Shown here in pieces: positions 1 through 64,000 of a DNA stretch of 64,000 nt. Positions within the stretch are counted from its first letter, which is position 1. Each line of letters begins with the position of its first letter. Made by a program: the position numbers and the translations under genes. The notes under the pieces are model-generated. The model worked only from the letters and a program-made list of their open reading frames with translations. It did not search any database and was not told the DNA's origin. The DNA is taken from assembly GCF_001713455.1 (NCBI RefSeq), contig NZ_CP016464.1:3768001-3832000 (forward strand). Direction: 5' to 3'. Source of the stretch: Bosea sp. RAC05. GTDB taxonomy: Bacteria; Pseudomonadota; Alphaproteobacteria; Rhizobiales; Beijerinckiaceae.

Positions 1-482
1 TCACCGTCGTCGGCACCCTGCTGGAGCAGACGCAAGCCGCGATCGACCGCATCACGCTCTCGCAATACGCCTCCCTACCGGCCGAGGGCACGCGGCCCGA
101 GGCGCAGCAGGGCCAGCGCTGGCTCACCGAGATCCCCCTCGCCTTTCACAACGGCGCGGCGATGCTGCCGCTCCAGATCGAGCGCGAACCGCCCCGGCGC
201 GAGGTCGACGCCGCGGCCGGCCCGCTCTGGCGCGTCCGCTTCGCGCTCGATGTCGAGCCGCTCGGGCCGCTCCAGGGCGTCGTCACCCTGCAGGGCCGCA
301 GCGTCGGCATCACGCTCTGGGCCGAACGGGAGGACACCAGCCGGCTCCTGCGCGGTGCCTCGCCCGGCCTCGAAGCCGCCCTGGCGGATGCGCGGTTCGA
401 GAACCGTTCCATCGACATTCACACCGGCCAGCCGCGCATCGCCCAGCCCACCGCCGGGCAGTTCCTGGACCGGATGTCATGA
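1..482 (+). CDS. fliK: Flagellar hook-length control protein FliK, C-terminal part (5' end outside window)
   Basis: This reading frame is open from base 3 and ends with TGA at 480-482, giving about 159 residues of a protein whose start lies before the window. The segment LPLQIERE followed by a stretch alternating hydrophobic and charged residues (LWRVRFALDVEPLGPLQGVVTL) matches the conserved C-terminal hook domain of FliK, which senses hook length and switches the flagellar export apparatus to late substrates. Its stop overlaps the next gene's ATG (ATGTCATGA), and that gene is FlhB-like, the natural partner of FliK. The family call is inferred from this domain and from the neighbour; the N-terminal part cannot be judged. 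Confidence 0.72.
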   Translation, partial: TVVGTLLEQTQAAIDRITLSQYASLPAEGTRPEAQQGQRWLTEIPLAFHNGAAMLPLQIEREPPRREVDAAAGPLWRVRFALDVEPLGPLQGVVTLQGRSVGITLWAEREDTSRLLRGASPGLEAALADARFENRSIDIHTGQPRIAQPTAGQFLDRMS

Positions 483-796
483 CCAGCCCCCCCGCCCCGC
501 CTCCCTTCCGCCCCCCGTCGCGGCAGATCGCCATCGCGCTCGAATATGACGGGCAGAATGCGCCACGCGTCACCGCCAAGGGCCGCGGCGAACTGGCCGA
601 GCGCATCATCGAGACCGGCCGCGAGCATGGCGTTGCGATCGAGGAGAACGCGGTGCTGGCGCAGGCGCTCTCGGCGGTCGAGCTCGACGACCAGATCCCG
701 GAGGAGCTCTATCGCGCGACGGCGCAGGTCATCGCCTTCGTGCTCTCGCTGCGCGGCGAGGTCGGCCGGCATCGGCGGGAGGGCGGTTCGGTTTGA
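479..796 (+). CDS. Small stand-alone FlhB C-terminal-domain protein (FlhX-like)
   Basis: This 105-residue protein resembles only the cytoplasmic domain of the flagellar export switch protein FlhB (EscU/YscU family). A proline-rich N-terminus leads into IAIALEYDGQNAPRVTAKGRGELAERI, then the region IPEELYRATAQVIAFVLSL that is typical of the FlhB C-terminal fold. There is no membrane part and no NPTH autocleavage motif, so it is not full-length FlhB. Such short FlhB homologues occur beside fliK in many bacteria and may act as substitutes for the cleaved FlhB fragment. It overlaps fliK by 4 bases and the next gene by 4 bases, implying translational coupling. Confidence 0.8.
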   Translation: MTSPPAPPPFRPPSRQIAIALEYDGQNAPRVTAKGRGELAERIIETGREHGVAIEENAVLAQALSAVELDDQIPEELYRATAQVIAFVLSLRGEVGRHRREGGSV

Positions 797-1944
797 CCTC
801 CGGCATCGTCGTCAGGCGCGTCAGGGCCGCCGATTACGCGGCCTATGGCGCGCGCTTCGCCGCGCTGGCCGCGCGGTCGCGCGAGCCCAATCCGCATATG
901 TCACCGGCGGCGGTCAGTGCCGCCCGCGTCCTCGTGCCCGAGGACCGGATCGTCATCCTCGCCGCCTGGCTCAGCGAAGCGCTGGGGTCCGAGCGGCTGG
1001 CCGGCCTCTGGGCGCTGCAGCGAAAGCGCGACTGGCGCACCGGCTTCGCAGCCGCCCTCACCGCCCCCCTTATGCCGCTCTATGAAGTGTCCTCGCTGCC
1101 GGTGCTCGATGCCGACCAGGCACAGGACGTCATGCAGGCGATGCTGCGCCACATCCTCGCGGCCGGCGACCTGCCCCGCACGCTGTCGCTGCCGCTGCTG
1201 CCGCTGGAAGGGCCGGCCTTCGCGGCGCTGCGCGAGGGCTGCCGCGCCACCGGCAGCCGCCTCTCCACCAGCGAGCGCTGGCAGCGCCCGGTGATGGTGG
1301 CGCAGCCCGGGGACGATGCCGAGCGCTACCTGCGCCGCGCGCTGGGCCAGAGCTACAAGAAGCGGATGCAGCAGTTTCGCGCCATCGCGCGACACGGCAC
1401 GGTGAGCTTCGAGCGCCTCCGGGGCGCCGCCGCGCGGGACGCGCTGCCGGATTTCCTGGCGCTGGAGGCGTCGGGCTGGAAGGGCAAGGCAGGCACCGCC
1501 ATCGCCCGCCTCCCCCAGGCCGGAGCCTACTTCGACAGCCTCGCCACGCAGTTCGCCGCCAGCGACGCCCTCCAGCTCGACACGCTGCGGCTCGACGGCC
1601 GCCCCCTCGCGATGGGCCTGCTGATCGAGAGCGCCGGCACCCGCCACTTCCTCAAGATCGCCTATGACGAGGAGCAGGCGCGCCATTCCCCCGGCCGGGC
1701 CCTGACGATCGCCATGCTGCAGGCGGACTTCGCCGGCACGCCTCCGGCGCTCTTCGACAGCGGCGCGGGCGACGGGGTCGACGCCGGCACCTATGTCTGG
1801 GGCGAGCGTCGGGCGATGGGCAACGCCCTGATCCGGCTGGGCGAGCCCGAGCCGGGCCTGCCCGAGGGCGCGGCCCGCCTGCGCCAGGGCTTGCGCGCGC
1901 TCCGCGCGCGGCTGCAGCGGAAGCGGGCGAAAACGGTGGCGTGA
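793..1944 (+). CDS. GNAT-family acetyltransferase of the CelD/BcsL type
   Basis: This 383-residue protein has the C-terminal GNAT fold of the CelD/BcsL group: SYKKRMQQF, then a segment with LALEASGWKGKAGTA, and LKIAYDEEQARHSPGRALTIAML, which carries the conserved YDE and SPG motifs near residues 290-310. The N-terminal 150 residues contain a second, degenerate half. The start is TTG at 793 inside the previous gene's TGA (TTGA overlap), so it is read as the last gene of the flagellar operon. A role in modifying flagellin or a surface polysaccharide is possible but is only an inference from position. Confidence 0.72.
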   Translation: MTSGIVVRRVRAADYAAYGARFAALAARSREPNPHMSPAAVSAARVLVPEDRIVILAAWLSEALGSERLAGLWALQRKRDWRTGFAAALTAPLMPLYEVSSLPVLDADQAQDVMQAMLRHILAAGDLPRTLSLPLLPLEGPAFAALREGCRATGSRLSTSERWQRPVMVAQPGDDAERYLRRALGQSYKKRMQQFRAIARHGTVSFERLRGAAARDALPDFLALEASGWKGKAGTAIARLPQAGAYFDSLATQFAASDALQLDTLRLDGRPLAMGLLIESAGTRHFLKIAYDEEQARHSPGRALTIAMLQADFAGTPPALFDSGAGDGVDAGTYVWGERRAMGNALIRLGEPEPGLPEGAARLRQGLRALRARLQRKRAKTVA

Positions 1945-1993
1945 GCCGCCGCGATCGGCCACATCTGCGCCCAACCAGAGCGGAGGGCACGAC

Positions 1994-2539
1994 ATGGACG
2001 GCGGTATCAGGATCGGCATCGTCACGGTTTCGGACCGCGCCTCGGCAGGGATCTACGAGGACGAGGGCGGCCCGGCGATCAGGGCCTATTTCGAGAGGGC
2101 GCTGACCTCGCCCTGGACGCCGGTCGCCCGCGTCATCCCCGACGACCGCGGCTTGATCGCAAAGACCCTGATCGAACTGGCGGACCAGGAGGGCTGCTGC
2201 CTGGTCGTCACCACCGGCGGGACCGGGCCCGCTCCCCGCGACGTCACGCCCGAGGCGACCGAGGATGTCGTCGAGAAGCCGATGCCGGGCTTCGGCGAGC
2301 TGATGCGGCAGGTCAGCCTCGCCAAGGTGCCGACCGCGATCCTTTCGCGCCAGACCGCCGGCATCCGCGGCCGCTGCCTAATCGTCAACCTGCCGGGCCG
2401 CCCCCGCGCCATCGCCGAATGCCTCGACGCGGTGATGCCGGCGATCCCCTACTGCATCGACCTGATCGAGGGCCCCTATCTGGAAACCGATCCCGCCGTG
2501 ATCGTCGCCTTCCGCCCCGGCCAGAAGCCCAAGGGCTGA
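1994..2539 (+). CDS. mog: Molybdopterin adenylyltransferase (MoaB/Mog family)
   Basis: This 181-residue protein adenylates molybdopterin before molybdenum insertion, a late step of molybdenum-cofactor synthesis in the cytoplasm. It begins RIGIVTVSDRASAGIYEDEGGP, a hallmark of Mog, and has the binding motif TTGGTGPAPRDVTPEAT at about residues 74-90, followed by MPGFGELMR. The length fits Mog rather than the larger MoeA. It stands 49 bases after the GNAT gene with a GGAG-containing leader. A MOSC protein at 35.5-36.2 kb is another molybdenum-related gene in the window but is not linked to it. Confidence 0.9.
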   Translation: MDGGIRIGIVTVSDRASAGIYEDEGGPAIRAYFERALTSPWTPVARVIPDDRGLIAKTLIELADQEGCCLVVTTGGTGPAPRDVTPEATEDVVEKPMPGFGELMRQVSLAKVPTAILSRQTAGIRGRCLIVNLPGRPRAIAECLDAVMPAIPYCIDLIEGPYLETDPAVIVAFRPGQKPKG

Positions 2540-2699
2540 GCCGCTCCTCCCGGGTGCGGATGCTGCGGCTTCACGCAGAGGACGCATGCGCCGTTACGGG
2601 TGCAAAGCGCGCGCCGATCGTCCATCATTCCCTCACGAGCACCCATGACGGTGCCAGTGACGCGCCGGCCGAGAAGAGCCGGCATCGGGAGGAAAGACG

Positions 2700-3683
2700 A
2701 TGAAACGCCGCGACATGCTCGCCGGCCTCGCCGCGACGTCGGCCGGGGCCCTTCTGATCAGGCCCTCCCGCGCCCAGGCGCCCTGGCCTTCGCGCCCCAT
2801 CACCATGGTCGTGCCCTTCCCGCCGGGCGGACAGGCCGATCTCGCAGCGCGGCCGATCGCCCAGGCGCTCGAGAAGCTGCTGAAGGCCGCCGTCGTTGTC
2901 GACAACCGCGGCGGGGCCGGCGGGGCGCTCGGCAACGCCGCCGTCGCCCGGGCCGAGCCGGATGGCCACACCCTGCTGATGACGCTGTCCTCGCTGGCGG
3001 TGCTGCCGGAATCGTCGCGCCTCTTTGCCCGTGCGCCGTCCTACGAGGTCTCTCAGCTCGCGCCCGTGGCCCGCGTGCTGGCGGACCCGACCCTGCTCGC
3101 CGTTCCCGCCGCCTCGCCCTGGAAGACGCTGAAGGACTTCGTCGACGATGCGAAGGCCCGGCCCGGCACGATCCCCTACGGCTCGTCGGGCTCCTACGGC
3201 ACGCTGCATGTGGCGATGGAGATGTTCGCGGCGTCCGCCGGGCTCAAGCTGCTGCATGTGCCCTATCGCGGCGCCGGCCCGGCCCTGACCGACCTGCTCT
3301 CCGGCCAGATCCAGGCGCTGGCCTCGGCGCCCGGCGTCCTCAAGCCGCATGTCGACTCCGGCGCGCTGCGCGTGCTCGCGAACTGGGGCGCGGCCCGTGT
3401 GCCGAGCTTCCCCGACCTGCCGACCTTCAAGGAGCTCGGCTATGCCGATGTCGAGTTCTACATCTGGGCCGGGCTCTTCACCCCGCGCAACCTGCCCGAG
3501 CCCGTCGCCGCCCGCATCCGCGAGGCGATGCGCACCGCCATGGCGGATCCGGAGGTCCGGCAGATCTTCGAGAAGGCGGGCAGCCCGCCCGCCTATCAGG
3601 ACACGCCCGAGTTCACCCGCTTCGTCGAGGCCGACAGCGCGCGGCTGATCGAGGCGACGCGCAAGATCGGCAAGGTCGAGTAA
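2700..3683 (+). CDS. Bug-family (TctC-like) periplasmic solute-binding protein
   Basis: This 327-residue exported protein is of the Bug/TctC family, whose members bind carboxylates or other small organic molecules in the periplasm, with or without a TctAB membrane partner. The N-terminus MKRRDMLAGLAATSAGALLI is a Tat-type signal ending near the Ala-Gln at residues 25-26. The family motifs ITMVVPFPPGGQADLAARP and VVDNRGGAGGALGNAAVARA follow, with GTLHVAMEMF and VPYRGAGPALTDLLSGQIQ in the second half. The start is set by a strong GGAGGAAAGACG leader. No TctA or TctB gene is nearby, so it is an orphan binding protein; the ligand is unknown. Confidence 0.88.
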   Translation: MKRRDMLAGLAATSAGALLIRPSRAQAPWPSRPITMVVPFPPGGQADLAARPIAQALEKLLKAAVVVDNRGGAGGALGNAAVARAEPDGHTLLMTLSSLAVLPESSRLFARAPSYEVSQLAPVARVLADPTLLAVPAASPWKTLKDFVDDAKARPGTIPYGSSGSYGTLHVAMEMFAASAGLKLLHVPYRGAGPALTDLLSGQIQALASAPGVLKPHVDSGALRVLANWGAARVPSFPDLPTFKELGYADVEFYIWAGLFTPRNLPEPVAARIREAMRTAMADPEVRQIFEKAGSPPAYQDTPEFTRFVEADSARLIEATRKIGKVE

Positions 3684-3695
3684 GAGGCGCCGGCG

Positions 3696-4337
3696 TCAGC
3701 CCTCGCGCTGCGCCAGCCACTCCGCATAGGTGCCGCGCGTCAGGTCGAAGCGGTCGTTCTGGCGTGCATAGCCGTCGCCGAACATCCGCCCGACCGGCTT
3801 GTAGTCGTCCAGGCTGACGCGCAGCGTCGCGGGATCGACGAGGCCCTCGCGGGCATGGATGCGCACGACCTCGCCGATCAGCATCTCGCGCGTCGAGGAG
3901 AACACCAGCGACATCGTCTTGCGGCATTCGAGCGCGAAAGGCGCCTCCGCGATATGCGGCACGCCGACCGAGACGCCGAGCTTGAGCGACAGGCCCGCCG
4001 CGTCGATCTCGCTGACCTCCGGCGGGAAATCGACCGCGCAGATGTTCATCGCCTCGGCCATCCCCTCATCGACGAGGTTGACGACGAACTCCCCGGCCGC
4101 GGCGATGTTGCGCGTCGTGTCCTTGGGGTTGTTGCCGGCCTTGTGCTGCAGGCCGAGCACGATCAGCGCCGGGTCCTCCGAGAAGACGTTGAAGAAGCTG
4201 AAGGGCGCGGCGTTGACCACGCCGTCCGGCGACAGGCTTGTGACGAGCGCGATCGGGCGCGGGGTCACGCTGGCGCAGAGCAGCTTGTAGCGGTCGCGCG
4301 GGGCGAGGTCGGAAAAGGCGACGGTAAAGGCGCTCAT
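3696..4337 (-). CDS. Flavin-reductase-like FMN-binding domain protein
   Basis: This 213-residue protein is of the flavin reductase-like split-barrel family, which binds FMN. The pattern RDRYKLLCASVTPRPIALVT near residues 15-35, followed by GVVNAAPFSFFNVFSEDPAL, is typical. The start at 4337 (MSAFT) is chosen over longer in-frame readings because it lies 4 bases after the stop of the nitrilase gene, making a tight two-gene operon. It may supply reduced flavin to an oxygenase or act directly as an oxidoreductase; the pairing with a carbamoylase-like hydrolase suggests a small catabolic module. Confidence 0.82.
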   Translation of the reverse strand: MSAFTVAFSDLAPRDRYKLLCASVTPRPIALVTSLSPDGVVNAAPFSFFNVFSEDPALIVLGLQHKAGNNPKDTTRNIAAAGEFVVNLVDEGMAEAMNICAVDFPPEVSEIDAAGLSLKLGVSVGVPHIAEAPFALECRKTMSLVFSSTREMLIGEVVRIHAREGLVDPATLRVSLDDYKPVGRMFGDGYARQNDRFDLTRGTYAEWLAQREG

Positions 4338-4341
4338 CGGT

Positions 4342-5271
4342 TCACTCCGGCTCGACCACGCCGACCTGGCCGGTGATCGGCCCGTAATGCTCGATCCGCC
4401 GGTGCATCTTGAAGTCGAAGATCGTCTGCTTGCCGAAGCGGGTGTCGTCGAGATCGCAGGCGTGGACGATGAGGCCGTCGGCCTCGCCCTCGAGCTCGGC
4501 GACGATCTCGCCATCGGGGTTCACGATCAGCGTGCCGCCCATCAGATGGTGGCCGTCCTCACTGCCGGCCTTGGCGACCGCGACGACCCAGCAGGAATTC
4601 TGGTAGGCGCCCGCCTGCACCGAGAGACGATGGTGGAACAGGCGCTGGGCCATGCCCTCCTTCGCCTTGTGCCCGTTGACGGAGGGCGTGTTGAAGCCGA
4701 GCACGATCATCTCGACGCCCTGCAGCCCCATCACGCGATAGGTCTCGGGCCAGCGACGGTCGTTGCAGATGCACATGCCCATCAGTCCGCCCATCGTCCG
4801 CCAGACCGGGAAGCCGAGGTCGCCGGGCTCGAAATAGCGCTTCTCGAGATGCTGATGCGCCCGCGTCGGATCGAACTCGACATGGCCCGGCAGATGGATC
4901 TTGCGGTACTTGCCGACGATGGCGCCGCTCTTGTCGACCAGGATCGAGCTGTTGAAATGCTGCCCCTCCGGCGTCAGCTCGGCATAGCCGAAGCTCATGC
5001 CCATGCCATGCGCGCGGGCCCGGTCGAACAGCGGCTGCACCGCCGGATTGGGCATCGCCGCCTCGAACCAGGCATCGGCCTCGGCGCGGTCCTCATGATA
5101 CCAGCGCGGGAAGAAGGTCGTCAGCGCCAGTTCGGGATAGACGATGAGGTCCGCGCCCTTGGCCTTCGCCGCGTCCATCAGCGCGAGCATGCGCGCGACC
5201 ACCTGCTCCCGCGTCTCGGCCTTCTGGATCGGCCCGAGCTGGGCGGCGGCGACGGTCACGATGCGGGACAT
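4342..5271 (-). CDS. Nitrilase-superfamily hydrolase, N-carbamoyl-D-amino acid hydrolase-like
   Basis: This 309-residue protein fits D-carbamoylases (about 304 residues), which release ammonia and CO2 from N-carbamoyl-D-amino acids. The Glu-Lys-Cys triad is visible as E47 (VYPELALTTFFPRW), K124 (KYRKIHLPGH) and C168 (CICNDRRWPE). The segment HLEKRYFEPGDLGFPV and the HHRLSVQAGAYQN region are also characteristic of that subfamily rather than of plant-type nitrilases. Hydantoinase subunit genes lie 26 kb away in this window, so a role in hydantoin or ureide breakdown is plausible, but the substrate is inferred only. Confidence 0.85.
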   Translation of the reverse strand: MSRIVTVAAAQLGPIQKAETREQVVARMLALMDAAKAKGADLIVYPELALTTFFPRWYHEDRAEADAWFEAAMPNPAVQPLFDRARAHGMGMSFGYAELTPEGQHFNSSILVDKSGAIVGKYRKIHLPGHVEFDPTRAHQHLEKRYFEPGDLGFPVWRTMGGLMGMCICNDRRWPETYRVMGLQGVEMIVLGFNTPSVNGHKAKEGMAQRLFHHRLSVQAGAYQNSCWVVAVAKAGSEDGHHLMGGTLIVNPDGEIVAELEGEADGLIVHACDLDDTRFGKQTIFDFKMHRRIEHYGPITGQVGVVEPE

Positions 5272-5374
5272 GGAAAACCTCGGCGGCAGGCGGGGGCAAC
5301 GACGCGGCTTAGCGAAATCGGTGCCAGCCGCCTATCCCGCGCCCATGTCCGCGGCGCTCGCCACGCCTGCGCTG

Positions 5375-5944
5375 TCAGCCTGCCTGCAGCTCCTGACCGA
5401 TCGCCCGCACCAGCTGCGGCCCGATCGGATCGGTGATCGAGGAGTATCCGCCGAGCAACTCGCCGGAGCGGCCGACGAGGTATTTGTGGAAGTTCCAGCG
5501 CGGCGTCTCGGTCGGCCGCTGCGCGGCCGCCCAGCGATAGAACGGATGCGCCTCGGGGCCCCTGACCACCGTCTTCTCGGCGAAGGCGTAGGTCGCGCCA
5601 TGGGTCTGCCGCGCGGCCTCGGCGATGGCGGCGCCCTCCAGCGGCTCCTGTCCGCCGAAATCATTGCTCGGCACGGCGATCAGCATCAGGCCGCGCGCGC
5701 GATAGCGCTGCCACAGCTGCTCCAGCGAGGCGAACTGCCCCGCGAAGCCGCAATTCGTCGCCGTGTTGACGATCAGCACCGGCCGGCCGCGATAATCGGC
5801 CAGCGAAAACCGCCCGCCGCCGACCCGCGCGAAGGTGAAGCTGGAGGCGGAAGGCGCACCCTGGGCCAGGGCCTGGCTCGCCACGGCCGGCAGGGCGCTG
5901 GCGCCAGCCAGCCAGCCCAGAACGTCTCGACGCCGCACTGTCAT
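5375..5944 (-). CDS. Exported glutathione peroxidase-family protein
   Basis: This 189-residue protein reduces peroxides using a catalytic cysteine. The N-terminus MTVRRRDVLGWLAGASALPA with an Ala-Gln-Ala end near residue 28 is a Tat-type signal, pointing to the periplasm. The catalytic C65 sits in VNTATNCGFAGQ, and the later motifs VPSNDFGGQEP and WNFHKYLVG (Trp/Asn/Phe/Lys) are conserved in the family. It carries Cys, not selenocysteine. The start at 5944 fits the signal peptide. It stands alone, between the nitrilase gene and the che operon terminator. Confidence 0.88.
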   Translation of the reverse strand: MTVRRRDVLGWLAGASALPAVASQALAQGAPSASSFTFARVGGGRFSLADYRGRPVLIVNTATNCGFAGQFASLEQLWQRYRARGLMLIAVPSNDFGGQEPLEGAAIAEAARQTHGATYAFAEKTVVRGPEAHPFYRWAAAQRPTETPRWNFHKYLVGRSGELLGGYSSITDPIGPQLVRAIGQELQAG

Positions 5945-6026
5945 GACACGATCCCTCCTGGCTGCCGGTGGGGCCGCCCCCTTCCGGAACATGCGATCAT
6001 GCCATCTACGACGTCGAACCAAAAAT

Positions 6027-6063
6027 GGATGTGCCCCGCGGCCTTGCGGCGCGGGGCACATCC
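6027..6063 (-). terminator. Rho-independent terminator of the che operon
   Basis: The 13-base stem GGATGTGCCCCGC at 6027-6039 pairs perfectly with GCGGGGCACATCC at 6051-6063 across an 11-base loop. Read leftwards it is followed by ATTTTT (6021-6026), the U-tract expected for a terminator of minus-strand transcription. It lies 40 bases past the last che gene (cheY), so it closes the chemotaxis operon. Confidence 0.85.
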
Positions 6064-6103
6064 CGAACAGTCATTTGGACGCAGCGCGGCGCGCCGGCGC
6101 GGC

Positions 6104-6493
6104 TCAGGAGCTGAGCGCCAGCACCTTCTTCACGCGCACCTCGAGGTCGCGCAGCTCGTAGGGCTTCACGACGTAATGGTCGGCGCCGTTCGACGTCGCC
6201 TCGTCCATCTTGTCGACCGAGCGCTCGGAGGTCGCCATGATGATCTTGATCTGGTTGAGTTCCGGCACCGAACGGATGGCGCGCAGCAGGTCGATGCCGC
6301 TCATGCCGTCCATGTTCCAGTCCAGGAGCAGCAGATCATAGCGCTTGGTCTGCATCTTCATCAGCGCTTCGCGCGCGTTCTCGGCCTCGTCGATGTCCTG
6401 AAACTCGATCTGCTTCAGGAAGTACGTCGCGAGGCCGCGCATGCTCTTCTGGTCATCGACCACGAGGATCCTGTACTCGCTTCTCGCCTTCAT
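6104..6493 (-). CDS. cheY: Chemotaxis response regulator CheY
   Basis: This 129-residue single receiver domain carries phosphorylated signal from CheA to the flagellar motor. The acidic pair is in ILVVDDQKSM, the phospho-acceptor Asp in LLLLDWNMDGMSG, the conserved Thr in IIMATSERS and the Lys in YVVKPYE. The start at 6493 (MKARSEYRI) is taken over an upstream in-frame extension that would run into cheB. It is the last gene of the operon, 10 bases after cheB, and is followed by a terminator. Confidence 0.93.
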   Translation of the reverse strand: MKARSEYRILVVDDQKSMRGLATYFLKQIEFQDIDEAENAREALMKMQTKRYDLLLLDWNMDGMSGIDLLRAIRSVPELNQIKIIMATSERSVDKMDEATSNGADHYVVKPYELRDLEVRVKKVLALSS

Positions 6494-6503
6494 CACGATC
6501 TCC

Positions 6504-7598
6504 TTATGCGGTCCGCAGATGCGACCGCTCGCCGAGCAGGTTGCTGACCGCAGCTCCGATCTGGTCGAGCGCGACAACCCGGTCGGCGGCACCGATTTCG
6601 AATGCCGCTTTCGGCATCCCGTTTACCACGCAGGTTTCCCCACTTTGGATTAACGTCTCCGCTCCCGCTTTCCGCATGGCTAACAAACCCTCAGCACCGT
6701 CGCGCCCCATGCCGGTGAGCAGGATGCCGATCGCATTTGCGCCGAGGCTGCGCGCCACGGAATGGAACATGACGTCGACGGAGGGGGAATGTCCGCTGAC
6801 CAGCGGCCCCTCGCGCAACATGCAGACGAATTCGCCGCGCCGCTCCTCGATCTCGAGATGGCGCGGCCCGCCCGGCGCGACCACGGCCATGCCGGGCCTG
6901 AGCTTGTCGCCGTCGCTGGCCTCGCGCACGTCGAGCCCGGTCGCCGTCGCCAGCCGCGCCGCGAACTTCGCGGTGTAGCCCGGCGGCATGTGCTGGACGA
7001 CCGCGATCGGCAGGCGCAGATGCGCCAGGTCGCGCATCACCACCTGCACCGCCGGAACGCCGCCGGTCGAGGCGCCGATCGCAATGAAGGAGGCCTTGCC
7101 GCCCATCCGGGCCGGCTCGCGCGGCGCCGCCACGCGCGCCGGCGCGCTCTCGCGCCGGGAGGCGAACATCCGGCGGCTGGCGGAGGCGCGCTGCAGCGCG
7201 CCGACCAGATGCTTCATGAAGCCTTCGAGCGTATGGGTCGTGCCGTCGGGCTTCTCGATGAAGTCGATGGCGCCGAGTTCGAGCGCCTGGATGGTGTTGT
7301 CGGCGCCGGGGCCCCCGAAGGCCGAGACGATCAGCACGGGCAGCGGATCCTGCTTGAGGACGCGCGCCAGCAGCTTGAGGCCATGGCGACCGGGCAGTTC
7401 GAGATCGAGCGTGACGACGTCCGGACGCAGTTCCTGGATCTTGTCCCAGCCTTCCTCGGCGCTGCCGGCGATGCCGATCACCTTGAAGCCCGGGGCCCCG
7501 TCGATGATCTGCGTCATGAGCTTCTGCATCAGGACGGAATCGTCGACGACCAGCACCTTGACCGGGTTGGCGGCGGAGGGGGACATGCCAGTCATCAC
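6504..7598 (-). CDS. cheB: Protein-glutamate methylesterase/deamidase CheB
   Basis: This 364-residue protein removes methyl groups from chemoreceptors for adaptation. Residues 1-125 form a receiver domain (VLVVDDSVLMQKLM, phospho-Asp in VVTLDLELPGRHG). A linker leads to the methylesterase domain from about residue 170, with the catalytic Ser in IGASTGG, His in VVQHMPPGY and Asp in LLTGMGRDGAEG. It overlaps cheD by 4 bases (ATGA at 7595-7598), showing translational coupling. Confidence 0.95.
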   Translation of the reverse strand: MMTGMSPSAANPVKVLVVDDSVLMQKLMTQIIDGAPGFKVIGIAGSAEEGWDKIQELRPDVVTLDLELPGRHGLKLLARVLKQDPLPVLIVSAFGGPGADNTIQALELGAIDFIEKPDGTTHTLEGFMKHLVGALQRASASRRMFASRRESAPARVAAPREPARMGGKASFIAIGASTGGVPAVQVVMRDLAHLRLPIAVVQHMPPGYTAKFAARLATATGLDVREASDGDKLRPGMAVVAPGGPRHLEIEERRGEFVCMLREGPLVSGHSPSVDVMFHSVARSLGANAIGILLTGMGRDGAEGLLAMRKAGAETLIQSGETCVVNGMPKAAFEIGAADRVVALDQIGAAVSNLLGERSHLRTA

Positions 7599-8188
7599 CA
7601 GACCTCCACTTCACCGGCCACAGGCTGCGTCTTGAGCCGGTTGAGATAGGCGACTTCCTGCTGATGGTCGGGATCGCGCGCCGTCGACTGGACGTGCTGG
7701 ACCCAGGCCCGCCCCGTGGAGGGCTGGTAGTGAATGCGCCGCGAGCGCGTGCCCCCGACATCCTTGGAGACGACCGGGATGCCCTCGCGGTTGAGGAACT
7801 CGGTCACGAACGCGATGTTGCCGTCGCCGATCGCCAGCATGGTCGCCCCCGAGAGGACACGCGCGCCACCGAACACCTTGGCCTCGAGATTGCCTCGCCT
7901 TGCCCCGCGCTTCAACAGGCCGTTGATCAGCACCTCCATCGCGGTGTCGCCGTAGCGCTCGCCGGCGCTGGCGTCCGAGGCGCCGTTGTTCTTCGGCAGC
8001 AGAAAATGATTGAGCCCGCCGACGCCGGCCTGCGGATCGCGCATGCACACCGAGATGCACGACCCCAGCACGGTGGCGACGATCTCGTCCTTGGCGGCCG
8101 TGATCTCATGTTCGCCCGGGGCGACCGTGATGATGGTCGCCTCGAAGCGCGGGTCGAAATAGCGGCGGGAGGAACGCGCGACGCTCAT
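7595..8188 (-). CDS. cheD: Chemoreceptor glutamine deamidase CheD
   Basis: This 197-residue protein deamidates specific Gln residues of chemoreceptors. The catalytic core is visible as VATVLGSCISVCMRD (Thr and Cys) and GGLNHFLLP (His). The family motif EVLINGLLKRGARRGNLEAKVFGGA follows. The N-terminal 15 residues are Arg/Ser-rich and the C-terminal extension (QEVAYLNRL onward) is longer than in minimal CheD. It overlaps cheR by 4 bases and cheB by 4 bases. Confidence 0.94.
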   Translation of the reverse strand: MSVARSSRRYFDPRFEATIITVAPGEHEITAAKDEIVATVLGSCISVCMRDPQAGVGGLNHFLLPKNNGASDASAGERYGDTAMEVLINGLLKRGARRGNLEAKVFGGARVLSGATMLAIGDGNIAFVTEFLNREGIPVVSKDVGGTRSRRIHYQPSTGRAWVQHVQSTARDPDHQQEVAYLNRLKTQPVAGEVEVW

Positions 8189-9048
8189 GGCAGTCTCTCA
8201 TAGATCGTGCGGCCGATCAGCCGGAGTTGAGGGTGGGGCTGGGGCAGCGATTCCGAGTGGCCGAGATAGAGGAAGCCACCAGGCGCGAGCAGCGTGACGA
8301 AGCGGTCGAGGATCGAGGCCTTGGTCTGGGTGTCGAAATAGATGAAGACGTTGCGGCAGAAGATCACGTCGAACGGCCCGCTCATCGGCCACCGCTCGAT
8401 CAGGTTCAGGCGCTTGAAGGCGATCATCCGGCGCAGATCGTCGCTGATGCGCGCTTCGCCACGGCTGGAATTCTCGAGCTTGAGCAGCGGCTTGACGTCA
8501 GACGGCAGGCGGTCGAACTGATCCGGCGAATAGATGGCCGCCTCGGCCTTGGCGAGGATGTCGGTGTCGATGTCGGTCGCCAGGATCTTGAAGTCGACGT
8601 CGCTGCGGTTGCCGAGCACGTCGCGCGAGACCGCGGCGATGCTGTAGGGCTCCTCGCCCGAGGAGGCCGCCGAGCACCAGATCCGGATGCGCCCGCGCCG
8701 ACCGGCGCGCTCCTGCACGAGCCGCGGCAGCACGTCCTTGCGCAGATGGTCGAAGTGGTGCCGCTCGCGGAAGAACGAGGTGTGGTTCGTCGTGACCGCG
8801 TTGATCAGCTCGGGGATCTCGTCGGCCGCCTGCGGCGTCTTCAGATAGGCGCAGTATTCGGCCACCGAATTGAGGCCCAGCGCCTTGACGCGCCGCGCCA
8901 GCCGCCCGCGCGTCATCGCCTCCTTGTGCTCGCGGATGACGATGCCGGCATGCTCGTAGACGAGCTTGGAAATGAAGCCCATGTCATCGCGCGTCAGCGT
9001 GACGTCGGTCAGCTGCGGTTGCGCGAGGGCTGCGCTGGATCTCGACAT
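8185..9048 (-). CDS. cheR: Chemotaxis methyltransferase CheR
   Basis: This 287-residue protein methylates receptor glutamates using S-adenosylmethionine. The N-terminal helical domain (FISKLVYEHAGIVI) is followed by TNHTSFFRERHHF, the SAM-binding region IRIWCSAASSGEEPYSIA and the motif DVIFCRNVFIYFD. ATG at 9048 is preferred because it is preceded by GGCGGAG 11 bases upstream and starts 5 bases after the receptor gene's stop; an upstream in-frame TTG at 9069 would overlap that gene. The neighbouring receptor ends in a CheR-tethering-like pentapeptide. Confidence 0.94.
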   Translation of the reverse strand: MSRSSAALAQPQLTDVTLTRDDMGFISKLVYEHAGIVIREHKEAMTRGRLARRVKALGLNSVAEYCAYLKTPQAADEIPELINAVTTNHTSFFRERHHFDHLRKDVLPRLVQERAGRRGRIRIWCSAASSGEEPYSIAAVSRDVLGNRSDVDFKILATDIDTDILAKAEAAIYSPDQFDRLPSDVKPLLKLENSSRGEARISDDLRRMIAFKRLNLIERWPMSGPFDVIFCRNVFIYFDTQTKASILDRFVTLLAPGGFLYLGHSESLPQPHPQLRLIGRTIYERLP

Positions 9049-9053
9049 GGCCA

Positions 9054-10961
9054 CTAGAACTCCGCCCAATCATCGGCACGTCCGCCGCCGGCGACACGCC
9101 GACGGGGCTCCTGCCAGGTTTTCGTCGCCGGCTCGGGCCGCCGGACGTCGCTGTTTTTCGGAACGGGCCGGGCCGGTGCCGCCGGCGTCGGGGCCCGTAC
9201 GGCCCTGGCCGGCTCGGCCGCGCCGCGCGCCGCCGACCCGTCGGCCCTGAAGAAGGAGACCAGCCGCCGCAGCGTCGCGATCTCGTCCATCAGCTCGGTC
9301 GCGGAGGTCGCGCTCTGCTCCGCCAGCGCCGAGTTCTGCTGCGTGGTCTCGTCCATCTGGGCGACCGCGCGGCTCATTTCCTCGATGCCATGGGCCTGCT
9401 CGGCGGCGGCCTGCGAAATCTCGACGATCGTGGTCGAGACCTTGCCGGTCGCCTCGACGATCCGCTCCAGCGCATCGCCGGTCGAGCGGACGAAGCGCAC
9501 GCCCTCGCCGACCTGTTCGTTGGAGCTGACGATCAGCCCCTTGATGTCCTTGGCCGCCTGCCCCGAGCGCTGCGCCAGCGCGCGCACTTCGGAGGCCACC
9601 ACGGCGAAGCCGCGGCCGGCATCCCCCGCGCGTGCCGCCTCGACCGCGGCGTTGAGGGCGAGCAGGTTTGTCTGGAAGGCGATGTCGTCGATCACCGAAA
9701 CGATCTCGGAGATCCGCACCGACGAGCTCTCGATCCGCTCTATCGCCCCGACCGCCTGCGCCACGACGGTCTTGCCGTCCTGCGCCACGCCCATCGCCTC
9801 GTTGGCGAGGTCAGTGGCGACGCGCGAGCGGCCGGCGCTATGCTTGACCGAAGCCGCCAGCTGCTCGGTCGTGGCCGCGGTTTCCTCGAGATTGGCGGCC
9901 GTCTGCTCGGTGCGCTCGGCGAGGTCGCCGGCACCCGAGTCGATCTCTGAGGCGGCACGGGCGACATGGCCGGCCGTGCCCTGGATCGTCGCGACGGTCT
10001 CGCCCAGATGCGCCAGGGCCTCATTGAGGCTGGCCTTCAGCTCGGCGAGGCGGCCGCGATAGTCACCGCTCATGCGCCGAGTCAGGTCGCCCTCGGCCAG
10101 GCCGCCGGCGACATGGGCGAACTCGGCGACGGCGCTTTCGACGACCGCGTTGATCTGGTTCATGCCCTCGGCGATGCGCTGCAGCCCATCGGGCTTGCCC
10201 GCCACCGGCACGCGGCGCGAGAAATCGCCCTCGACGGCAGCGGCCACCATGTCGGCGACCTCGGCGGCAGCAGCCAGTTCGTCGGTCAGCTCGACCCATT
10301 CGACGGCGGTGCCGAGCCGGCGGCCATTGGCCTGCGTCACCGGCGACAGCGAGAGCGAGACCGTGCGGCGCCCGAGCGCGAAGCGGATCGCCTGCTGGCC
10401 GCCCGTCGGCAGCCCGGCCCGCGCCTGGACGCTCTCCATGACCCGGCCGAGCATGTCCTTGGCCGAGCAGCCCGGAAAGGCGATGCGGAAATCCTCCTGA
10501 GCCTCGCCGAAGAAGCGCAGCAGCGAGGCGTTGACATAGACCACCCGCCCCTCCGCGTCGCAGACCATCACATTGGTGCGGCAACCGTCGAGCGCGGCGC
10601 GAATGCGCGCAGCCTCTTCGCCGGATTCGTGCAGCGCCTTCAGGGAACGGGCGAGATCGCCGACCGCGTCACCGCGCTCGATCCCGGCGACAGCGACGTC
10701 CTCGCCGGCCTGCAGCTTCGCGACAGCCTCGCGCAAGCGCCGCAGCGGAGACTGGATCCGACGGCCGGCCATCCAGGTGCAGAGGCCGACGGCACACAGG
10801 CCCGCGGCCCCGAGGGCGGTCAGCGAGATCGTGTCGAGGCGGCCGAGGGCGGCCTGGTAGGCGAGGCTGCCGGCCGCGCCGGCCGCCACCGCGACGGTGG
10901 CGGCGAGCAGCAGCGGCAGTTCGAAGCCGTGGCGTGTTGATGGACCGAGGGCGCTGCCCAT
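9054..10961 (-). CDS. Methyl-accepting chemotaxis protein with PAS domain and C-terminal DWAEF tether
   Basis: This receptor (635 residues from ATG at 10961; a GTG at 11006 would add 15) has two closely spaced membrane segments at about residues 14-40 and 45-66 with almost no periplasmic loop, then HAMP, a PAS domain (about 120-230, [22 protein letters not shown]), a second HAMP and the MCP signalling domain with the conserved hairpin tip near [24 protein letters not shown] (given in part). Sensing is therefore probably cytoplasmic, through PAS. A tail of about 70 residues rich in Pro/Ala/Arg ends in DDWAEF, like the xWxxF pentapeptide that recruits CheR and CheB. It sits between cheW and cheR. 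Confidence 0.9.
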
Positions 10962-11033
10962 TTCTGATGTCGTTTCTTGCTCGGCCCGCGCTTCCAGCAA
11001 CGCCACTCCTCGGGCCCGTCGTTGTTGAGTCGT

Positions 11034-11546
11034 TCAGCTCGCGCGGGCGACCTTTGCCACCTGCTGGCCCTCGGCGCCGCCGTCGCGGATCACCGCGGCG
11101 AGGTCGAGCAGGGCGACGATGTCGGTGTCGAGCAGCACGAGGCCCTCGATCAGGCCGTGCTCGTCGCGCTCCAGATCGGGCGCCGGGCGAACCGCGCTGA
11201 CCGGCACGTCGACGATGTCGGACACCGAATCGACCAGGAGGCCGGCGACCTTGTCCTCGACGTCGACGACGACGATCACATGGGTGGCCGTGGCGTTGGT
11301 GGTGCCCAGGCCGATCGAGGTGCGCAGGTCGTAGACCGCCAGGATCACGCCGCGCAGGTTGAGCACGCCGCGGACATGCGGGGCCGCATGCGGCAGCGGG
11401 GTCGTGGCCTGCCAGCCCTTGATCTCGCGGACCATGCCGACATCGATGCCGAAAGTGCGGTCACCCACCTTGAAGGTGACGATCCGGCGCGCCGCCGATT
11501 CCGGCTGCGCCGACGAGAAATGCTTTTCGCCGAGTTGCAGGGTCAT
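11034..11546 (-). CDS. cheW: Chemotaxis coupling protein CheW
   Basis: This 170-residue adaptor links receptors to CheA. The core TFKVGDRTFGIDVGMVREI, then PHVRGVLNLRGVILAVYDLR and VIVVVDVEDKVAGLLVDSVSDIV show the two SH3-like subdomains of the family. It starts 4 bases after the cheA stop, with the ATG at 11546. It lies directly upstream of the receptor gene in the operon. Confidence 0.94.
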   Translation of the reverse strand: MTLQLGEKHFSSAQPESAARRIVTFKVGDRTFGIDVGMVREIKGWQATTPLPHAAPHVRGVLNLRGVILAVYDLRTSIGLGTTNATATHVIVVVDVEDKVAGLLVDSVSDIVDVPVSAVRPAPDLERDEHGLIEGLVLLDTDIVALLDLAAVIRDGGAEGQQVAKVARAS

Positions 11547-11550
11547 TGGA

Positions 11551-13852
11551 TTATCCAGCCAGTTTCAGTTCGGTTGCGGGATGACGCTCGCCGGACGCGG
11601 CGAGACGCAGCATGGAGTCGACGTCGAGGATGAGCGCGACGAGGCCGTCGCCCAGAATGGTGGCGGCGGAGGCGCCGTGGACCGTGCCGTAATTGCCCTC
11701 GAGGCTCTTCACGACCACCTGCTGCTGGCCGAGGATCTCGTCGACGGCGATGCCGACATTGTCGCCGCGCTCGGTCTCCGCGATGATGATGATGTTCTCG
11801 TTGCGGGTGCCCGAAGATCCCATCACGGCGCCGAGACGGTGGAGCGGCGTGATCTCGCCGCGCCAGCGCAGAACCTCCTGGCCGAAGGTCAGATGCTCGA
11901 TCGGCGTCGAGGCCAGGTGCTGCGTCTCGATCACGCTGGCGATCGGGATGACGTAGCGGTCGGACCCGCAGCGGATCACCATGCCCTCGAGGACGGCGAG
12001 CGTCAGCGGCAGGGCGAGCGTGAACTTGCAGCCGCGTCCGGGCTCGGAGTCGACGCTGATGCGCCCGCCGAGCGATTCGACGTTCCGGCGGACCACGTCC
12101 ATGCCGACGCCGCGACCCGAGACGTCGCTGATGACCTCGGCCGTGGAGAGGCCGGCGGCGAAGATGAGCTGGTCGATCTCCTCCGGAGCGAGCTTTTCGT
12201 CGGCCCCGACGAGGCCGCGGGACTTCGCCTTCGCGAGCAGCTTCTCGCGGCCGATGCCGCGCCCGTCATCCGTGACGGAGATGACGATGCGCCCGGCGCG
12301 ATGCTCGGCGATGAGCTTGATCGTGCCTTCCGGGCTCTTGCCGGCGGCAACGCGGTCTTCCGGCGTCTCGAGCCCGTGATCCATCGAGTTGCGGATCATG
12401 TGCGTCAGCGGATCGGCGAGTTCCTCGATGATCGTCTTGTCGACCTCGGTGTTCTCACCCTCCAGCACCAGGCGCACTTCCTTGCCCAGCGTCTGGGCGA
12501 GTTCGCGGACGAGGCGCGGCATGCGCTGGAACACGGCCTTCACCGGCTGCGCGCGCACCGCCATGACGTGGTCCTGCAGCTCGCGGGTCTGGCGCGAGAG
12601 CGTCAGGATGCCTTCGGCGGTCTTGGCATAGACGTCGTAGGGCAGCGAGCGGACGCATTCGACCAGCATGGACTGGGTGATGACGATCTCGCCCACCAGG
12701 TTCATCAGCTTGTCGATGCGGTCGAGGTCGACACGCACGCTGACGGCGGTGCGCTGGCGCGCGGCGGCCGCATCGTTGGCGGGCGCGCGGGGAGCCGCCT
12801 TGGCAGCGGCGGCCGGAGCCTCGGCAGCCGGAGCGGCGGGCTTGGCCACCGGCGCGGGCGCAGCCGCGGCCGGCTGGATGTCGGGCGTCGCGACGGCAGC
12901 GGGGCCGGTCCGAGCTTGGCGAGGATGGCGGAGAGGTCAGCCGCGACCGAACCGGACACTTCGCCGCTGGCGGCGGGTGCCGCCGCGGCGGGCGCAGGCG
13001 CCGGCGCAGCCTCGCTGGCCAGAACCTCGATCTGGAATTCCTCGGTCGCCAGCGTGAAGTCGAAGCGGCTGCAGATTTCCTCGATCGACAGCTCGGTGCG
13101 CATCGTCACGACGAAGCGCATGAAGCAGTCCGAGACGTCGATCGTCTCGAGCGAGGGGACGTGGCTGAGATCGCAGGCGATCGAGACGATGTCGTCAGCG
13201 GGCAGCGAGGCGAACACCACGCGCGGCTCGATCACCCGGCGGAACAGGTCCGCCTCGGGCTGGATGCGCAGGATGACGTCGCGGCCCGGCTTGCTGGCAG
13301 CGGCCTTGGCCGGCTCGTCGTCCCAGCCCGCATCGGACCCGGACGCCGTCTTGGCCTCCACCATCGCCAGCAGATTGCCGAGCGCGGCGACGCCGGGCGG
13401 CTCGTCCTTGGCGGGGGCCGGAGCGGCCGGGGCGGCGGGGGCGGCGCAGCGGCAGCGACGGGGGCTTCGCCGGGCGCCTTGCCGACCTGCTCGAGTTCCT
13501 CGAGGAGATCAGGGCGGGGACGGGCCGGCTCGTCGTTGCGGGCGGCCGACACGAGGTCCGCCACCGCGTCCGAACAGCGCAGGAACAGGGTGAAGGGCGC
13601 ATCCTCGATCGCGACGCGGCCCGACCTCAGATGGTCGAGCGAGGCTTCGAAGACATGCGCGAAGGCGACCAGCTCGGTGCAGCCGAAGGCACCGGCGCCA
13701 CCCTTGATCGAATGGATCGCCCGGAAGGCGGCGTTGACATCCTCGGGATCCGTCGAGCCTTCGTCCAGCGCCTGCAGGCGCATCTCGAGGGCCCCCAGGA
13801 GCTCTTCGCACTCCTGGAAGAAAGTCTGTTTGAGTTCCGCCAACGGATCCAT
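11551..13852 (-). pseudogene. cheA: Chemotaxis histidine kinase CheA, interrupted by two apparent 1-base deletions
   Basis: The gene reads in three successive frames. Residues 1 to about 135 (start 13852) are the Hpt domain with phospho-His H47 in RAIHSIKGGAGAFG. The frame is lost in a Pro/Ala linker at the five-G run 13437-13441. A middle domain (ILRIQPEADLFRRVIEP onward) follows until the second break at the four-G run 12901-12904. The last frame then holds dimerisation (RIDKLMNLVGEIVITQ), ATPase (HMIRNSMDHGLE, DDGRGI, GRGVGMDVV) and CheW-like domains to the stop at 11551. Adding one G at each run gives exactly 768 codons (767 residues). All functional motifs are intact, so sequencing error is as likely as true inactivation. 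Confidence 0.88.
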
Positions 13853-13863
13853 GGACGCAAGCC

Positions 13864-14223
13864 TCAGTTCTGGTAGCGGGCGACGAGGCCGAGCAGCGTG
13901 TTCGGCTCGAAGGGCTTGACCATCCAGGCGCTGGCTCCGGCGCGGCGGCCCTCGGCCTTGATCTCGGCACCGTTCTCGGTGGTGAGCACGATGATGGGCG
14001 TGTTCTGCCCGGCCGGGCGGGCGCGGCAGGCGCGGGTGAACTCGATCCCGTCCATCAGCGGCATGTTGAGATCGGTGATGACCAGATCGGGCTTGAACTG
14101 GTCGAACTTGGCCAGCCCGTCCTCGCCGTTCTCCGCCTCGGCCACCTCATGGCCGGCATTGCGCAGAGTCAGGCTGAGCAGACTGAGCAGGGTCTTGGTG
14201 TCGTCGATCGCGAGAATGCGCAT
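13864..14223 (-). CDS. CheY-like response regulator, first copy in the che operon
   Basis: This 119-residue receiver domain has the full active site: acidic pair in ILAIDDTKTLL, phospho-acceptor Asp in LVITDLNMPLMDG, Thr in IIVLTTENG and Lys in WMVKPFEP. No output domain is present. It lies 11 bases upstream of cheA and 5 bases after the STAS gene. With the CheY at 6.1-6.5 kb the operon has two CheY proteins; as in other alphaproteobacteria one may act on the motor and the other as a phosphate sink, but the sequence does not say which. Confidence 0.9.
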   Translation of the reverse strand: MRILAIDDTKTLLSLLSLTLRNAGHEVAEAENGEDGLAKFDQFKPDLVITDLNMPLMDGIEFTRACRARPAGQNTPIIVLTTENGAEIKAEGRRAGASAWMVKPFEPNTLLGLVARYQN

Positions 14224-14228
14224 TCAAA

Positions 14229-14510
14229 TCACTCCAGAACGAGAGCGCTGTGAGCGGGATCGAAACCGATCGCCCGCAGGGATTCGCGGCATTCTGCGGA
14301 AGCCGCCTTGAGCGAGACCGACAGACCGCGCGCCTTGGCGCTGGTCGCGGCGGAATGCAGCAACTGGACCCAGAGGCTGGGCAGGGGCCCGGCTTCGGCA
14401 CATTCAACGGCGATGCTTTCCTTCTGCTCCAGCGCCACGAGCAGCTGGTTGCGGAAGGTGGCCGCTTCGGAGCGGCCTAGAAACGTCGGAAGCGAGACGG
14501 TGATGACCAT
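14229..14510 (-). CDS. Small STAS-domain protein heading the che operon
   Basis: This 93-residue protein looks like a single STAS domain: TVSLPTFLGRSEAATFRNQLLVAL, then SIAVECAEAGPLPSLWVQLLHSAA with the usual conserved Ser in the second strand-helix turn, and a C-terminal RAIGFDPAHSALVLE. STAS proteins at the head of alphaproteobacterial che operons are common and of uncertain role. The gene is 5 bases upstream of the cheY copy and is preceded by a 170-base gap that probably holds the operon promoter. Confidence 0.72.
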   Translation of the reverse strand: MVITVSLPTFLGRSEAATFRNQLLVALEQKESIAVECAEAGPLPSLWVQLLHSAATSAKARGLSVSLKAASAECRESLRAIGFDPAHSALVLE

Positions 14511-14680
14511 GAGACACGACCCAGGATTGCGCCACTCAGCATCACGTCCGACTGGTAAAAATTTTCCTAACCGGACGACGTTGCGTCAACTTTTTAGGCA
14601 AGAGGGGGGTGGTTGGCCGCATTCCGGGCCTCTGATCGTCAACCGCCGGCCGTTCCGGCATGTCCCGAAGGACGCGCCGC
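14511..14680 (-). promoter_or_regulatory. Probable promoter region of the main che operon
   Basis: This 170-base gap separates the atypical response regulator stop from the STAS gene that heads the che operon. It contains an AT-rich patch unusual for this genome (TAAAAATTTTCCTAACC at about 14555-14571 and CAACTTTTTAGG near 14588). No terminator hairpin with a U-tract was found for the upstream gene. The promoter assignment is from position and base composition only. Confidence 0.4.
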
Positions 14681-15148
14681 TCAGAACATGCTGTTGCTGA
14701 TCGCCCGCGGAACCAGGGTGATGCTGCCGTTCGCTTCGCGGTATTTGCGGGGAATGTTGATGATCCCCGACAGGTGCAGCCACAGGTTGTTCGGCGAGAT
14801 CGGCTTGGTGATGATCTCGTGGGCGCCGAGCTTCGCCGCCTGGACGACCGAGCGGCGGTCCGGCTTCTCCATCATCACCAGCACGGGGGCTTTCGCGAAG
14901 GGCGAGGTCTTGAAGGAGCGGATCGCGGCCAGGCACTTGGTGCTGCCGTTGTCCGGCATGTCCCAGTCGAGGATCACGATGTTGGGCTGCTTCTGGATGA
15001 ACATCGTCGCGGCGGAGGGAAGGTCGGACGCCTCGAAAATGCGGTGCAGCTGCGCCTGATACAGCATCGTCCGGACGATGCGCCGGTAATGCGGGCTCGG
15101 ATCGATCAGGAGCACCGACAGATTCGGAAAGGAGGGCGCGATATGCAT
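14681..15148 (-). CDS. Atypical single-domain response regulator
   Basis: This 155-residue receiver-like protein keeps the phospho-acceptor Asp (IVILDWDMPDNGS) and Lys (EIITKPISP). The acidic pair is reduced to LLIDPSPHYRR (one Asp then Pro), and the usual Thr after strand 4 is Met (VLVMMEKPD). A 25-residue C-terminal extension (IPRKYREANGSITLVPRAI) follows the receiver fold. It lies between a soluble receptor gene and the che operon, same strand, and may be co-transcribed with the receptor, 69 bases upstream. Phosphorylation chemistry may differ from CheY. Confidence 0.8.
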   Translation of the reverse strand: MHIAPSFPNLSVLLIDPSPHYRRIVRTMLYQAQLHRIFEASDLPSAATMFIQKQPNIVILDWDMPDNGSTKCLAAIRSFKTSPFAKAPVLVMMEKPDRRSVVQAAKLGAHEIITKPISPNNLWLHLSGIINIPRKYREANGSITLVPRAISNSMF

Positions 15149-15217
15149 GACGCGGGGCCCGACAACTCACTCGACAACAACTGACACAACGAAACCGGTC
15201 GGACGGAAGGCCTCTCG

Positions 15218-16672
15218 CTACACGTTCAGGCCGAAGCGGAAGCCGCCCCAGTGACGGCCCTTCACCAGGATCGGGGCCGACAGGTCCTCCATGACAAGGA
15301 ACTGGCCGCCGCCCATGTCGCGCCGGTAGGTCTGGAGCAGGAACGGCTTGCGGTTGCGGGCCGCCGACAGGCCGGTCCGGTCGTTGAAGATCCGGCGATT
15401 GCGGCAGTTGGCGTTGTTCCACACCGGGTCATTCCCCTGGGGATGGGAATATTTGACGTTGTGCGTCGGCAGGAAGCCATTGCGGTCGACCGCCGCGCAG
15501 AACACGATCCGGCGGTTGGACGCCAGCAGCGGCTCCTGGATCAGCGGCAGCACGCGGTCGCAGAGCTTGACGAAGCGCGTCATGTGCTGGACCGGATCGC
15601 TGCCGGGAATGGGCTGGTAGCCTTCGTCGAAGAGATCGGCCAGAGACAGCTCGCCCCGGTCCAGCGCCTGCTCGAACAGCCCGCCGATGCGGGTGGCGGT
15701 CGCCATCGCCGTGGCGATCAGCTCCGACTGGGCCGTGCGGACACCCGATGCCGCGATGGCACCGAGGATGCCCTCGCTGATCGAGACGAGAGTCTCCGCG
15801 CGCTGGGATGCCTTGTCGAGGTTTTCGCTGGAATGGTCGACGCCGTCGACCAGGGCCCGCAGGTCCTCCCCGACCTTGGCGAAGGCGATCGCGTTGTCCC
15901 GGGTCGGGTTGGAGATCGCGTCGATCTCGCCGATGAGTTCGACGACGCCGCGGCTGAAGCTGTCGAGTTCGCCGATCTGCTGCGAGATCGACTGGCTCTC
16001 GTCGCTGGCCCGCCGGGCCGTCAGGGCGTTCTCCTCGCTCTTGCTCGCCAGCAGATCGACCGAGTTCACCAGCGCATCAAGCTGCTTGGAGCTGAGCGCG
16101 GTCGCATCGCGCGTCTGCTCGGCGAGATGCTTCACGGCGGCGGCAATGACGGCGAAGCCGCGGCCGGCGGCCCCGCTGCGCGCGGCTTCCACGCCGGCGT
16201 TGATCGACAGAAGCTGGATTTCGCGGGTGATCGCCTGGATCGCATCGCTGGAGGCCCGCACCTTGTGCGCATCCGCGACAGCCTGGGCGAGAGCCTGCGA
16301 GATCGACTGGGCCCCCTGCGAGAGGGCCTCGATGTCGGACTGCGCCGAGTTCAGCCCGAGCCTGACGGAACCGGTCACCCGCTCCAGGCCGTTGCGAACG
16401 GACGATGCGGTCGCCTGCGCGCCTTCGGCGGCCTGCTGGATCGCGCGGTTCGCCCGCGAGACCTGGTCGACCGCGGTCACGACCCGGTGCAGGCCCTGGG
16501 TCTGGCCGTCGAGCTGGCGGGTGACGTCGCCGATGCGCCCGGAGATGTCGGTGATTTCGGCGCCGAGCTTGCCGAAGCGCTCGGCGATGTCCCGCACGGC
16601 CGCTGCCGCGGCGCCCTCAGCCGGGTGATCCTCATTGGCCGGCTCAGGAGCAACTCGCGCAAGCGCATGCAT
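15218..16672 (-). CDS. Soluble methyl-accepting chemotaxis protein with C-terminal sensory domain
   Basis: This 484-residue receptor has no membrane segment. Coiled-coil and MCP signalling regions span about residues 20-310 (ARSGAAGRGFAVIAAAVKHLAEQ is part of the tip region). The C-terminal 150 residues form a separate domain (VVERQ-like Cache elements: NRIVFCAAVDRNGFLP, NRRIFNDRTGLSAARN and a final KGRHWGGFRFGLNV) resembling the Cache-like C-terminal modules of some alphaproteobacterial cytoplasmic receptors. ATG at 16672 is chosen because AAAGGA lies 10 bases upstream; an in-frame GTG at 16708 is less likely. A CtrA-like box lies about 57 bases upstream. Confidence 0.86.
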   Translation of the reverse strand: MHALARVAPEPANEDHPAEGAAAAAVRDIAERFGKLGAEITDISGRIGDVTRQLDGQTQGLHRVVTAVDQVSRANRAIQQAAEGAQATASSVRNGLERVTGSVRLGLNSAQSDIEALSQGAQSISQALAQAVADAHKVRASSDAIQAITREIQLLSINAGVEAARSGAAGRGFAVIAAAVKHLAEQTRDATALSSKQLDALVNSVDLLASKSEENALTARRASDESQSISQQIGELDSFSRGVVELIGEIDAISNPTRDNAIAFAKVGEDLRALVDGVDHSSENLDKASQRAETLVSISEGILGAIAASGVRTAQSELIATAMATATRIGGLFEQALDRGELSLADLFDEGYQPIPGSDPVQHMTRFVKLCDRVLPLIQEPLLASNRRIVFCAAVDRNGFLPTHNVKYSHPQGNDPVWNNANCRNRRIFNDRTGLSAARNRKPFLLQTYRRDMGGGQFLVMEDLSAPILVKGRHWGGFRFGLNV

Positions 16673-16728
16673 GGTCGTCGGGTCCTTTGCGGGCCTCAGC
16701 AATCCCACCAGACCTTAGGGAAACGCGG

Positions 16729-16743
16729 TAAACCGAGCGTTAA
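16729..16743 (-). promoter_or_regulatory. CtrA-like box upstream of the soluble receptor gene
   Basis: On the minus strand the sequence reads TTAA-CGCTCGG-TTTA, one base short of the CtrA consensus TTAA-N7-TTAA. It lies 57 bases upstream of the receptor start at 16672, in the 243-base gap shared with the divergent superoxide dismutase gene. CtrA controls motility and chemotaxis genes in many alphaproteobacteria. Binding is inferred from the motif only. Confidence 0.4.
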
Positions 16744-16915
16744 TGCAACCTTCAGGCGCATCCGCGACCCACAGGTCGTGGTCAGTCCCCGGGACCGAAC
16801 GGCAGATTTCGGGAACCGCCTCGCCCGAGAATCCGTATATGCTCTGCATCCGCGAACGCGGCTCCGGCATACCGTTGGGGCAAGTCCGATGCCGACACCC
16901 TCATGGAGGATCTCG

Positions 16916-17662
16916 ATGACCATCACGCATTCCGTCTCACGCCGCTCGCTCCTCGGCTTCGGGGCCGCCGCCCTGACCCTGGCCGCGGCCCCGCGGGTCT
17001 GGGCCCAGGCCGCCGCTCCCGCCGCACCGGCCGGCCCGTTCTCCCTGCCCAAGCGCGCCTATGAGGCGGCCGCGCTGGAGCCGCATATCGACGCCATGAC
17101 GATGGACATCCATTACACCCGCCATCATGCGGCCTTCGTCACGGCGCTCAACAACGTCGCCAAGGACCATGGCGTCCTCGCCTCCAAGCCGATCAATGAA
17201 CTCCTCGGCGACATCGGCGCCCTGCCGGAGGCCGTGCGCGTGCCGATCCGCAACGCCGGCGGCGGCCACGCCAACCACAGCATGTTCTGGGAGATCATGG
17301 GCCCCGGCGCCGGTGGCGCGCCGACGGGCGACGTCGCCGCGGCGATCACCAGCGACCTCGGCGGCTTCGACAAGTTCAAGACCGATTTCGAGGCGGCGGG
17401 CCTGCGCGTCTTCGGCTCGGGCTGGGTCTTCGTCACGGTCGACAAGGCGGGCAAGCTCGCCCTGCTCGCCAAGCCCAACCAGGACAGCCCGCTGATGGAC
17501 AAGCACATGGTCCTGCTCGGCAACGACGTCTGGGAGCACGCCTATTACCTGAAATACCAGAACCGCCGCGCCGACTACCTCAAGAGCTGGTGGAACGTGG
17601 TCAACTGGGCGAAGGTCAACGAGCGCTACGCCGCCGCCAAGGCCGGCAAGCTGACCGTCTGA
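16916..17662 (+). CDS. Exported Fe/Mn superoxide dismutase
   Basis: This 248-residue protein converts superoxide to peroxide and oxygen. It starts with a Tat-type signal (SRRSLLGFGAAALTLAAAP, cleavage near the Ala-Gln-Ala at about 31), so it acts in the periplasm. Metal ligands are visible: His in DIHYTRHH, His in GHANHSMFW, and Asp and His in NDVWEHAYYLKYQ. The start is fixed by GGAGGA 6 bases before the ATG at 16916. Cytoplasmic Fe/Mn enzymes are about 200 residues, so the extra length is the signal and a linker. A terminator follows. Confidence 0.92.
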   Translation: MTITHSVSRRSLLGFGAAALTLAAAPRVWAQAAAPAAPAGPFSLPKRAYEAAALEPHIDAMTMDIHYTRHHAAFVTALNNVAKDHGVLASKPINELLGDIGALPEAVRVPIRNAGGGHANHSMFWEIMGPGAGGAPTGDVAAAITSDLGGFDKFKTDFEAAGLRVFGSGWVFVTVDKAGKLALLAKPNQDSPLMDKHMVLLGNDVWEHAYYLKYQNRRADYLKSWWNVVNWAKVNERYAAAKAGKLTV

Positions 17663-17688
17663 ACGGCGCACCATCGCGATCAGGATCG

Positions 17689-17712
17689 ATACCCGGCCCC
17701 TCGGCCGGGTAT
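17689..17712 (+). terminator. Terminator after the superoxide dismutase gene
   Basis: ATACCCGGCC at 17689-17698 pairs with GGCCGGGTAT at 17703-17712 across the 4-base loop CCTC. It is followed by TGTCGTTT. It lies 27 bases after the stop of the superoxide dismutase gene and separates it from the iron-regulated mbfA gene. Confidence 0.75.
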
Positions 17713-17773
17713 TGTCGTTTCGGGCCTGGGCGGCCCCCGTCCTGCGCCCTTGCGTCGGCGGCTCGGCCGGCTT

Positions 17774-17794
17774 AATTTAGAATCATTCTAAATT
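17774..17794 (+). promoter_or_regulatory. Irr-type iron-control palindrome (ICE) before mbfA
   Basis: A perfect 21-base palindrome with core TTTAGAA-TCA-TTCTAAA sits just before mbfA, ending 12 bases before the chosen start at 17807. It matches the ICE-type element bound by Irr in rhizobia, and mbfA is a known Irr-repressed gene in Bradyrhizobium and Agrobacterium. Its position so close to the start codon means bound Irr would cover the start of transcription or the leader. The identity of the site is from motif and gene context. Confidence 0.82.
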
Positions 17795-17806
17795 ATGAGG
17801 CGCCCG

Positions 17807-18799
17807 ATGCTTTCTCGTTTTTCCCTTCCGGGTTTCGGCGGCAAGCGTCGCTTCGACGAACTCTCCGAGAAGGAGGTCCTGGCCCTGGCGATTGCGTCGG
17901 AAGAGGAGGATGGCCGCATCTACGCGATCTACGCGCAGAAGCTGCGCACGGCCTATCCGGCCTCGGCTGCGATTTTCGACGGCATGGCCAGCGAGGAGGA
18001 CGGCCACCGCCAGCGCCTGCTCGCGCTCTACCAGCAGCGCTTCGGCGACGTCGTCCTGCCGATCCGTCGTGAGCACGTCGCCGATTTCTATGCGCGCAAG
18101 CCGGTCTGGCTGGTCGAAAACCTCGGTCTCGACCAGATCCGCGCCGAAGCCGAGGACATGGAGCGCCAGGCGCGCGACTTCTACGTCACCGCCGCCGGCC
18201 GCTCGACCGATGTCGAGACGCGCAAGCTCCTGGGCACGCTGGCTGCCGCCGAAGCGGGTCATCAGGCGAAAGCCCAGGGCCTCACCGCCGAGCATCTCGG
18301 CGAGGACGCCCGCGCCGACGAGGACCTCGCCGCCAAGCGCCAGTTCGTGCTGACCTGGGTCCAGCCCGGTCTCGCCGGCCTGATGGACGGCTCGGTCTCG
18401 ACACTCGCCCCGATCTTCGCCACCGCCTTCGCGACCCAGGATCCCCACACCACCTTCCTGATCGGCCTCTCGGCCTCGGTTGGTGCCGGCATCTCGATGG
18501 GCTTCACCGAGGCCGCCCATGACGACGGCAAGCTCTCCGGCCGCGGTGCACCCTGGAAGCGTGGCCTGGCCTCGGGCGTGATGACGACGCTGGGCGGGCT
18601 CGGCCATGCCCTGCCCTATCTCATCCCGCATTTCTGGACCGCGACCACGGTGGCGCTGATCGTCGTCTTCGTCGAGCTCTGGGCGATCGTCTGGATCCAG
18701 AACCGCTTCATGGAGACGCCCTTCCTGCGTGCCGCCTTCCAGATCATTCTGGGCGGCGGGCTGGTGCTGGCGGCCGGAATCCTCATCGGCGGATCCTAG
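17807..18799 (+). CDS. mbfA: Membrane-bound ferritin / iron exporter MbfA
   Basis: This 330-residue protein joins an N-terminal ferritin-like domain (IASEEEDGRIYAIYAQKLR, MASEEDGHRQRLLALY and a later AAAEAGHQ, supplying Glu and His ligands) to a C-terminal VIT1/CCC1-type transporter from about residue 185 with five predicted membrane segments. It exports iron from the cytoplasm under iron excess. ATG at 17807 is chosen because GAGG lies 6 bases before it; an ATG at 17795 abuts the operator and has no ribosome-binding site. An Irr-type palindrome lies immediately upstream. Confidence 0.92.
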   Translation: MLSRFSLPGFGGKRRFDELSEKEVLALAIASEEEDGRIYAIYAQKLRTAYPASAAIFDGMASEEDGHRQRLLALYQQRFGDVVLPIRREHVADFYARKPVWLVENLGLDQIRAEAEDMERQARDFYVTAAGRSTDVETRKLLGTLAAAEAGHQAKAQGLTAEHLGEDARADEDLAAKRQFVLTWVQPGLAGLMDGSVSTLAPIFATAFATQDPHTTFLIGLSASVGAGISMGFTEAAHDDGKLSGRGAPWKRGLASGVMTTLGGLGHALPYLIPHFWTATTVALIVVFVELWAIVWIQNRFMETPFLRAAFQIILGGGLVLAAGILIGGS

Positions 18800-18820
18800 C
18801 GCGCCGGCCCGGCCGGGGCA

Positions 18821-20212
18821 TCACAAGGCCGGCGCCCGCGCCTCGCAGACGCCCTCCCGCTGCAGCATGAAGGCCGCCCGCAGGCAGAGATCCTCGCGCC
18901 AGGGCGCCGCGATGATCTGCACGCCGATCGGCAGGCCCGTCCCGAAGACCGGCACCGCCGCGACCGGCAGGCCGATGGCCGAGATCGGCTGGGTGAACAG
19001 CCCGAGATTGGGCCGCAGCGGCACGGTCTCGCCGCGCAGTTCCAGCGTCTTCTGTCCGACGAGCGGCGCCGGGCAGGGCGTGGCCGGCGCGATGATCAGG
19101 TCGACATCGGCGAAGACGCGCATCATCGCGTCATGGAACCAGCGCCGCGCCCGCTGCGCCTGAACGTACCAGGCCACCGGCAGCATCGCCCCGGCCAGAA
19201 AGCGGTCGCGGGTCTCCGGGTCGAACTCATCCGCCCGCTCCCGCAGCCGGTCGAGATGGAAGGTCGCGCTCTCGCTGTTGGTGATCAGGAAGGCGGCTGC
19301 GCGGGCGATCGCCGCACCCTCCAGCGCCACGCGCTGCGTCGCGCCCAGAGCCTGCGCCACCCGCGCCACGGCTGCCGCCGCCTCCGGCATGCCCTCGGTC
19401 GCGAAATGCCCGCCCGCCACCGCGATCCGCAAACCACCGATGCCCGCCTGCAGAGACGGCAGCGTCGGTTCGACCGGCCGCTGCGCGCAGGCCGGATCAT
19501 GCGAATCCGGCCCCTGCAGCGCGTCATAGGCGGTCGCCAGATCGGTGACGTCGCGCGCGAAGGGGCCGAGATGGTCGAGCGAGTCGCAAAAGGGGAAGCT
19601 GCGCGTGCGCGGCAGCCGGCCATAGGTGGGTTTGAGGCCGAAGATGCCGCAGAGCGAACTCGGCACGCGGATCGAGCCATTGGTGTCGGATCCCAGCGAG
19701 AGCGGGCTGAACCCCGCCGCCGTCGCCGCCCCCGAGCCGGAGGAGGAACCGCCCGCCATGCGGGCCGGGTCGTGGGGGTTGCGACAGGGCCCGTCATGGG
19801 CGTTCTCGCCGGTGAAGTCGTAGGCGTATTCGCCCATGTTGAGCCCGCCGAGCAGCACGGCACCCGCCGCCGTCAGCCGCTCGACCAGCACCGCGTCGCG
19901 TGCTGCCGGCTTTCGCTCGCGATTGATCTTCGAGCCTGCCCGCGTCGGCAGGCCTTCAATGTCGAACAGGTTCTTGGCCGAGAAGGGCACGCCCGCCAGC
20001 GGCCCGAGCGGCGCCCCCGCGGCGCGGGCGGCATCGACCGCGCGCGCCTGCGCCAGCGCCCGCCCGGCGGTGACGTCGGTGAAGGCGTTGACGAGTGGAT
20101 CGAGCGCCGCAATGCGGGCGAGGAAGGCTTCGGTGACGGCCAGGGCCGTGACCTCCCCCTCCCGGACCTGCGCCGCGATGCGATGGGCCGGCGCGAAGAC
20201 ATCCAGGCTCAC
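18821..20212 (-). CDS. atzE: 1-carboxybiuret hydrolase catalytic subunit AtzE (amidase signature family)
   Basis: This 463-residue amidase-signature protein carries the Lys/cis-Ser/Ser triad as K80 (FSAKNLFD), the Ser cluster 156-158 (GGSSSGS) and S180 (DTNGSIRVP). Its length and motifs fit AtzE, which deaminates 1-carboxybiuret to urea-1,3-dicarboxylate in cyanuric-acid and biuret breakdown. The key support is the small partner atzG, which overlaps it by 4 bases upstream, just as AtzE and AtzG form a GatCA-like complex. Allophanate hydrolase, biuret amidohydrolase and AtzH genes flank it. Another amidase substrate cannot be excluded from sequence alone. Confidence 0.87.
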   Translation of the reverse strand: MSLDVFAPAHRIAAQVREGEVTALAVTEAFLARIAALDPLVNAFTDVTAGRALAQARAVDAARAAGAPLGPLAGVPFSAKNLFDIEGLPTRAGSKINRERKPAARDAVLVERLTAAGAVLLGGLNMGEYAYDFTGENAHDGPCRNPHDPARMAGGSSSGSGAATAAGFSPLSLGSDTNGSIRVPSSLCGIFGLKPTYGRLPRTRSFPFCDSLDHLGPFARDVTDLATAYDALQGPDSHDPACAQRPVEPTLPSLQAGIGGLRIAVAGGHFATEGMPEAAAAVARVAQALGATQRVALEGAAIARAAAFLITNSESATFHLDRLRERADEFDPETRDRFLAGAMLPVAWYVQAQRARRWFHDAMMRVFADVDLIIAPATPCPAPLVGQKTLELRGETVPLRPNLGLFTQPISAIGLPVAAVPVFGTGLPIGVQIIAAPWREDLCLRAAFMLQREGVCEARAPAL

Positions 20213-20433
20213 GCGGTCACCTCCGGCGCACCCGGCCGGAACACCGGGGCCAGTTCGAGCGACGCTTCATCGATCGGCGCGGCGGCGACGATCTCGGCCA
20301 TGCCATGGGCGATGGCGAGGAACTGCAGCACCACCGGCCGCTGCGCCTCCGTGATGGTCAGTCCCAGCACCGGGGCCATCGCGTCGCAATGGCGCGCGGC
20401 GTCGAACGCCGTCTTGGGGTGGGTCTCGCTCAC
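20209..20433 (-). CDS. atzG: 1-carboxybiuret hydrolase subunit AtzG (GatC-like, DUF4089)
   Basis: This 74-residue protein begins with GTG at 20433 inside the upstream gene's TGA (GTGA overlap) and its own stop overlaps atzE. The sequence AAPVLGLTITE-like MAPVLGLTITEAQRPVVLQFL followed by IAHGMAEIVAAAPI and ELAPVFRPG is typical of AtzG. AtzG is a GatC-like subunit that stabilises AtzE. Small size and the missed alternative start mean this gene is easily overlooked. Confidence 0.87.
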   Translation of the reverse strand: MSETHPKTAFDAARHCDAMAPVLGLTITEAQRPVVLQFLAIAHGMAEIVAAAPIDEASLELAPVFRPGAPEVTA

Positions 20434-21155
20434 GCTGCCGGCTCCCATCGATCTTCGGCTTCCTGCAGCGGGGGTTCGGCTGTCGCCCCGGAGAGCGCGG
20501 CCAGCACCTCCGTCGTCGTCGAAACCCAGCCGAAGATCCCGCCCTGGGCCGCGATCATGCGCAGCCCCACCTCGTGGAACTCCGGGAAATAGGAGGCGCA
20601 GGCATCGCCCAGCACGAGGCAGCGATAGCCCCGGTCGTTCGCCTCGCGCACCGTGGTGTGGACGCAGACCTCGGTGGTGACGCCGGTCACCATCAGCGTC
20701 TCGATGCCGCGGTTGCGCAGCATCAGCTCGAGGTCGGTCTGGTAGAAGGCGCCCTTGCCCGGCTTGTCGATCACCGGCTCGCCAGGCAGCGGCGCCAGCG
20801 CGGGGATGATCTCGTGCCCCGCCTCGCCGCGGATCAGGATGCGCCCCATCGGCCCGCAGGCGCCGATGCGCTTGTCGGCCGGGCCGCGCAGGACCTTGGC
20901 CGGCGGCGCGTCGGCAAGGTCGGGCCGGTGGCCCTCGCGGGTGTGGATGACGAGCAGCCCCGCCGCACGCGCCGCCGCCAGGATCGCCCGGCAGGGCTCG
21001 ACCGCCGCCATCAGTCGCGAGACGTCGTTGCCGAGCGCAGCGCCGAAGCCGCCGGGCTCGAGGAAGTCCCGCTGCATGTCGATGATGATCAGCGCGGTGC
21101 GCGCCATGTCGACGCCGAGCGGGAAGGGCCGGGCAGGAATGTCGATGCGGCTCAC
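20430..21155 (-). CDS. biuH: Biuret amidohydrolase-like cysteine hydrolase (isochorismatase family)
   Basis: This 241-residue isochorismatase-fold protein has the Asp-Lys-Cys triad D26 (IIIDMQRDFL), K134 (IDKPGKGAFYQTDL) and C164 (GVTTEVCVHTT). Biuret amidohydrolase turns biuret into allophanate and ammonia, which matches the flanking carboxybiuret hydrolase and allophanate hydrolase genes. It heads the three-gene minus-strand operon biuH-atzG-atzE. Its specificity, rather than that of a related N-carbamoylsarcosine or ureidoacrylate amidohydrolase, is inferred from the neighbours. Confidence 0.83.
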   Translation of the reverse strand: MSRIDIPARPFPLGVDMARTALIIIDMQRDFLEPGGFGAALGNDVSRLMAAVEPCRAILAAARAAGLLVIHTREGHRPDLADAPPAKVLRGPADKRIGACGPMGRILIRGEAGHEIIPALAPLPGEPVIDKPGKGAFYQTDLELMLRNRGIETLMVTGVTTEVCVHTTVREANDRGYRCLVLGDACASYFPEFHEVGLRMIAAQGGIFGWVSTTTEVLAALSGATAEPPLQEAEDRWEPAA

Positions 21156-21357
21156 GGTGCGGCGCCCCCCGGTCGCGGATCAGCGGAACGGGCTTTGCAA
21201 GGCCCATGCCTGAGAGCGAGTCAGCACCAGGGCGGAATCAGATCATGAGAAGCGCAGCCGAACCCATTGCCGGAACGGGGAAATCCCGGCGATCCGAAAT
21301 CTGAGCCGAAACGCCCTGGCCCGCTGCAGTAGACAAGGCGGCGGCCAAGCGTGTTCG

Positions 21358-21378
21358 TTGCATAATCCTTGCATGCAA
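21358..21378. promoter_or_regulatory. Candidate GntR operator in the biuH/atzF divergent promoter
   Basis: In the 269-base gap between divergent biuH and atzF are TTGCATAA (21358-21365) and the 10-base palindrome TTGCATGCAA (21369-21378), spaced by 11 bases. The same TTGCATGC/TTGTATGC pair occurs before the transporter's binding-protein gene at 30147-30166. FadR/FCD-type GntR proteins often bind such short TTG-N-CAA palindromes, and a GntR gene lies downstream of atzF. No protein binding is proven. Confidence 0.5.
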
Positions 21379-21424
21379 TCCCTTTAGTTTTGCCTAATCG
21401 ATAGGCGCTGCGAAAGAGAGCCCC

Positions 21425-23221
21425 GTGACGACCCTGACCAGCCTGCTCGCCGCCCATCTCGATGGCAGTGCCACCATCCCGCAGACCATCGCCGCCTGCT
21501 ATGCCCGCCACCGCGCCCATGGCGACGCCGCGATCTTCATCACACTGCGGCCGGAAGCCGAGGTGCTGGCGGAGGCTGAGGCCCTGCACGCGGAAGGGCC
21601 GCGCGGCCGCGCGCTCTGGGGCATCCCCGTCGCGGTGAAGGACAACATCGACGTCGCCGGACTGCCCACCACCGCGGCCTGCCCCGCCTTCGCCTATAAG
21701 CCGGAATGCGACGCAACCGTCGTCGCGCGACTGCGCGCGGCCGGTGCGATCGTCATCGGCAAGACCAATCTCGACCAGTTCGCCACCGGTCTGAACGGCT
21801 CCCGTTCGCCCTATGGCGTGCCGCGCAATGCGCTCCGCGCCGATCTCATCCCCGGCGGCTCCAGCTCCGGCTCGGCGAGCGCGGTCGCAGCCGGCATCGT
21901 GCCGGTGGCGCTGGGAACCGATACGGCCGGCTCGGGCCGCGTGCCAGCGGGATTGCAGAATCTCGTCGGCCTCAAGCCCAGCCTCGGTCTCGTCTCGACG
22001 GCAGGCGTCGTGCCGGCCTGCCGCACGCTGGACTGCGTCTCCGTCTTCGCCCTGACCGTCGGGGATGCCTGGACGGTGCTGTCCGTCGCCGCAGGCCCCG
22101 ACGCCGGCGATCCCTGGTCCCGCGCCCTGCCGCTGGGCCGCCCCGGCGCCGTGCCGCCAAAGCTGCGGGTCGCCGTGCCTCGCCCGGAGGATCTCGACGT
22201 CGCGGGCGATGCCGCGGCGGCCGCGAGCTTCGCCGCCGCGGTCGAGCGCGCCAAGGGCCTCGGCGCCGAGATCGTCCCGCTCGACATGGCCCCGTTCTAC
22301 GAGACCGCGCGCCTGCTCTATGAGGGCCCCTGGGTCGCCGAGCGCTACCTGACGATCCGCGACCTCCTGGCGAAGGACGCCGAGACGATCCTGCCCGTGA
22401 TCCGGCAGGTCCTCGCGGGGCGGCCCCTGCCCGACGCAGCCGAGACCTTCGCCGCGCGCTACCGCGTCGCCGAACTAGCGCTGGTCGCCAAAGCGGCAAT
22501 GAAGGGCATCGACGCGCTGATGGTGCCGACAGCGCCGCGCCCGGTGACGCTGGCCGAGATGGCCGCCGACCCGATCGGCGCCAATTCGCTGCTCGGGCGC
22601 TATACCAATTTCGTCAACCTGCTCGATCTCTGCGCGCTCGCCATCCCCGCCAGCCTGGCGGCCGACGGTACGGCGGGAGGTGTGACGCTGATCGCCCCCA
22701 CCGGGCACGATGCCGTGCTCGCGGGCATCGGGCAGGCGCTCCACGCCGCCGCCGGGCTGCCGCTGGGCGCGACCGGCCTGCCTCATCCCGCCGTGACACC
22801 CGCGCCGGTTCGGGCCGCTTCCGACGCCATCGAGATCGCCGTCGTCGGCGCGCATCTGTCGGGCATGCCGCTGAACCGCGAACTGACGGACCGGGGCGGC
22901 AGCTTCCTGCGGGCGACCACGACCACCGCCGACTATCGCCTCTTCGCCCTGCCGGGTGGACCGCCGGCGCGTCCGGGGCTGATCCGCGTCGCGACGGGTG
23001 GCGCCGCGATCGCGCTCGAGGTCTGGTCGCTGCCGCCGGAGGGCTTCGGCCGCTTCGTCGCCGGCATCCCCTCCCCGCTCGGCATCGGCACGCTGGCGCT
23101 GGCCGACGGCACGAGCGTCAAGGGCTTCCTCTGCGAGACCATCGCCACGGAAGGCGCGCGCGACGTGACGGAATTCGGCGGCTGGCGCGCCTTCGTGGCC
23201 GCGCAGGCGAAGGTGGGGTGA
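21425..23221 (+). CDS. atzF: Allophanate hydrolase AtzF
   Basis: This 598-residue protein is close in length to AtzF (605 residues). It has an amidase domain with K72 (VAVKDNID), Ser cluster 146-148 (GGSSSGS) and S170 (DTAGSGRVP), and a C-terminal domain from about residue 460 (IEIAVVGAHLSGMPLNREL, VKGFLCE) that decarboxylates the intermediate. It turns allophanate or the AtzE product into ammonia and CO2, the last step of biuret breakdown. The GTG start at 21425 is preceded by GAAAGAGAG. It diverges from biuH across a shared regulatory gap. Confidence 0.93.
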   Translation: MTTLTSLLAAHLDGSATIPQTIAACYARHRAHGDAAIFITLRPEAEVLAEAEALHAEGPRGRALWGIPVAVKDNIDVAGLPTTAACPAFAYKPECDATVVARLRAAGAIVIGKTNLDQFATGLNGSRSPYGVPRNALRADLIPGGSSSGSASAVAAGIVPVALGTDTAGSGRVPAGLQNLVGLKPSLGLVSTAGVVPACRTLDCVSVFALTVGDAWTVLSVAAGPDAGDPWSRALPLGRPGAVPPKLRVAVPRPEDLDVAGDAAAAASFAAAVERAKGLGAEIVPLDMAPFYETARLLYEGPWVAERYLTIRDLLAKDAETILPVIRQVLAGRPLPDAAETFAARYRVAELALVAKAAMKGIDALMVPTAPRPVTLAEMAADPIGANSLLGRYTNFVNLLDLCALAIPASLAADGTAGGVTLIAPTGHDAVLAGIGQALHAAAGLPLGATGLPHPAVTPAPVRAASDAIEIAVVGAHLSGMPLNRELTDRGGSFLRATTTTADYRLFALPGGPPARPGLIRVATGGAAIALEVWSLPPEGFGRFVAGIPSPLGIGTLALADGTSVKGFLCETIATEGARDVTEFGGWRAFVAAQAKVG

Positions 23222-23254
23222 TGGCGCGTTTGACCAACCGCCTGCGGGCTGCCC

Positions 23255-23941
23255 TCACCGCGTCTCCGCATAGCTCCTGAACGCATCCCGGACGATGCCG
23301 ATATGGGCGCGCATCGCCTCCTGCGCACCCGGCTGGTCGCCGCGCAGGAGCGCCTGCACGATCAGGTCGTGCTCGCGATAGGAGCCGCCAAGCCGCCCCG
23401 TGGCGCGGAACTGCGCCCGCCGGAACGGCGCGACGCGGGTGCGTGTCATCAGCGTCAACTCTGCGAGATAGCCGTTATGCGAGCCGGCATAGATCGCAGC
23501 ATGGAAGGCCTCGTTCTTCTCGTGATAGCTCGCCGGGTCGCCCTCATGGACGAGCAGCCGCAAGGCCTCGTGCAGGGCTTCCAGCGCCCGCCGCTCGGGC
23601 ACGGTCATGTTGCGGGCGGCAAGGCCGGCACAGAGCGCCTCCAGCTCCGCCATCGCCTCGAACATGTCGTTGAGCTGGCGGGGCGTCGGCAGCGCCACCA
23701 CCGCGCCGCGATGCGGCCTGACGCTGACCAGCCCCGAGGCCGACAACTGGCGGATCGCCTCGCGCACCGGGGTGCGCGATACGCCGAAGCGGGTCGCAAG
23801 CTCCTGTTCGTCCAGCGGCGTCCCGGGCTCGAGCTGGCCGGAAACGATCGCATCGGACAGCTGCAGCCGCAGCGCCTCGGTGCGCGTCACCGGCGCCGTG
23901 GCGGGCCTGGCGGTTCGGACGGGGGCGGAAACTGGCTGCAT
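23255..23941 (-). CDS. GntR-family transcriptional regulator (FCD subfamily)
   Basis: This 228-residue regulator has an N-terminal winged helix (LRLQLSDAIVSGQLEPGTPLDEQELATRF in part, SRTPVREAIRQLSASGLV) and a C-terminal FCD ligand domain (about 90-225) with metal-binding-type His positions in YHEKNEAFHAAIYAGS and YREHDLIVQA. The start at 23941 (MQPVS) has AGGG 7 bases upstream; a longer in-frame reading lacks one. It is next to atzF and atzH, so it likely controls the biuret island and perhaps its transporter, in response to a pathway compound. Confidence 0.88.
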   Translation of the reverse strand: MQPVSAPVRTARPATAPVTRTEALRLQLSDAIVSGQLEPGTPLDEQELATRFGVSRTPVREAIRQLSASGLVSVRPHRGAVVALPTPRQLNDMFEAMAELEALCAGLAARNMTVPERRALEALHEALRLLVHEGDPASYHEKNEAFHAAIYAGSHNGYLAELTLMTRTRVAPFRRAQFRATGRLGGSYREHDLIVQALLRGDQPGAQEAMRAHIGIVRDAFRSYAETR

Positions 23942-24008
23942 GACCCTGTCGCCGTCGGGGAAAGGTGGGGCGGGAGGAGCAAGGGGGTGCGCGGTCTCCC
24001 GTCGCCGC

Positions 24009-24389
24009 TCACTCGGTAATGGCACTGACATGGGCGGCGACGACGCGCCAGCCCTCGGGGAACTTGACCCAGGTCTGGCTCTGGCGGCCGATCTTGCCCG
24101 CCATGCTCTCGCGCCGGAACAGCGTGTTGGCCGTGGCGAAGGCGTCGCCATAGGTGGTGATGACAGTGCGCTCGATCGTGCGCTTCAGCCCGGCGGAGGG
24201 GCGCGCCGCGCGGAACGCCGCAATCTCGCCGAAGCCGTAGAGATTTTCGCCGATGCCGTAGCGGATCGTCTCGGGCGCATCCTTGAAGCAGGCATCCAGC
24301 ACCGCGACGTCGTTCTCGTTCAGCGCCTTCTCATAGACCATGAAGGCGGCCTCGACTTCGGCGACGACGGCGGGATCGTTGAGGATCAT
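24009..24389 (-). CDS. atzH: AtzH-like protein (DUF3225, SnoaL/NTF2 fold)
   Basis: This 126-residue protein shows the AtzH/HpxZ pattern: NDPAVVAEVEAAFMVYEKAL, ALNENDVAVLDACFKDAPETIRYGIGENLYGF and RTVITTYGDAFATANTLFRRE, with the C-terminal GRQSQTWVKFPEGWRVVAAHVS. The pattern is that of the NTF2/SnoaL fold. AtzH is encoded with atzE and atzF in the known atzDGEHF cluster of Pseudomonas sp. ADP, and its presence here supports the atz assignment of the island. Its exact catalytic role is not settled by the sequence. Confidence 0.85.
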   Translation of the reverse strand: MILNDPAVVAEVEAAFMVYEKALNENDVAVLDACFKDAPETIRYGIGENLYGFGEIAAFRAARPSAGLKRTIERTVITTYGDAFATANTLFRRESMAGKIGRQSQTWVKFPEGWRVVAAHVSAITE

Positions 24390-24426
24390 GGGGCAGGTCT
24401 CCAGGCTTTTGTCGCGTTGTCTTCCT

Positions 24427-24536
24427 CAGCCCTCATCCTGAGGAGCGTCGCAGGCGCGTCTCGAAGGATGCTCCAGAAAGCGACCGCTGGAGCATCCTTC
24501 GAGACGCCGCTTCGCGGCTCCTCGGGATGAGGGCTG
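24427..24536. repeat. Intergenic palindromic repeat, CCTCATCCTGAGGAGC type
   Basis: This 110-base nested inverted repeat has outer arms CAGCCCTCATCCTGAGGAGC at 24427-24446 and a near-complementary arm at 24517-24536. The inner arms at 24456-24476 and 24487-24507 are a perfect 21-base inverted repeat containing GTCTCGAAGGATGC. It fills the gap between atzH and the ABC ATPase gene. Such CTCATCCTGAGGAGC elements are common dispersed repeats in Hyphomicrobiales. It could act as a transcription terminator between the two genes. Confidence 0.82.
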
Positions 24537-24546
24537 TGAGGACCAT

Positions 24547-26250
24547 TTACGCCGGCGGATGGGGAATCGCCGTCAGCAGTTCCTTGGTATAGTCCGCCTT
24601 CGGGTCGCCGAGCACCTCCTCGGCCGTGCCCTGTTCGACGATGGCGCCCGTCTTCATCACGATCACCCGGTCACAGAGCAGCCGCACGACGTTGAGATCA
24701 TGCGAGACGAAGAGATAGCTCATCCCGAGCCGCTCCTTCAGCTCCTGCAGCAGATTGAGCACCACCGCCTGGACGGAGACGTCGAGCGCTGCCGTCGGCT
24801 CGTCGAGGATGACGAGATCGGGGTCGAGCGCGATGGCGCGGGCGATGCCGACACGCGCCTTCTGCCCGCCCGAGAGCTGGTGCGGAAAGCGGTCGATCAG
24901 CTCGACCGGCAGGCCGACCAGCCGCGCCAGCTCCTCGCATCGCGCCCGCAGCGCGTCGCGCCCCGAAATCCCGCCCATCCGCAGGATCGGATCGGCGATC
25001 GCGCGCTCCGCGGTGAAGCGCGGATTGAGGCTGTCGGTCGGGTCCTGGAAGACCATCTGGATGCGCCGGCGATGCGCGGACGCCGCGAACTGCTTGGCGG
25101 GAATCGCGCCGATATCCGTGCCGTCGAAGAGGATCGAGCCGCTGGTCTTGTCGATCAGCCGCGTGATCATCATCGAGGTCGTCGACTTGCCGCAGCCGGA
25201 CTCGCCGACGAGCCCGAGCGTCTCGCCCTTGGCCACGCTGAAGCTGATGCCGTCGACGGCGCGGAACGGGGCTTTCGGCGCCTCCGCCTTGCCCATCAGC
25301 TTCGCGAAGAGCGAGCCGCCCTGCGGCCGCGGATATTCCTTCACGAGGTTCTCGACCCGCATCAGCGGAGCGGCATCCGGCTTCGGCGCAGCCTTCGCAG
25401 CCACCGGCTGTGCGGCCGGTCCCTTCTGCGCCTCCGGCAGCAGGTCGCGCAGGCTCATGCCGATGCGCGGCGTCGCCTGCATCAGCTTGCGGGTATAGGC
25501 GTGCTGCGGATTGCGGAAGATCTCGCTGGCCTGGGCCGTCTCGACGACGTTGCCCTTCTCCATCACCACGACCTTGTCGCAATAGGCCGCCGCCAGCCCG
25601 AGATCATGGGTGATCAGGATGGTCGACATGCCGCGCTCGCGCGTGAGCTCGACGATCAGGTCCATCACCGCCTTCTGGGTGGTGACGTCGAGGCCCGTCG
25701 TCGGCTCGTCGGCGATCAGGAGCTGCGGCTGGCAGGCGAGCGCCAGCGCGATCACGACGCGCTGGCACATGCCGCCCGACAGCTCGAACGGATAGGCGTC
25801 GTAGCGCTCCTCCGGCCGCGCGATCCTGACCTTGGCCAGCGCCTCGATCGCCTTCTCCCGCGCCGTCGCCCGCGTCGCCTGGACATGCTCGAGCAGCACG
25901 TCCTCGATCTGCTTGCCGACCTTGCGGATCGGGTTCAGCGCGGCGCGCGGGTTCTGGAAGATCATCGAGATCTCGCGCCCGCGGATGTCGCGCATCTGCG
26001 CTTCGCTGGCAGCCACGAGGTCGACGCCGGAAAACGAGATCGACCCATCCGCGACCTTGCCGGCCCGGTCGAGGATCCGCACCACGGCATAGGAGGTCAC
26101 CGACTTGCCGGAGCCGGATTCGCCGACGATCGCCACCGTCTCGCCCTTGGCGACGCTGACGTCGATCGCCTTGACCGCCTGCACCGTGCCCCGGCGCGTG
26201 GCGAACTCGACCGTGAGGTTCTTGATGTCGAGGAGCGGGGGAGAGCTCAT
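24547..26250 (-). CDS. Oligopeptide-type ABC transporter ATPase, fused DppD-DppF
   Basis: This 567-residue protein carries two complete ATPase modules in one chain. The first has Walker A GESGSGKS near residue 45, signature LSGGM and Walker B LLIADEPTT. The second, from about residue 295, has GESGCGKS, LSGGQ and LVILDEPTA. It energises import of a small peptide or amide by the two permeases encoded upstream. Fusion of the usual separate D and F subunits is known in this family. A double-hairpin spacer of 112 bases lies between it and the permease gene. Confidence 0.93.
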   Translation of the reverse strand: MSSPPLLDIKNLTVEFATRRGTVQAVKAIDVSVAKGETVAIVGESGSGKSVTSYAVVRILDRAGKVADGSISFSGVDLVAASEAQMRDIRGREISMIFQNPRAALNPIRKVGKQIEDVLLEHVQATRATAREKAIEALAKVRIARPEERYDAYPFELSGGMCQRVVIALALACQPQLLIADEPTTGLDVTTQKAVMDLIVELTRERGMSTILITHDLGLAAAYCDKVVVMEKGNVVETAQASEIFRNPQHAYTRKLMQATPRIGMSLRDLLPEAQKGPAAQPVAAKAAPKPDAAPLMRVENLVKEYPRPQGGSLFAKLMGKAEAPKAPFRAVDGISFSVAKGETLGLVGESGCGKSTTSMMITRLIDKTSGSILFDGTDIGAIPAKQFAASAHRRRIQMVFQDPTDSLNPRFTAERAIADPILRMGGISGRDALRARCEELARLVGLPVELIDRFPHQLSGGQKARVGIARAIALDPDLVILDEPTAALDVSVQAVVLNLLQELKERLGMSYLFVSHDLNVVRLLCDRVIVMKTGAIVEQGTAEEVLGDPKADYTKELLTAIPHPPA

Positions 26251-26267
26251 GGGCGGACATCTCCATC

Positions 26268-26336
26268 ATGCTCGGGCATGACCCGAGCATCTCGTGCCGG
26301 AGATTCCCGACTCTCCGCTACGCTCTGGTCGGGAAT
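26268..26336. repeat. Double hairpin in the transporter operon spacer
   Basis: Two inverted repeats stand next to each other: ATGCTCGGG at 26268-26276 with CCCGAGCAT at 26282-26290, and ATTCCCGAC at 26303-26311 with GTCGGGAAT at 26328-26336. They occupy the 112-base gap between the DppC-type permease and the ATPase gene. They resemble fragments of the dispersed palindromes seen elsewhere in the window. They may alter the relative amount of the downstream ATPase message. Confidence 0.6.
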
Positions 26337-26362
26337 GACGGCCTGCTGGACCCAAGCCATCC

Positions 26363-27271
26363 TCAATTCCTCCGCTGCGGATCGACGAGGTCGCGCACGC
26401 CGTCGCCGAGCAGGTTGAAGCAGAACACCGCCGTCATCAGCGCCAGCCCCGGGAAGAAGGCGATCCACCATTCGCCCGAGACGATGAAGCTCGCGCCCTC
26501 GGCGACCATGATCCCCCATTCCGGGGTGGGCGGGCGCACGCCGAGCCCGATGAAGGACAGGCCCGCCGCGTTGAGGATGGCGTAGCCCATGGTCAGCGAC
26601 ATCTGCACCGCCATGATCGGCATGATGTTGGGCACGATCTGCGTCAGCAGCAGCCGCCAGTCGGAATTGCCGGAGAGGCGCGCCGCCTGCACGAAGCCGG
26701 CCTCGCGACGCACATTCGCCTCGGCGCGGGCGACGCGGGCATAGAGCGGGAAATTGATGATCGCGGTGGCGATGACGATGTTGGTGACGCTGTTGCCGAG
26801 CGCAGCCACGATGCCCATCGCCAGCACAAAGAGCGGGAAGGCCATGATCGTGTCGGCGAGGCGCCCGACGACCTTGTCGACCCAGCCGCCATAGAAGCCG
26901 GCCATGACACCGGCGAGCCCGCCCATCGCGAAGACGAGCGCGACCGAGCAGACCGCGATGGCGAAGTCGAGCCGTGTCGCCACGATCACCCGGCTGAAGA
27001 TGTCGCGCCCGAGCTGGTCGGTGCCGAACCAGTGCCGTGCGCTCGGCGCCTGCAGGGCCGAGTTGGTATTGCTGGCGAGCGGGTCATAGGGGACCAGCGA
27101 AGGCCCGAAGATCGCAGCAAACAGGATCAGCGCGAAGAGCCCGAAGGCCAGCCCCGTCACCGGGTTCTCGGAGACGATGTGGCGGGCATGCGCCAGCAGG
27201 CTGGTCGAGGGCGGCGCCTCGAAGCGCAGCGCGGGAGCCGCGGCGGGGTCGATCTTGGTCATGTCGTTCAT
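26363..27271 (-). CDS. Peptide-type ABC transporter permease, DppC-like
   Basis: This 302-residue inner-membrane protein has an N-terminal OppC-type segment, GTDQLGRDIFSRVIVATRLDF (conserved in DppC) and about six membrane segments, with the EAA loop at ARAEANVRREAGFVQAARLSG. The C-terminal LGDGVRDLVDPQRRN is the standard DppC ending. It is 4 bases downstream of the DppB gene. It forms the pore with the DppB protein for the substrate bound by the 28.4-30.0 kb protein. Confidence 0.93.
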   Translation of the reverse strand: MNDMTKIDPAAAPALRFEAPPSTSLLAHARHIVSENPVTGLAFGLFALILFAAIFGPSLVPYDPLASNTNSALQAPSARHWFGTDQLGRDIFSRVIVATRLDFAIAVCSVALVFAMGGLAGVMAGFYGGWVDKVVGRLADTIMAFPLFVLAMGIVAALGNSVTNIVIATAIINFPLYARVARAEANVRREAGFVQAARLSGNSDWRLLLTQIVPNIMPIMAVQMSLTMGYAILNAAGLSFIGLGVRPPTPEWGIMVAEGASFIVSGEWWIAFFPGLALMTAVFCFNLLGDGVRDLVDPQRRN

Positions 27272-27275
27272 GCCC

Positions 27276-28289
27276 TCAGCCCTCCAGCCGGACGCGGGGA
27301 TCGATCACGCCGTAAAGCACGTCGATCATCAGGTTCAGCGCGACGTAGAGGATCGCCATCGTCAGCACGAAGCCCTGGATCGGGGCATAGTCGGAGGCGA
27401 TCAGCGCCTCGACCGCATAGGAGCCGACGCCCGGCCAAGCGAAGACCTTCTCGACCAGCACATTGGCGCCGAGCAGGAAGGAGAACACCATGCCCAGCGT
27501 GGTGACGACCGGCAGCATCGCGTTGCGGAAGGCATAGGTGCCGATGACCTTGCGGCTGGAGAGCCCGCTGGCGCGCGCGGTTCGCACGAAGTCGGCCCCG
27601 AGCACGGCGAGCATCGAGGCCCGCGTCATCCGCGTGATCGGGGCGAGCGAAAAGATCGCCAGCGTGATCGCCGGCAGCGCGATCTGGGCGAGCGCGGCGC
27701 GGAAGGTCGCGCCATCCCGCGCCAGCAGTGAATCCACGAGGTAGAGCCCGGTGATGCGGGCGGGTTCCGAAGCGAAGACGTCGAGCCGCCCCAGCGGCGC
27801 CGGCGCCCAGCCCAGGATGAAGTAGAACACGTAGACCAGCAGCAGCCCGGTGAAGAACACCGGCAGCGACACGCCCGCCGTCGCCACGATGCGGCAGAGA
27901 TGGTCGATCCAGGAGCCCTGGCGGACGGCGGCGAGCACGCCGAGCGGCAGCGCCACCGACATCGCCAGCAAGAGCCCCGCCAGCGTCAGCTCGGCCGAGG
28001 CCGGCAGCCGCTGGGCGAGATCGGCCGTCACCGGCTGGCCGGTCGTCAGCGACATGCCGAGATCGCCCTTCACCAGGGCGGTGACATAGGAGACGAACTG
28101 CACCGGCAGGGGCTGGTCGAGCCCGAGCTTGCTGCGGATCTCGATGATCGCCTCCGGCGAGGCGGCCGGGCCGGCGAAATAGGCAGCCGTATCGCCCGGC
28201 AGCACCCGCGTCAGCAGGAAGGTGACGATGATGACGCCGATCACCGAGGGGATCGTCGTCATCAGGCGCTGGCCGATCAGGCGAAGCAT
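27276..28289 (-). CDS. Peptide-type ABC transporter permease, DppB-like
   Basis: This 337-residue inner-membrane protein starts MLRLIGQRLMTTIPSVIGVI, typical of DppB, with six predicted membrane segments. The EAA-type loop is ARASGLSSRKVIGTYAFRNAM and the final segment is LNLMIDVLYGVIDPRVRLEG. It is the first permease gene of the operon, 136 bases after the binding-protein gene with a palindromic repeat between them. Confidence 0.93.
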   Translation of the reverse strand: MLRLIGQRLMTTIPSVIGVIIVTFLLTRVLPGDTAAYFAGPAASPEAIIEIRSKLGLDQPLPVQFVSYVTALVKGDLGMSLTTGQPVTADLAQRLPASAELTLAGLLLAMSVALPLGVLAAVRQGSWIDHLCRIVATAGVSLPVFFTGLLLVYVFYFILGWAPAPLGRLDVFASEPARITGLYLVDSLLARDGATFRAALAQIALPAITLAIFSLAPITRMTRASMLAVLGADFVRTARASGLSSRKVIGTYAFRNAMLPVVTTLGMVFSFLLGANVLVEKVFAWPGVGSYAVEALIASDYAPIQGFVLTMAILYVALNLMIDVLYGVIDPRVRLEG

Positions 28290-28317
28290 GGGGTCATCCT
28301 CCCGTCGCAGCAGACGT

Positions 28318-28408
28318 CGTCATTGCGAGCGCAGCGAAGCAATCCAGGCGGACGAAGCGTGCGCCCGCCCCTGGATTGCTTCGTCGGCTTCGCCGCCTCG
28401 CAATGACG
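28318..28408. repeat. Intergenic palindromic repeat, GTCATTGCGAGC family, copy 1
   Basis: The element reads CGTCATTGCGAGCGCAGCGA and on to CAATCCAGG at 28318-28348, and returns as CCTGGATTGC to CGCAATGACG at 28370-28408. The same family recurs at 35372-35452 and 48986-49066. Here it lies inside the transporter operon, between the binding-protein gene and the DppB gene, where its hairpin could lower downstream expression, as is common for binding-protein-first operons. Confidence 0.85.
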
Positions 28409-28425
28409 GCCAGTGGCCATCGGCG

Positions 28426-30015
28426 TCACACGCCCTTGGTCAGGTAGCGGAAGTCCGGCTCGCGACAGGGCTGGAACTGGTAGCCGCCGATGTTCTTCTG
28501 CAGCGCGACATCATGGGTCGGCTGGTTGATCGGCACCATCGGCACCTCGGCATTGATCAGCTTGATGAAGTCGATGACGTTGGCGTCGTAGGAGGCCTTG
28601 TCGGGGGCGAAGCGGGCGGCGTCGACGAGCTTGTCCAGCGCCGGGTTCTGGTAGGCGGCGATGTTGAAGATCGAGTTGTTGCCGTGCATCGTCCAGAACA
28701 GGTAGTAATCCGGATAGTCGAGCCAGCCCGCGAAGCGGTTGAGCACCATCGGATTGGTCTTCTTGGCGATCTCGGTGCGGAAATTGGCGCCCGGAACCTT
28801 GTTGATTTCGACCGTGATCCCGATCTGCGAGAGCGATTCCTTGATGAGCACCGCCATCGGCTCGGCCACGGTCGCGTTGCCGGCATCGAAATACAGCGTC
28901 GTCGAGAACGGGCCGCCCGCCGCATCGACCAGCGCCTTCGCCTTGGCGACGTCGGTGGTGTAGGGGAAGGGCTGCGGCCAGGCGACCTTCGGGGTCGTGC
29001 CGCCGGCCATCGAGACGCCGCGGCCGAACAGCGCCGCCTGCATGATCTTCTCGTAAGGCATCACCCAGGCGACGGCCTGGCGCAGGCGCACATCCTTGAA
29101 CGGGCCGACCTGCGTGTTGAGGTAGCAGCCCCAGACACCGTTGGGGATCGGCACGCCGACGACGTTGATCTTGCCGGCGTCGAGCAGGTCCTTGAAGTCC
29201 TTCGGCGGCAGCCCGTAGGACACGTCCGCATCCCCGCGCTCGATCAGCGCCCGGCGCGTCGAGGGCGAGGCGATGTCGCGCGCGATGATGCGGCGCAGCT
29301 GCGGCAGCTTTCCGCAGGCCCAGGCGTCGTTGCGGACATAGATCGTCTCGACGCCCGGCTTCCAGCTCTCGACCTTGAAGGCGCCGGAGCCGGCGATGTT
29401 GTTCTTCAGGTACTCCTTCGCCCACTGATCGCCGCCGCTGTTGGCGATGGCGAGCTCGGAGTCGAAGACGAACGGAATGGTGACCGCCAGGTTGGGCAGC
29501 GTCATCTTGTCCTTGCGCAGGAAGTCGATGCGGAAGGTCTTGTCGTCGACAGCGACGAACTGCTCGGGCTTCTCCAGCGAGCCGGCGTTCATCTGCGTGG
29601 TGGCGAAGCCGCCGATCGAGACCGCGCGGTCCATCGACCACTTCACGTCCTTGGCGGTGACCGCGCGACCCGAATGGAACTTGGCGTCGCGCAGCTTGAA
29701 GGTGGCGCTCATGCCGTCGGAGGCGACCTGGTAGCTCTCGGCCAGCTCGCCCTCGAGCTCACCCATCGCAATGGTGTTGCCGCCGCCGCCCGGGATCGGG
29801 ACCGGCTTGAAGCGCAGCAGGCGATCATAGCAGTTCAGCGAGACGCCGTTGACCGGCTGCGACGAGCCGATGCCCTGCATGTCCAGGCTGTTGGGCCCGT
29901 ATTCCTGCACGAGCAGCAGGGTTTCGGCCCGGCTCGGCGCCTGGGCCTGGGCACTGCCCTTGGCCACGAAGGGAGCAGCGAGGCCTGCGGCCAGGGCGGT
30001 GCGGCGCGTGATCAT
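28426..30015 (-). CDS. Peptide-type ABC transporter substrate-binding protein (family 5)
   Basis: This 529-residue periplasmic protein starts MITRRTALAAGLAAPFVAKG, a Tat-like signal ending at Ala-Gln-Ala near residue 24. Family 5 features include the loop LAESYQVASDGMSATFKLRDAKFHSG (in part), VTAKDVKWSMDRAVS and VRLRQAVAWVMPYEKI. It delivers its ligand to the DppBC and DppDF proteins encoded downstream. ATG at 30015 fits the signal and is preceded by GAGGA. A candidate GntR operator lies upstream at 30147-30166, shared with the biuret genes, so the ligand may be biuret or a related ureide; this is inference. Confidence 0.92.
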   Translation of the reverse strand: MITRRTALAAGLAAPFVAKGSAQAQAPSRAETLLLVQEYGPNSLDMQGIGSSQPVNGVSLNCYDRLLRFKPVPIPGGGGNTIAMGELEGELAESYQVASDGMSATFKLRDAKFHSGRAVTAKDVKWSMDRAVSIGGFATTQMNAGSLEKPEQFVAVDDKTFRIDFLRKDKMTLPNLAVTIPFVFDSELAIANSGGDQWAKEYLKNNIAGSGAFKVESWKPGVETIYVRNDAWACGKLPQLRRIIARDIASPSTRRALIERGDADVSYGLPPKDFKDLLDAGKINVVGVPIPNGVWGCYLNTQVGPFKDVRLRQAVAWVMPYEKIMQAALFGRGVSMAGGTTPKVAWPQPFPYTTDVAKAKALVDAAGGPFSTTLYFDAGNATVAEPMAVLIKESLSQIGITVEINKVPGANFRTEIAKKTNPMVLNRFAGWLDYPDYYLFWTMHGNNSIFNIAAYQNPALDKLVDAARFAPDKASYDANVIDFIKLINAEVPMVPINQPTHDVALQKNIGGYQFQPCREPDFRYLTKGV

Positions 30016-30339
30016 CGGGGTCTGTCCTCGGTTGGCAGGCTGGTGAAGGAACGGAACACGCCGGTTCGCTAGCAGGGAGCGTGCCAATTCCGATGACCTG
30101 TGATTCCAAGGGCTTCGGGCCGATCACCGCCGTCGCCCTGCCTGCCTTGCATGCCATTGTATGCACGACGGCAGATGGTGATGAATTTATGGGCAAACTC
30201 ACCGCCGCCTCCTGACTGGGCTTAATTGTTCGTTCAGAAGTCGGCTCGGTCGCCTGCGCACCGGCTCACGCCCCCTTGCGTCGCGGCGAATCCGCCTGTG
30301 GAGTTGCCTCGCCCGCGACACCGGGCCGGAGTGAAGCGG
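30016..30339. other. Divergent intergenic region between transporter and LysR gene
   Basis: This 324-base gap separates the leftward transporter operon from the rightward LysR gene. It contains the TTGCATGC/TTGTATGC pair at 30147-30166 and a relatively AT-rich stretch (GATGAATTTATGGGC near 30180) that could hold a promoter. LysR proteins often bind in such divergent gaps, but no clear T-N11-A operator was identified. No coding sequence was supported here. Confidence 0.5.
30147..30166. promoter_or_regulatory. Candidate GntR operator before the transporter operon
   Basis: TTGCATGCCA (30147-30156) is directly followed by TTGTATGCAC (30157-30166), two 10-base units on the same face of the helix. 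The sequence resembles the pair before atzF at 21358-21378. It lies about 132 bases upstream of the binding-protein start, in the 324-base gap shared with the LysR gene. Regulation by the GntR protein at 23.3-23.9 kb is proposed, not shown. Confidence 0.5.
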
Positions 30340-31263
30340 ATGCGCGCGCGTCAGATCGAAGTCTTCCGGATGGTGATGCGCTGCGGCACGCTCACCAGCG
30401 CCGCCGAAGCCCTGAACGTCTCGCAGCCGGCGCTCAGCCAGATCCTCCTGCACACCGAGGACGAACTCGGCTTCAAGCTGTTCCAGCGGGTCAAGGGCCG
30501 GCTGATCCCGACCCCGGAGGCCGAGGATCTCTACCCCGAGGTCGAACGCCTGTTCGGGGACCTCGAGGCCCTGCGCGGCCGCGCCCGCGACCTGCGCCAC
30601 GGCAAGGCCGGCATCGTCAGGCTTGCCGCCTCCGCCCCGCCTTCGCTTTCGGTCGTGCCGGAGGCGCTGCGCCATTTCCGCAGCGCTCACCCCGCCTTGC
30701 GGGTGCTCTCCTATGTCGTGCCGGCCGAGATCATCATGCGCATGCTCGACGACGGCCAGGCCGGGCTCGGCGTCGCCATGACCGACGAGCCGATGGCGGG
30801 GATCGACACCGAGATCATCGGGCGGACGCGGATGGTCTGCGTCCTGCCCGCGGGCCATGAACTGGCGGAAAAGGCGTCGATCGCCGCCGCCGACCTGCAG
30901 GACGAGACGCTGATCTCCTACCGCGCCACCTCCCTGCAGGGGCGGTTGCTGCGCGAGGCCTTCGGCCGCGAGGGGCTCGTTTTCCAGCCGGAAATGGAGA
31001 TCGACGTCTCGATCATCGGGCTCGCCTTCGTCCAGCAGGGGCTCGGGGTCGCGGTGGTGGACGGTCTCCTGCCCTGGCACAGCTTTCCCGGCCTCGTGAC
31101 CCGGCCCTTCCTCCCCGAGGTCTCGCTGCCGCTGTGCCTGCTGACCAGCGCGCGCCGCCCGCTCTCGCGCAGCCACGATCTCCTGCGCGCCCATCTGCGC
31201 ACCGCCTGCCGCAATCTCGGCCTGGCGGAGGCGGACAAGCCCGACCATAAGCCCGCCTTATGA
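30340..31263 (+). CDS. LysR-family transcriptional regulator
   Basis: This 307-residue regulator has an N-terminal helix-turn-helix (MRARQIEVFRMVMRCGTLTS then AAEALNVSQPALSQILLHTE) and a periplasmic-binding-like effector domain from about residue 90 (VRLAASAPPSLSVVPEALRHF). ATG at 30340 has GGAG 8 bases upstream; an upstream in-frame ATG would give a non-homologous 38-residue extension. It stands 76 bases before hyuA on the same strand and diverges from the transporter operon, so it may control either. Confidence 0.9.
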   Translation: MRARQIEVFRMVMRCGTLTSAAEALNVSQPALSQILLHTEDELGFKLFQRVKGRLIPTPEAEDLYPEVERLFGDLEALRGRARDLRHGKAGIVRLAASAPPSLSVVPEALRHFRSAHPALRVLSYVVPAEIIMRMLDDGQAGLGVAMTDEPMAGIDTEIIGRTRMVCVLPAGHELAEKASIAAADLQDETLISYRATSLQGRLLREAFGREGLVFQPEMEIDVSIIGLAFVQQGLGVAVVDGLLPWHSFPGLVTRPFLPEVSLPLCLLTSARRPLSRSHDLLRAHLRTACRNLGLAEADKPDHKPAL

Positions 31264-31339
31264 AGCGGGGTGGCCTTGCTCTTTGACGGCGAGGCGGGCG
31301 CGACCCGACACTGCCGCGCACTCCACGGACAGGCACATC

Positions 31340-33391
31340 ATGAGCTGGCGTATCGGCGTCGACATCGGCGGCACCTTCATCGACTTCTGTGCCCTCGAGA
31401 CTGGCACCGACCGCGTCGAGACCATCAAGGTCCTGACCACGCCGGACGAACCGGGCAAGGAACTGCTCGACGGGCTGCGCCTGCTGCAGGAGCGCCACGG
31501 CATCGCGCCCGGGGAGGTCGTCTCCTTCGTCCACGGCACCACCGTCGGCATCAACACCATCATCCAGCGCAAGGGCAGCCGGCTCGCGCTGATCACGACG
31601 GCCGGCTTCGAGGATGTCATCGAGCTCGCCCGGCTGCGCATGCCCGAGATGTACTCGCTATTCTGCGCCAGGCCCGAGCAGCTGATCCCGCGCGACCGCA
31701 TCCATGGCGTCCGCCAGCGCCAGCTCGCCAGCGGCGAGATCGCCGAGCCGCTCGACGCCGACGGGCTCGCCGCCGCCGTGGCCGCCATCCGCGCCAAGGG
31801 CGTCGACGGCGTCATCGTCTCCTTCCTCCATGCCTATCGCAATGGTGCCCATGAGGCGCAGGCCAAGGCGCTGATCGCGGAACTGGCGCCCGAGCTCTTC
31901 GTCTTCACCACCAGCGAGGTCTGGCCGGTGATCCGCGAATACGAGCGCACGACCACCGCGATCCTGAACGGCTATGTCCATCCTCGCGTGGCGGGCTATC
32001 TGACCGCGCTGGAAGAGGCGCTAGCCTCGCGCGGCGTGCCGGCAGCCCCGATGCTGACCAAGTCGAACGGCGGCATCATGAACGCCCCGACGGGCAAGCG
32101 CGCTTGCGTCAACATGCTGCTCTCGGGCACGGCGTCGGGAGTCATCGGCGCGGCCTGGCTGGCCGAGCAGGCCGGCGTCGGCAACGTGCTGACGCTCGAC
32201 ATCGGCGGCACCAGCGCCGACCTCGCGCTCATCATCGACGGCCAGCCGCAATTCGGCACCGGCGAGGTCGTCGGCGACTTCCCGCTCTTCCTTCCGAGCG
32301 TCTCCGTGACCTCCATCGGCAGCGGCGGCGGCTCGATCGCCTGGGCGGATGATTTCGGCGTGCTCAAGGTCGGCCCCGAAAGCGCCGGCTCGACGCCGGG
32401 GCCCGCCTGCTACGGCCGCGGCGGCACCCGCGCCACCGTCACCGACGCGATGGCGGCGAGCGGCTTCCTCGGCCACACCCCCCTCGCCTATGACCAGATC
32501 GGCATGGACCGCGCCCGCGCCGACGCGGTGATCGGCGACCTCTCCGCGAAGCTCGACCAGACGCCGCAGGCCACCGCCGAGGCGATCATCGCGGTGGCGG
32601 TCTCCGAGATGTTCGTCGAGGTCAACAAGCTCGTGGCGCGCTACGGCGTCGATCTGCGCGACTTCACGCTGATGCCCTTCGGCGGCGCAGGGCCGATGCT
32701 CGGCTGCTTCCTGGCGCGCGAACTCGGCATCCCCCGCGTTCTGGTGCCGCACCGGCCGGGCGTGGTCAGCGCGCTCGGCGGGCTGATCGCCGATGTGAAG
32801 GGCGACTTCATCCAGACCGTCTTCGCCGCGGCCGTGCCGGATGCGCTGCCGCTGCTGCGCGAGGCGCTGGCCAAACTCAAGGCGGATGGGCTGGCCTGGA
32901 TCCGGCAGGACCAGGGCTTTGACGGCCCCGTGGTCGAAACCTTGAGCGCCGACATGCGCTATCACGGCCAGTCCTTCGAGATCGAGGTGTCGCTGGATGA
33001 AGCCTGGCTGCGCGATGGTGACCTCGCCGCCATGACGGCCGCCTTCCACAGCCAGCATCTCGCCATCTACGACTTCAACGACGTCGGCGCCGAGGTGCAG
33101 ATCGTCAATCTGCGCCTGGTCGTCAGCGGCGCGACGCCGCGGCCGCGGCCCGCAGCGGCGGCGGACCAGCCGGCGGCGATGGCCACGCCCGCACGCCGGA
33201 TCGAGGTCTGGCTCGACGGCGCCAGCCGCGAGGTCGATCTCCATCACCGCGATGCCCTGCGCAACGGCCACCGCTTTTCAGGGCCGGCCGTCGTCGCCCA
33301 GCAGGACACGACGATCTGCATCCCCGAAGGCTTCGACGCCGAGGTCGATGCCCGCCTCAACCTCCACCTCATCCTGCGCAGCGAGGCCTGA
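31340..33391 (+). CDS. hyuA: Hydantoinase/oxoprolinase subunit A (HyuA)
   Basis: This 683-residue protein is the ATP-binding subunit of the hydantoinase/5-oxoprolinase/acetone carboxylase superfamily. The N-terminal phosphate loop is RIGVDIGGTFIDF, and the second actin-like motif is TLDIGGTSADLALI near residue 285, with GPMLGCFLARELGIP further on. Together with HyuB it hydrolyses a cyclic amide such as N-methylhydantoin or 5-oxoproline at the cost of ATP. It begins at ATG 31340 and is 2 bases from hyuB. The exact substrate is unknown. Confidence 0.92.
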   Translation: MSWRIGVDIGGTFIDFCALETGTDRVETIKVLTTPDEPGKELLDGLRLLQERHGIAPGEVVSFVHGTTVGINTIIQRKGSRLALITTAGFEDVIELARLRMPEMYSLFCARPEQLIPRDRIHGVRQRQLASGEIAEPLDADGLAAAVAAIRAKGVDGVIVSFLHAYRNGAHEAQAKALIAELAPELFVFTTSEVWPVIREYERTTTAILNGYVHPRVAGYLTALEEALASRGVPAAPMLTKSNGGIMNAPTGKRACVNMLLSGTASGVIGAAWLAEQAGVGNVLTLDIGGTSADLALIIDGQPQFGTGEVVGDFPLFLPSVSVTSIGSGGGSIAWADDFGVLKVGPESAGSTPGPACYGRGGTRATVTDAMAASGFLGHTPLAYDQIGMDRARADAVIGDLSAKLDQTPQATAEAIIAVAVSEMFVEVNKLVARYGVDLRDFTLMPFGGAGPMLGCFLARELGIPRVLVPHRPGVVSALGGLIADVKGDFIQTVFAAAVPDALPLLREALAKLKADGLAWIRQDQGFDGPVVETLSADMRYHGQSFEIEVSLDEAWLRDGDLAAMTAAFHSQHLAIYDFNDVGAEVQIVNLRLVVSGATPRPRPAAAADQPAAMATPARRIEVWLDGASREVDLHHRDALRNGHRFSGPAVVAQQDTTICIPEGFDAEVDARLNLHLILRSEA

Positions 33392-33393
33392 TC

Positions 33394-35364
33394 ATGGTCG
33401 ACAAGATCACCTTGCAGGTTCTGGCCAACCACTGCCGGGCGGCGGCCGAGAACATGGCCTACACGCTCTACCGCACGGCCCACTCGACCTTCGTCAAGGA
33501 GACCGAGGACTTCACCGTGATGGTGATGGACCGGACCGGCCGCGTCGTCGCTGTGCCGATGGATCTCGGCGCGACCTGGTATCCGGGCATGAACTACAAC
33601 CGCGCCATCGACCTCGTCGACGAATACCGGCCCGGCGACATCGCCTTCACCAACGATCCCTATAGCGGCTACCTCGCCACCCACGCGCCCGACACGCATC
33701 TGTGGAAGCCGATCTTCCATGAGGGCGAGATCGTCTGCTTCGTCGGCGGCCATGTCCACAACACCGACATGGGCGGCGCGGTGCCGGCTTCGCTCTCCCG
33801 CTCGCTGACGGAGATCCACCAGGAGGGCATCCGCTTCCCGCCGATGACGCTGATGCGCGACAGCGCCTTCGACGAGACGATCCTGCGGATCATGACGATG
33901 AACGTCCGCAAGCCCGCCCTCAACATGGGCGACCTGAAGGCGCTCGCCGGCGCGCTCAACACCGGCGAGCGCAAGATCCTGGCGATGGTCAGGAAGTTCG
34001 GCGCGAAGGGCTTCATGGACGGCCTCGACGGGCTGATGGACTATGCCGAGCATCAGGCCCGCGACATCCTGCGCGGTATGCCGGATGGCGAATACGTCTT
34101 CGCCGACTATGCCGACGAGGACGGCGTCGACGGCAATCCCTGCCGCCTCAAGCTGACGCTGACGATCAGGGGCGACGAGGCGATCCTCGATTTCACCGGC
34201 TCGGACCCGCAGCTGGGCTCCTCGCTCAACGTGCCCACCGGCTCCGACCCGCGCCACACCCTGCTGCTCGTCGGCGTCTACTACGTCCTCTACACGCTCA
34301 ATCCGCAGATCCTGCTCAACTCCGGCCTGACCCGGCCCTTCACCTGTATCGCGCCCGAGGGCACGGTGCTGAACCCGACCTTCCCGGCGGCCGTCGGCAT
34401 GCGCAGCCTGACCTGCGCAAGGCTGCGCAGCCTGGTCTTCGGCGCCTTCAGCCTCGCCGTGCCCGAGCGCATGCCCGCCGCGCCGGCGGGGTCGAGTTCC
34501 ATCGTCAACGTCATGACCACCGACGAGCGCACCCATCGCAGTGTCATCGCCGCGATCAACCCGGTCGTCGGCGGCGGCGGCGGCATGCCCCATCGCGACG
34601 GCACCAACGGCTCGGGCGCGGACGCCGCCTATCTCAAGAACACGCCGATCGAGATCACCGAGACCGAGGTGCCGATCCAGTTCACCCGCTATGGCCTGCT
34701 GCCGGATTCGGGCGGCCCCGGCCGCTGGCGCGGCGGCCTCGCCACCGTGATGGAGTTCAAGGTCTTCGCGCCGAACTCGCGCATCACCGTGCGCAACCGC
34801 GACCGCTCGATCTTCCGGCCCTGGGGCACGCTGGGTGGCCTGTCGGCCGAAACCTCGAATTTCATCATCAACCCCGGCGCGGCCGGCGAGCGCATCCTCG
34901 GCAACACCGACATCGCCATCGCCGAGCCGGGCGACGTCATCCACATCCACTCGCCGGGCGGCGGCGGGCGCGGCTGCCCGCTGGAGCGCGAGCCGGAGCG
35001 GGTGCGGCTCGATGTCGAGCGCGGCTATGTCGGGCTGGCAGCGGCTAAGGCGCGCTACGGCGTGGTGATGACCGACGGCGTCGTCGATGCCGAGGCGACG
35101 GCAGTCCTGCGCGCAACCCTACGCAAGGACGTCCACACCACCCATTTCCATTTCGGCCCGGAGCGCGACGCCTTCGAGTGCCTCTGGACGGCCCAGAATT
35201 ACGACGCCCTGACGCGTCTGCTCGCCGCCCTGCCGGTCCATTGGCGCTTCTTCGTCAAGACCAAGCTCTTCGCCGCGATGCGCGAGACTGCCAATGCGGG
35301 TGACGTGGCAACGGCCTTCACCGCCGTGCGGCGCGACTATCCGCAGGTGCCGGAGGTCGTCTGA
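33394..35364 (+). CDS. hyuB: Hydantoinase/oxoprolinase subunit B (HyuB)
   Basis: This 656-residue partner of HyuA has the family markers LQVLANHCRAAAENMAYTLYRTA, GDIAFTNDPYSG, HVHNTDMGGAVP and GGGGMPHRDGTNGSG. The C-terminal 100 residues (KDVHTTHFHFGPERDAFE) form an extra segment with HxHFGPER, seen in some HyuB-type proteins. The gene follows hyuA after 2 bases. A palindromic repeat follows 8 bases past the stop. Confidence 0.92.
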   Translation: MVDKITLQVLANHCRAAAENMAYTLYRTAHSTFVKETEDFTVMVMDRTGRVVAVPMDLGATWYPGMNYNRAIDLVDEYRPGDIAFTNDPYSGYLATHAPDTHLWKPIFHEGEIVCFVGGHVHNTDMGGAVPASLSRSLTEIHQEGIRFPPMTLMRDSAFDETILRIMTMNVRKPALNMGDLKALAGALNTGERKILAMVRKFGAKGFMDGLDGLMDYAEHQARDILRGMPDGEYVFADYADEDGVDGNPCRLKLTLTIRGDEAILDFTGSDPQLGSSLNVPTGSDPRHTLLLVGVYYVLYTLNPQILLNSGLTRPFTCIAPEGTVLNPTFPAAVGMRSLTCARLRSLVFGAFSLAVPERMPAAPAGSSSIVNVMTTDERTHRSVIAAINPVVGGGGGMPHRDGTNGSGADAAYLKNTPIEITETEVPIQFTRYGLLPDSGGPGRWRGGLATVMEFKVFAPNSRITVRNRDRSIFRPWGTLGGLSAETSNFIINPGAAGERILGNTDIAIAEPGDVIHIHSPGGGGRGCPLEREPERVRLDVERGYVGLAAAKARYGVVMTDGVVDAEATAVLRATLRKDVHTTHFHFGPERDAFECLWTAQNYDALTRLLAALPVHWRFFVKTKLFAAMRETANAGDVATAFTAVRRDYPQVPEVV

Positions 35365-35371
35365 GCCGCAC

Positions 35372-35452
35372 CGTCATGGCGAGCGCAGCGAAGCAATCCA
35401 GGAGCCGTCGAGCGAACCCGTCTGGATTGCTTCGCTGCGCTCGCAATGACGC
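35372..35452. repeat. Intergenic palindromic repeat, GTCATTGCGAGC family, copy 2
   Basis: CGTCATGGCGAGCGCAGCGA onward to 35402 is mirrored by TCTGGATTGC and CGCTCGCAATGACG at 35421-35452. It sits between the converging hyuB and MOSC genes and could terminate transcription from both sides. It belongs to the same family as copies at 28318 and 48986. Confidence 0.85.
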
Positions 35453-35479
35453 GGAAAGGGCTCGCCAGCCTCCCGAGCG

Positions 35480-36193
35480 TTACGACAGGCTCACCACATC
35501 GCCGGCCCGAATCTCGCCGGGCACGACCACATCGCAATAGATCCCGAAATTGCGCCCGTAGCGCTTCACGATCGTTCGCAGCAGTTCGACATCGAGCGGC
35601 AGCCCCTCCTGCTCGATCGTGATGAAGCCACAGCGCCCGCAGGGCTCGCGCCCCTTCAGCACGACGTCGCCGATGTGGATCTCCCGGCCGATCCAGTCCT
35701 GCTCCGGCATCGCCTCGGCCCCATCGGGCCAGTCGACGACGAGACTCGGGCGGAAGCGGCGTTCGTCGATGACGCTCTCGGGATGATCCCGTTCGAGGCT
35801 GCGCATCGCCGCCGTGGTGACGACGTGCAGCGGGGCATGCTCATAGCGCGGCCGGAATCCCTCGCCGGGAACGGGATCGAAGGGCTTCAGCAGCGGCCGG
35901 AATCCGAAGATGTCGGCCAGCGCCTCGATCGTCCGCGGATCGTCAGGCTCCGCCCAGCTCTCGCCATCGGCGGAGATGGCCACGCCCTTGCCGGTGAAGC
36001 GCGCATGGCCACGCGGCACCTGGATGAAATGGTTTTCGCGCCCCGGTGAGGCGATCCGCCCGGTCGCCGCATCCATAAGGCCCCAGATGCGATCGCCGGT
36101 GATGCCCGACGGGCCGACCGGCGCCCGCTCCAGCCGCTCTCCGCCCATCGAACTGACCGGATAGCGCCAGAGCGAGGCGACCGATCCCGTCAC
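35480..36193 (-). CDS. MOSC-domain protein
   Basis: This 237-residue protein has an N-terminal beta-barrel (SLWRYPVSSMGGERLERAPV) and a MOSC domain with the conserved Cys in GREPCGRCGFITIEQEG. MOSC domains carry molybdenum-cofactor or sulfur-transfer roles, as in molybdenum-dependent N-hydroxylated-compound reductases. The start is GTG at 36193, inside the permease gene's TGA (GTGA overlap), so it is the last gene of the transporter operon, which is an unusual placement. Confidence 0.85.
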   Translation of the reverse strand: MTGSVASLWRYPVSSMGGERLERAPVGPSGITGDRIWGLMDAATGRIASPGRENHFIQVPRGHARFTGKGVAISADGESWAEPDDPRTIEALADIFGFRPLLKPFDPVPGEGFRPRYEHAPLHVVTTAAMRSLERDHPESVIDERRFRPSLVVDWPDGAEAMPEQDWIGREIHIGDVVLKGREPCGRCGFITIEQEGLPLDVELLRTIVKRYGRNFGIYCDVVVPGEIRAGDVVSLS

Positions 36194-37080
36194 GGCAGAT
36201 CCATGCGCGGGTCGAGTGCGTCGCGCAGGCCATCGCCGACGAAGTTGAAGCTCGTCACCGCCAGCGTGATCGCGGCGCCGGGAATGATGGCGAGCCAGGG
36301 CGCGCTCGTCAGGTAGCTCTGCGCGTTCTCCAGCATGTTGCCCCAGCTCGGCGTCGGCGGCTGGATGCCATAGCCGAGGAAGGAGATGTAGCTCTCGGCC
36401 AGGATCGCATGGGCGACGTTGAGCGTGGCCGCGACCACGATCGGCGCGATCGCATTGGGCAGGAGTTCGCGCACCATGATGCGCATGTTGCTCGACCCCA
36501 TCGCGACCGCGGCCTGGGCGAATTCCCGCGTCCGCAGCGAGCGGATCTGCGCCTCGACGACGCGGGCGACCTCCATCCAGGAGGTCATCGCGATCAGCAT
36601 CACGATCGACGGCACCGAGGGCTGGATCAGCGCCGAGATCGCCAGCAGCAGGAAGATCGTCGGGAAGCACAGCATCGCGTCGACGAAGCGCATCAGCGCC
36701 GCGCCGATCACGCCCTCGTAGAAGCCCGCCGCGACGCCGACCGCGATGCCGATGCCCATCGCCAGCACCATCGCGCAGAAGCCGACCGACAGGGAGATCC
36801 GCCCCGCCATCAGGAGCCGGGCGAGGATGTCGCGCCCGAGCGGGTCCGTGCCAAGGATATGCGGTCCACCGAACGGCGGCGCGAAACGCTGGCGGATGTC
36901 GATGAAGGTGTCGCTATAGGGCAGGAGCCAGGGCCCGATCACGCAGGCGAGCGTCATCAGGATGATCGTCACGGCCCCGAAGACCGCGAGCTTGTGGCGT
37001 CGGAAGCGGCGCATGCCGCGGCCGTTCCAGAAGCCCTCCGATCGGGCGGGCAGGGCGTCCAGGGTCGGTTCGAGACTCAT
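36190..37080 (-). CDS. Peptide-type ABC transporter permease, DppC-like, second system
   Basis: This 296-residue protein has an N-terminal OppC segment (MRRFRRHKLAVFGAVTIIL), the conserved LGTDPLGRDILARLLMAGRI, and the EAA loop QIRSLRTREFAQAAVAMGSS. The end GDGLRDALDPRMDLP is typical. ATG at 37080 overlaps the DppB stop (ATGA). It belongs to the operon binding protein - DppB - DppC - MOSC, which contains no ATPase gene. Confidence 0.92.
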   Translation of the reverse strand: MSLEPTLDALPARSEGFWNGRGMRRFRRHKLAVFGAVTIILMTLACVIGPWLLPYSDTFIDIRQRFAPPFGGPHILGTDPLGRDILARLLMAGRISLSVGFCAMVLAMGIGIAVGVAAGFYEGVIGAALMRFVDAMLCFPTIFLLLAISALIQPSVPSIVMLIAMTSWMEVARVVEAQIRSLRTREFAQAAVAMGSSNMRIMVRELLPNAIAPIVVAATLNVAHAILAESYISFLGYGIQPPTPSWGNMLENAQSYLTSAPWLAIIPGAAITLAVTSFNFVGDGLRDALDPRMDLP

Positions 37081-38033
37081 CGGCCGCTCCTGGCGATGCG
37101 GGGATCGGCGACGCCGTAGAGCAGGTCGGCGAGCAGGCTGCCGAGCAGCACCATCACGGCGGTGAACATCAGGATGCCCATCACCACCGGATAGTCGCGG
37201 TAGCTGATCGAATCGAGGAAGAGCCGGCCCATGCCGGGCCAGGTGAACACCGTCTCGGTGACGAGCGCCCCCGAGAGCAGCGAGGGCACATGCAGGCCGG
37301 TGATCGTGATCATCGGCAGGAGCGCGTTGCGCAGCACATGCTTCATCAGGATCTGCCGCTCCGGCACGCCCTTGGCCCGGGCGGTCCGGACGAAATCCTG
37401 GTTGATCACGTCCAGCATCGAAGAGCGCATGTAGCGGCTCCAGACGGCGGTCGAGACCAGCGCCAGCACGATGCAGGGCCCGATCAGATGGTGCAGCCGG
37501 TTCAGGAAGGAGCCGTCGCCGATGGTGAAGCGGTTGCCCGAGGGCAGCCAGCCCAGCCCCACCGAGAAGACATAGATGACGACGAGCCCGAACCAGAAGG
37601 TCGGGATCGACAGCGCGATCATCGTGCCGATCGTGGCGATGCCGTCGAACAGCGAATACCGCTTCACCGCGCCGATGATGCCGATCCAGGCGCCGATCAG
37701 CATGGCGAGCAGCGTCGAGCTCAGCATCAGCTCGAGCGTCGGCCCGATATGGCCGCCGATGATGTGCAGCACCGGCTGCTGGTCGCGGTAGGAGCGGCCC
37801 CAATCGCCGCTCAGCATCCGCCAGAGCCACTCGGCATACTGCACCGGCAGCGGCCGGTTCAGCCCGAGTTGCTCGGTGATGCGGTCGAGATCCTCCTGGG
37901 TCATCTCGCCGCCGGCCGCGAATTGCGAAAGCGGCCCGCCCGGAGCCAGATGCAGGATCGCAAAGCCGATCATCGAGACGATCAGCAGCAGCAGCAGGGC
38001 CTGCATCAGCCTTTGCAGAAGAAAGCCGCTCAT
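37077..38033 (-). CDS. Peptide-type ABC transporter permease, DppB-like, second system
   Basis: This 318-residue protein starts MSGFLLQRLMQALLLLLIVS and has six predicted membrane segments. The EAA loop is ARAKGVPERQILMKHVLRNA and the last segment is LLADLLYGVADPRIARSGR. It follows the binding-protein gene after 51 bases and overlaps the DppC gene by 4 bases. Confidence 0.92.
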   Translation of the reverse strand: MSGFLLQRLMQALLLLLIVSMIGFAILHLAPGGPLSQFAAGGEMTQEDLDRITEQLGLNRPLPVQYAEWLWRMLSGDWGRSYRDQQPVLHIIGGHIGPTLELMLSSTLLAMLIGAWIGIIGAVKRYSLFDGIATIGTMIALSIPTFWFGLVVIYVFSVGLGWLPSGNRFTIGDGSFLNRLHHLIGPCIVLALVSTAVWSRYMRSSMLDVINQDFVRTARAKGVPERQILMKHVLRNALLPMITITGLHVPSLLSGALVTETVFTWPGMGRLFLDSISYRDYPVVMGILMFTAVMVLLGSLLADLLYGVADPRIARSGR

Positions 38034-38084
38034 GGCGCGCTCGGCTTCGCGGTGCGTTGGTCCGGGCGGGGGCGCGTCATGGTC

Positions 38085-39776
38085 TCAGCGCGCCCAGTAC
38101 CAGCTGCCCATGTTCCAGGTGTTCTGGCGGGCATTGACGTTGGGCTCGTAGCCGATCAGGCCTTCCTTGTAGCCCTCGACCGGGGCGTACTGGAAGATCG
38201 GCAGGATCGGCAGTTCCTCGCGCGCGATCTCCTGAAGCTTCCAGTAGATCGCCTTGCGCTTCTCCTGGTCGAACGTCGTCTGGCCATCCTTCAGAAGCTG
38301 GTCGACCTCGGCGTTGGCCCACTGCATCTGGTTGGCACCGGCGCCGCTCTTGGCGGGAATCGCATCGGAGGCGAAGCGCGCCGCCGGATCGGGATCGATC
38401 ACGGTGCGGAAGGCGGTGCCGACGATCAGCGATTCGAATTTGGAGCGCGTATAGAACTCGCCCCAGATCACGGCCGCCGGCATGTTGTTGATCGTCATCT
38501 TGGCGCCGATCTGGGCCCAATCCTGCATCATCAGCTGCTGGGCCTGTTCGCGCAGCGCCGCGCCGGTCGTGGTCGAGACGGCGAAGGTCAGCGGCACGCC
38601 GTCCTTCATGCGCGTACCGGAGCCCGAGCGCTTCCAGCCAGCGTCGTCGAGGATCTTGTTGGCCAGCGCGAGATCGTAGACGTGCTTGGGCAGGTTGGGA
38701 TTGTAGGCCCAGGAATCCTGCGGCGAGAAGGATTCGGTGGGGATGTGCAGGCCGTAATAGATGATGTCGATGATCGCCTGCTTGTTGAGCGAGGCGTACA
38801 GCGCCTTGCGCACCGCCTTGTCCTTCAGCACCGGATGCTCGAGGTTCGGCATCAGCATTTCGAGCGAAGCGCTCGGGATCTTCACGACCTTGCGGCCGGG
38901 CAGCTTCACGGCTTCGGCATAGAAGTTGGCGGGGATGCCGGTGCCGATGATCAGATCGACCTGGCCGGTGCGGAACTGGGCGTAGAGTGAGGTCTGCTCC
39001 GGCACGTATTTGAGAACGGCGCGCTCCAGATAGGGGCCCTTGCCGTGGAACTTGTCGTTGGCGACGAGCTGGATGTTGTCACCCGGCGTGCGCGTGCCCC
39101 ATTTGAACGGGCCGGTGCCGACCGGCGCCTGGTTGAACGGCGCGGTGTTCGGGTCGGCCGCCTTCTCCAGGATGTGCTTGGGCACGATGAAGGTGTTGGA
39201 GAGCAGCGCCAGATAGGGCGCATAGGCCTTCTCCATCCGCCAGGAGAGCTCCAGCGGGCCGGTGACCTTGATGTCCCGGACGAAGGCGTGGCCGACGCGC
39301 GTGCGGGCCTTGAAGCCTGGCGCGTTGATCAGCTCGAGCGTGTACTTGACGTCTTCCGCCGTGAACGGCGTGCCGTCATGCCAGGTCACGCCGGGACGCA
39401 GCTTCACCTTCCAGGCCAGGCCGCCCTCCGAGATGCCGCCATTGGCCTCGCTGGGAATCTCGACGGCAAGGTCGGGGATCAGGTTGCCCTTGGGGTCGGC
39501 CACCCACATCGTGTTGAAGATCTGCATCCAGACCGTCTCGTCGACCTCGATGCCGGGCATCAGCGGGTTGAAGGCGGTCGGCTCCTGCGAGAGGCCGACG
39601 ACGACCTGTCCCGTGGGCTTGGCCGGCGGCGGCGGCGCGGGCCTGGTCTGGGCGCGGGCGCTGCCCACGCCCGAGGCCGCGAGGAGGCCGCCCGCGCCGA
39701 GCGCGAGCAGGTCGCGGCGGTGAATGGCGGGCATCGGGAAAGCGGACGTCACGCTGCCGTCGGACTTCTTGGTCAT
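38085..39776 (-). CDS. Peptide-type ABC transporter substrate-binding protein, second system
   Basis: This 563-residue family 5 binding protein has a Tat-type signal (HRRDLLALGAGGLLAASGVG) ending near residue 43 at Ala-Gln, preceded by an extra 18 residues. It has GVTWHDGTPFTAEDVKYTLELI (in part) and KAVRKALYASLNKQAIIDIIY (in part). The start at 39776 is chosen because ACGAGGGG lies upstream. It heads the operon and diverges from an FAD oxidoreductase gene across a 232-base gap holding an inverted repeat. Confidence 0.91.
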   Translation of the reverse strand: MTKKSDGSVTSAFPMPAIHRRDLLALGAGGLLAASGVGSARAQTRPAPPPPAKPTGQVVVGLSQEPTAFNPLMPGIEVDETVWMQIFNTMWVADPKGNLIPDLAVEIPSEANGGISEGGLAWKVKLRPGVTWHDGTPFTAEDVKYTLELINAPGFKARTRVGHAFVRDIKVTGPLELSWRMEKAYAPYLALLSNTFIVPKHILEKAADPNTAPFNQAPVGTGPFKWGTRTPGDNIQLVANDKFHGKGPYLERAVLKYVPEQTSLYAQFRTGQVDLIIGTGIPANFYAEAVKLPGRKVVKIPSASLEMLMPNLEHPVLKDKAVRKALYASLNKQAIIDIIYYGLHIPTESFSPQDSWAYNPNLPKHVYDLALANKILDDAGWKRSGSGTRMKDGVPLTFAVSTTTGAALREQAQQLMMQDWAQIGAKMTINNMPAAVIWGEFYTRSKFESLIVGTAFRTVIDPDPAARFASDAIPAKSGAGANQMQWANAEVDQLLKDGQTTFDQEKRKAIYWKLQEIAREELPILPIFQYAPVEGYKEGLIGYEPNVNARQNTWNMGSWYWAR

Positions 39777-39912
39777 CGGAAACCCCTCGTTATGAGCGAT
39801 GAGCCCGCGTCTGCGGCAGGCACTCGCGGTTGGCCGATTGTCGGCCTTCCCTTCACGCTAGGCGAGGTCGGCGGTATCGAACACCGATGATCTCGGACAG
39901 GTGCACAGATTA

Positions 39913-39927
39913 TGCCGTTTGACGGCA
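39913..39927. promoter_or_regulatory. Inverted repeat in a divergent promoter region
   Basis: TGCCGT (39913-39918) and ACGGCA (39922-39927) form a perfect inverted repeat across TTG. A wider pair TATGCC (39911-39916) and GGCATA (39935-39940) surrounds it. It lies between the divergent binding-protein gene (start 39776) and the FAD oxidoreductase gene (start 40009), about midway, and may be an operator for a regulator that is not encoded in this gap. Confidence 0.4.
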
Positions 39928-40008
39928 CGCCTTTGGCATAGGCTTCTGCCGCGATGCGGTGCTATCGAGGCCCCGTTTCCGGCCCATGCCGAAGGATCGA
40001 ACGCTGCC

Positions 40009-41343
40009 ATGTCGCCCCCGGTCACACGCATCCACAGCGACGAGACGCTGCCCCCTCAGGCCGACGTCGTAGTCATCGGCGGCGGCGTCGCCGGCATCAC
40101 CGCGGCGTATAATCTCGCCAAGAAGGGCCATTCGGTCGCGGTGGTCGAGAAGGGCTATGTCGCCGGCGAGCAGTCGAGCCGGAACTGGGGCTGGTGCCGC
40201 CAGCAGAACCGGGACCTGCGCGAACTCCCCCTCGCCCAGCGCGCGTTGGAAATGTGGAAGGGCATGAACGAGGAACTCGGCGCCGAGACCGGCTTCCGCC
40301 ACACCGGCCTCGTCTATGTCACGACCAAGCCGTCCGATCTCGCGGCCTGGTCCGGCTGGATCGACAAGGCCCGCGAGATGCAGATGCACAGCCGCGTCCT
40401 CTCCGCCGCCGAGGCCAGGGAGATGTCCCCGGGCTCGACCGAGAACTGGATCGGCGGCGTGCATTCGCCCAGCGACGGCAAGGCCGAGCCGGCGCTGGCC
40501 GTGCCGGCTTTCGCCGAGGCCGCGCGCCGGCTCGGCGTCACCATCCACCAGGACTGCGCGGCGCGCGGTCTCGAAACCACCGCAGGGCGTGTCTCGGCCG
40601 TCGTCACCGAAAAGGGCACGATCAGGACCAGCAGCGTGCTCGTCGCCGGCGGCGTCTGGACCTCGATGTTCTGCCGCCATCACGGCATCGACATGCCGCT
40701 TGCAGGCGTGCAGTCGACGTCGATGTTCACCGCGCCGATTTCCGGCCCCGACATCACGCTGGGCGGCATCTCGACGCCGGACGTCACCTTCCGTCGCCGG
40801 CTCGATGGCGGCTACACCATCGGCATCAGCGGCCGCGGCCTGCTGCGGCTCAGCCCGCAGGGGATGATGTATGCCAGGCCGTTCTGGCGCACCTTCAAGA
40901 AGCGCCACAAGCTTCTGACCATCACCGCGGATAAGACCTTCTTCGCCGGGCCGGAGGCGCTGATGCGCTGGAGCAACGACAGCATCTCGCCCTTCGAGCG
41001 GATGCGCACCTTCGATCCGCCGCCGCAGGAGAAGCTGATCACCTTCGCGCTGAAGCGCATCGCCGAGATCTATCCGCAGCTGGCCGATGTGAAGATCGTG
41101 CAGAAATATGGCGGGCTGATCGACTTCACGCCCGACTGGGTGCCGGTGATCTCTCCCATCGACAAGCTGCCGGGCCTTTATGTCTCCGCCGGCTACAGCG
41201 GCCACGGCTTCGGCGTCGGGCCGGCCGCGGGCAAGCTCGCGGCCGACCTCATCACCGGCGACGCCCCCATCGTCGATCCCCACCCCTACCGCTACAGCCG
41301 CCTCGTCGACGGCTCCGATCTGGGCGAACCCGGTCTGATGTGA
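40009..41343 (+). CDS. FAD-dependent amine/amino acid oxidoreductase (DAO family), copy 1
   Basis: This 444-residue protein has the FAD-binding Rossmann motif VVVIGGGVAGITAAYNLAKKG near residue 20 and the DAO-family features SSRNWGWCRQQNRD (possible FAD or substrate site) and GYSGHGFGVGPAAGKL near the end. It oxidises an amine or amino acid, with an unknown substrate. ATG at 40009 is preferred to an upstream in-frame ATG whose added residues are not family-like. It is closely related to the protein at 42.8-44.2 kb, with an amidase gene between them. Confidence 0.88.
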   Translation: MSPPVTRIHSDETLPPQADVVVIGGGVAGITAAYNLAKKGHSVAVVEKGYVAGEQSSRNWGWCRQQNRDLRELPLAQRALEMWKGMNEELGAETGFRHTGLVYVTTKPSDLAAWSGWIDKAREMQMHSRVLSAAEAREMSPGSTENWIGGVHSPSDGKAEPALAVPAFAEAARRLGVTIHQDCAARGLETTAGRVSAVVTEKGTIRTSSVLVAGGVWTSMFCRHHGIDMPLAGVQSTSMFTAPISGPDITLGGISTPDVTFRRRLDGGYTIGISGRGLLRLSPQGMMYARPFWRTFKKRHKLLTITADKTFFAGPEALMRWSNDSISPFERMRTFDPPPQEKLITFALKRIAEIYPQLADVKIVQKYGGLIDFTPDWVPVISPIDKLPGLYVSAGYSGHGFGVGPAAGKLAADLITGDAPIVDPHPYRYSRLVDGSDLGEPGLM

Positions 41344-41430
41344 GCGGGGGTTAGGCCCCCCGGCGCCGGCATGGATTTCGCCGGCGCGCAGCGGTAAGCC
41401 GGACGCCTGACTGCATCAGGAGAGACGATC

Positions 41431-42774
41431 ATGCTGCGGACCGTGCAAGGCTGCGCCGAGGCCCTCGCGAGCGGCGCCACGACGTCGCGCGCCCTGGTCG
41501 AGGACTCCCTGACGGCGATCGCCGATCGGGCAGGCGAAGGTGCCCGCACCTTCATCTCCGTTTCAGCCGAATCCGCTCGTGCCGCGGCCGACGCCCATGA
41601 CGCCCTGCGCCGGGCCGGCCGTCAGCCATCGCCCTATGCCGGCATCCCCTTCGCGGTGAAGGATCTGTTCGACGTCGCCGGCGAGGTTTCGAAGGCGGGC
41701 TCGCGCGCGCTCGCCGACGCCACCCCGGCCAGAGCCCATGCCCCGACGATCGCGCGCATGCTGGCGGCCGGCTTCATCCCTGTCGGCCGCACCAACATGA
41801 CCGAGTTCGCCTATTCCGGCATCGGCGCCAACCCGCATTACGGCACGCCGCTCAGCCCCTGGGACCGCGCCTCCGCGCGCATCCCCGGCGGCTCCTCCTC
41901 CGGCTCGGCGGTGGCGGTCGCCGACGGCATGGCGGTCGTCGCGCTCGGCAGCGACACCGGCGGCTCCTGCCGCATCCCCGCCGCGCTTTGCGGCATCGTC
42001 GGCTACAAGCCGACCGCGCGGCGCGTGCCCCTCGACGGGGTCGTGCCGCTCTCGGGCAGCCTCGATTCGCTCGGGCCGCTCGGCGCCAGCGTCGCCTGCT
42101 GCGCGATCGTCGATGCGATCCTCGCCGGAGACGTCCCTGCCCTTCCGGCGCCGCGCCCACTCGCGGGCCTGCGCCTCGCCATTCCCCGCGAGATCATGCG
42201 CGACGGCATGGACGCAACCGTCGCCACCACCTTCGAACGCGCCGTCGCGGCGCTGGCGGCGCTGGGCGCCCGGATCACCGAGACCTCGTTTGCGCCGCTG
42301 CTCGACATCGCGCCCGCGATGAGCCGCGGCGGCCTCACAGGCCCGGAATCCTATGACTGGCATCGCGATCTGCTCGCCGCGAAGGGCGCGCTCTACGATC
42401 CGCGCGTGCGCAGCCGCATCGAGGCCGGCGCCGCAATGACAGCCGCCGACTATGTCGCCCTGACCGCGGCACGCCGTCGCATCATCGCGGCGATGGACGC
42501 GCGGACCGCCCCCTTCGACGCGCTGCTGATGCCGACCTGCCCGATCGTGGCGCCGCGCATCGCAGAGCTGGCCGAGGACGTGGAATACTACCGTCTCAAC
42601 GCGCTTCTGCTGCGCAATCCCAGCCTCGGCAACTTCCTCGACCGCTGCGCCATCAGCCTGCCCTGCAACCGCCCCGGCGAGGCCCCCGTCGGCCTGATGC
42701 TGATGGGGGAGACCGGTGGCGACGCGGCTCTGTTCGCGGTCGCGGCCGCCGTCGAGGCGGCATTGGCCGCCTGA
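41431..42774 (+). CDS. Amidase (amidase signature family)
   Basis: This 447-residue amidase has the triad K77 (FAVKDLFD), Ser cluster 155-157 (GGSSSGS) and S179 (DTGGSCRIP). The ATG is preceded by AGGAGAG. It belongs to the same superfamily as AtzE and AtzF but lacks a small partner. It stands between two related oxidoreductases, so its product may be an amine or acid that they oxidise; this is inference. Confidence 0.9.
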   Translation: MLRTVQGCAEALASGATTSRALVEDSLTAIADRAGEGARTFISVSAESARAAADAHDALRRAGRQPSPYAGIPFAVKDLFDVAGEVSKAGSRALADATPARAHAPTIARMLAAGFIPVGRTNMTEFAYSGIGANPHYGTPLSPWDRASARIPGGSSSGSAVAVADGMAVVALGSDTGGSCRIPAALCGIVGYKPTARRVPLDGVVPLSGSLDSLGPLGASVACCAIVDAILAGDVPALPAPRPLAGLRLAIPREIMRDGMDATVATTFERAVAALAALGARITETSFAPLLDIAPAMSRGGLTGPESYDWHRDLLAAKGALYDPRVRSRIEAGAAMTAADYVALTAARRRIIAAMDARTAPFDALLMPTCPIVAPRIAELAEDVEYYRLNALLLRNPSLGNFLDRCAISLPCNRPGEAPVGLMLMGETGGDAALFAVAAAVEAALAA

Positions 42775-42845
42775 TGCGAAAATGATCCAAGGCAGCGGCA
42801 CCAAACGCCGCTAGTGGTCCGGCCTGGATCCGCCGGAGACCTGCC

Positions 42846-44168
42846 ATGAGCCCCACGATCAAGCCCATCGCCAGCGACGCCGCCCTGCCCGCTCAGGCCG
42901 ATGTCGTCGTCATCGGCGGCGGCATCGTCGGCGCAGCGGCGGCGTATTTTCTGGCGAAGCGCGGCCGCTCGGTGGCGCTCGTCGAGAAGGGCGTCGTCGG
43001 CGGCGAGCAGTCCAGCCGCAACTGGGGCTGGTGCCGCCAGCAGAACCGCGACGCCCGTGAATTGCCGCTCGCGATCCGCTCCATGGAGCTGTGGGACGCA
43101 CTTGCCGCCGAGATCGGCGAGGATCCCGGCTTCCGCCGCTGCGGACTGGTCTACACCAGCAACGACGCCGCGCAGATCGCGCAATGGGAGCGCTGGCGCG
43201 AGACGGCCCGGCAGTTCGGCGTCGAGACGCGGATGCTGAGCGGCCCGGAAGCCTCCGCCATGACGGCGGGCACCGGCCGCACCTGGCTCGGCGGCGTGCA
43301 TTCGATGACCGACGGCAAGGCCGAGCCGGCGCTCGCCGCGCCGGTGCTCGCGCTCGGCGCCCGCAAGCATGGCGCGACGATCCATCAGGGCTGCGCAGCG
43401 CGCGGGCTCGACGTGACCAATGGCACCGTCACCGGTGTCGTGACCGAGACAGGCACGATCCGCACACAGTCGGTCATCCTCGCGGGCGGCGCCTGGGCCT
43501 CGGGATTCTGCCGCCATCACGGCGTCGTCTTCCCGCAGGCCAGCATCCGCGCCACCAGCCTGCGCACGGAGGTGGCGCCGGCCTGGCTGGAAGCCTTCTA
43601 CACCCCGGAGATCGCCCTGACGCGACGGCTCGACGGCAGCTACACCATCGCCATCAGCGGCAAGGGCACGCTCGAGCTGACGCCACAGGGCATCCGCTTC
43701 GCCCGCCAGTTCATGCCGATGTTCGTCAAGCGGCTGAAGGCGGTGGAGTTCGGCATCGGCTCCTCCTTCTTCAACGGGCCTGAAGCTCTGGGCAGCTGGA
43801 CGCTCGACAAGGAAACCCCGTTCGAGCGCATCCGCGTGCTCGACCCCGCCCCCAGCCAGAAGGCGATCGCGACCCTGCTGGAGCGCGCCCATGCGCTCGT
43901 GCCGGCCCTGCGCGCCGTCCCTGTGCGCGAAAGCTGGGGCAGCTACATCGACTCGACGCCCGATGCCGTGCCGGTGATCTCGCCGACCGTGGGCCTGAAG
44001 GGCCTCGTCCTGGCCGCCGGCCTCAGCGGCCATGGCTTCGGGCTCGGCCCCGGTGCCGGCCATCTCGCCGCCGATCTCGCCACCGGCGACACCCCGATCG
44101 TAGACCCCCGCCCCTTCCGCCATGCCCGCCTCCTCGACGGGTCGCAGGGCGAGGTCGGCGAGTTCTGA
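42846..44168 (+). CDS. FAD-dependent amine/amino acid oxidoreductase (DAO family), copy 2
   Basis: This 440-residue protein has the FAD motif VVVIGGGIVGAAAAYFLAKRG near residue 20 and the shared sequence SSRNWGWCRQQNRDARELPLA. It matches copy 1 along its length (GGVHS-DGKAEPALA, IHQGCAARGLDVT, FCRHHG). The end GLSGHGFGLGPGAGHL is also shared. The two are paralogues that arose by duplication and diverged; they probably act on related substrates. Confidence 0.88.
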   Translation: MSPTIKPIASDAALPAQADVVVIGGGIVGAAAAYFLAKRGRSVALVEKGVVGGEQSSRNWGWCRQQNRDARELPLAIRSMELWDALAAEIGEDPGFRRCGLVYTSNDAAQIAQWERWRETARQFGVETRMLSGPEASAMTAGTGRTWLGGVHSMTDGKAEPALAAPVLALGARKHGATIHQGCAARGLDVTNGTVTGVVTETGTIRTQSVILAGGAWASGFCRHHGVVFPQASIRATSLRTEVAPAWLEAFYTPEIALTRRLDGSYTIAISGKGTLELTPQGIRFARQFMPMFVKRLKAVEFGIGSSFFNGPEALGSWTLDKETPFERIRVLDPAPSQKAIATLLERAHALVPALRAVPVRESWGSYIDSTPDAVPVISPTVGLKGLVLAAGLSGHGFGLGPGAGHLAADLATGDTPIVDPRPFRHARLLDGSQGEVGEF

Positions 44169-44328
44169 AGCGCCCACCGGCGGCGTGGCAATCCATGCTG
44201 CCGATGCCCGATTGATCGGCAGATTCTTGGGCGGCCCGCCCGCAAATCCGCGCCCGCCCCTGCCTCCTGTCGCTAGTCTCGCCTCATCGGCGGCTGTGTC
44301 CGCCCCTTCGACAGAGCGAGTGCGGACC

Positions 44329-44997
44329 ATGACCACCTGGCGGCCGAAATTCATCACCTTCGACTGCTACGGCACCCTGATCTATTTCGAGATGGGCCCC
44401 GCCGCGCGTCGCGTCTATGGCGCGCGCCTGTCGCCTGCGCAGATGGACGCCTTCGTCGAGGATTTCAGCAGCTATCGCCTCGATGAGGTGCTCGGCCCCT
44501 GGAAGCCCTATCAGGACGTCGTCCGCAACGCCGTCGCGCGCACCTGCAAGCTCCACGGCTTCGCCTATGACCCCGCCGATGCCCAGGCAATCATCGACGA
44601 GATCCCGACCTGGGGCCCGCATCCCGACGTGCCGGCCGGCCTCGCCAAGGTCGCGAAGGAAATCCCCCTCGTCATCCTCTCGAACTCGATGACCGACCTG
44701 ATCCCGCATTCGGTCGCCCGGCTCGGCGCGCCCTTCCATGCTGCCTACACGGCGCAGGAGGCCCAGGCCTACAAGCCCCGCATGCAGGCCTTCGAATACA
44801 TGTTCGACCAGCTCGGCTGCGGGCCGCAGGACGTGATGCACTGCTCGTCCAGCTTCCGCTACGACCTGATGACGGCCCATGACATGAAGATCGGCCAGCG
44901 CGTCTTCGTCAATCGCGGCCACGAGCCGCCCAACCCCTATTACGGCTACAGCGAGATCAGCGGCATCGACGGGCTCCCCGGCCTCGTCGGGCTCTGA
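44329..44997 (+). CDS. HAD-superfamily hydrolase, haloacid dehalogenase type II-like
   Basis: This 222-residue protein has the nucleophile motif FITFDCYGTLIYF near residue 10, the Ser motif VILSNSMTD, the Lys in AYKPRMQAFEYMF, and the acidic loop HCSSSFRYDLMTAHDM. The pattern and length fit L-2-haloacid dehalogenase-type HAD proteins. ATG at 44329 is preceded by a GAGTGCGG stretch. It is 4 bases from the aldehyde dehydrogenase gene, so the two form an operon. Its substrate in this pathway is unclear. Confidence 0.87.
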   Translation: MTTWRPKFITFDCYGTLIYFEMGPAARRVYGARLSPAQMDAFVEDFSSYRLDEVLGPWKPYQDVVRNAVARTCKLHGFAYDPADAQAIIDEIPTWGPHPDVPAGLAKVAKEIPLVILSNSMTDLIPHSVARLGAPFHAAYTAQEAQAYKPRMQAFEYMFDQLGCGPQDVMHCSSSFRYDLMTAHDMKIGQRVFVNRGHEPPNPYYGYSEISGIDGLPGLVGL

Positions 44998-45001
44998 GGC
45001 G

Positions 45002-46471
45002 ATGACCGATTTCGCGCCGGATTCGGTCACCTTTTCGACCGGCCACTACATCGGCGGCGAGGTCGTCCAGGCGGGCGAGCGCATCGCCGTCGCCCGCCCT
45101 TCGGACGGCACGACTTACGCCGATCTGCCGATCGCCGGCGCCGCCATCGTCGACCGCGCCGTCACCAATGCGACGAAGGCGGTCGCGGCGAGCGGCTGGG
45201 CGACGCAGCCGCCGCGCGAACGCGCCCGCGTCCTGCGCCGCTGGGCCGACCTGATCGAGGAGCGCGCGGTCGAACTCGGCCGGCTCGAGTCGGTCGGCTC
45301 AACCCGGCCGATCGCCCAGGCTGTGACGGGAGACGTCGCCAGCGTCGCCGAGGGCATCCGCTTCTTCTCCGAATGGGCCGACAAGCTCGGCGGCGAGGTC
45401 GCGGCCACCCGCCAGGACCATCTCGGCCTGATCGTCTCGGAGCCCTATGGCGTCGTCGGCGCGATCACGCCGTGGAACTTCCCGCTCAGCATGGCCTCCT
45501 GGAAGGTCGGCCCGGCGCTCGCGGCGGGCAACGCCATCGTGCTGAAGCCCTCGGAGCTGACGCCGTTTTCGACTGTGCGGCTGGCGGAACTCGCCGTGGA
45601 AGCAGGCATCCCTGCCGGCATCTTCAATGTCGTGCAGGGCAATGGCGTCGTCACCGGCGATGCGCTGTCGCGCCACCAGGGCATCGCCAAGCTCTCCTTT
45701 ACCGGCTCGACCCGCACCGGCATCGCCGTGATGAAGGCGGCCGCCGAAAGCGGCATCAAGCCGGTGACGCTGGAACTCGGCGGGAAGAGCCCGCAACTCG
45801 TCTTCGCCGATGCCGATCTGGACAAGGCCGCCGCCTGCATCGCCGGTTCGCTGCTCGCCAATGCCGGCCAGGCCTGCGTCGCCGGCTCGCGGCTGATCGT
45901 CCAGCGCCCGGTCATGGCAGAACTGGTGGCGCGGCTGCAGGCGAGGCTCGCCACGGTCACGCCGGGCCCGACCTGGAAGGCCGCGACGGGCTATGCGCCG
46001 ATCATCTCGGAGACGCAGGCCCGGCGCATCGACGACATCCTCGAACGCAGCCGCCTGCAGGGCGCGGAATGCCTGCTCGGCGGGGCGCGCATCGAGGGCC
46101 ATGGCGGCGCTTTCTACCAGCCGACGCTGCTTGCAGGCGTGACCGCACAGACGGCGGCGGTGCGCGAGGAGATCTTCGGCCCGGTGCTGACGATCCAGGC
46201 CTTCGACGACGAGGCCGAGGGGTTGAGCCTCGCCGACCATCCCGAATACGGGCTCGCGGCCGGCGTCTATACCGCCGATCTCGGCCGCGGCCTGCGCGCC
46301 ATGCGGGCGCTCAAGGCCGGCACCGTCTGGATCAACCGCTACAGCCGCACGCTCGACTTCATCCTGCCGACCGGCGGCTACAAGAGCTCCGGCATCGGCA
46401 AGGACCTCGGCCGCCAGGCGGTGGAGGCCAATCTGCGCCACAAGACGGTGCTGATCGACATCGGCGGGTGA
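45002..46471 (+). CDS. NAD(P)-dependent aldehyde dehydrogenase
   Basis: This 489-residue protein has the nucleotide-binding NFPLSMASWKVGPALAAGN, the Glu base in VTLELGGKSPQLVF and the nucleophile Cys in ANAGQACVAGSRLI. It oxidises an aldehyde to a carboxylate. The residues near PWNFPL and EIFGPVLTIQAFDDE match betaine-aldehyde/gamma-aminobutyraldehyde-type enzymes. It probably handles the aldehyde made by the neighbouring amine oxidoreductases. Confidence 0.9.
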   Translation: MTDFAPDSVTFSTGHYIGGEVVQAGERIAVARPSDGTTYADLPIAGAAIVDRAVTNATKAVAASGWATQPPRERARVLRRWADLIEERAVELGRLESVGSTRPIAQAVTGDVASVAEGIRFFSEWADKLGGEVAATRQDHLGLIVSEPYGVVGAITPWNFPLSMASWKVGPALAAGNAIVLKPSELTPFSTVRLAELAVEAGIPAGIFNVVQGNGVVTGDALSRHQGIAKLSFTGSTRTGIAVMKAAAESGIKPVTLELGGKSPQLVFADADLDKAAACIAGSLLANAGQACVAGSRLIVQRPVMAELVARLQARLATVTPGPTWKAATGYAPIISETQARRIDDILERSRLQGAECLLGGARIEGHGGAFYQPTLLAGVTAQTAAVREEIFGPVLTIQAFDDEAEGLSLADHPEYGLAAGVYTADLGRGLRAMRALKAGTVWINRYSRTLDFILPTGGYKSSGIGKDLGRQAVEANLRHKTVLIDIGG

Positions 46472-46505
46472 GCGAACAGCCTGCCCGCTCGCCTCGGAAA
46501 CACCG

Positions 46506-46613
46506 CGTCATCCCGGCCGCAGCGAAGCGGAGCGCCGGGATCCATCGGAGGGCTCGGCGCCCGATGATGGATCCCGGAGCGGCGCGGCATTCGCCGCTTG
46601 TCCGGGATGACGC
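46506..46613. repeat. Intergenic palindromic repeat, GTCATCCCGG type
   Basis: GCGTCATCCCGGCCGCAGCG at 46506 onward, then CGCCGGGATCCATC near 46533, mirrors GATGGATCCCGG near 46564 and TCCGGGATGACGC at 46600-46613. It is a different family from the GTCATTGCGAGC elements. It lies between the converging aldehyde dehydrogenase and FAD oxidoreductase genes and may terminate both. Confidence 0.8.
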
Positions 46614-46640
46614 CGCGGTTCGTGCGCGAAGCGATCCGCC

Positions 46641-47918
46641 TCAGTGCCGCCAGTCCTGATAGCGGTAATACATCCCGACGAAGGGCAGGAACCAGGGCGG
46701 GCCGAAATGGCCGGGCACCACCGGCCAGTCGAGCCCGGCGAGCGGGTTGGCGGCGGTGTCCCCGCCCATCACCCGGGCCATGATCTTCCCCATATGCACC
46801 GACATCTGCGTGCCGTGGCCGCTATAGCCGGTCGCGTAGAACACGCCGTCGCGCTCACCGGCGCGCGGCAGCCGGTCGGCGGTCATGTCGACGAGCCCGC
46901 CCCAGCAATAGTCGATCCGCGTCTGCGCGAGCTGCGGGAACAGCTCGAGCATCCGCGCCTTCAGGATGGCGCCGCTCTTGGCGTCGGACGACGGGCTCGA
47001 CAGGGCGAAGCGGGCCCGCCCGCCGAAGATCAGGCGGTTGTCGGGCGTCAGCCGGAAGTAGTTGCCGATGTTCATCGTCGTCGTCGCCGTGCGGCGCGTC
47101 GGCATGATCGAGGCGGCGAGATTGTCCGAGAGCGGCTCGGTCGCGATGATGAAGCTGCCGACGGGCACGATCCGGCGGCGCAGCCAGGCGAACGGCCCCT
47201 GGCGCGAGGCGCCGGTCGCCAGCAGCACCTGACTGGCTTCCAGCGACCCGCGCGTCGTGACGACGCGATGCGCCTGCCCGGCGATCCGCTGAAGCGACGT
47301 GACCGCGGCGCCTTCATGAATCTGGGCCCCCGCCCGGGCCGCGGCCTCCGCCAGACCGACGCCGAAGCGGCCCATATGCATATGCGCGCTGCGCGGGAAG
47401 ACGAGCCCGCCATGGAAACCCGAGGAGCCGATCTCGCTCTGGACATCGCCCGGCGCGACGACCTCGAGATCGGGCTCGACGGTGGACTTGAGCAACTCGG
47501 CGCTCTTCTGGAGCTTGGCGAAATGGCCGGGCTTGGCCGCGAGCTTGATCTTGCCGGTGCGGGTGAAGTCGCAGTCGATCGCCTCCTCCTTCACCAGCGC
47601 CTCGACCGTGTCGACGCCGTCGTCGAAGACCCGGTAGAGCGCGCTCGCCCGCTCGATGCCGATCTGCGCCGCCAGCCCGCCGAGATCATGCGCCAGACCG
47701 TTGTTGCAATGCCCGCCATTGCGGCCCGAGGCCTCGCCGACGACGCGTCCGGCCTCCAGCACGGCAACGCGCGCGCCGGCCTTCGCCAGGCTGCGCGCGG
47801 CCGACAGACCGGTGAAGCCCCCGCCGATCACCGCGACGTCGACCTGGCCTTCGACCGGCTCCGTCGAGCCCGAAGTGAAGCGCGGCGCGGAGGCCAGCCA
47901 ATAGGGTTCGAGCTTCAT
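46641..47918 (-). CDS. FAD-dependent oxidoreductase, gamma-glutamylputrescine oxidase-like
   Basis: This 425-residue DAO-type protein starts MKLEPYWLASAPRF, a pattern seen in PuuB-like oxidases, followed by VAVIGGGFTGLSAARSLAKAG. It has RNGGHCNNGLAHDL and the C-terminal YSGHGTQMSVHMGKIMA. It may oxidise an amine such as gamma-glutamylputrescine, using oxygen. The start at 47918 fits the family; a longer in-frame reading adds only Pro/Arg-rich residues. It diverges from the GNAT gene at 48103. Confidence 0.87.
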   Translation of the reverse strand: MKLEPYWLASAPRFTSGSTEPVEGQVDVAVIGGGFTGLSAARSLAKAGARVAVLEAGRVVGEASGRNGGHCNNGLAHDLGGLAAQIGIERASALYRVFDDGVDTVEALVKEEAIDCDFTRTGKIKLAAKPGHFAKLQKSAELLKSTVEPDLEVVAPGDVQSEIGSSGFHGGLVFPRSAHMHMGRFGVGLAEAAARAGAQIHEGAAVTSLQRIAGQAHRVVTTRGSLEASQVLLATGASRQGPFAWLRRRIVPVGSFIIATEPLSDNLAASIMPTRRTATTTMNIGNYFRLTPDNRLIFGGRARFALSSPSSDAKSGAILKARMLELFPQLAQTRIDYCWGGLVDMTADRLPRAGERDGVFYATGYSGHGTQMSVHMGKIMARVMGGDTAANPLAGLDWPVVPGHFGPPWFLPFVGMYYRYQDWRH

Positions 47919-48102
47919 CGCGGATCGGCCTCGATCGGGAGCAGGGCCCGGCCGGCACCCGCGCGCAGGCGCGACGGGCCGCCGCGCCGGGGCGGAGAAC
48001 ACATAGCTTGCACGAGCCTAACCCGCTGTATTGTATGAATTATGCTATTCCCGAGCGGCCTCGGCGGCCCTATGATCGGCGACTTCCCGTGAGGCACAGG
48101 CC

Positions 48103-48978
48103 TTGGCTTACAGAACGGCAAAGCGCCGGCTCGGCTACGAGATCGCCATCCGGCCGATGGCGGAGGCCGATCTCGACCAGCTGCATCAGCTCTCGATCGG
48201 CGTCGGCTGGCCGCATCGCCCCGAGGACTGGCGCCTCGTCATCGGGCTCGGCCACGGCGTCGTCGCCTGCGACGCGATCGGCCGGGTGCTGGGCTCGGCG
48301 ATGTGGTGGCCCTTCGGCGAGAGCTTCGCGACGGTGGGCATGGTCATCACCTCGCCGCGCCTGCAGGCGCAAGGTGCCGGCCGCGAGCTGATGGACATGA
48401 TCTTCGCGCAGTCGGGCACGCGCGACCTGCGCCTCAACTCCACCAAGGCCGGCTACCGGCTCTACCGCTCGCTCGGCTTCGAGGCGATCGGCCGCGTCTT
48501 CCAGCATCAGGGCAAGGCGCTGCCGCCCGCTGCCCCGGTCGCCGCCCTGCCCGGCCTGCGCCCGGTGGTCCCCGGCGATCTCGACGCGCTCGCCCGCCTC
48601 GACGCGAGCGCCTATGGCGCCGACCGTCATCAGGCCCTCGCCGCGCTGCTCTCGACCTCGGTCGGCACGCTCGTGGAGCGTGACGGCGCGATCGTCGGCT
48701 TCGCCCTCTGCCGCCCCTTCGGCCGCGGCCATGTCGTCGGGCCCATCGTGGCGGAGGATGATGCGATGGCGATCGCCTTGCTCACGCCGCATGTCGAGGC
48801 CCATCAGGGCGAATTCCTGCGCGTCGACACCGCGCAGGAACAGGGCGCCTTCGGCGCCTTCCTCGAATCCTGCGGCCTGACGATCTTCGATACGGTCACC
48901 CCGATGATCCGCGGCCGCAGCCACGGCCCCAGCGGCCCCGCGCGCATCTTCGGGCTGGTCAACCAGGCGCTGGGCTGA
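48103..48978 (+). CDS. Tandem-domain GNAT acetyltransferase, copy 1
   Basis: This 291-residue protein has an N-terminal GNAT domain (IRPMAEADLDQLHQLSIGVG, VITSPRLQAQGAGRELMDMIF, with the acetyl-CoA loop near QGAGR) and a C-terminal GNAT-like half from about residue 145 (LRPVVPGDLDALARLDASAYGADR). The start is TTG at 48103 with AGGCACAGG upstream, since no in-frame ATG fits. It is clearly related to the protein at 52.7-53.5 kb (WPHRPEDW and IGLGHGVV are shared in both). Substrate unknown. Confidence 0.85.
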   Translation: MAYRTAKRRLGYEIAIRPMAEADLDQLHQLSIGVGWPHRPEDWRLVIGLGHGVVACDAIGRVLGSAMWWPFGESFATVGMVITSPRLQAQGAGRELMDMIFAQSGTRDLRLNSTKAGYRLYRSLGFEAIGRVFQHQGKALPPAAPVAALPGLRPVVPGDLDALARLDASAYGADRHQALAALLSTSVGTLVERDGAIVGFALCRPFGRGHVVGPIVAEDDAMAIALLTPHVEAHQGEFLRVDTAQEQGAFGAFLESCGLTIFDTVTPMIRGRSHGPSGPARIFGLVNQALG

Positions 48979-48985
48979 ATCCACT

Positions 48986-49066
48986 CGTCATTGCGAGCGC
49001 AGCGAAGCAATCCAGCTCCGCTCGCCCGACGTCCCCCTGGATTCCTTCGCTACGCTCGCAATGACG
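48986..49066. repeat. Intergenic palindromic repeat, GTCATTGCGAGC family, copy 3
   Basis: CGTCATTGCGAGCGCAGCGA and onward to 49015 is mirrored by CTGGATTCCTTCGCTACGCT and GCAATGACG up to 49066. It lies 8 bases after the GNAT stop and 20 bases before the Lrp stop, between converging genes. It is the third member of this family in the window. Confidence 0.85.
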
Positions 49067-49085
49067 GGTCAGGGACCCGCGTCGC

Positions 49086-49574
49086 TCATACGTCGAAGAG
49101 AACCGGCAGCGGATAACCCGGCTTCTGGATCGGCGACTTGATCACGACATAGCTGAAGTACTTGGAGATGCCGATGTTGCGGTCGAGCAGGGTCTCGATC
49201 AGCGACTGGTAATGCGTCAGCCCGCGCGTGACGAACTTGACGAGATAGTCGTAGCCGCCGCTGACCATGTGGCACTCCACCACCTCGTCGACCCGGCGCA
49301 GGGCCGTCTCGAAGCGGATGAAATACTCCTTGGTGTGGTCGGCCAGCGTCACCTCGGTGAAGACGGTGATCGTCTCGCCGAGCTTCTGCAGGTTGATCGT
49401 CGCGCCATAGCCGGAGATGAACCCCGCCTGCTCCAGCCGCTTGACGCGCAGCAGGCAGGGGCTCGGCGAAAGGCCGACCGCATCGGCCAGATTGACGTTG
49501 GTGATCCGGCTGTTGTTCTGCAGCTCGATCAGGATTTTCATGTCGATGCGGTCGAGCCGCACGCCCGGTGTCAC
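49086..49574 (-). CDS. Lrp/AsnC-family transcriptional regulator
   Basis: This 162-residue regulator has an N-terminal helix-turn-helix (LDRIDMKILIELQNNSRITN, VGLSPSPCLLRVKRLEQAG) and a C-terminal RAM effector domain (VTLADHTKEYFIRFETAL, ECHMVSGGYDYLVKFVTRG). The start is GTG at 49574. It lies 106 bases downstream of the aminotransferase gene on the same strand and probably controls amino-acid or amine catabolism genes here. Confidence 0.92.
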   Translation of the reverse strand: MTPGVRLDRIDMKILIELQNNSRITNVNLADAVGLSPSPCLLRVKRLEQAGFISGYGATINLQKLGETITVFTEVTLADHTKEYFIRFETALRRVDEVVECHMVSGGYDYLVKFVTRGLTHYQSLIETLLDRNIGISKYFSYVVIKSPIQKPGYPLPVLFDV

Positions 49575-49680
49575 GTCGAAAGCCTCACCCCACCCCCGGC
49601 GCGCAGCCCCTCGCGGAGCCGCCGCCGTCGCGTCAACCTAGACCGTCGGCGCCTCCCGGCAAAGCAAGGATCGCGCCGCC

Positions 49681-51075
49681 TCAGGCCGCCTTTGCGGGCG
49701 CAAGAGCCGCCTGCACTTCGGGCAGATCGAGCATGTCGTCGAGCGTCTGGCGCAGGCGCGAGACGATCAGGTCGATCTCGCTCTCGCTGCAGCACAGCGG
49801 CGGCGCCAGCCCGATGATGTCGTCGGCGAAGGCGCGGAAGATCACGCCATTGGCATAGCCGCGAGCGAAGAGATGGTCGGCCAGCTTGACGCTGCGCGGC
49901 AGCTTGTCCTTGCTCGCCTTGTCGGCGACGAGTTCGATGCCGGCGAGCAGGCCGCGCGCCCGCACTTCGCCGACCAGCGGATGGTCGGCCAGGGTGGCGA
50001 GCCTCTTTTCGAAATAGGCGCCGACGCGCTGGCCATTGGCCAGAATGCCGCCCTCGTCATAGAGCCGGAGCACTTCGAGCGCGACGGCCGCCGAGACCGG
50101 GTGGCCGGAATAGGTCTGGCCATGGCCGATGGGGCCGCCCTCCGGGGCATTGTCCTTGATGCCGCGATAGATCTTTTCGCCGATCGCGAGTGCGCCCAGC
50201 GGCGCGTAGCCCGAGGTCAGCCCCTTCGCCATCGTCATCAGATCGGGCACGACGCCCTCCCCCTCGCAGGCGAACATCGGCCCCGTGCGGCCGAAGCCGG
50301 TGATGACCTCGTCGGCGAGGAACAGGATGTCGAGCTCAGTGGCCGTGTCGCGCATCGCCTTGAGCCAGCCCTTCGGCGGCACGATGACGCCACCCGAGCC
50401 GATCACCGGCTCGCAGAAGAACGCGGCGACATTCTCCGCGCCCAGTTCCGCCACCTTGGCGCGCAGCGAGGCGACGCTGGCCGCGATCACCGAGGCGTCG
50501 TCGGAGCCCGTCGGATTGCGATAGGCGTAAGGCGCGGCGACATAGTGCCGGACATGCGCCGGGAAGTCGAAATTCGCATGGAAGGCCGGCAGCGCGGTCA
50601 CGCCCGCACCCGTCGAGCTCGAGCCGTGATAGCCGCGCTCCAGCGAGAGGATCGCCTTCTTCGTCGGCCGCCCGGTGACGTTGTAGTAGAACTGGATCAG
50701 CCGCAGCGCGCCATCGATGGCATCCGAGCCGCCGAGCGAGAAATAGATGTGGTTGAGGTCGCCCGGGAGGAGTTCGGCGAGCTTGGCGGCCAGCCGGATC
50801 GCGGGCTCGCTGCCGAAGGAGAAATAGCCTGTGGCATAGGGCAGTTCGCGCATTTGAGCGGCTGCCGCCTCGACGATGCTCTCATGCCCGTAGCCGACAT
50901 TGACGCACCACAGCCCGGCGAAGCCGTCGATCAGCTCATGCCCTTCCGAATCCGTGATGAAGGCGCCCTTGGCCGACTTCATGATGGTGACGCCGCGCTT
51001 CTCGTGCCCGGCCCAGTTGGCGACGGGGTGGACCCAATGGAGGCGGTCGAGCGCTTCGAGCGAATTGACGGTCAT
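49681..51075 (-). CDS. Class III aminotransferase, putrescine/beta-alanine-pyruvate type
   Basis: This 464-residue PLP enzyme has the family segments WVHPVANWAGHEKRG, LIDGFAGLWCVNVGYGH, FLADEVITGFGRTG and the PLP Lys in TMAKGLTSGYAPLGA. The N-terminal HPVAN and WC-VN-GYG motifs fit SpuC-type putrescine-pyruvate or similar omega-aminotransferases. With the nearby amine oxidoreductases and aldehyde dehydrogenase it points to amine or polyamine breakdown. The exact amine donor is not determined by the sequence. Confidence 0.9.
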   Translation of the reverse strand: MTVNSLEALDRLHWVHPVANWAGHEKRGVTIMKSAKGAFITDSEGHELIDGFAGLWCVNVGYGHESIVEAAAAQMRELPYATGYFSFGSEPAIRLAAKLAELLPGDLNHIYFSLGGSDAIDGALRLIQFYYNVTGRPTKKAILSLERGYHGSSSTGAGVTALPAFHANFDFPAHVRHYVAAPYAYRNPTGSDDASVIAASVASLRAKVAELGAENVAAFFCEPVIGSGGVIVPPKGWLKAMRDTATELDILFLADEVITGFGRTGPMFACEGEGVVPDLMTMAKGLTSGYAPLGALAIGEKIYRGIKDNAPEGGPIGHGQTYSGHPVSAAVALEVLRLYDEGGILANGQRVGAYFEKRLATLADHPLVGEVRARGLLAGIELVADKASKDKLPRSVKLADHLFARGYANGVIFRAFADDIIGLAPPLCCSESEIDLIVSRLRQTLDDMLDLPEVQAALAPAKAA

Positions 51076-51117
51076 GGCGGGCTCCTGCGGCGCAGATCGG
51101 TGTTGGTTTGACAGGGT

Positions 51118-51552
51118 TCAGGCGGCGCTCTGGAGCGAGGTCTCGCCCACCGGTCGCCGGCGCGGCATCCCGCCCATCTCGCGCAGGTAGCGTCCGGGCG
51201 TGAGGCCGCAGATGTTCTTGAAATGGCGCGAGAAATGGCTCTGGTCGAAGAAGCCGGCCTCGGACGCCGCCTGCGCCATCGGCACGCCGTCGCGCAGCAG
51301 CCGCTTCGCATAGCCGATCCGGCGATGGCAGATGTAGCGGTGCGGCGTCAGCCCGACCTGGCGGCGGAACACCGTCACGAAGCGGCAGACGCTCAGGCCC
51401 GCCAGCGCCGCGAGATCCTCGAGATAGATCGCATCGGTGAAATGGCGTTCGATATGACCGAGCGCGCGCCGGATCCCGTGGCTGGCGGGCAGCGCGGACA
51501 TCGTCATCCCGCTCTCGTAAAGGGCGGGCTCGACCGGGGCTGGCTCGTGCAT
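51118..51552 (-). CDS. Small AraC-type regulator consisting of the DNA-binding domain only
   Basis: This 144-residue protein has only an AraC C-terminal double helix-turn-helix (IRRALGHIERHFTDAIYLED, AGLSVCRFVTVFRRQVGLTPHRY, MAQAASEAGFFDQSHFSRHF, GLTPGRYLREM). The usual N-terminal sensory domain is missing; 25 residues precede the first helix. It lies 42 bases upstream of the aminotransferase gene. Such short members often act as constitutive or stress-type activators. Confidence 0.88.
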   Translation of the reverse strand: MHEPAPVEPALYESGMTMSALPASHGIRRALGHIERHFTDAIYLEDLAALAGLSVCRFVTVFRRQVGLTPHRYICHRRIGYAKRLLRDGVPMAQAASEAGFFDQSHFSRHFKNICGLTPGRYLREMGGMPRRRPVGETSLQSAA

Positions 51553-51718
51553 GGACCTCTTCGACCTCCGCGGACGGATCAGCCATCCTGCGAAGAGGTT
51601 AGAACGGCCGAGGAAGGCTTCGGCACGGCCTTCGGCGCCGCTCGCGACACGACCTGCCCATTTCGCGGTCCCGCGCAGCAGATCGTGCTTCGCTCAAGGG
51701 AAGACGCCGCGCCTGCGA

Positions 51719-52645
51719 TCAGTAGCCGCGCTGTCGGTCGACCGCTCCCAGCAGCGGCTCGCCCGCCTTGTGGCGACGCAGGTTTTCCAGCACGAGGTCC
51801 ACCGCCGTCTCGGGCTGGGTCATGCTGGCGATATGCGGGGTCAGCAGCACGCGCGGATGGCTCCAGAGCGGATGGCCCGGCGTCAGCGGCTCGGGCGTGC
51901 AGACGTCGAGCACCGCGGCCGAGATCTGGCCGCTGTCGAGCGCCGCCAGCAGCGCCTCCTGGTCGAGATGTCCGCCGCGGCCGACATTGACCAGCCGGGC
52001 GCCCTTCGGCAGTTGCGCGAAGAGTTCCGCGCCGAGCATGCCGCGCGTCTCCTCCGTCAGCGGCAGCAGGCAGACGAGGATGTCGGTCCGACCCAGGAAA
52101 TCCGGCAGGCTCTCCGTGCCCGCAAAGCAGGTCACGCCCTCGATCTCACGCGCGGAGCGGCTCCAGCCCGCGACCTGGAAGCCGAGCGTGCGCAGCATCC
52201 GGCAGCAGGCCTCGCCGAGCATGCCGAGGCCGAGCACCCCGACCCGCCGCGTCGAGGCGGGGCGCACGCGGATCTGCTTCCAGACCTCGGCGCGCTGCTG
52301 GCCGACATAGTCGATCAGGTCGCGATGCAGGCCGAGCACAGCCATCGAGACATACTCGACCATGCCGTCGACGATGCCGGTCTCGATCATGCGCGCCACC
52401 GGCAGGTCCGGCGGCAGCTTCGACAGATCGAGATGGTCGACGCCCGCGCCCGAGGACATCAGCAGCTCGAGATTGGGGAAGCGCTCGGCCAGATCGTCCG
52501 GCGGCATCCAGGCGACGAAATAGCGGATCTCCGCGGGGTCGCCGACATCGGGCCAGATCCGGAAGGACAGCTCCGGCGCCTTCTCGGCGAGGATCTTCGC
52601 CCATTCGGCGCCGCGGACCGGATCCGACTTGTAGAGCAGTGCCAT
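51719..52645 (-). CDS. ghrA: Glyoxylate/hydroxypyruvate reductase A-type D-2-hydroxyacid dehydrogenase
   Basis: This 308-residue NAD(P) enzyme starts MALLYKSDPVRGAEWAKILA and reads RVGVLGLGMLGEACCRML (the nucleotide-binding loop), VNVGRGGHLDQEALL and VLLTPHIASMTQPETA with the catalytic His. The length and motifs fit GhrA. It follows the GNAT gene after 10 bases and ends the cupin-GNAT-ghrA operon. The substrate could be glyoxylate, hydroxypyruvate or a related 2-oxoacid. Confidence 0.88.
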   Translation of the reverse strand: MALLYKSDPVRGAEWAKILAEKAPELSFRIWPDVGDPAEIRYFVAWMPPDDLAERFPNLELLMSSGAGVDHLDLSKLPPDLPVARMIETGIVDGMVEYVSMAVLGLHRDLIDYVGQQRAEVWKQIRVRPASTRRVGVLGLGMLGEACCRMLRTLGFQVAGWSRSAREIEGVTCFAGTESLPDFLGRTDILVCLLPLTEETRGMLGAELFAQLPKGARLVNVGRGGHLDQEALLAALDSGQISAAVLDVCTPEPLTPGHPLWSHPRVLLTPHIASMTQPETAVDLVLENLRRHKAGEPLLGAVDRQRGY

Positions 52646-52655
52646 CGTCTTCCCT

Positions 52656-53516
52656 TCAGCCCAGCGCCTGGCTGGCGAGCGTGTAGCGGCGGACCGGGCC
52701 CGTCGGGGTCGGCAATGTGCCGCGAACCATGCTGTTGACGCGATCGACCGACTTCAGACCGGACCCGATCAGCAGATCGACGAGCGGAGAGCCGTCCTCG
52801 ACATCCACCCGCACGAACTGCCCCTGCCGCGCTTGCAAGCCATGCGCCAGCAGCGCCTGCGCATCCGCGAGATCAGCAGCCACCACAGGGCCGATCACGA
52901 GCCCGCGCCCGAAGCGGCGCACCATGCTGAAGCCTGCGGCCTCGCCGTCGCGCATCAGCACCGTGCCCTCGCCTGCGCTGAGAACCGCCCGCAGCAGCGG
53001 GCCGCGCGGCAGGCCCGTAGCGGCTGCATCCAGCTGTGTCAGAACCGGCAGATCGGCAAGCGTAGCCGGGCGCAGCACTGCGCCCTCGGAAAGGATCGGT
53101 TCGGCGACGGCCCCGACCGCCCCCTGATACTGGCGGATCGCCCCGCAGAGGACGAAGCCGAGCTTCTCGTAGAGCGGCTGGCCGGCGACGGTGGCGTTGA
53201 GCAGGAGCGAACGCCCCTCCGCCTGCGCGAACAGGGCCTGCATCAGCCGCCGGCCGAGGCCGCCGCCCTGATGCTCCGGCGAGACGATGATCATGCCCAG
53301 CGTCGCATGATGCGCGCCATAGGGCCACCACAGCGCCGTCGCCACGACCTCTTCACCGAGCGTCGCGACGACGCCGCGGCCGAGCCCGATCGCCATCTCC
53401 CAATCCTCGGCCCGGTGCGGCCAGCTGACCGCACGGGCGAGGCCGGCGCAGGTTGCGGCATCGGCCGGCGCGATGTCGCGCAGCACGGCCGCTTCCCGGA
53501 TCAGCGTATCGCCCAT
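52656..53516 (-). CDS. Tandem-domain GNAT acetyltransferase, copy 2
   Basis: This 286-residue protein has an N-terminal GNAT domain (ATCAGLARAVSWPHRAEDWE, MIIVSPEHQGGGLGRRLMQA) and a second half from about residue 140 (LRPATLADLPVLTQLDAAATG). The order WPHR-EDW, IGLGRGVVA, ALWWPYG matches the protein at 48.1-49.0 kb. Its ATG overlaps the cupin stop (TGATG at 53514-53518), and ghrA follows after 10 bases. Confidence 0.84.
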   Translation of the reverse strand: MGDTLIREAAVLRDIAPADAATCAGLARAVSWPHRAEDWEMAIGLGRGVVATLGEEVVATALWWPYGAHHATLGMIIVSPEHQGGGLGRRLMQALFAQAEGRSLLLNATVAGQPLYEKLGFVLCGAIRQYQGAVGAVAEPILSEGAVLRPATLADLPVLTQLDAAATGLPRGPLLRAVLSAGEGTVLMRDGEAAGFSMVRRFGRGLVIGPVVAADLADAQALLAHGLQARQGQFVRVDVEDGSPLVDLLIGSGLKSVDRVNSMVRGTLPTPTGPVRRYTLASQALG

Positions 53517-54235
53517 CAGCCGACGCTCTCCTGAACGACGTAGACCTTCGCGACATGGACGCGGCTGGTCCAGGCGCACGGCGCGCCCTGCGGCACGAAG
53601 ACGGTCTCGCCCTTCGCCACGGTGACGACGGTGCCATCCGCCATGGTGAGATCGACCGCCCCCTCGAGGATGTGCATCAGCTCGGCCAGACGGTGCGGAC
53701 GCGAAATCCGCGCATAGGGCGTCGAGTCCCACAGGCCGGCGCGCAGTTGCACGGCCTCGTCGGTGAAGACATTGTGGCTGCGGCATTGCGGCGACGGGCC
53801 GAGCAGGACCTCCGGCGCCGGCGGCGTCGAGGGCGACAGCGGCAGATCCCGGGTGATCAGCGTGGCACCGGGCATCGCGCTGGTGCCGGCCGTCTGCGCG
53901 TGGAAGGCGAGGAAGGTGCCCGGCGCCGCCTCGATCCGAAGCTTGGTGCCGCGCCCGATCACTACGGCGGTCTGGGGCGCAACGGTGAGCGCAGAGGCGC
54001 CCGCGACTGACAGCGTCAACGCGCCCGCCAGCACGACCAGCGTCTCGGTATGCGGGAAGGCGTCGATCTCGACGGCACCCGAAAAGGCGCATCTGCCGGC
54101 AGCCGCAGCCTCCGACCGCCAGGCGATCTCGCGGCCCGCCGCGAAGGGATCGGCCGGGCCGAGCCCCTGGCCCGGGGCGGAGGCGGGCGGCGCGGACGTC
54201 GCGCGGTGGAGCATCACGAGGGCGGGCGTCGTCAT
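53516..54235 (-). CDS. Cupin-domain protein with two barrels
   Basis: This 239-residue protein has two cupin-like halves: residues 50-115 (FPHTETLVVLAGALTLSVAG) and 165-235 (PHRLAELMHILEGAVDLTMADG, KGETVFVPQGAPCAWTS). The second has the usual HxxE and glycine/proline pattern of the cupin motifs. It heads the operon with GNAT and ghrA. The role is not known; bicupins of this type can be sugar or oxalate enzymes or small-molecule binding proteins. Confidence 0.8.
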   Translation of the reverse strand: MTTPALVMLHRATSAPPASAPGQGLGPADPFAAGREIAWRSEAAAAGRCAFSGAVEIDAFPHTETLVVLAGALTLSVAGASALTVAPQTAVVIGRGTKLRIEAAPGTFLAFHAQTAGTSAMPGATLITRDLPLSPSTPPAPEVLLGPSPQCRSHNVFTDEAVQLRAGLWDSTPYARISRPHRLAELMHILEGAVDLTMADGTVVTVAKGETVFVPQGAPCAWTSRVHVAKVYVVQESVG

Positions 54236-54326
54236 GGGCGGGGCGGTCCGTCGCTGTCGTTTCGGAGCGTCCAGCCGCTAAGGCAATCCATCGCCGGGGG
54301 ATTGCACTATCTTTTCGATCCCTGCC

Positions 54327-55676
54327 TCACACGGCGCGGCTGTAGCGCCGCGCCGGCTGGTCGATATGCGCGTCGAAGGCCGAGGCGACCTTGCGCACCA
54401 GGAGCCGTGCCCGCTCCGGCAAGCGGATGACGGTACCGTCCTGATCCACCATCCCGTCCTGAACCAGCGGCGCGAGCCGGGCGAGCGAGGGCGCCAACAG
54501 CTCCGGATCGGCACCATGTCGCGCACAGACCGCCTCGACATCGACCGAAAGGTCGCACATCAGCCGCTCGATCAGATCCGCCCGCAGCCGGTCGTCGTCG
54601 CTGAGCCGGTAACCGCGCACCGTCGCCAGCCCACCATCACGGACGCGCTCGCCATAGCGGCCGGTCACGACCTCGTTCTGGACATAGCCCTGCGGCAGCC
54701 GCCCGATGGCGGAGGCGCCGAAGCCGATCAGCGCCTCGCAGCCATCGGTGGTGTAGCCTTGGAAATTGCGCCGCAGCTGCCCGCTGCCGAGCGCCTGCGC
54801 CATGTCGTCGTCGGGGCGAGCGAAATGATCGAGCCCGATCCGGACATAGCCGGCCGCGACGAGGCGCTGCGCCATCGCCTCCGCCTGCTCGTGACGCGCC
54901 GCGCCGTCAGGCAGCTCCGCCAGCGCGATCCGCTGCTGGTGTTTCTTGAAGTCCGGCACATGGGCATAGCCGAAGATCGAGAAGCGGTCCGGTGCCATCT
55001 CGAGGCAGCGTTCGACCGTCTCGATGCAGGAGGCGGTGCTCTGCCGCGGCAGCCCGTAGATCAAATCGAGATTGATGCCGCCAATGCCGGCCTCGCGCAG
55101 CTGGGCGATCACGGCGGTGGTCTGCCGGACGCCCTGGACCCGGTTGATCGCGCGCTGGACGTCCGGATCGAAGCTCTGCACGCCCAGGCTGGCGCGGTTG
55201 ACACCGGCCTCGCGCAGCGCCTCGATCATCGCCGGCGCGAGATGGCGCGGGTCGATCTCGACCGCGATCTCGGCTTCTGGGTGTAGCGAGAAGCGCTCCC
55301 GCAACAGCGCGACGAGGTCGACGAAATTCGCTGGCGCCAGGATGGTCGGCGTGCCGCCGCCGAAATGGACATGGCGGACGTCGAGCGGCGTGGTCAGACG
55401 CGCCGCGACCGCCTCGATCTCCTGCCGGAGAACGCTCAGATAGGCGCCGATCGGCGGGTCGCGCAGCGCGACAGTGGTGTGGCAGCCGCAATACCAGCAC
55501 ATCGACCGGCAGAAGGGGACATGGAGGTAGAGCGAGCCCTTGGTGTCCGGCGCAAGCGCCCCAAGCCAGTCGCCATAGCAATCGCCATCGACCTCGGCCG
55601 CGAAATGCGGCGCCGTCGGATAGCTCGTGTAGCGCGGCAGACGTTCGTCGAGATAAGTCGTCCCAGGCGCTTGCAC
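54327..55676 (-). CDS. hemN: Oxygen-independent coproporphyrinogen III dehydrogenase HemN
   Basis: This 449-residue radical-SAM enzyme has C56, C60 and C63 in FCRSMCWYCGC, which bind the 4Fe-4S cluster, and the HemN motif PRYTSYPTAPHF at the start. GGGTPTIL and GVNRASLGVQSFDPDVQ follow. It makes protoporphyrinogen for heme under low oxygen. A FixK-type box TTGC-N6-GCAA lies 70 bases upstream, consistent with anaerobic control. Confidence 0.94.
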   Translation of the reverse strand: MQAPGTTYLDERLPRYTSYPTAPHFAAEVDGDCYGDWLGALAPDTKGSLYLHVPFCRSMCWYCGCHTTVALRDPPIGAYLSVLRQEIEAVAARLTTPLDVRHVHFGGGTPTILAPANFVDLVALLRERFSLHPEAEIAVEIDPRHLAPAMIEALREAGVNRASLGVQSFDPDVQRAINRVQGVRQTTAVIAQLREAGIGGINLDLIYGLPRQSTASCIETVERCLEMAPDRFSIFGYAHVPDFKKHQQRIALAELPDGAARHEQAEAMAQRLVAAGYVRIGLDHFARPDDDMAQALGSGQLRRNFQGYTTDGCEALIGFGASAIGRLPQGYVQNEVVTGRYGERVRDGGLATVRGYRLSDDDRLRADLIERLMCDLSVDVEAVCARHGADPELLAPSLARLAPLVQDGMVDQDGTVIRLPERARLLVRKVASAFDAHIDQPARRYSRAV

Positions 55677-55745
55677 GGCCGTTTTCCCCTGCGCCGGTCG
55701 ACCCGGCTTAGGCGGACGACCATAGGCACGCCGCCGCGCCCGTCT

Positions 55746-55759
55746 TTGCGCTAGAGCAA
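55746..55759 (-). promoter_or_regulatory. FixK/FNR-type box before hemN
   Basis: TTGC-GCTAGA-GCAA matches the FixK2-type consensus TTG(A/C)-N6-(T/G)CAA exactly. It is palindromic and sits 70 bases before the hemN start. HemN genes are known targets of FixK or FnrL in alphaproteobacteria. Binding is inferred from motif and gene function. Confidence 0.7.
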
Positions 55760-55781
55760 GTCGCGGCGCCCAGCCTGAGGC

Positions 55782-56537
55782 TCAGACCAGCCCGCCATCG
55801 ACATGAAGCGTCTGGCCCGTGATGTAGGAGGCTTCCGTCGAGGCGAGAAAAGCGATGGCGGCCGCAACCTCCTCCGGCCGGCCGCGCCGTCCGATCGGGA
55901 TGATCGCCTCCATCCGCGCGATCGCCTCGGCGGCGAGCTTGCTGCCCTTGCCCTCGTCCTTGCGGATCAGCCCGGGCGCGACCGCATTCACGGTGATCGC
56001 GTCCGCCGCCAGCTCCTGCGCCATCAGACGCACCGTCGTCTCCAGCGCGGCGCGGCTGGCGGCGGTGGCGGCGAAGGGCTGCATGTCGGTGCGCAGCGCA
56101 TGGGCGGTGAAGGACGACGTCGCGACGATGCGCCCGCTGCCGCCGGCCTTCAGCAGCGGCCGCGCCATCCGCGCCAGCCGCAGGAGGGCAACAACGGAAT
56201 CCTCGACGGCACCACGCAGCTCCGCCTCGGCCAGATCCATGATGCCGCCCTTGCGGGCATGCCCCGCCACGGCCGCAATGGCGTCGAGCCGGCCGAAGCG
56301 CTGATCGGCCAGTGCCACCGCGCGCTCCGCCGTCGAGGCCTCGGCGATGTCCCCCATCAGGGTAGCCACGACGGCGCCCGCCGCCCCCGCCGCTGCCGCG
56401 ACCGCCGCGAGCCCGGCTTCGTTCGAGCCCGTATGCAGCACGAGCCCGACGCCGGGCCCAGCCAGCCGCAGGGCGGTCGCCCGGCCGATACCGCTGGCAG
56501 CACCGGTGACGAGATGGACGCGCTCGGGGGACACCAT
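55782..56537 (-). CDS. Short-chain dehydrogenase/reductase
   Basis: This 251-residue SDR has the Rossmann motif VTGAASGIGRATALRL near residue 10, the catalytic Ser in IVATSSFTAH and the C-terminal YITGQTLHVDGG. The usual YxxxK Tyr is replaced: the sequence ATAASRAALETTV has no Tyr or Lys in the YxxxK position. This departure from the Ser-Tyr-Lys triad may mean altered or lost catalysis. The start at 56537 is preceded by a tRNA gene 56 bases upstream; longer readings would enter that tRNA. Confidence 0.82.
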   Translation of the reverse strand: MVSPERVHLVTGAASGIGRATALRLAGPGVGLVLHTGSNEAGLAAVAAAAGAAGAVVATLMGDIAEASTAERAVALADQRFGRLDAIAAVAGHARKGGIMDLAEAELRGAVEDSVVALLRLARMARPLLKAGGSGRIVATSSFTAHALRTDMQPFAATAASRAALETTVRLMAQELAADAITVNAVAPGLIRKDEGKGSKLAAEAIARMEAIIPIGRRGRPEEVAAAIAFLASTEASYITGQTLHVDGGLV

Positions 56538-56593
56538 CGGCAGGAGGAACCTTTGCTGCGGTCTGAGACCGGATTCGCGGTTCTGATCGGAAG

Positions 56594-56669
56594 TGGTGGG
56601 CCGGGCCGGACTCGAACCGGCACCGGCGCTGTTATGAGCAGCGAGCTCTAACCATTGAGCTACCGGCCC
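56594..56669 (-). tRNA. tRNA with CAU anticodon, probably tRNA-Ile2 (lysidine-modified), possibly tRNA-Met
   Basis: On the minus strand the 76-base sequence folds as a full cloverleaf: acceptor GGGCCGG/CCGGCCC, D arm GCTC/GAGC, anticodon arm CGCTG-CTCATAA-CAGCG, T arm GCCGG-TTCGAGT-CCGGC, discriminator A and an encoded CCA at 56594-56596. The anticodon is CAU. The short D loop and C4, C5 in the acceptor fit TilS-recognised tRNA-Ile2 rather than elongator tRNA-Met. The identity is inferred from these features. Confidence 0.88.
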
Positions 56670-56718
56670 GTGTCTCGCGTAGCATCGCCGCCGAGCCTGC
56701 GGCAAGCGTCATCCACCG

Positions 56719-58112
56719 GTCGCCCCAAAGCCGAAGGCCCCGCCATCTGCGGGATGGCGGGGCCTTTCGATGTCGTGCCGTTTGGTCTCTGGACGGTCAG
56801 GCGGCGTGGGCCATGGCATGGGCCTTGTCGGAGCCGTGGCCCTCGCGGAAGCGGAAGCGGGCGATGTGCTCGCTCAGCGCGCGGGTCTGCTCGTCGGTCA
56901 GCGCCAGCGCGGCGTTGGTTTCCTCGACCAGGGCTGCGTTCTGATGCGCCATCGAGCCGATGCCGTCGATCTCGGTGTTGATCGCCGAGACATCGCTGGC
57001 CTGGTTCTTCGCCGTCTGCGAGATGCCGTTCATCAGCCCGGTCAGGTCGTTCACCGAGGAGACGATCGCCTCGAACATCTGGGCGGTCTCCTCGACCAGC
57101 CCGACACCGACCTTGACGTCGCCATGCGCCGCCTCGACCAGCTTCTTGACGTCGTTGGAAGCATCCGCCGAGCGCTTGGCCAGGCTGCGGACCTCGGTGG
57201 CGACGACCGCGAAGCCCCGCCCGCTGTCGCCGGCCCGCGCCGCCTCGACGGCCGCGTTCAGCGCCAGCAGATTGGTCTGGAAGGCGATCTCGTCGATCAT
57301 CGCGATGACCTCGGAGATCTTGTCCGAGGAGGTGCGGATGCGCTGCATCGCCTCGAGCGCGGATGCCACGACCTTCTCGCCCTGCTGGGCCTGACTCTCG
57401 GCGCCCTCGGCCATGCCCGTCGCCTGGGCCGCCTCGCTCGCCGTCTTCTTGACCGTGCCGGCGAAGGCGCCGAGCTGGTTGGTCGCCATCGAGACGGCGT
57501 TGCTCTCCTCGCTGGTGCGCTCGGCGAGATCGGTGACGCCGTCGAGGATCTCGGTCGTGGCGCTGCGGACGGCAGCGACCGTCTCGGACAGCTTGGCGAG
57601 CGTGCTCTCGAACTCCTCGGCCAGCGCATTGGTGCCGTTCTTCAGCTCGGCGAAGGCGCCCTGATACATCCCCTCGATGCGGGTCGAGAGATGGCCGGCC
57701 GAGAGTTCGGCGAGCACGTCGCAGGTCTCGGAGAGACCGCCCTGCACCGTCTCCAGCAGTTCGTTGACCGAACCCGCCAGCGCGTTCAGCTCGGCGTCCG
57801 TGAAGTTCGCCTGGACACGGCGGCTGAAATCGCCGGCGGCGGCCGCGGCCACGACCTCGCCGAAGGCGTCGCCGAGTTCCGCCATCATCGCGCGGCGCTG
57901 CTCCTGGGCCCGGGCATCGTCCTCGACCTTGGCGGCCTCGGCGGCGCGCAGCGCCACCGCATTGTCGCGGAACAGCAGCACGCTCTTCGAGATGTCGGAG
58001 ATCTCGTCGTTACCCCGCGTGTCGACCACCGTCTCCAGGGCGCCGTCGGCGATCGCCCGCGTCGCCGCCCACAGCCGGTTCAGGCGCCCGATGATCGCAG
58101 GACGGACATAGA
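56719..58112 (-). repeat. Long direct repeat, copy 1 (signalling half of receptor plus terminator)
   Basis: From GTCGCCCC at 56719 to ATAGA ending at 58112 (1,394 bases) the sequence matches 59632-61025 with no difference I could see. The offset is exactly 2,913 bases. It covers the terminator, the gene end and the last 437 codons of the receptor. The N-terminal sensory halves of the two genes are related but diverged. The perfect identity of so long a stretch points to recent gene conversion or duplication with homogenisation. Confidence 0.9.
56734..56766 (-). terminator. Hairpin terminator after the first tandem receptor gene
   Basis: AAGGCCCCGCCATC at 56734-56747 pairs with GATGGCGGGGCCTT at 56753-56766 across a 5-base loop. 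The receptor gene stops at 56797. On the minus strand the hairpin is followed by CGGCTTTGG, a weak T-tract; on the plus strand by TTCGATG. It recurs identically at 59647-59679 after the second receptor gene, as part of the long direct repeat. Confidence 0.7.
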
Positions 58113-59202
58113 AGAGCGAGAGCGACAGGGCGATCAGCAGCGAGCCGATGCCGATCGCGCCCAGCCACATCTCGCTCTGCTGGATCAGGCTCGCCGTCGA
58201 GGCACTGGCGGCGACGGCCTCGCCGCGGGCGCCCTCGACCAGTTTGTCGACCTGGCCGCGCAGGGTTGCGGCGGCGCGGTCGACCGTCTTCAGCGTGGTG
58301 GCGATCTCGCCCAGCGTGGTCAGGTCGCGCTCGCGCATCTCGACGATGCCGGAACGCCCCTCGCCCATCGCGATGACGGCCTCGACGACCTGTCCGCGGA
58401 AGGGATTGGAGGACGCGGCCTCGGCGGCCTGCAACTCCATGCGGATGCGCATGGCGGTGGCCTTGAAGCGCTCGCGCGCGATGTCGAGGCGCGCCTTGTC
58501 GGGGATCTGCGCGGTCTCGCGCAGCATGCCCATCATCTCGTTGACCTGCGCCTCGAGCTTGCGGGCGAAGTCGAAGACGGGGAAGTCGCGGTCGTTCAGC
58601 GTCTTCATCGCCGCATCGAGCTGCTCGCCCGACAGGCCCTTGATGCTCTCGATGCCCATGGTGACGTTGAAGCGGGCCTCGTCGGCCTCGGAACCGACGA
58701 CGCCGCTGAACACGCGCCCCGCCTTCCCGAGATTCTCGAGCAGGCCGTTCATCGCCGCCGCGTTGCGCATCCTGGCGCCGGTGAGGTCGTTGATCTCGTT
58801 GATGGTGCGCGAGAGCTCGTCGACCGCCTGCTGGGTCGCCTTCATGTCGAGCCCGCTGAGCGCACCGATCCGGCGGATCAGGTCGAACTGGCGCGCCTCG
58901 ATCCGGTCGAGTTCACTGGTCAGGGCCGCGCGCTGCTGGACGTTCTCGACATCCATGAAGCGCGGCGCCAGCGCCGTCGACAAGGTCGCCGCCTGCGACA
59001 GTTCGAGCGCGAGCTCGACCATCGGCATCTTCTGTCCCGCCATGTCCTGAACCGTCTTGTCGACCCGGCCGAAGGAGAGCCAGGCGACGGCCGAGGCCAC
59101 GATCGTCAGCGCGGTCATCAATCCCACGGCTGCATAGATCCGCGCGGCGATGCCGATGCGGAGCGGTTTGCGCTGGCGGGGGAGCTTGCTGGCCTTCGTC
59201 AT
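56797..59202 (-). CDS. Methyl-accepting chemotaxis protein, tandem copy 1
   Basis: This 801-residue receptor has a membrane segment at about residues 18-45 ([20 protein letters not shown]), a periplasmic part of about 290 residues, a second membrane segment at about 345-368 ([20 protein letters not shown]), two HAMP-type segments and the MCP signalling domain with [20 protein letters not shown]. From residue 365 to the end it is identical to the receptor at 59.7-62.1 kb. It ends in KAHAMAHAA, with no CheR-tethering pentapeptide. ATG at 59202 is preceded by GGAGAG. Confidence 0.93.
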
Positions 59203-59406
59203 CGATCGCTCTCCGGTATGCAACGCGACAGTGTCGATGAGGAAGCTGGTGCGGGGCTTTTGGAAGTCTCCGAGGGAGGCTGCCAAACGCAAGACTGCCA
59301 TCAGCGCCGCGACATTCGGCAACCGAAGACGAGCCCCCGAACCGCTCCGCACCTCAACTGTCGTTAGGCGGGAACCTTGTTCAAACGACAAATCGTCCGG
59401 ATGCGC

Positions 59407-59475
59407 TTAAAGAACGTTTAAGCTTGCGGATTCTTTTGAATCAGTCGCTCAGGACCCCGATTCAGCTACCGTTAG
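59407..59475 (-). promoter_or_regulatory. CtrA-like box and GATTC repeat module before tandem receptor copy 1
   Basis: TTAA-AGAACGT-TTAA (59407-59421) matches the CtrA consensus TTAA-N7-TTAA exactly. It is followed by GGATTC (59428), GAATCA (59438), GATTCAG (59459) and CGTTAG (59470). The same elements occur with spacing equal to within one base at 63395-63462. The module lies 205-273 bases upstream of the receptor start. It is likely a CtrA-controlled promoter with an additional dyad site. Confidence 0.6.
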
Positions 59476-59631
59476 GGAATGTGACTCGCTTGTTTGCTCT
59501 TCGCGACCGGTTTTCGGCAATTGCGGGAGCGCCTTTTTGTCATCCCCTGCGGAGCCATGCCCGCCACCGCGCGCGCTGACGGCGCCGGGGCTGGCGGCGT
59601 CTGGGCGCCGCCCCGTCCAGGGTTGCAAGCC

Positions 59632-61025
59632 GTCGCCCCAAAGCCGAAGGCCCCGCCATCTGCGGGATGGCGGGGCCTTTCGATGTCGTGCCGTTTGGTC
59701 TCTGGACGGTCAGGCGGCGTGGGCCATGGCATGGGCCTTGTCGGAGCCGTGGCCCTCGCGGAAGCGGAAGCGGGCGATGTGCTCGCTCAGCGCGCGGGTC
59801 TGCTCGTCGGTCAGCGCCAGCGCGGCGTTGGTTTCCTCGACCAGGGCTGCGTTCTGATGCGCCATCGAGCCGATGCCGTCGATCTCGGTGTTGATCGCCG
59901 AGACATCGCTGGCCTGGTTCTTCGCCGTCTGCGAGATGCCGTTCATCAGCCCGGTCAGGTCGTTCACCGAGGAGACGATCGCCTCGAACATCTGGGCGGT
60001 CTCCTCGACCAGCCCGACACCGACCTTGACGTCGCCATGCGCCGCCTCGACCAGCTTCTTGACGTCGTTGGAAGCATCCGCCGAGCGCTTGGCCAGGCTG
60101 CGGACCTCGGTGGCGACGACCGCGAAGCCCCGCCCGCTGTCGCCGGCCCGCGCCGCCTCGACGGCCGCGTTCAGCGCCAGCAGATTGGTCTGGAAGGCGA
60201 TCTCGTCGATCATCGCGATGACCTCGGAGATCTTGTCCGAGGAGGTGCGGATGCGCTGCATCGCCTCGAGCGCGGATGCCACGACCTTCTCGCCCTGCTG
60301 GGCCTGACTCTCGGCGCCCTCGGCCATGCCCGTCGCCTGGGCCGCCTCGCTCGCCGTCTTCTTGACCGTGCCGGCGAAGGCGCCGAGCTGGTTGGTCGCC
60401 ATCGAGACGGCGTTGCTCTCCTCGCTGGTGCGCTCGGCGAGATCGGTGACGCCGTCGAGGATCTCGGTCGTGGCGCTGCGGACGGCAGCGACCGTCTCGG
60501 ACAGCTTGGCGAGCGTGCTCTCGAACTCCTCGGCCAGCGCATTGGTGCCGTTCTTCAGCTCGGCGAAGGCGCCCTGATACATCCCCTCGATGCGGGTCGA
60601 GAGATGGCCGGCCGAGAGTTCGGCGAGCACGTCGCAGGTCTCGGAGAGACCGCCCTGCACCGTCTCCAGCAGTTCGTTGACCGAACCCGCCAGCGCGTTC
60701 AGCTCGGCGTCCGTGAAGTTCGCCTGGACACGGCGGCTGAAATCGCCGGCGGCGGCCGCGGCCACGACCTCGCCGAAGGCGTCGCCGAGTTCCGCCATCA
60801 TCGCGCGGCGCTGCTCCTGGGCCCGGGCATCGTCCTCGACCTTGGCGGCCTCGGCGGCGCGCAGCGCCACCGCATTGTCGCGGAACAGCAGCACGCTCTT
60901 CGAGATGTCGGAGATCTCGTCGTTACCCCGCGTGTCGACCACCGTCTCCAGGGCGCCGTCGGCGATCGCCCGCGTCGCCGCCCACAGCCGGTTCAGGCGC
61001 CCGATGATCGCAGGACGGACATAGA
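59632..61025 (-). repeat. Long direct repeat, copy 2 (signalling half of receptor plus terminator)
   Basis: This is the second copy of the 1,394-base repeat, offset by 2,913 bases from 56719-58112. The identity breaks at 61026 (G versus A at 58113), just before the codons for the second membrane segment, and at 59631 on the other side. A shorter identical stretch resumes just beyond (CGATCAGCAGCGAGCCGATG), showing that the flanks are related but diverged. Confidence 0.9.
59647..59679 (-). terminator. Hairpin terminator after the second tandem receptor gene
   Basis: This 14-base stem (59647-59660 with 59666-59679) is identical to that at 56734-56766. It lies 31 bases past the stop of the receptor gene at 59710 and upstream of the promoter module of the first copy. 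The repetition is part of the long direct repeat. Confidence 0.7.
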
Positions 61026-62115
61026 GCAAGGCCAGCACGAGAGCGATCAGCAGCGAGCCGATGCCGATCGCGCCCAGCCACATCTTGCTCTGCTCGATCA
61101 GATTCGCCGTCGAGGCGTTCGCGGCGACGGCCTCGGAGCGAGCCGCTGTGACGAGCTTGTCGATTTCCGCACGCATCGCCGCCGCAGCCTGGTCGATGTC
61201 GACGACGCGGGCATTGATCGCGTCCTGCGTTTCGATGTCGCGCTGGCGCATCGCGACCACGCCGCGCGGCCCTTCGCCCAAGGCGATGACCGCGTCGATC
61301 ACGCGGGACCGCTCCTTGTTGGGCATGATCTTGTCGGCGGCGGCCATGTCCTTCTCGATCCGCAGCACGACGGCGTTGAGGCGTTCGCGCGCGAGGCCCA
61401 GCAGCGACTGATCCGCGATCTGGCCGACCTCGCGCAGCAGGCCTATCAGCTCGTTGACCTGTGCCTCCAGCTTGCGTGCCAGATCGAAGGCCGGAAACTC
61501 GACGTCGTTGATGGCCTTCAGGGCCTCGTCGATCCCCGCGCCCTCCTGGCCCTTGACGCTCTCGATGCCGAGCACGACGTTGAACTGGCGCTCGTCGGCC
61601 TCTCCGCCGACCACCTTGACGAAGTCTTCGCGCGCCTTGTTCAGCTGCTCAACGGTGGCCGCCATCTGCGCGGCGTTGCGCAGCCGGGTTCCGGTCAGGT
61701 CGTTGATGTCGTTGATCCGCAGCGAGAGATCGTCGACCGCCTTCTGAACCGGCTTCATGTCGACGCCGCCGATCTTGCCGACGGCCCGGATCAGTTCGAA
61801 CTGCTTGGCCTCGATCGCGTCCAGTTCCGTGGTCAGACGGGCCCGCTGCTGCACCGTCTGCACATTCATGAAGCGCGGTGCCAGCGCGGTCGACTGCGTC
61901 CCGACCTGGGAGAGTTCGAGCACGAGTTCCACAGTGGGCATCTTGTGCTCGACCATTTCGCCGACGGTCGCGCTGATGCGGTCATAGGACAGCCAGGCCA
62001 CCGCGGAGGCGACGATCGTCAGCGTGGTCAGAGCGCCGAGCGCGGCATAGATGCGCGCGGCGATGCCGATGCGCAGCGGCGCGCGCGGGCGCGCCGGCTT
62101 CTTGGCCTTCGTCAT
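59710..62115 (-). CDS. Methyl-accepting chemotaxis protein, tandem copy 2
   Basis: This 801-residue receptor has the same layout and exact length as copy 1. Its N-terminal part differs ([20 protein letters not shown], then a periplasmic helical region with [13 protein letters not shown]) while residues 365-801 are identical. The periplasmic part is long enough for a helical bundle sensor. Its start is 34 bases after the stop of an exported binding-protein gene, so the two are probably co-transcribed. It has no C-terminal pentapeptide. Confidence 0.93.
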
Positions 62116-62149
62116 ATCACTCTCCGAATTGCGACGCGGCAGATGCAGC

Positions 62150-63316
62150 TCAGGCCGACACGGAGCTGACCGACTTGAACGTGCCGTCGGTTCCGATCAC
62201 GGTCAGGTAGACAGCGTCGGAGCCGCGATTGTCGTTGGGCCCGAAGGTCATCTTGAAGCCGCCGAAGTCATAGGAGCCATTGGTCAACGCCTCCATGACG
62301 GCCTTGCGGGTCGGGTCCTTGCCGGCCTTTTCGAGAGCGGCGATGACGGTGCGGCCGACGAGATAGCCTTCCAGGGACACGAAGCCCGGCTTCTTGTCCT
62401 TGGCGTCGCTGGCCGCGAGAGCCGCCTGGTAGGCCTTGACCACGGGGATCGACGCGTCGGTCGGCAGGGGCACGACCTGCGTGACATAGACGCCGGCGCC
62501 CGCATCCCCGAGTTCGGCGGCAAGTGCATCGGAGCCGACGAAGGAGATGTTCATGAACACCGGCGCGAACTTCACCTGCTTGCACAGCTTGATGAATTCG
62601 GCGCAGGGCTTGTAGGGGCCCACCATCACCACGGCTTCCGGATTGGCCTTGCGGATCTCGAGCAGGGCGGACCGGACCGCGACCGTGTTGCGTTCAAAGG
62701 TGCCCTCCGCGACGAGGCTCATCTTGCGCGCGTCCATCGCCTTCTTGACGCCGGCGAGGCCGGCCCGGCCGAAGGCGTCGTCCTGATAGAAGATCGCGAT
62801 CTTGGAGAAGCCCTTGTCCTTGACGAGGCGCTCGATCCAGACCTCGGTCTCCTGGAAGTAGGAGGCGCGCACATTGACGACATGCGGCAGGTAGGGATCG
62901 CGCAGGCCTTCGGCGCCGGTGAAGGCGCCGATGAAGGGCAGGCCGGCCTCCTTCGCGATCGGATGCGCGGCCATCGACGTCGGCGTGCCGACCGGGCCGA
63001 CGAGCGCGAAGACGTCCTTGGCGATCAGCGCCTTGGTCGCATCGATCGACTTGCCGGGCTCGTAACCGTCATCCTGCGTCAGGAGTTCGATCTTGCGCCC
63101 CCCGACGCCCCCCTTGGCATTGACCTCGGCGAAGGCGGCGGTGAGGCCATCGCGCATACCCAGACCCAGCGCGCTGGCGGGCCCCTCGAACACGGCCGCC
63201 TGGCCCAGCACGATCTTGTCGGCCATCACGCCGGTTTCGGCGAAAGCGCGTCCCGGCAGGAGCGAGGCGGCGGAGGCGCAGGCAAGGCCAGTCAGGACAT
63301 CACGACGATGGATCAT
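62150..63316 (-). CDS. Branched-chain amino acid-type periplasmic binding protein, orphan
   Basis: This 388-residue protein starts [20 protein letters not shown], a Tat-type signal ending at Ala-Glu near residue 26, then [20 protein letters not shown] and [19 protein letters not shown] of the LivJ/ANF-like family 6. It has [20 protein letters not shown] and [14 protein letters not shown]. No livHMGF-type permease or ATPase gene is next to it; instead it is followed by a receptor gene. It may present a ligand to that receptor. Confidence 0.9.
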
Positions 63317-63649
63317 GAAAGGATTCCCCCAATAATTCTTCTTCAGTGGTCAGTCGGGTTAGGCCAGCCGACTGGAAGAATGTGGGGAAGGCACCTAACG
63401 AAGGGTTAAGTGACTGGATTCTTCTGAATCAATTGCGATTTCGAGGATTCAGAATTCGTTAGCGTTTAACCACTTGTTGGCGCGCCTCCCGTGAGGCGAG
63501 TGAATGGTCGGGAAGATCATCGCGCCGCGACCTTCAGATCTTGGTCAAGATCGGCACGGCCATCATGACGCTGCGATGTGCGCGCGCCGGCCGCCCACGG
63601 CGGCCATGCCATTCCATATCAGCCAGGCCGTCGGGGGCTCTTAGGCGGG
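63317..63649. other. Intergenic region between binding-protein gene and thioesterase
   Basis: This 333-base gap holds the CtrA/GATTC module at 63395-63469 and an inverted repeat GGCCGCC-CAC-GGCGGCC at 63589-63605, which has no T-tract and so is a weak terminator candidate for the thioesterase gene. No coding sequence was supported in it. The AT-rich part is confined to about 63390-63480. Confidence 0.6.
63395..63469 (-). promoter_or_regulatory. CtrA-like box and GATTC repeat module before the binding-protein/receptor operon
   Basis: CTAA-CGAAGGG-TTAA (63395-63409) differs from the CtrA consensus by one base. GGATTC (63416), GAATCA (63426), GATTCAG (63446) and CGTTAG (63457) follow with the same order and spacing, to within one base, as at 59407-59475. 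A further TTAACC at 63466-63471 is a CtrA half-site. The module lies 79-153 bases upstream of the binding-protein start at 63316. Confidence 0.6.
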
Positions 63650-64000
63650 TCAGGCCGGTTGGGGCACCGGGCGCGGCCGCCCCTCCTCGTCGATGGCGAC
63701 GAAGGTGAAGGTCGCGTCGGTGACCTTCTCATGGACCATGGTGCGGAAGCGCCGCGCCCAGGCCTCGACATGGATCTTCATCGAGGTCCGGCCGACGGAT
63801 TCGACCTCGGTATAGACGCTGAGCACGTCCCCCACCTTCACGGGCCGGATGAACGTCATCGCATCCACCGCAATGGTGACGACGCGGCCCTGCGCCCGGT
63901 CGACGCCGGCGATGCCGCCGGCCGCGTCCATGCGCGACATCACCCAGCCGCCGAAGATGTCGCCATTCGCGTTGGTGTCGGCCGGCATGGCATTGATGCG
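63650..64000 (-). CDS. Acyl-CoA thioesterase (YciA type), 5' end outside the window
   Basis: The frame is open to the right edge, giving 116 residues of the C-terminal and central part. RINAMPADTNANGDIFGGWVMSRMD is the hotdog-fold hallmark of YciA-like acyl-CoA thioesterases, with the catalytic Asp in GDIFGGW. It continues AMTFIRPVKVGDVLSVYTEV and DATFTFVAIDEEGRPRPVP. It hydrolyses acyl-CoA thioesters. The start codon lies beyond base 64000, since AMPADTN is preceded by in-frame residues in relatives. Confidence 0.87.
   Translation of the reverse strand, partial: RINAMPADTNANGDIFGGWVMSRMDAAGGIAGVDRAQGRVVTIAVDAMTFIRPVKVGDVLSVYTEVESVGRTSMKIHVEAWARRFRTMVHEKVTDATFTFVAIDEEGRPRPVPQPA

Follow-up and report, generated by a model that had tools for sequence, protein, structure and literature searches.

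How can two neighbouring chemoreceptor genes differ clearly in the half that senses and be identical, base for base, in the half that signals? This question is raised by a tandem receptor pair of Bosea sp. RAC05. It lies in a stretch of 64,000 nucleotides that was analysed as a whole and is called the window here. The pair and its neighbours are arranged as follows.

56594..56669, minus strand: tRNA-Met downstream of gene 1, a conserved neighbour of the locus
56719..58112, minus strand: identical block, gene 1 copy (signalling half and 78 bases of 3' flank)
56736..56765, minus strand: terminator-like hairpin of gene 1, as read from the sequence
56797..59202, minus strand: receptor gene 1 (801 aa plus stop; HAMP, HAMP_2, MCPsignal)
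58113..59202, minus strand: gene 1 sensor half, 70% identical in DNA to that of gene 2; groups with single-copy receptors without a binding protein
59203..59631, no strand: unique intergenic sequence between gene 1 and gene 2; up to about 59482 it corresponds to the upstream region of relatives' single receptor
59632..61025, minus strand: identical block, gene 2 copy (signalling half and 3' flank)
59649..59678, minus strand: the same terminator-like hairpin 3' of gene 2, likewise as read
59710..62115, minus strand: receptor gene 2 (801 aa plus stop; HAMP, HAMP_2, MCPsignal)
61026..62115, minus strand: gene 2 sensor half, with a predicted TorS-like all-helical fold; groups with binding-protein-linked receptors
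62150..63316, minus strand: orphan periplasmic binding protein gene (Peripla_BP_6), 34 bases upstream of gene 2
63650..64000, minus strand: 4HBT thioesterase gene, cut at the window end; a conserved upstream neighbour

Both genes encode methyl-accepting chemotaxis proteins: MCPsignal and HAMP are found by domain search, and two membrane segments are read from the sequence and from a model. An earlier note on this DNA described the genes as equally long (801 residues) and collinear at an offset of 2,913 bases, and both statements hold on the minus strand. It also reported 1,394 identical bases running through the terminator. Base-by-base alignment finds no difference in this block, which has its edges at 56719 and 58112 and is the longest exact run between the two genes at that offset. 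The sensory halves are as clearly diverged as was claimed, since all 324 differences fall in the remaining 1,090 bases of the gene, the first at 58113, the base adjoining the block. If 324 differences were placed randomly, an empty block of 1,394 bases would have a log10 P of about -130.

The edge near the second membrane segment is sharp to the base, as the same note had seen. Identity begins at residue 365 (edge 364/365), where the second membrane helix ends and shortly ahead of HAMP (370-414). On the sensor side, identity is about 80% in the 138 bases nearest the edge (27 differences) and then falls to its average of 70%. The other edge lies 78 bases 3' of the stop codon, beyond the terminator-like hairpin. 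The genome of 5.62 Mb contains two copies of the block and no third one; the closest match after these covers 246 bases at 78%.

Relatives of the locus occur throughout the genus. Receptor relatives at E <= 1e-75 are present in 60 of 67 Bosea genomes, a count that includes those of G064 and G073, which at 37-39% identity are probably other receptors. Among 44 relative loci (L064-L107), 42 hold part of both receptor halves. The order 4HBT thioesterase, receptor, tRNA-Met without a binding protein is found in 33 of these 42, and a binding-protein gene in 6. Two fragments in G005 probably belong to a single gene that is interrupted by contig ends.

The tandem pair itself is found in four of the 67 genomes: the window genome, G077 (one contig), and the MAGs G074 (contig C18) and G075 (contig C8). 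G077 keeps the full order of 4HBT, binding protein, gene 2, gene 1, tRNA-Met, SDR and HemN. The tandem pair is old.

One suspicion is an artefact of assembly or polishing, in which a repeat was collapsed or copied. Such an error would leave 1,394 bases without a difference, and the MAG contigs C18 and C8 break at or near the repeat. Assembly duplication is nevertheless unlikely: in relatives that have the pair, the genes stand in the same order and their sensor halves are distinct, and the two G077 copies differ at 59 sites of their signalling halves. In the window genome, the unique sensor halves and flanks stand on one contig of 4.9 Mb. Moreover, an artefact would not cause the grouping by genome that is shown below for the signalling halves of G077 and C8. 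An artefact is thus a very improbable source of the block; polishing may have erased a few differences in it.

The earlier note proposed recent gene conversion, to be checked by comparison with relatives. In this comparison the signalling (C) halves group by genome and the sensor (N) halves by gene, which supports the proposal. The two G077 copies are 86-100% alike per 150-base window in their C halves, with an exact run of 365 bases, and 54-72% alike in their N halves. Silent divergence (dS by NG86) between the window copies is 0.61 for N and 0.00/0.00 for C. The corresponding values are 0.75 and 0.14/0.23 for the G077 copies, and 0.68 and 0.19 for the C8 copies, whose C value covers the first part only. 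Between window and G077, dS is 0.31-0.34 for N and 0.16-0.29 for C. In the signalling halves of the tandem pair, paralogues are therefore more alike within than between genomes at silent sites.

Informative sites in comparisons of four sequences can unite the copies of the same gene, those of the same genome, or crossed copies. Counts are given in this order.

Window vs G077: N half 215, 4, 5; C half 0, 56, 0
Window vs C8: N half 183, 6, 4; partial C half 0, 45, 0
G077 vs C8: N half 185, 13, 7; partial C half 2, 49, 2

Likewise, the N tree (57 rows) splits gene 1 from gene 2, and the C tree (56 rows) pairs the genes by genome. AU tests reject the gene 1 C halves as one clade (p 0.0005) and the window N halves as one clade (p 0.0004). 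The pattern is uneven along the gene and among genomes. For the last third of the C half in C8, likeness is 93.4% inside the genome and 91.5-93.9% across genomes, so this part has not recently been converted. The within-genome excess of C-half likeness in C18 is small. Judged from the site counts and trees, the sensor halves are older than the species split, so that they did not diverge after a recent duplication, and the tandem pair is a case of recurrent gene conversion of signalling halves.

Could strong purifying selection alone keep the signalling halves identical? In most Bosea species the signalling-half protein is 81-95% identical (99% in short pieces), compared with 46-82% for the sensor half. 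However, silent sites and the terminator are identical too, though the same half has diverged from G077 at silent sites to the extent given above. This explanation is already refuted by the silent sites and has practically no probability left.

Another account starts with a recent tandem duplication of the whole gene, after which DNA of another lineage took the place of one sensor half. On this view the identical half is merely young, and conversion between the copies is not needed. An identical half with a sharp edge is expected here as well, and trees of the locus in Root381 (L097) indicate that sensor-half replacement occurs there: its C half joins L066/L068/L072 (98/93) and its N half belongs elsewhere (AU p 2e-44). 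Against this account, four genomes have the pair complete with both orthologous sensor halves. Divergence between window and G077 is of similar size in both N halves (dS 0.31-0.34) and in the C halves (0.16-0.29); therefore, both copies predate the split. The gene 2 N half and the binding protein also seem to track the species tree among the pair-bearing genomes. For each genome one would have to assume independent duplications along with repeated import of that one sensor, and the account is improbable.

With gene conversion as the preferred reading, the direction of the last event can be considered. The shared terminator resembles that of G077 gene 1 and the tRNA-side flank of L064, whereas that of G077 gene 2 differs. 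Because the shared terminator is of this gene 1 type, gene 1 was the donor and gene 2 the recipient in the window's last event. At the 59 sites differing between the G077 copies, the window agrees with gene 1 at 39, with gene 2 at 18 and with neither at 2. The first 17 of these sites are even (gene 1 at 8, gene 2 at 8, neither at 1).

Gene 2 is a composite, because its sensor half joins the single binding-protein-linked receptors L073 and L171 and its signalling half belongs elsewhere (AU p 3e-64). In L064, a MAG contig of 5.9 kb, a gene 2 sensor half is joined to the gene 1 downstream flank. This is the product expected from a crossover between both signalling halves; an assembly error is also possible.

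What the sensor of gene 2 might do is suggested by its fold and its neighbour. A model predicts the TorS fold for the sensor half. Sequence searches returned little: Pfam gave sub-threshold matches for the N halves, for example 4HB_MCP_1 and TarH; PF21689 matched neither window N half up to E 1 (L097 gave a sub-threshold E of 0.14); and a PDB search with the N-half alignment returned 8 rows at E <= 1, none of them TorS or a chemoreceptor structure. The binding-protein gene occurs in 9 of the 67 Bosea genomes, and receptors linked to it form clusters on the N tree (3 changes, a value as low being reached by 0 of 500 shuffles). No ABC transporter domain was found among the 9 ORFs of at least 180 aa in the 7 kb upstream in G077. 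Adjacency and co-occurrence of the genes thus point to a TorT/TorS-like layout of the binding-protein gene and gene 2.

If signalling halves are copied between neighbours, they may also be copied between receptors far apart. MCPsignal matches number 38 in the window's own genome, 50 in G077 and 32 in G009, and the high-scoring receptors among them (17, 26 and 16, respectively) were compared. Orthologues were defined as reciprocal best N parts, and the tandem family was left out. At third positions of the core, a receptor is closer to its best paralogue from the same genome than to its orthologue in 45 of 70 comparisons, or in 35 of 60 after removal of 10 comparisons with N parts less than 60% identical, all of them positive.

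Four-sequence tests on eight families shared by window and G077, a stricter criterion, favour the same genome in 6 of 28 cases, orthology in 20 and neither in 2. The six same-genome results consist of three pairs among families a, b and c and three among d, e and f. AU tests reject an orthologue clade for families a, b, c, e, f and h; families g and j keep to orthology, and so do i, k, l, n and o. On a tree of all 45 cores, genome labels are weakly clustered (18 of 200 shuffles as low), and they are clustered among the 28 cores of the recombining class (0 of 200).

The clearest tracts are seen in G009, assembled as one contig. Its receptors L228, L229, L230 and L231 lie at 309, 878, 1,862 and 2,023 kb, at least 160 kb apart, and all six pairs share exact runs of 941-1,076 bases. 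All four genes have 941 identical bases in common, and their N parts are 22-28% identical. The tracts extend from between HAMP and HAMP_2 to past the MCPsignal domain, and sharp edges inside otherwise diverged paralogues are thus present in G009 as in the window pair. L229, L231 and L230 stand at the same loci as their window orthologues, with collinear flanks. L228 was not placed at an orthologous locus, and its N part reaches only 45% identity with the best match.

Run lengths were surveyed in seven genomes, with tandem-locus receptors left out and with G011, G013, G019 and G050 represented by receptors at E <= 1e-35. The longest within-genome run is 146 bases in the window genome, 164 in G077, 1,076 in G009, 369 in G050, 165 in G013, 191 in G019 and 57 at most in G011, which has no long tract. 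Between genomes, the longest run is 140 for window and G077, and the remaining 20 pairs give 44-92. Runs above 140 occur in 17 of 738 within-genome pairs. The window's longest dispersed run is not notable, because the window/G077 maximum between genomes is close to it. Outside the genus, G034 and G036 have 1 and 2 receptors at E <= 1e-35. Matches of 100% between L024 and L029, L022 and L025 (1,203 bases), L009 and L013, and L016 and L017 (546 bases) were discarded as overlaps of neighbouring loci. As far as can be read from these genomes, conversion reaches beyond the tandem pair to some dispersed Bosea receptors with distinct sensors, and does so patchily.

The best explanation, with a probability of about 0.88, is that an old tandem pair has kept its sensor halves distinct while its signalling halves were repeatedly overwritten by gene conversion, that gene 2 is composite, and that the same process acts patchily among some dispersed Bosea receptors. 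The last event in the window copied the gene 1 signalling half and terminator onto gene 2, recently enough to leave zero differences. The sensor half of gene 2 belongs with a lineage carried with the upstream binding-protein gene, and its signalling half with the resident gene 1 lineage. The likely mechanism would be RecA-dependent recombination that is seeded in the strongly conserved core and ends at the start of the diverged sensor half or of the C-terminal tail. The dispersed receptors concerned have signalling cores alike enough to recombine. In receptor 2, the binding protein would probably present a ligand to the TorS-like sensor in the manner of TorT and TorS, and the signal would then be relayed by the shared signalling half to a common kinase array.

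Conversion may be real and still purely passive, with conserved cores offering homology and no benefit arising from sameness. The tracts fall within the conserved core and stop close to diverged sequence; a third partner is found for the other classes but not for that of the tandem pair; and the observations are accounted for without selection. Nothing observed speaks against this view, which is rather probable. It concerns the cause and not the event, and it shares ground with the best explanation.

Many receptor types are combined in one array, and compatible signalling tips are needed. Sameness might benefit mixed arrays. A bolder proposal is genome-wide selected homogenisation in Bosea: a winning signalling variant would be spread by conversion through its receptor class, mixed arrays would keep one kinase-facing surface, and sensor halves with their own binding-protein genes would diversify and swap. 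This proposal is doubtful. If it is true, the repertoire amounts to sensor cartridges that can be exchanged on a single output module, which is common to them and co-evolves.

The usual account of receptor matching in genomes with dozens of receptors is purifying selection, gene by gene. In Bosea, copying of DNA between genes does part of this matching, for whole signalling cores and at separate loci. Trees of MCP signalling domains can consequently reflect genome kinship rather than gene kinship. Bosea also supplies natural receptors in which an identical output half is joined to different sensors.

In concerted evolution by gene conversion, copies are closer within a genome than between genomes. 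The Bosea case differs from the general one in that one protein half takes part and the sensor half remains distinct. The literature searched, which covered few subscription papers, yielded no description of concerted evolution in the signalling halves of chemoreceptors, and the accessible text of PMC7662028 and PMC10294657 has nothing on it.

The sensor side can be compared with TorT/TorS (3o1h, 3o1i, 3o1j, 3i9w, 3i9y), which it resembles in its predicted fold and in the adjoining gene for a periplasmic binding protein. The output in Bosea is a chemoreceptor signalling half instead of a histidine kinase, and the binding protein is a Peripla_BP_6 protein known here from gene adjacency.

Intragenomic recombination between chemoreceptor genes is also found in H. 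pylori, where recombination between tlpA and tlpC inverted a 9 kb fragment within a host (PMC6531487). That event differs in being an inversion, and homogenisation is not described in the accessible part of that report.

The closest parallel is provided by Tlp2, Tlp3 and Tlp4 of Campylobacter jejuni, which are likewise paralogous receptors with identical signalling domains and differing sensors, the sensor regions being about 30% identical (PMC9769880). Their signalling-domain tree mirrors the genome tree and their sensor tree does not. In the accessible text of that paper, the pattern is attributed to domain duplication and drift, and "gene conversion" appears once, meaning conversion to a pseudogene. 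In Bosea, by contrast, silent sites, four-sequence tests, flanks and synteny point to repeated copying between genes in several genomes.

The sensor half of these receptors can be exchanged, and one example comes from a relative, Bosea sp. Root381.

L097:6001-8397, single receptor, Bosea sp. Root381

Its signalling half clusters with those of three other relatives' loci (L066, L068 and L072) and its sensor half falls in a different clade. Judged by this clustering, the receptor is a natural swap of the sensor half.

A possible composite lies on a 5.9 kb MAG contig (L064).

L064:3056-5662, receptor

Here, a sensor half of the gene 2 type is followed by a downstream flank of the gene 1 type and tRNA-Met. 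This arrangement may represent a deletion through crossover within the repeat, or else a MAG error.

The genome of RAC05 contains a further tandem pair, whose C parts are 95.5% identical across 687 bases.

C2, about 962 and 960 kb, tandem receptor pair (L022 and L025)

Two further observations concern neighbouring genes.

55782-56705, SDR ORF, mechanical call
L073:3112-4524 and L074:4381-5613, ORFs of 410-470 aa

The SDR frame, as called, starts upstream of tRNA-Met and passes through it (region 56594-56705). Because homology to the one-contig Bosea genome G077 begins only past the tRNA, the real start is probably later. At some loci, such as L073 and L074, the thioesterase gene is separated from the binding-protein gene or the receptor by an ORF of 410-470 aa, which on visual inspection resembles a pilus-type (Tad) protein.

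Finally, frame reading shows that both genes of the pair are covered by open antisense frames.

56770-59367, + strand, open antisense frame, 865 codons
59494-62169, + strand, open antisense frame, 891 codons

Such frames are common in G+C-rich coding DNA.
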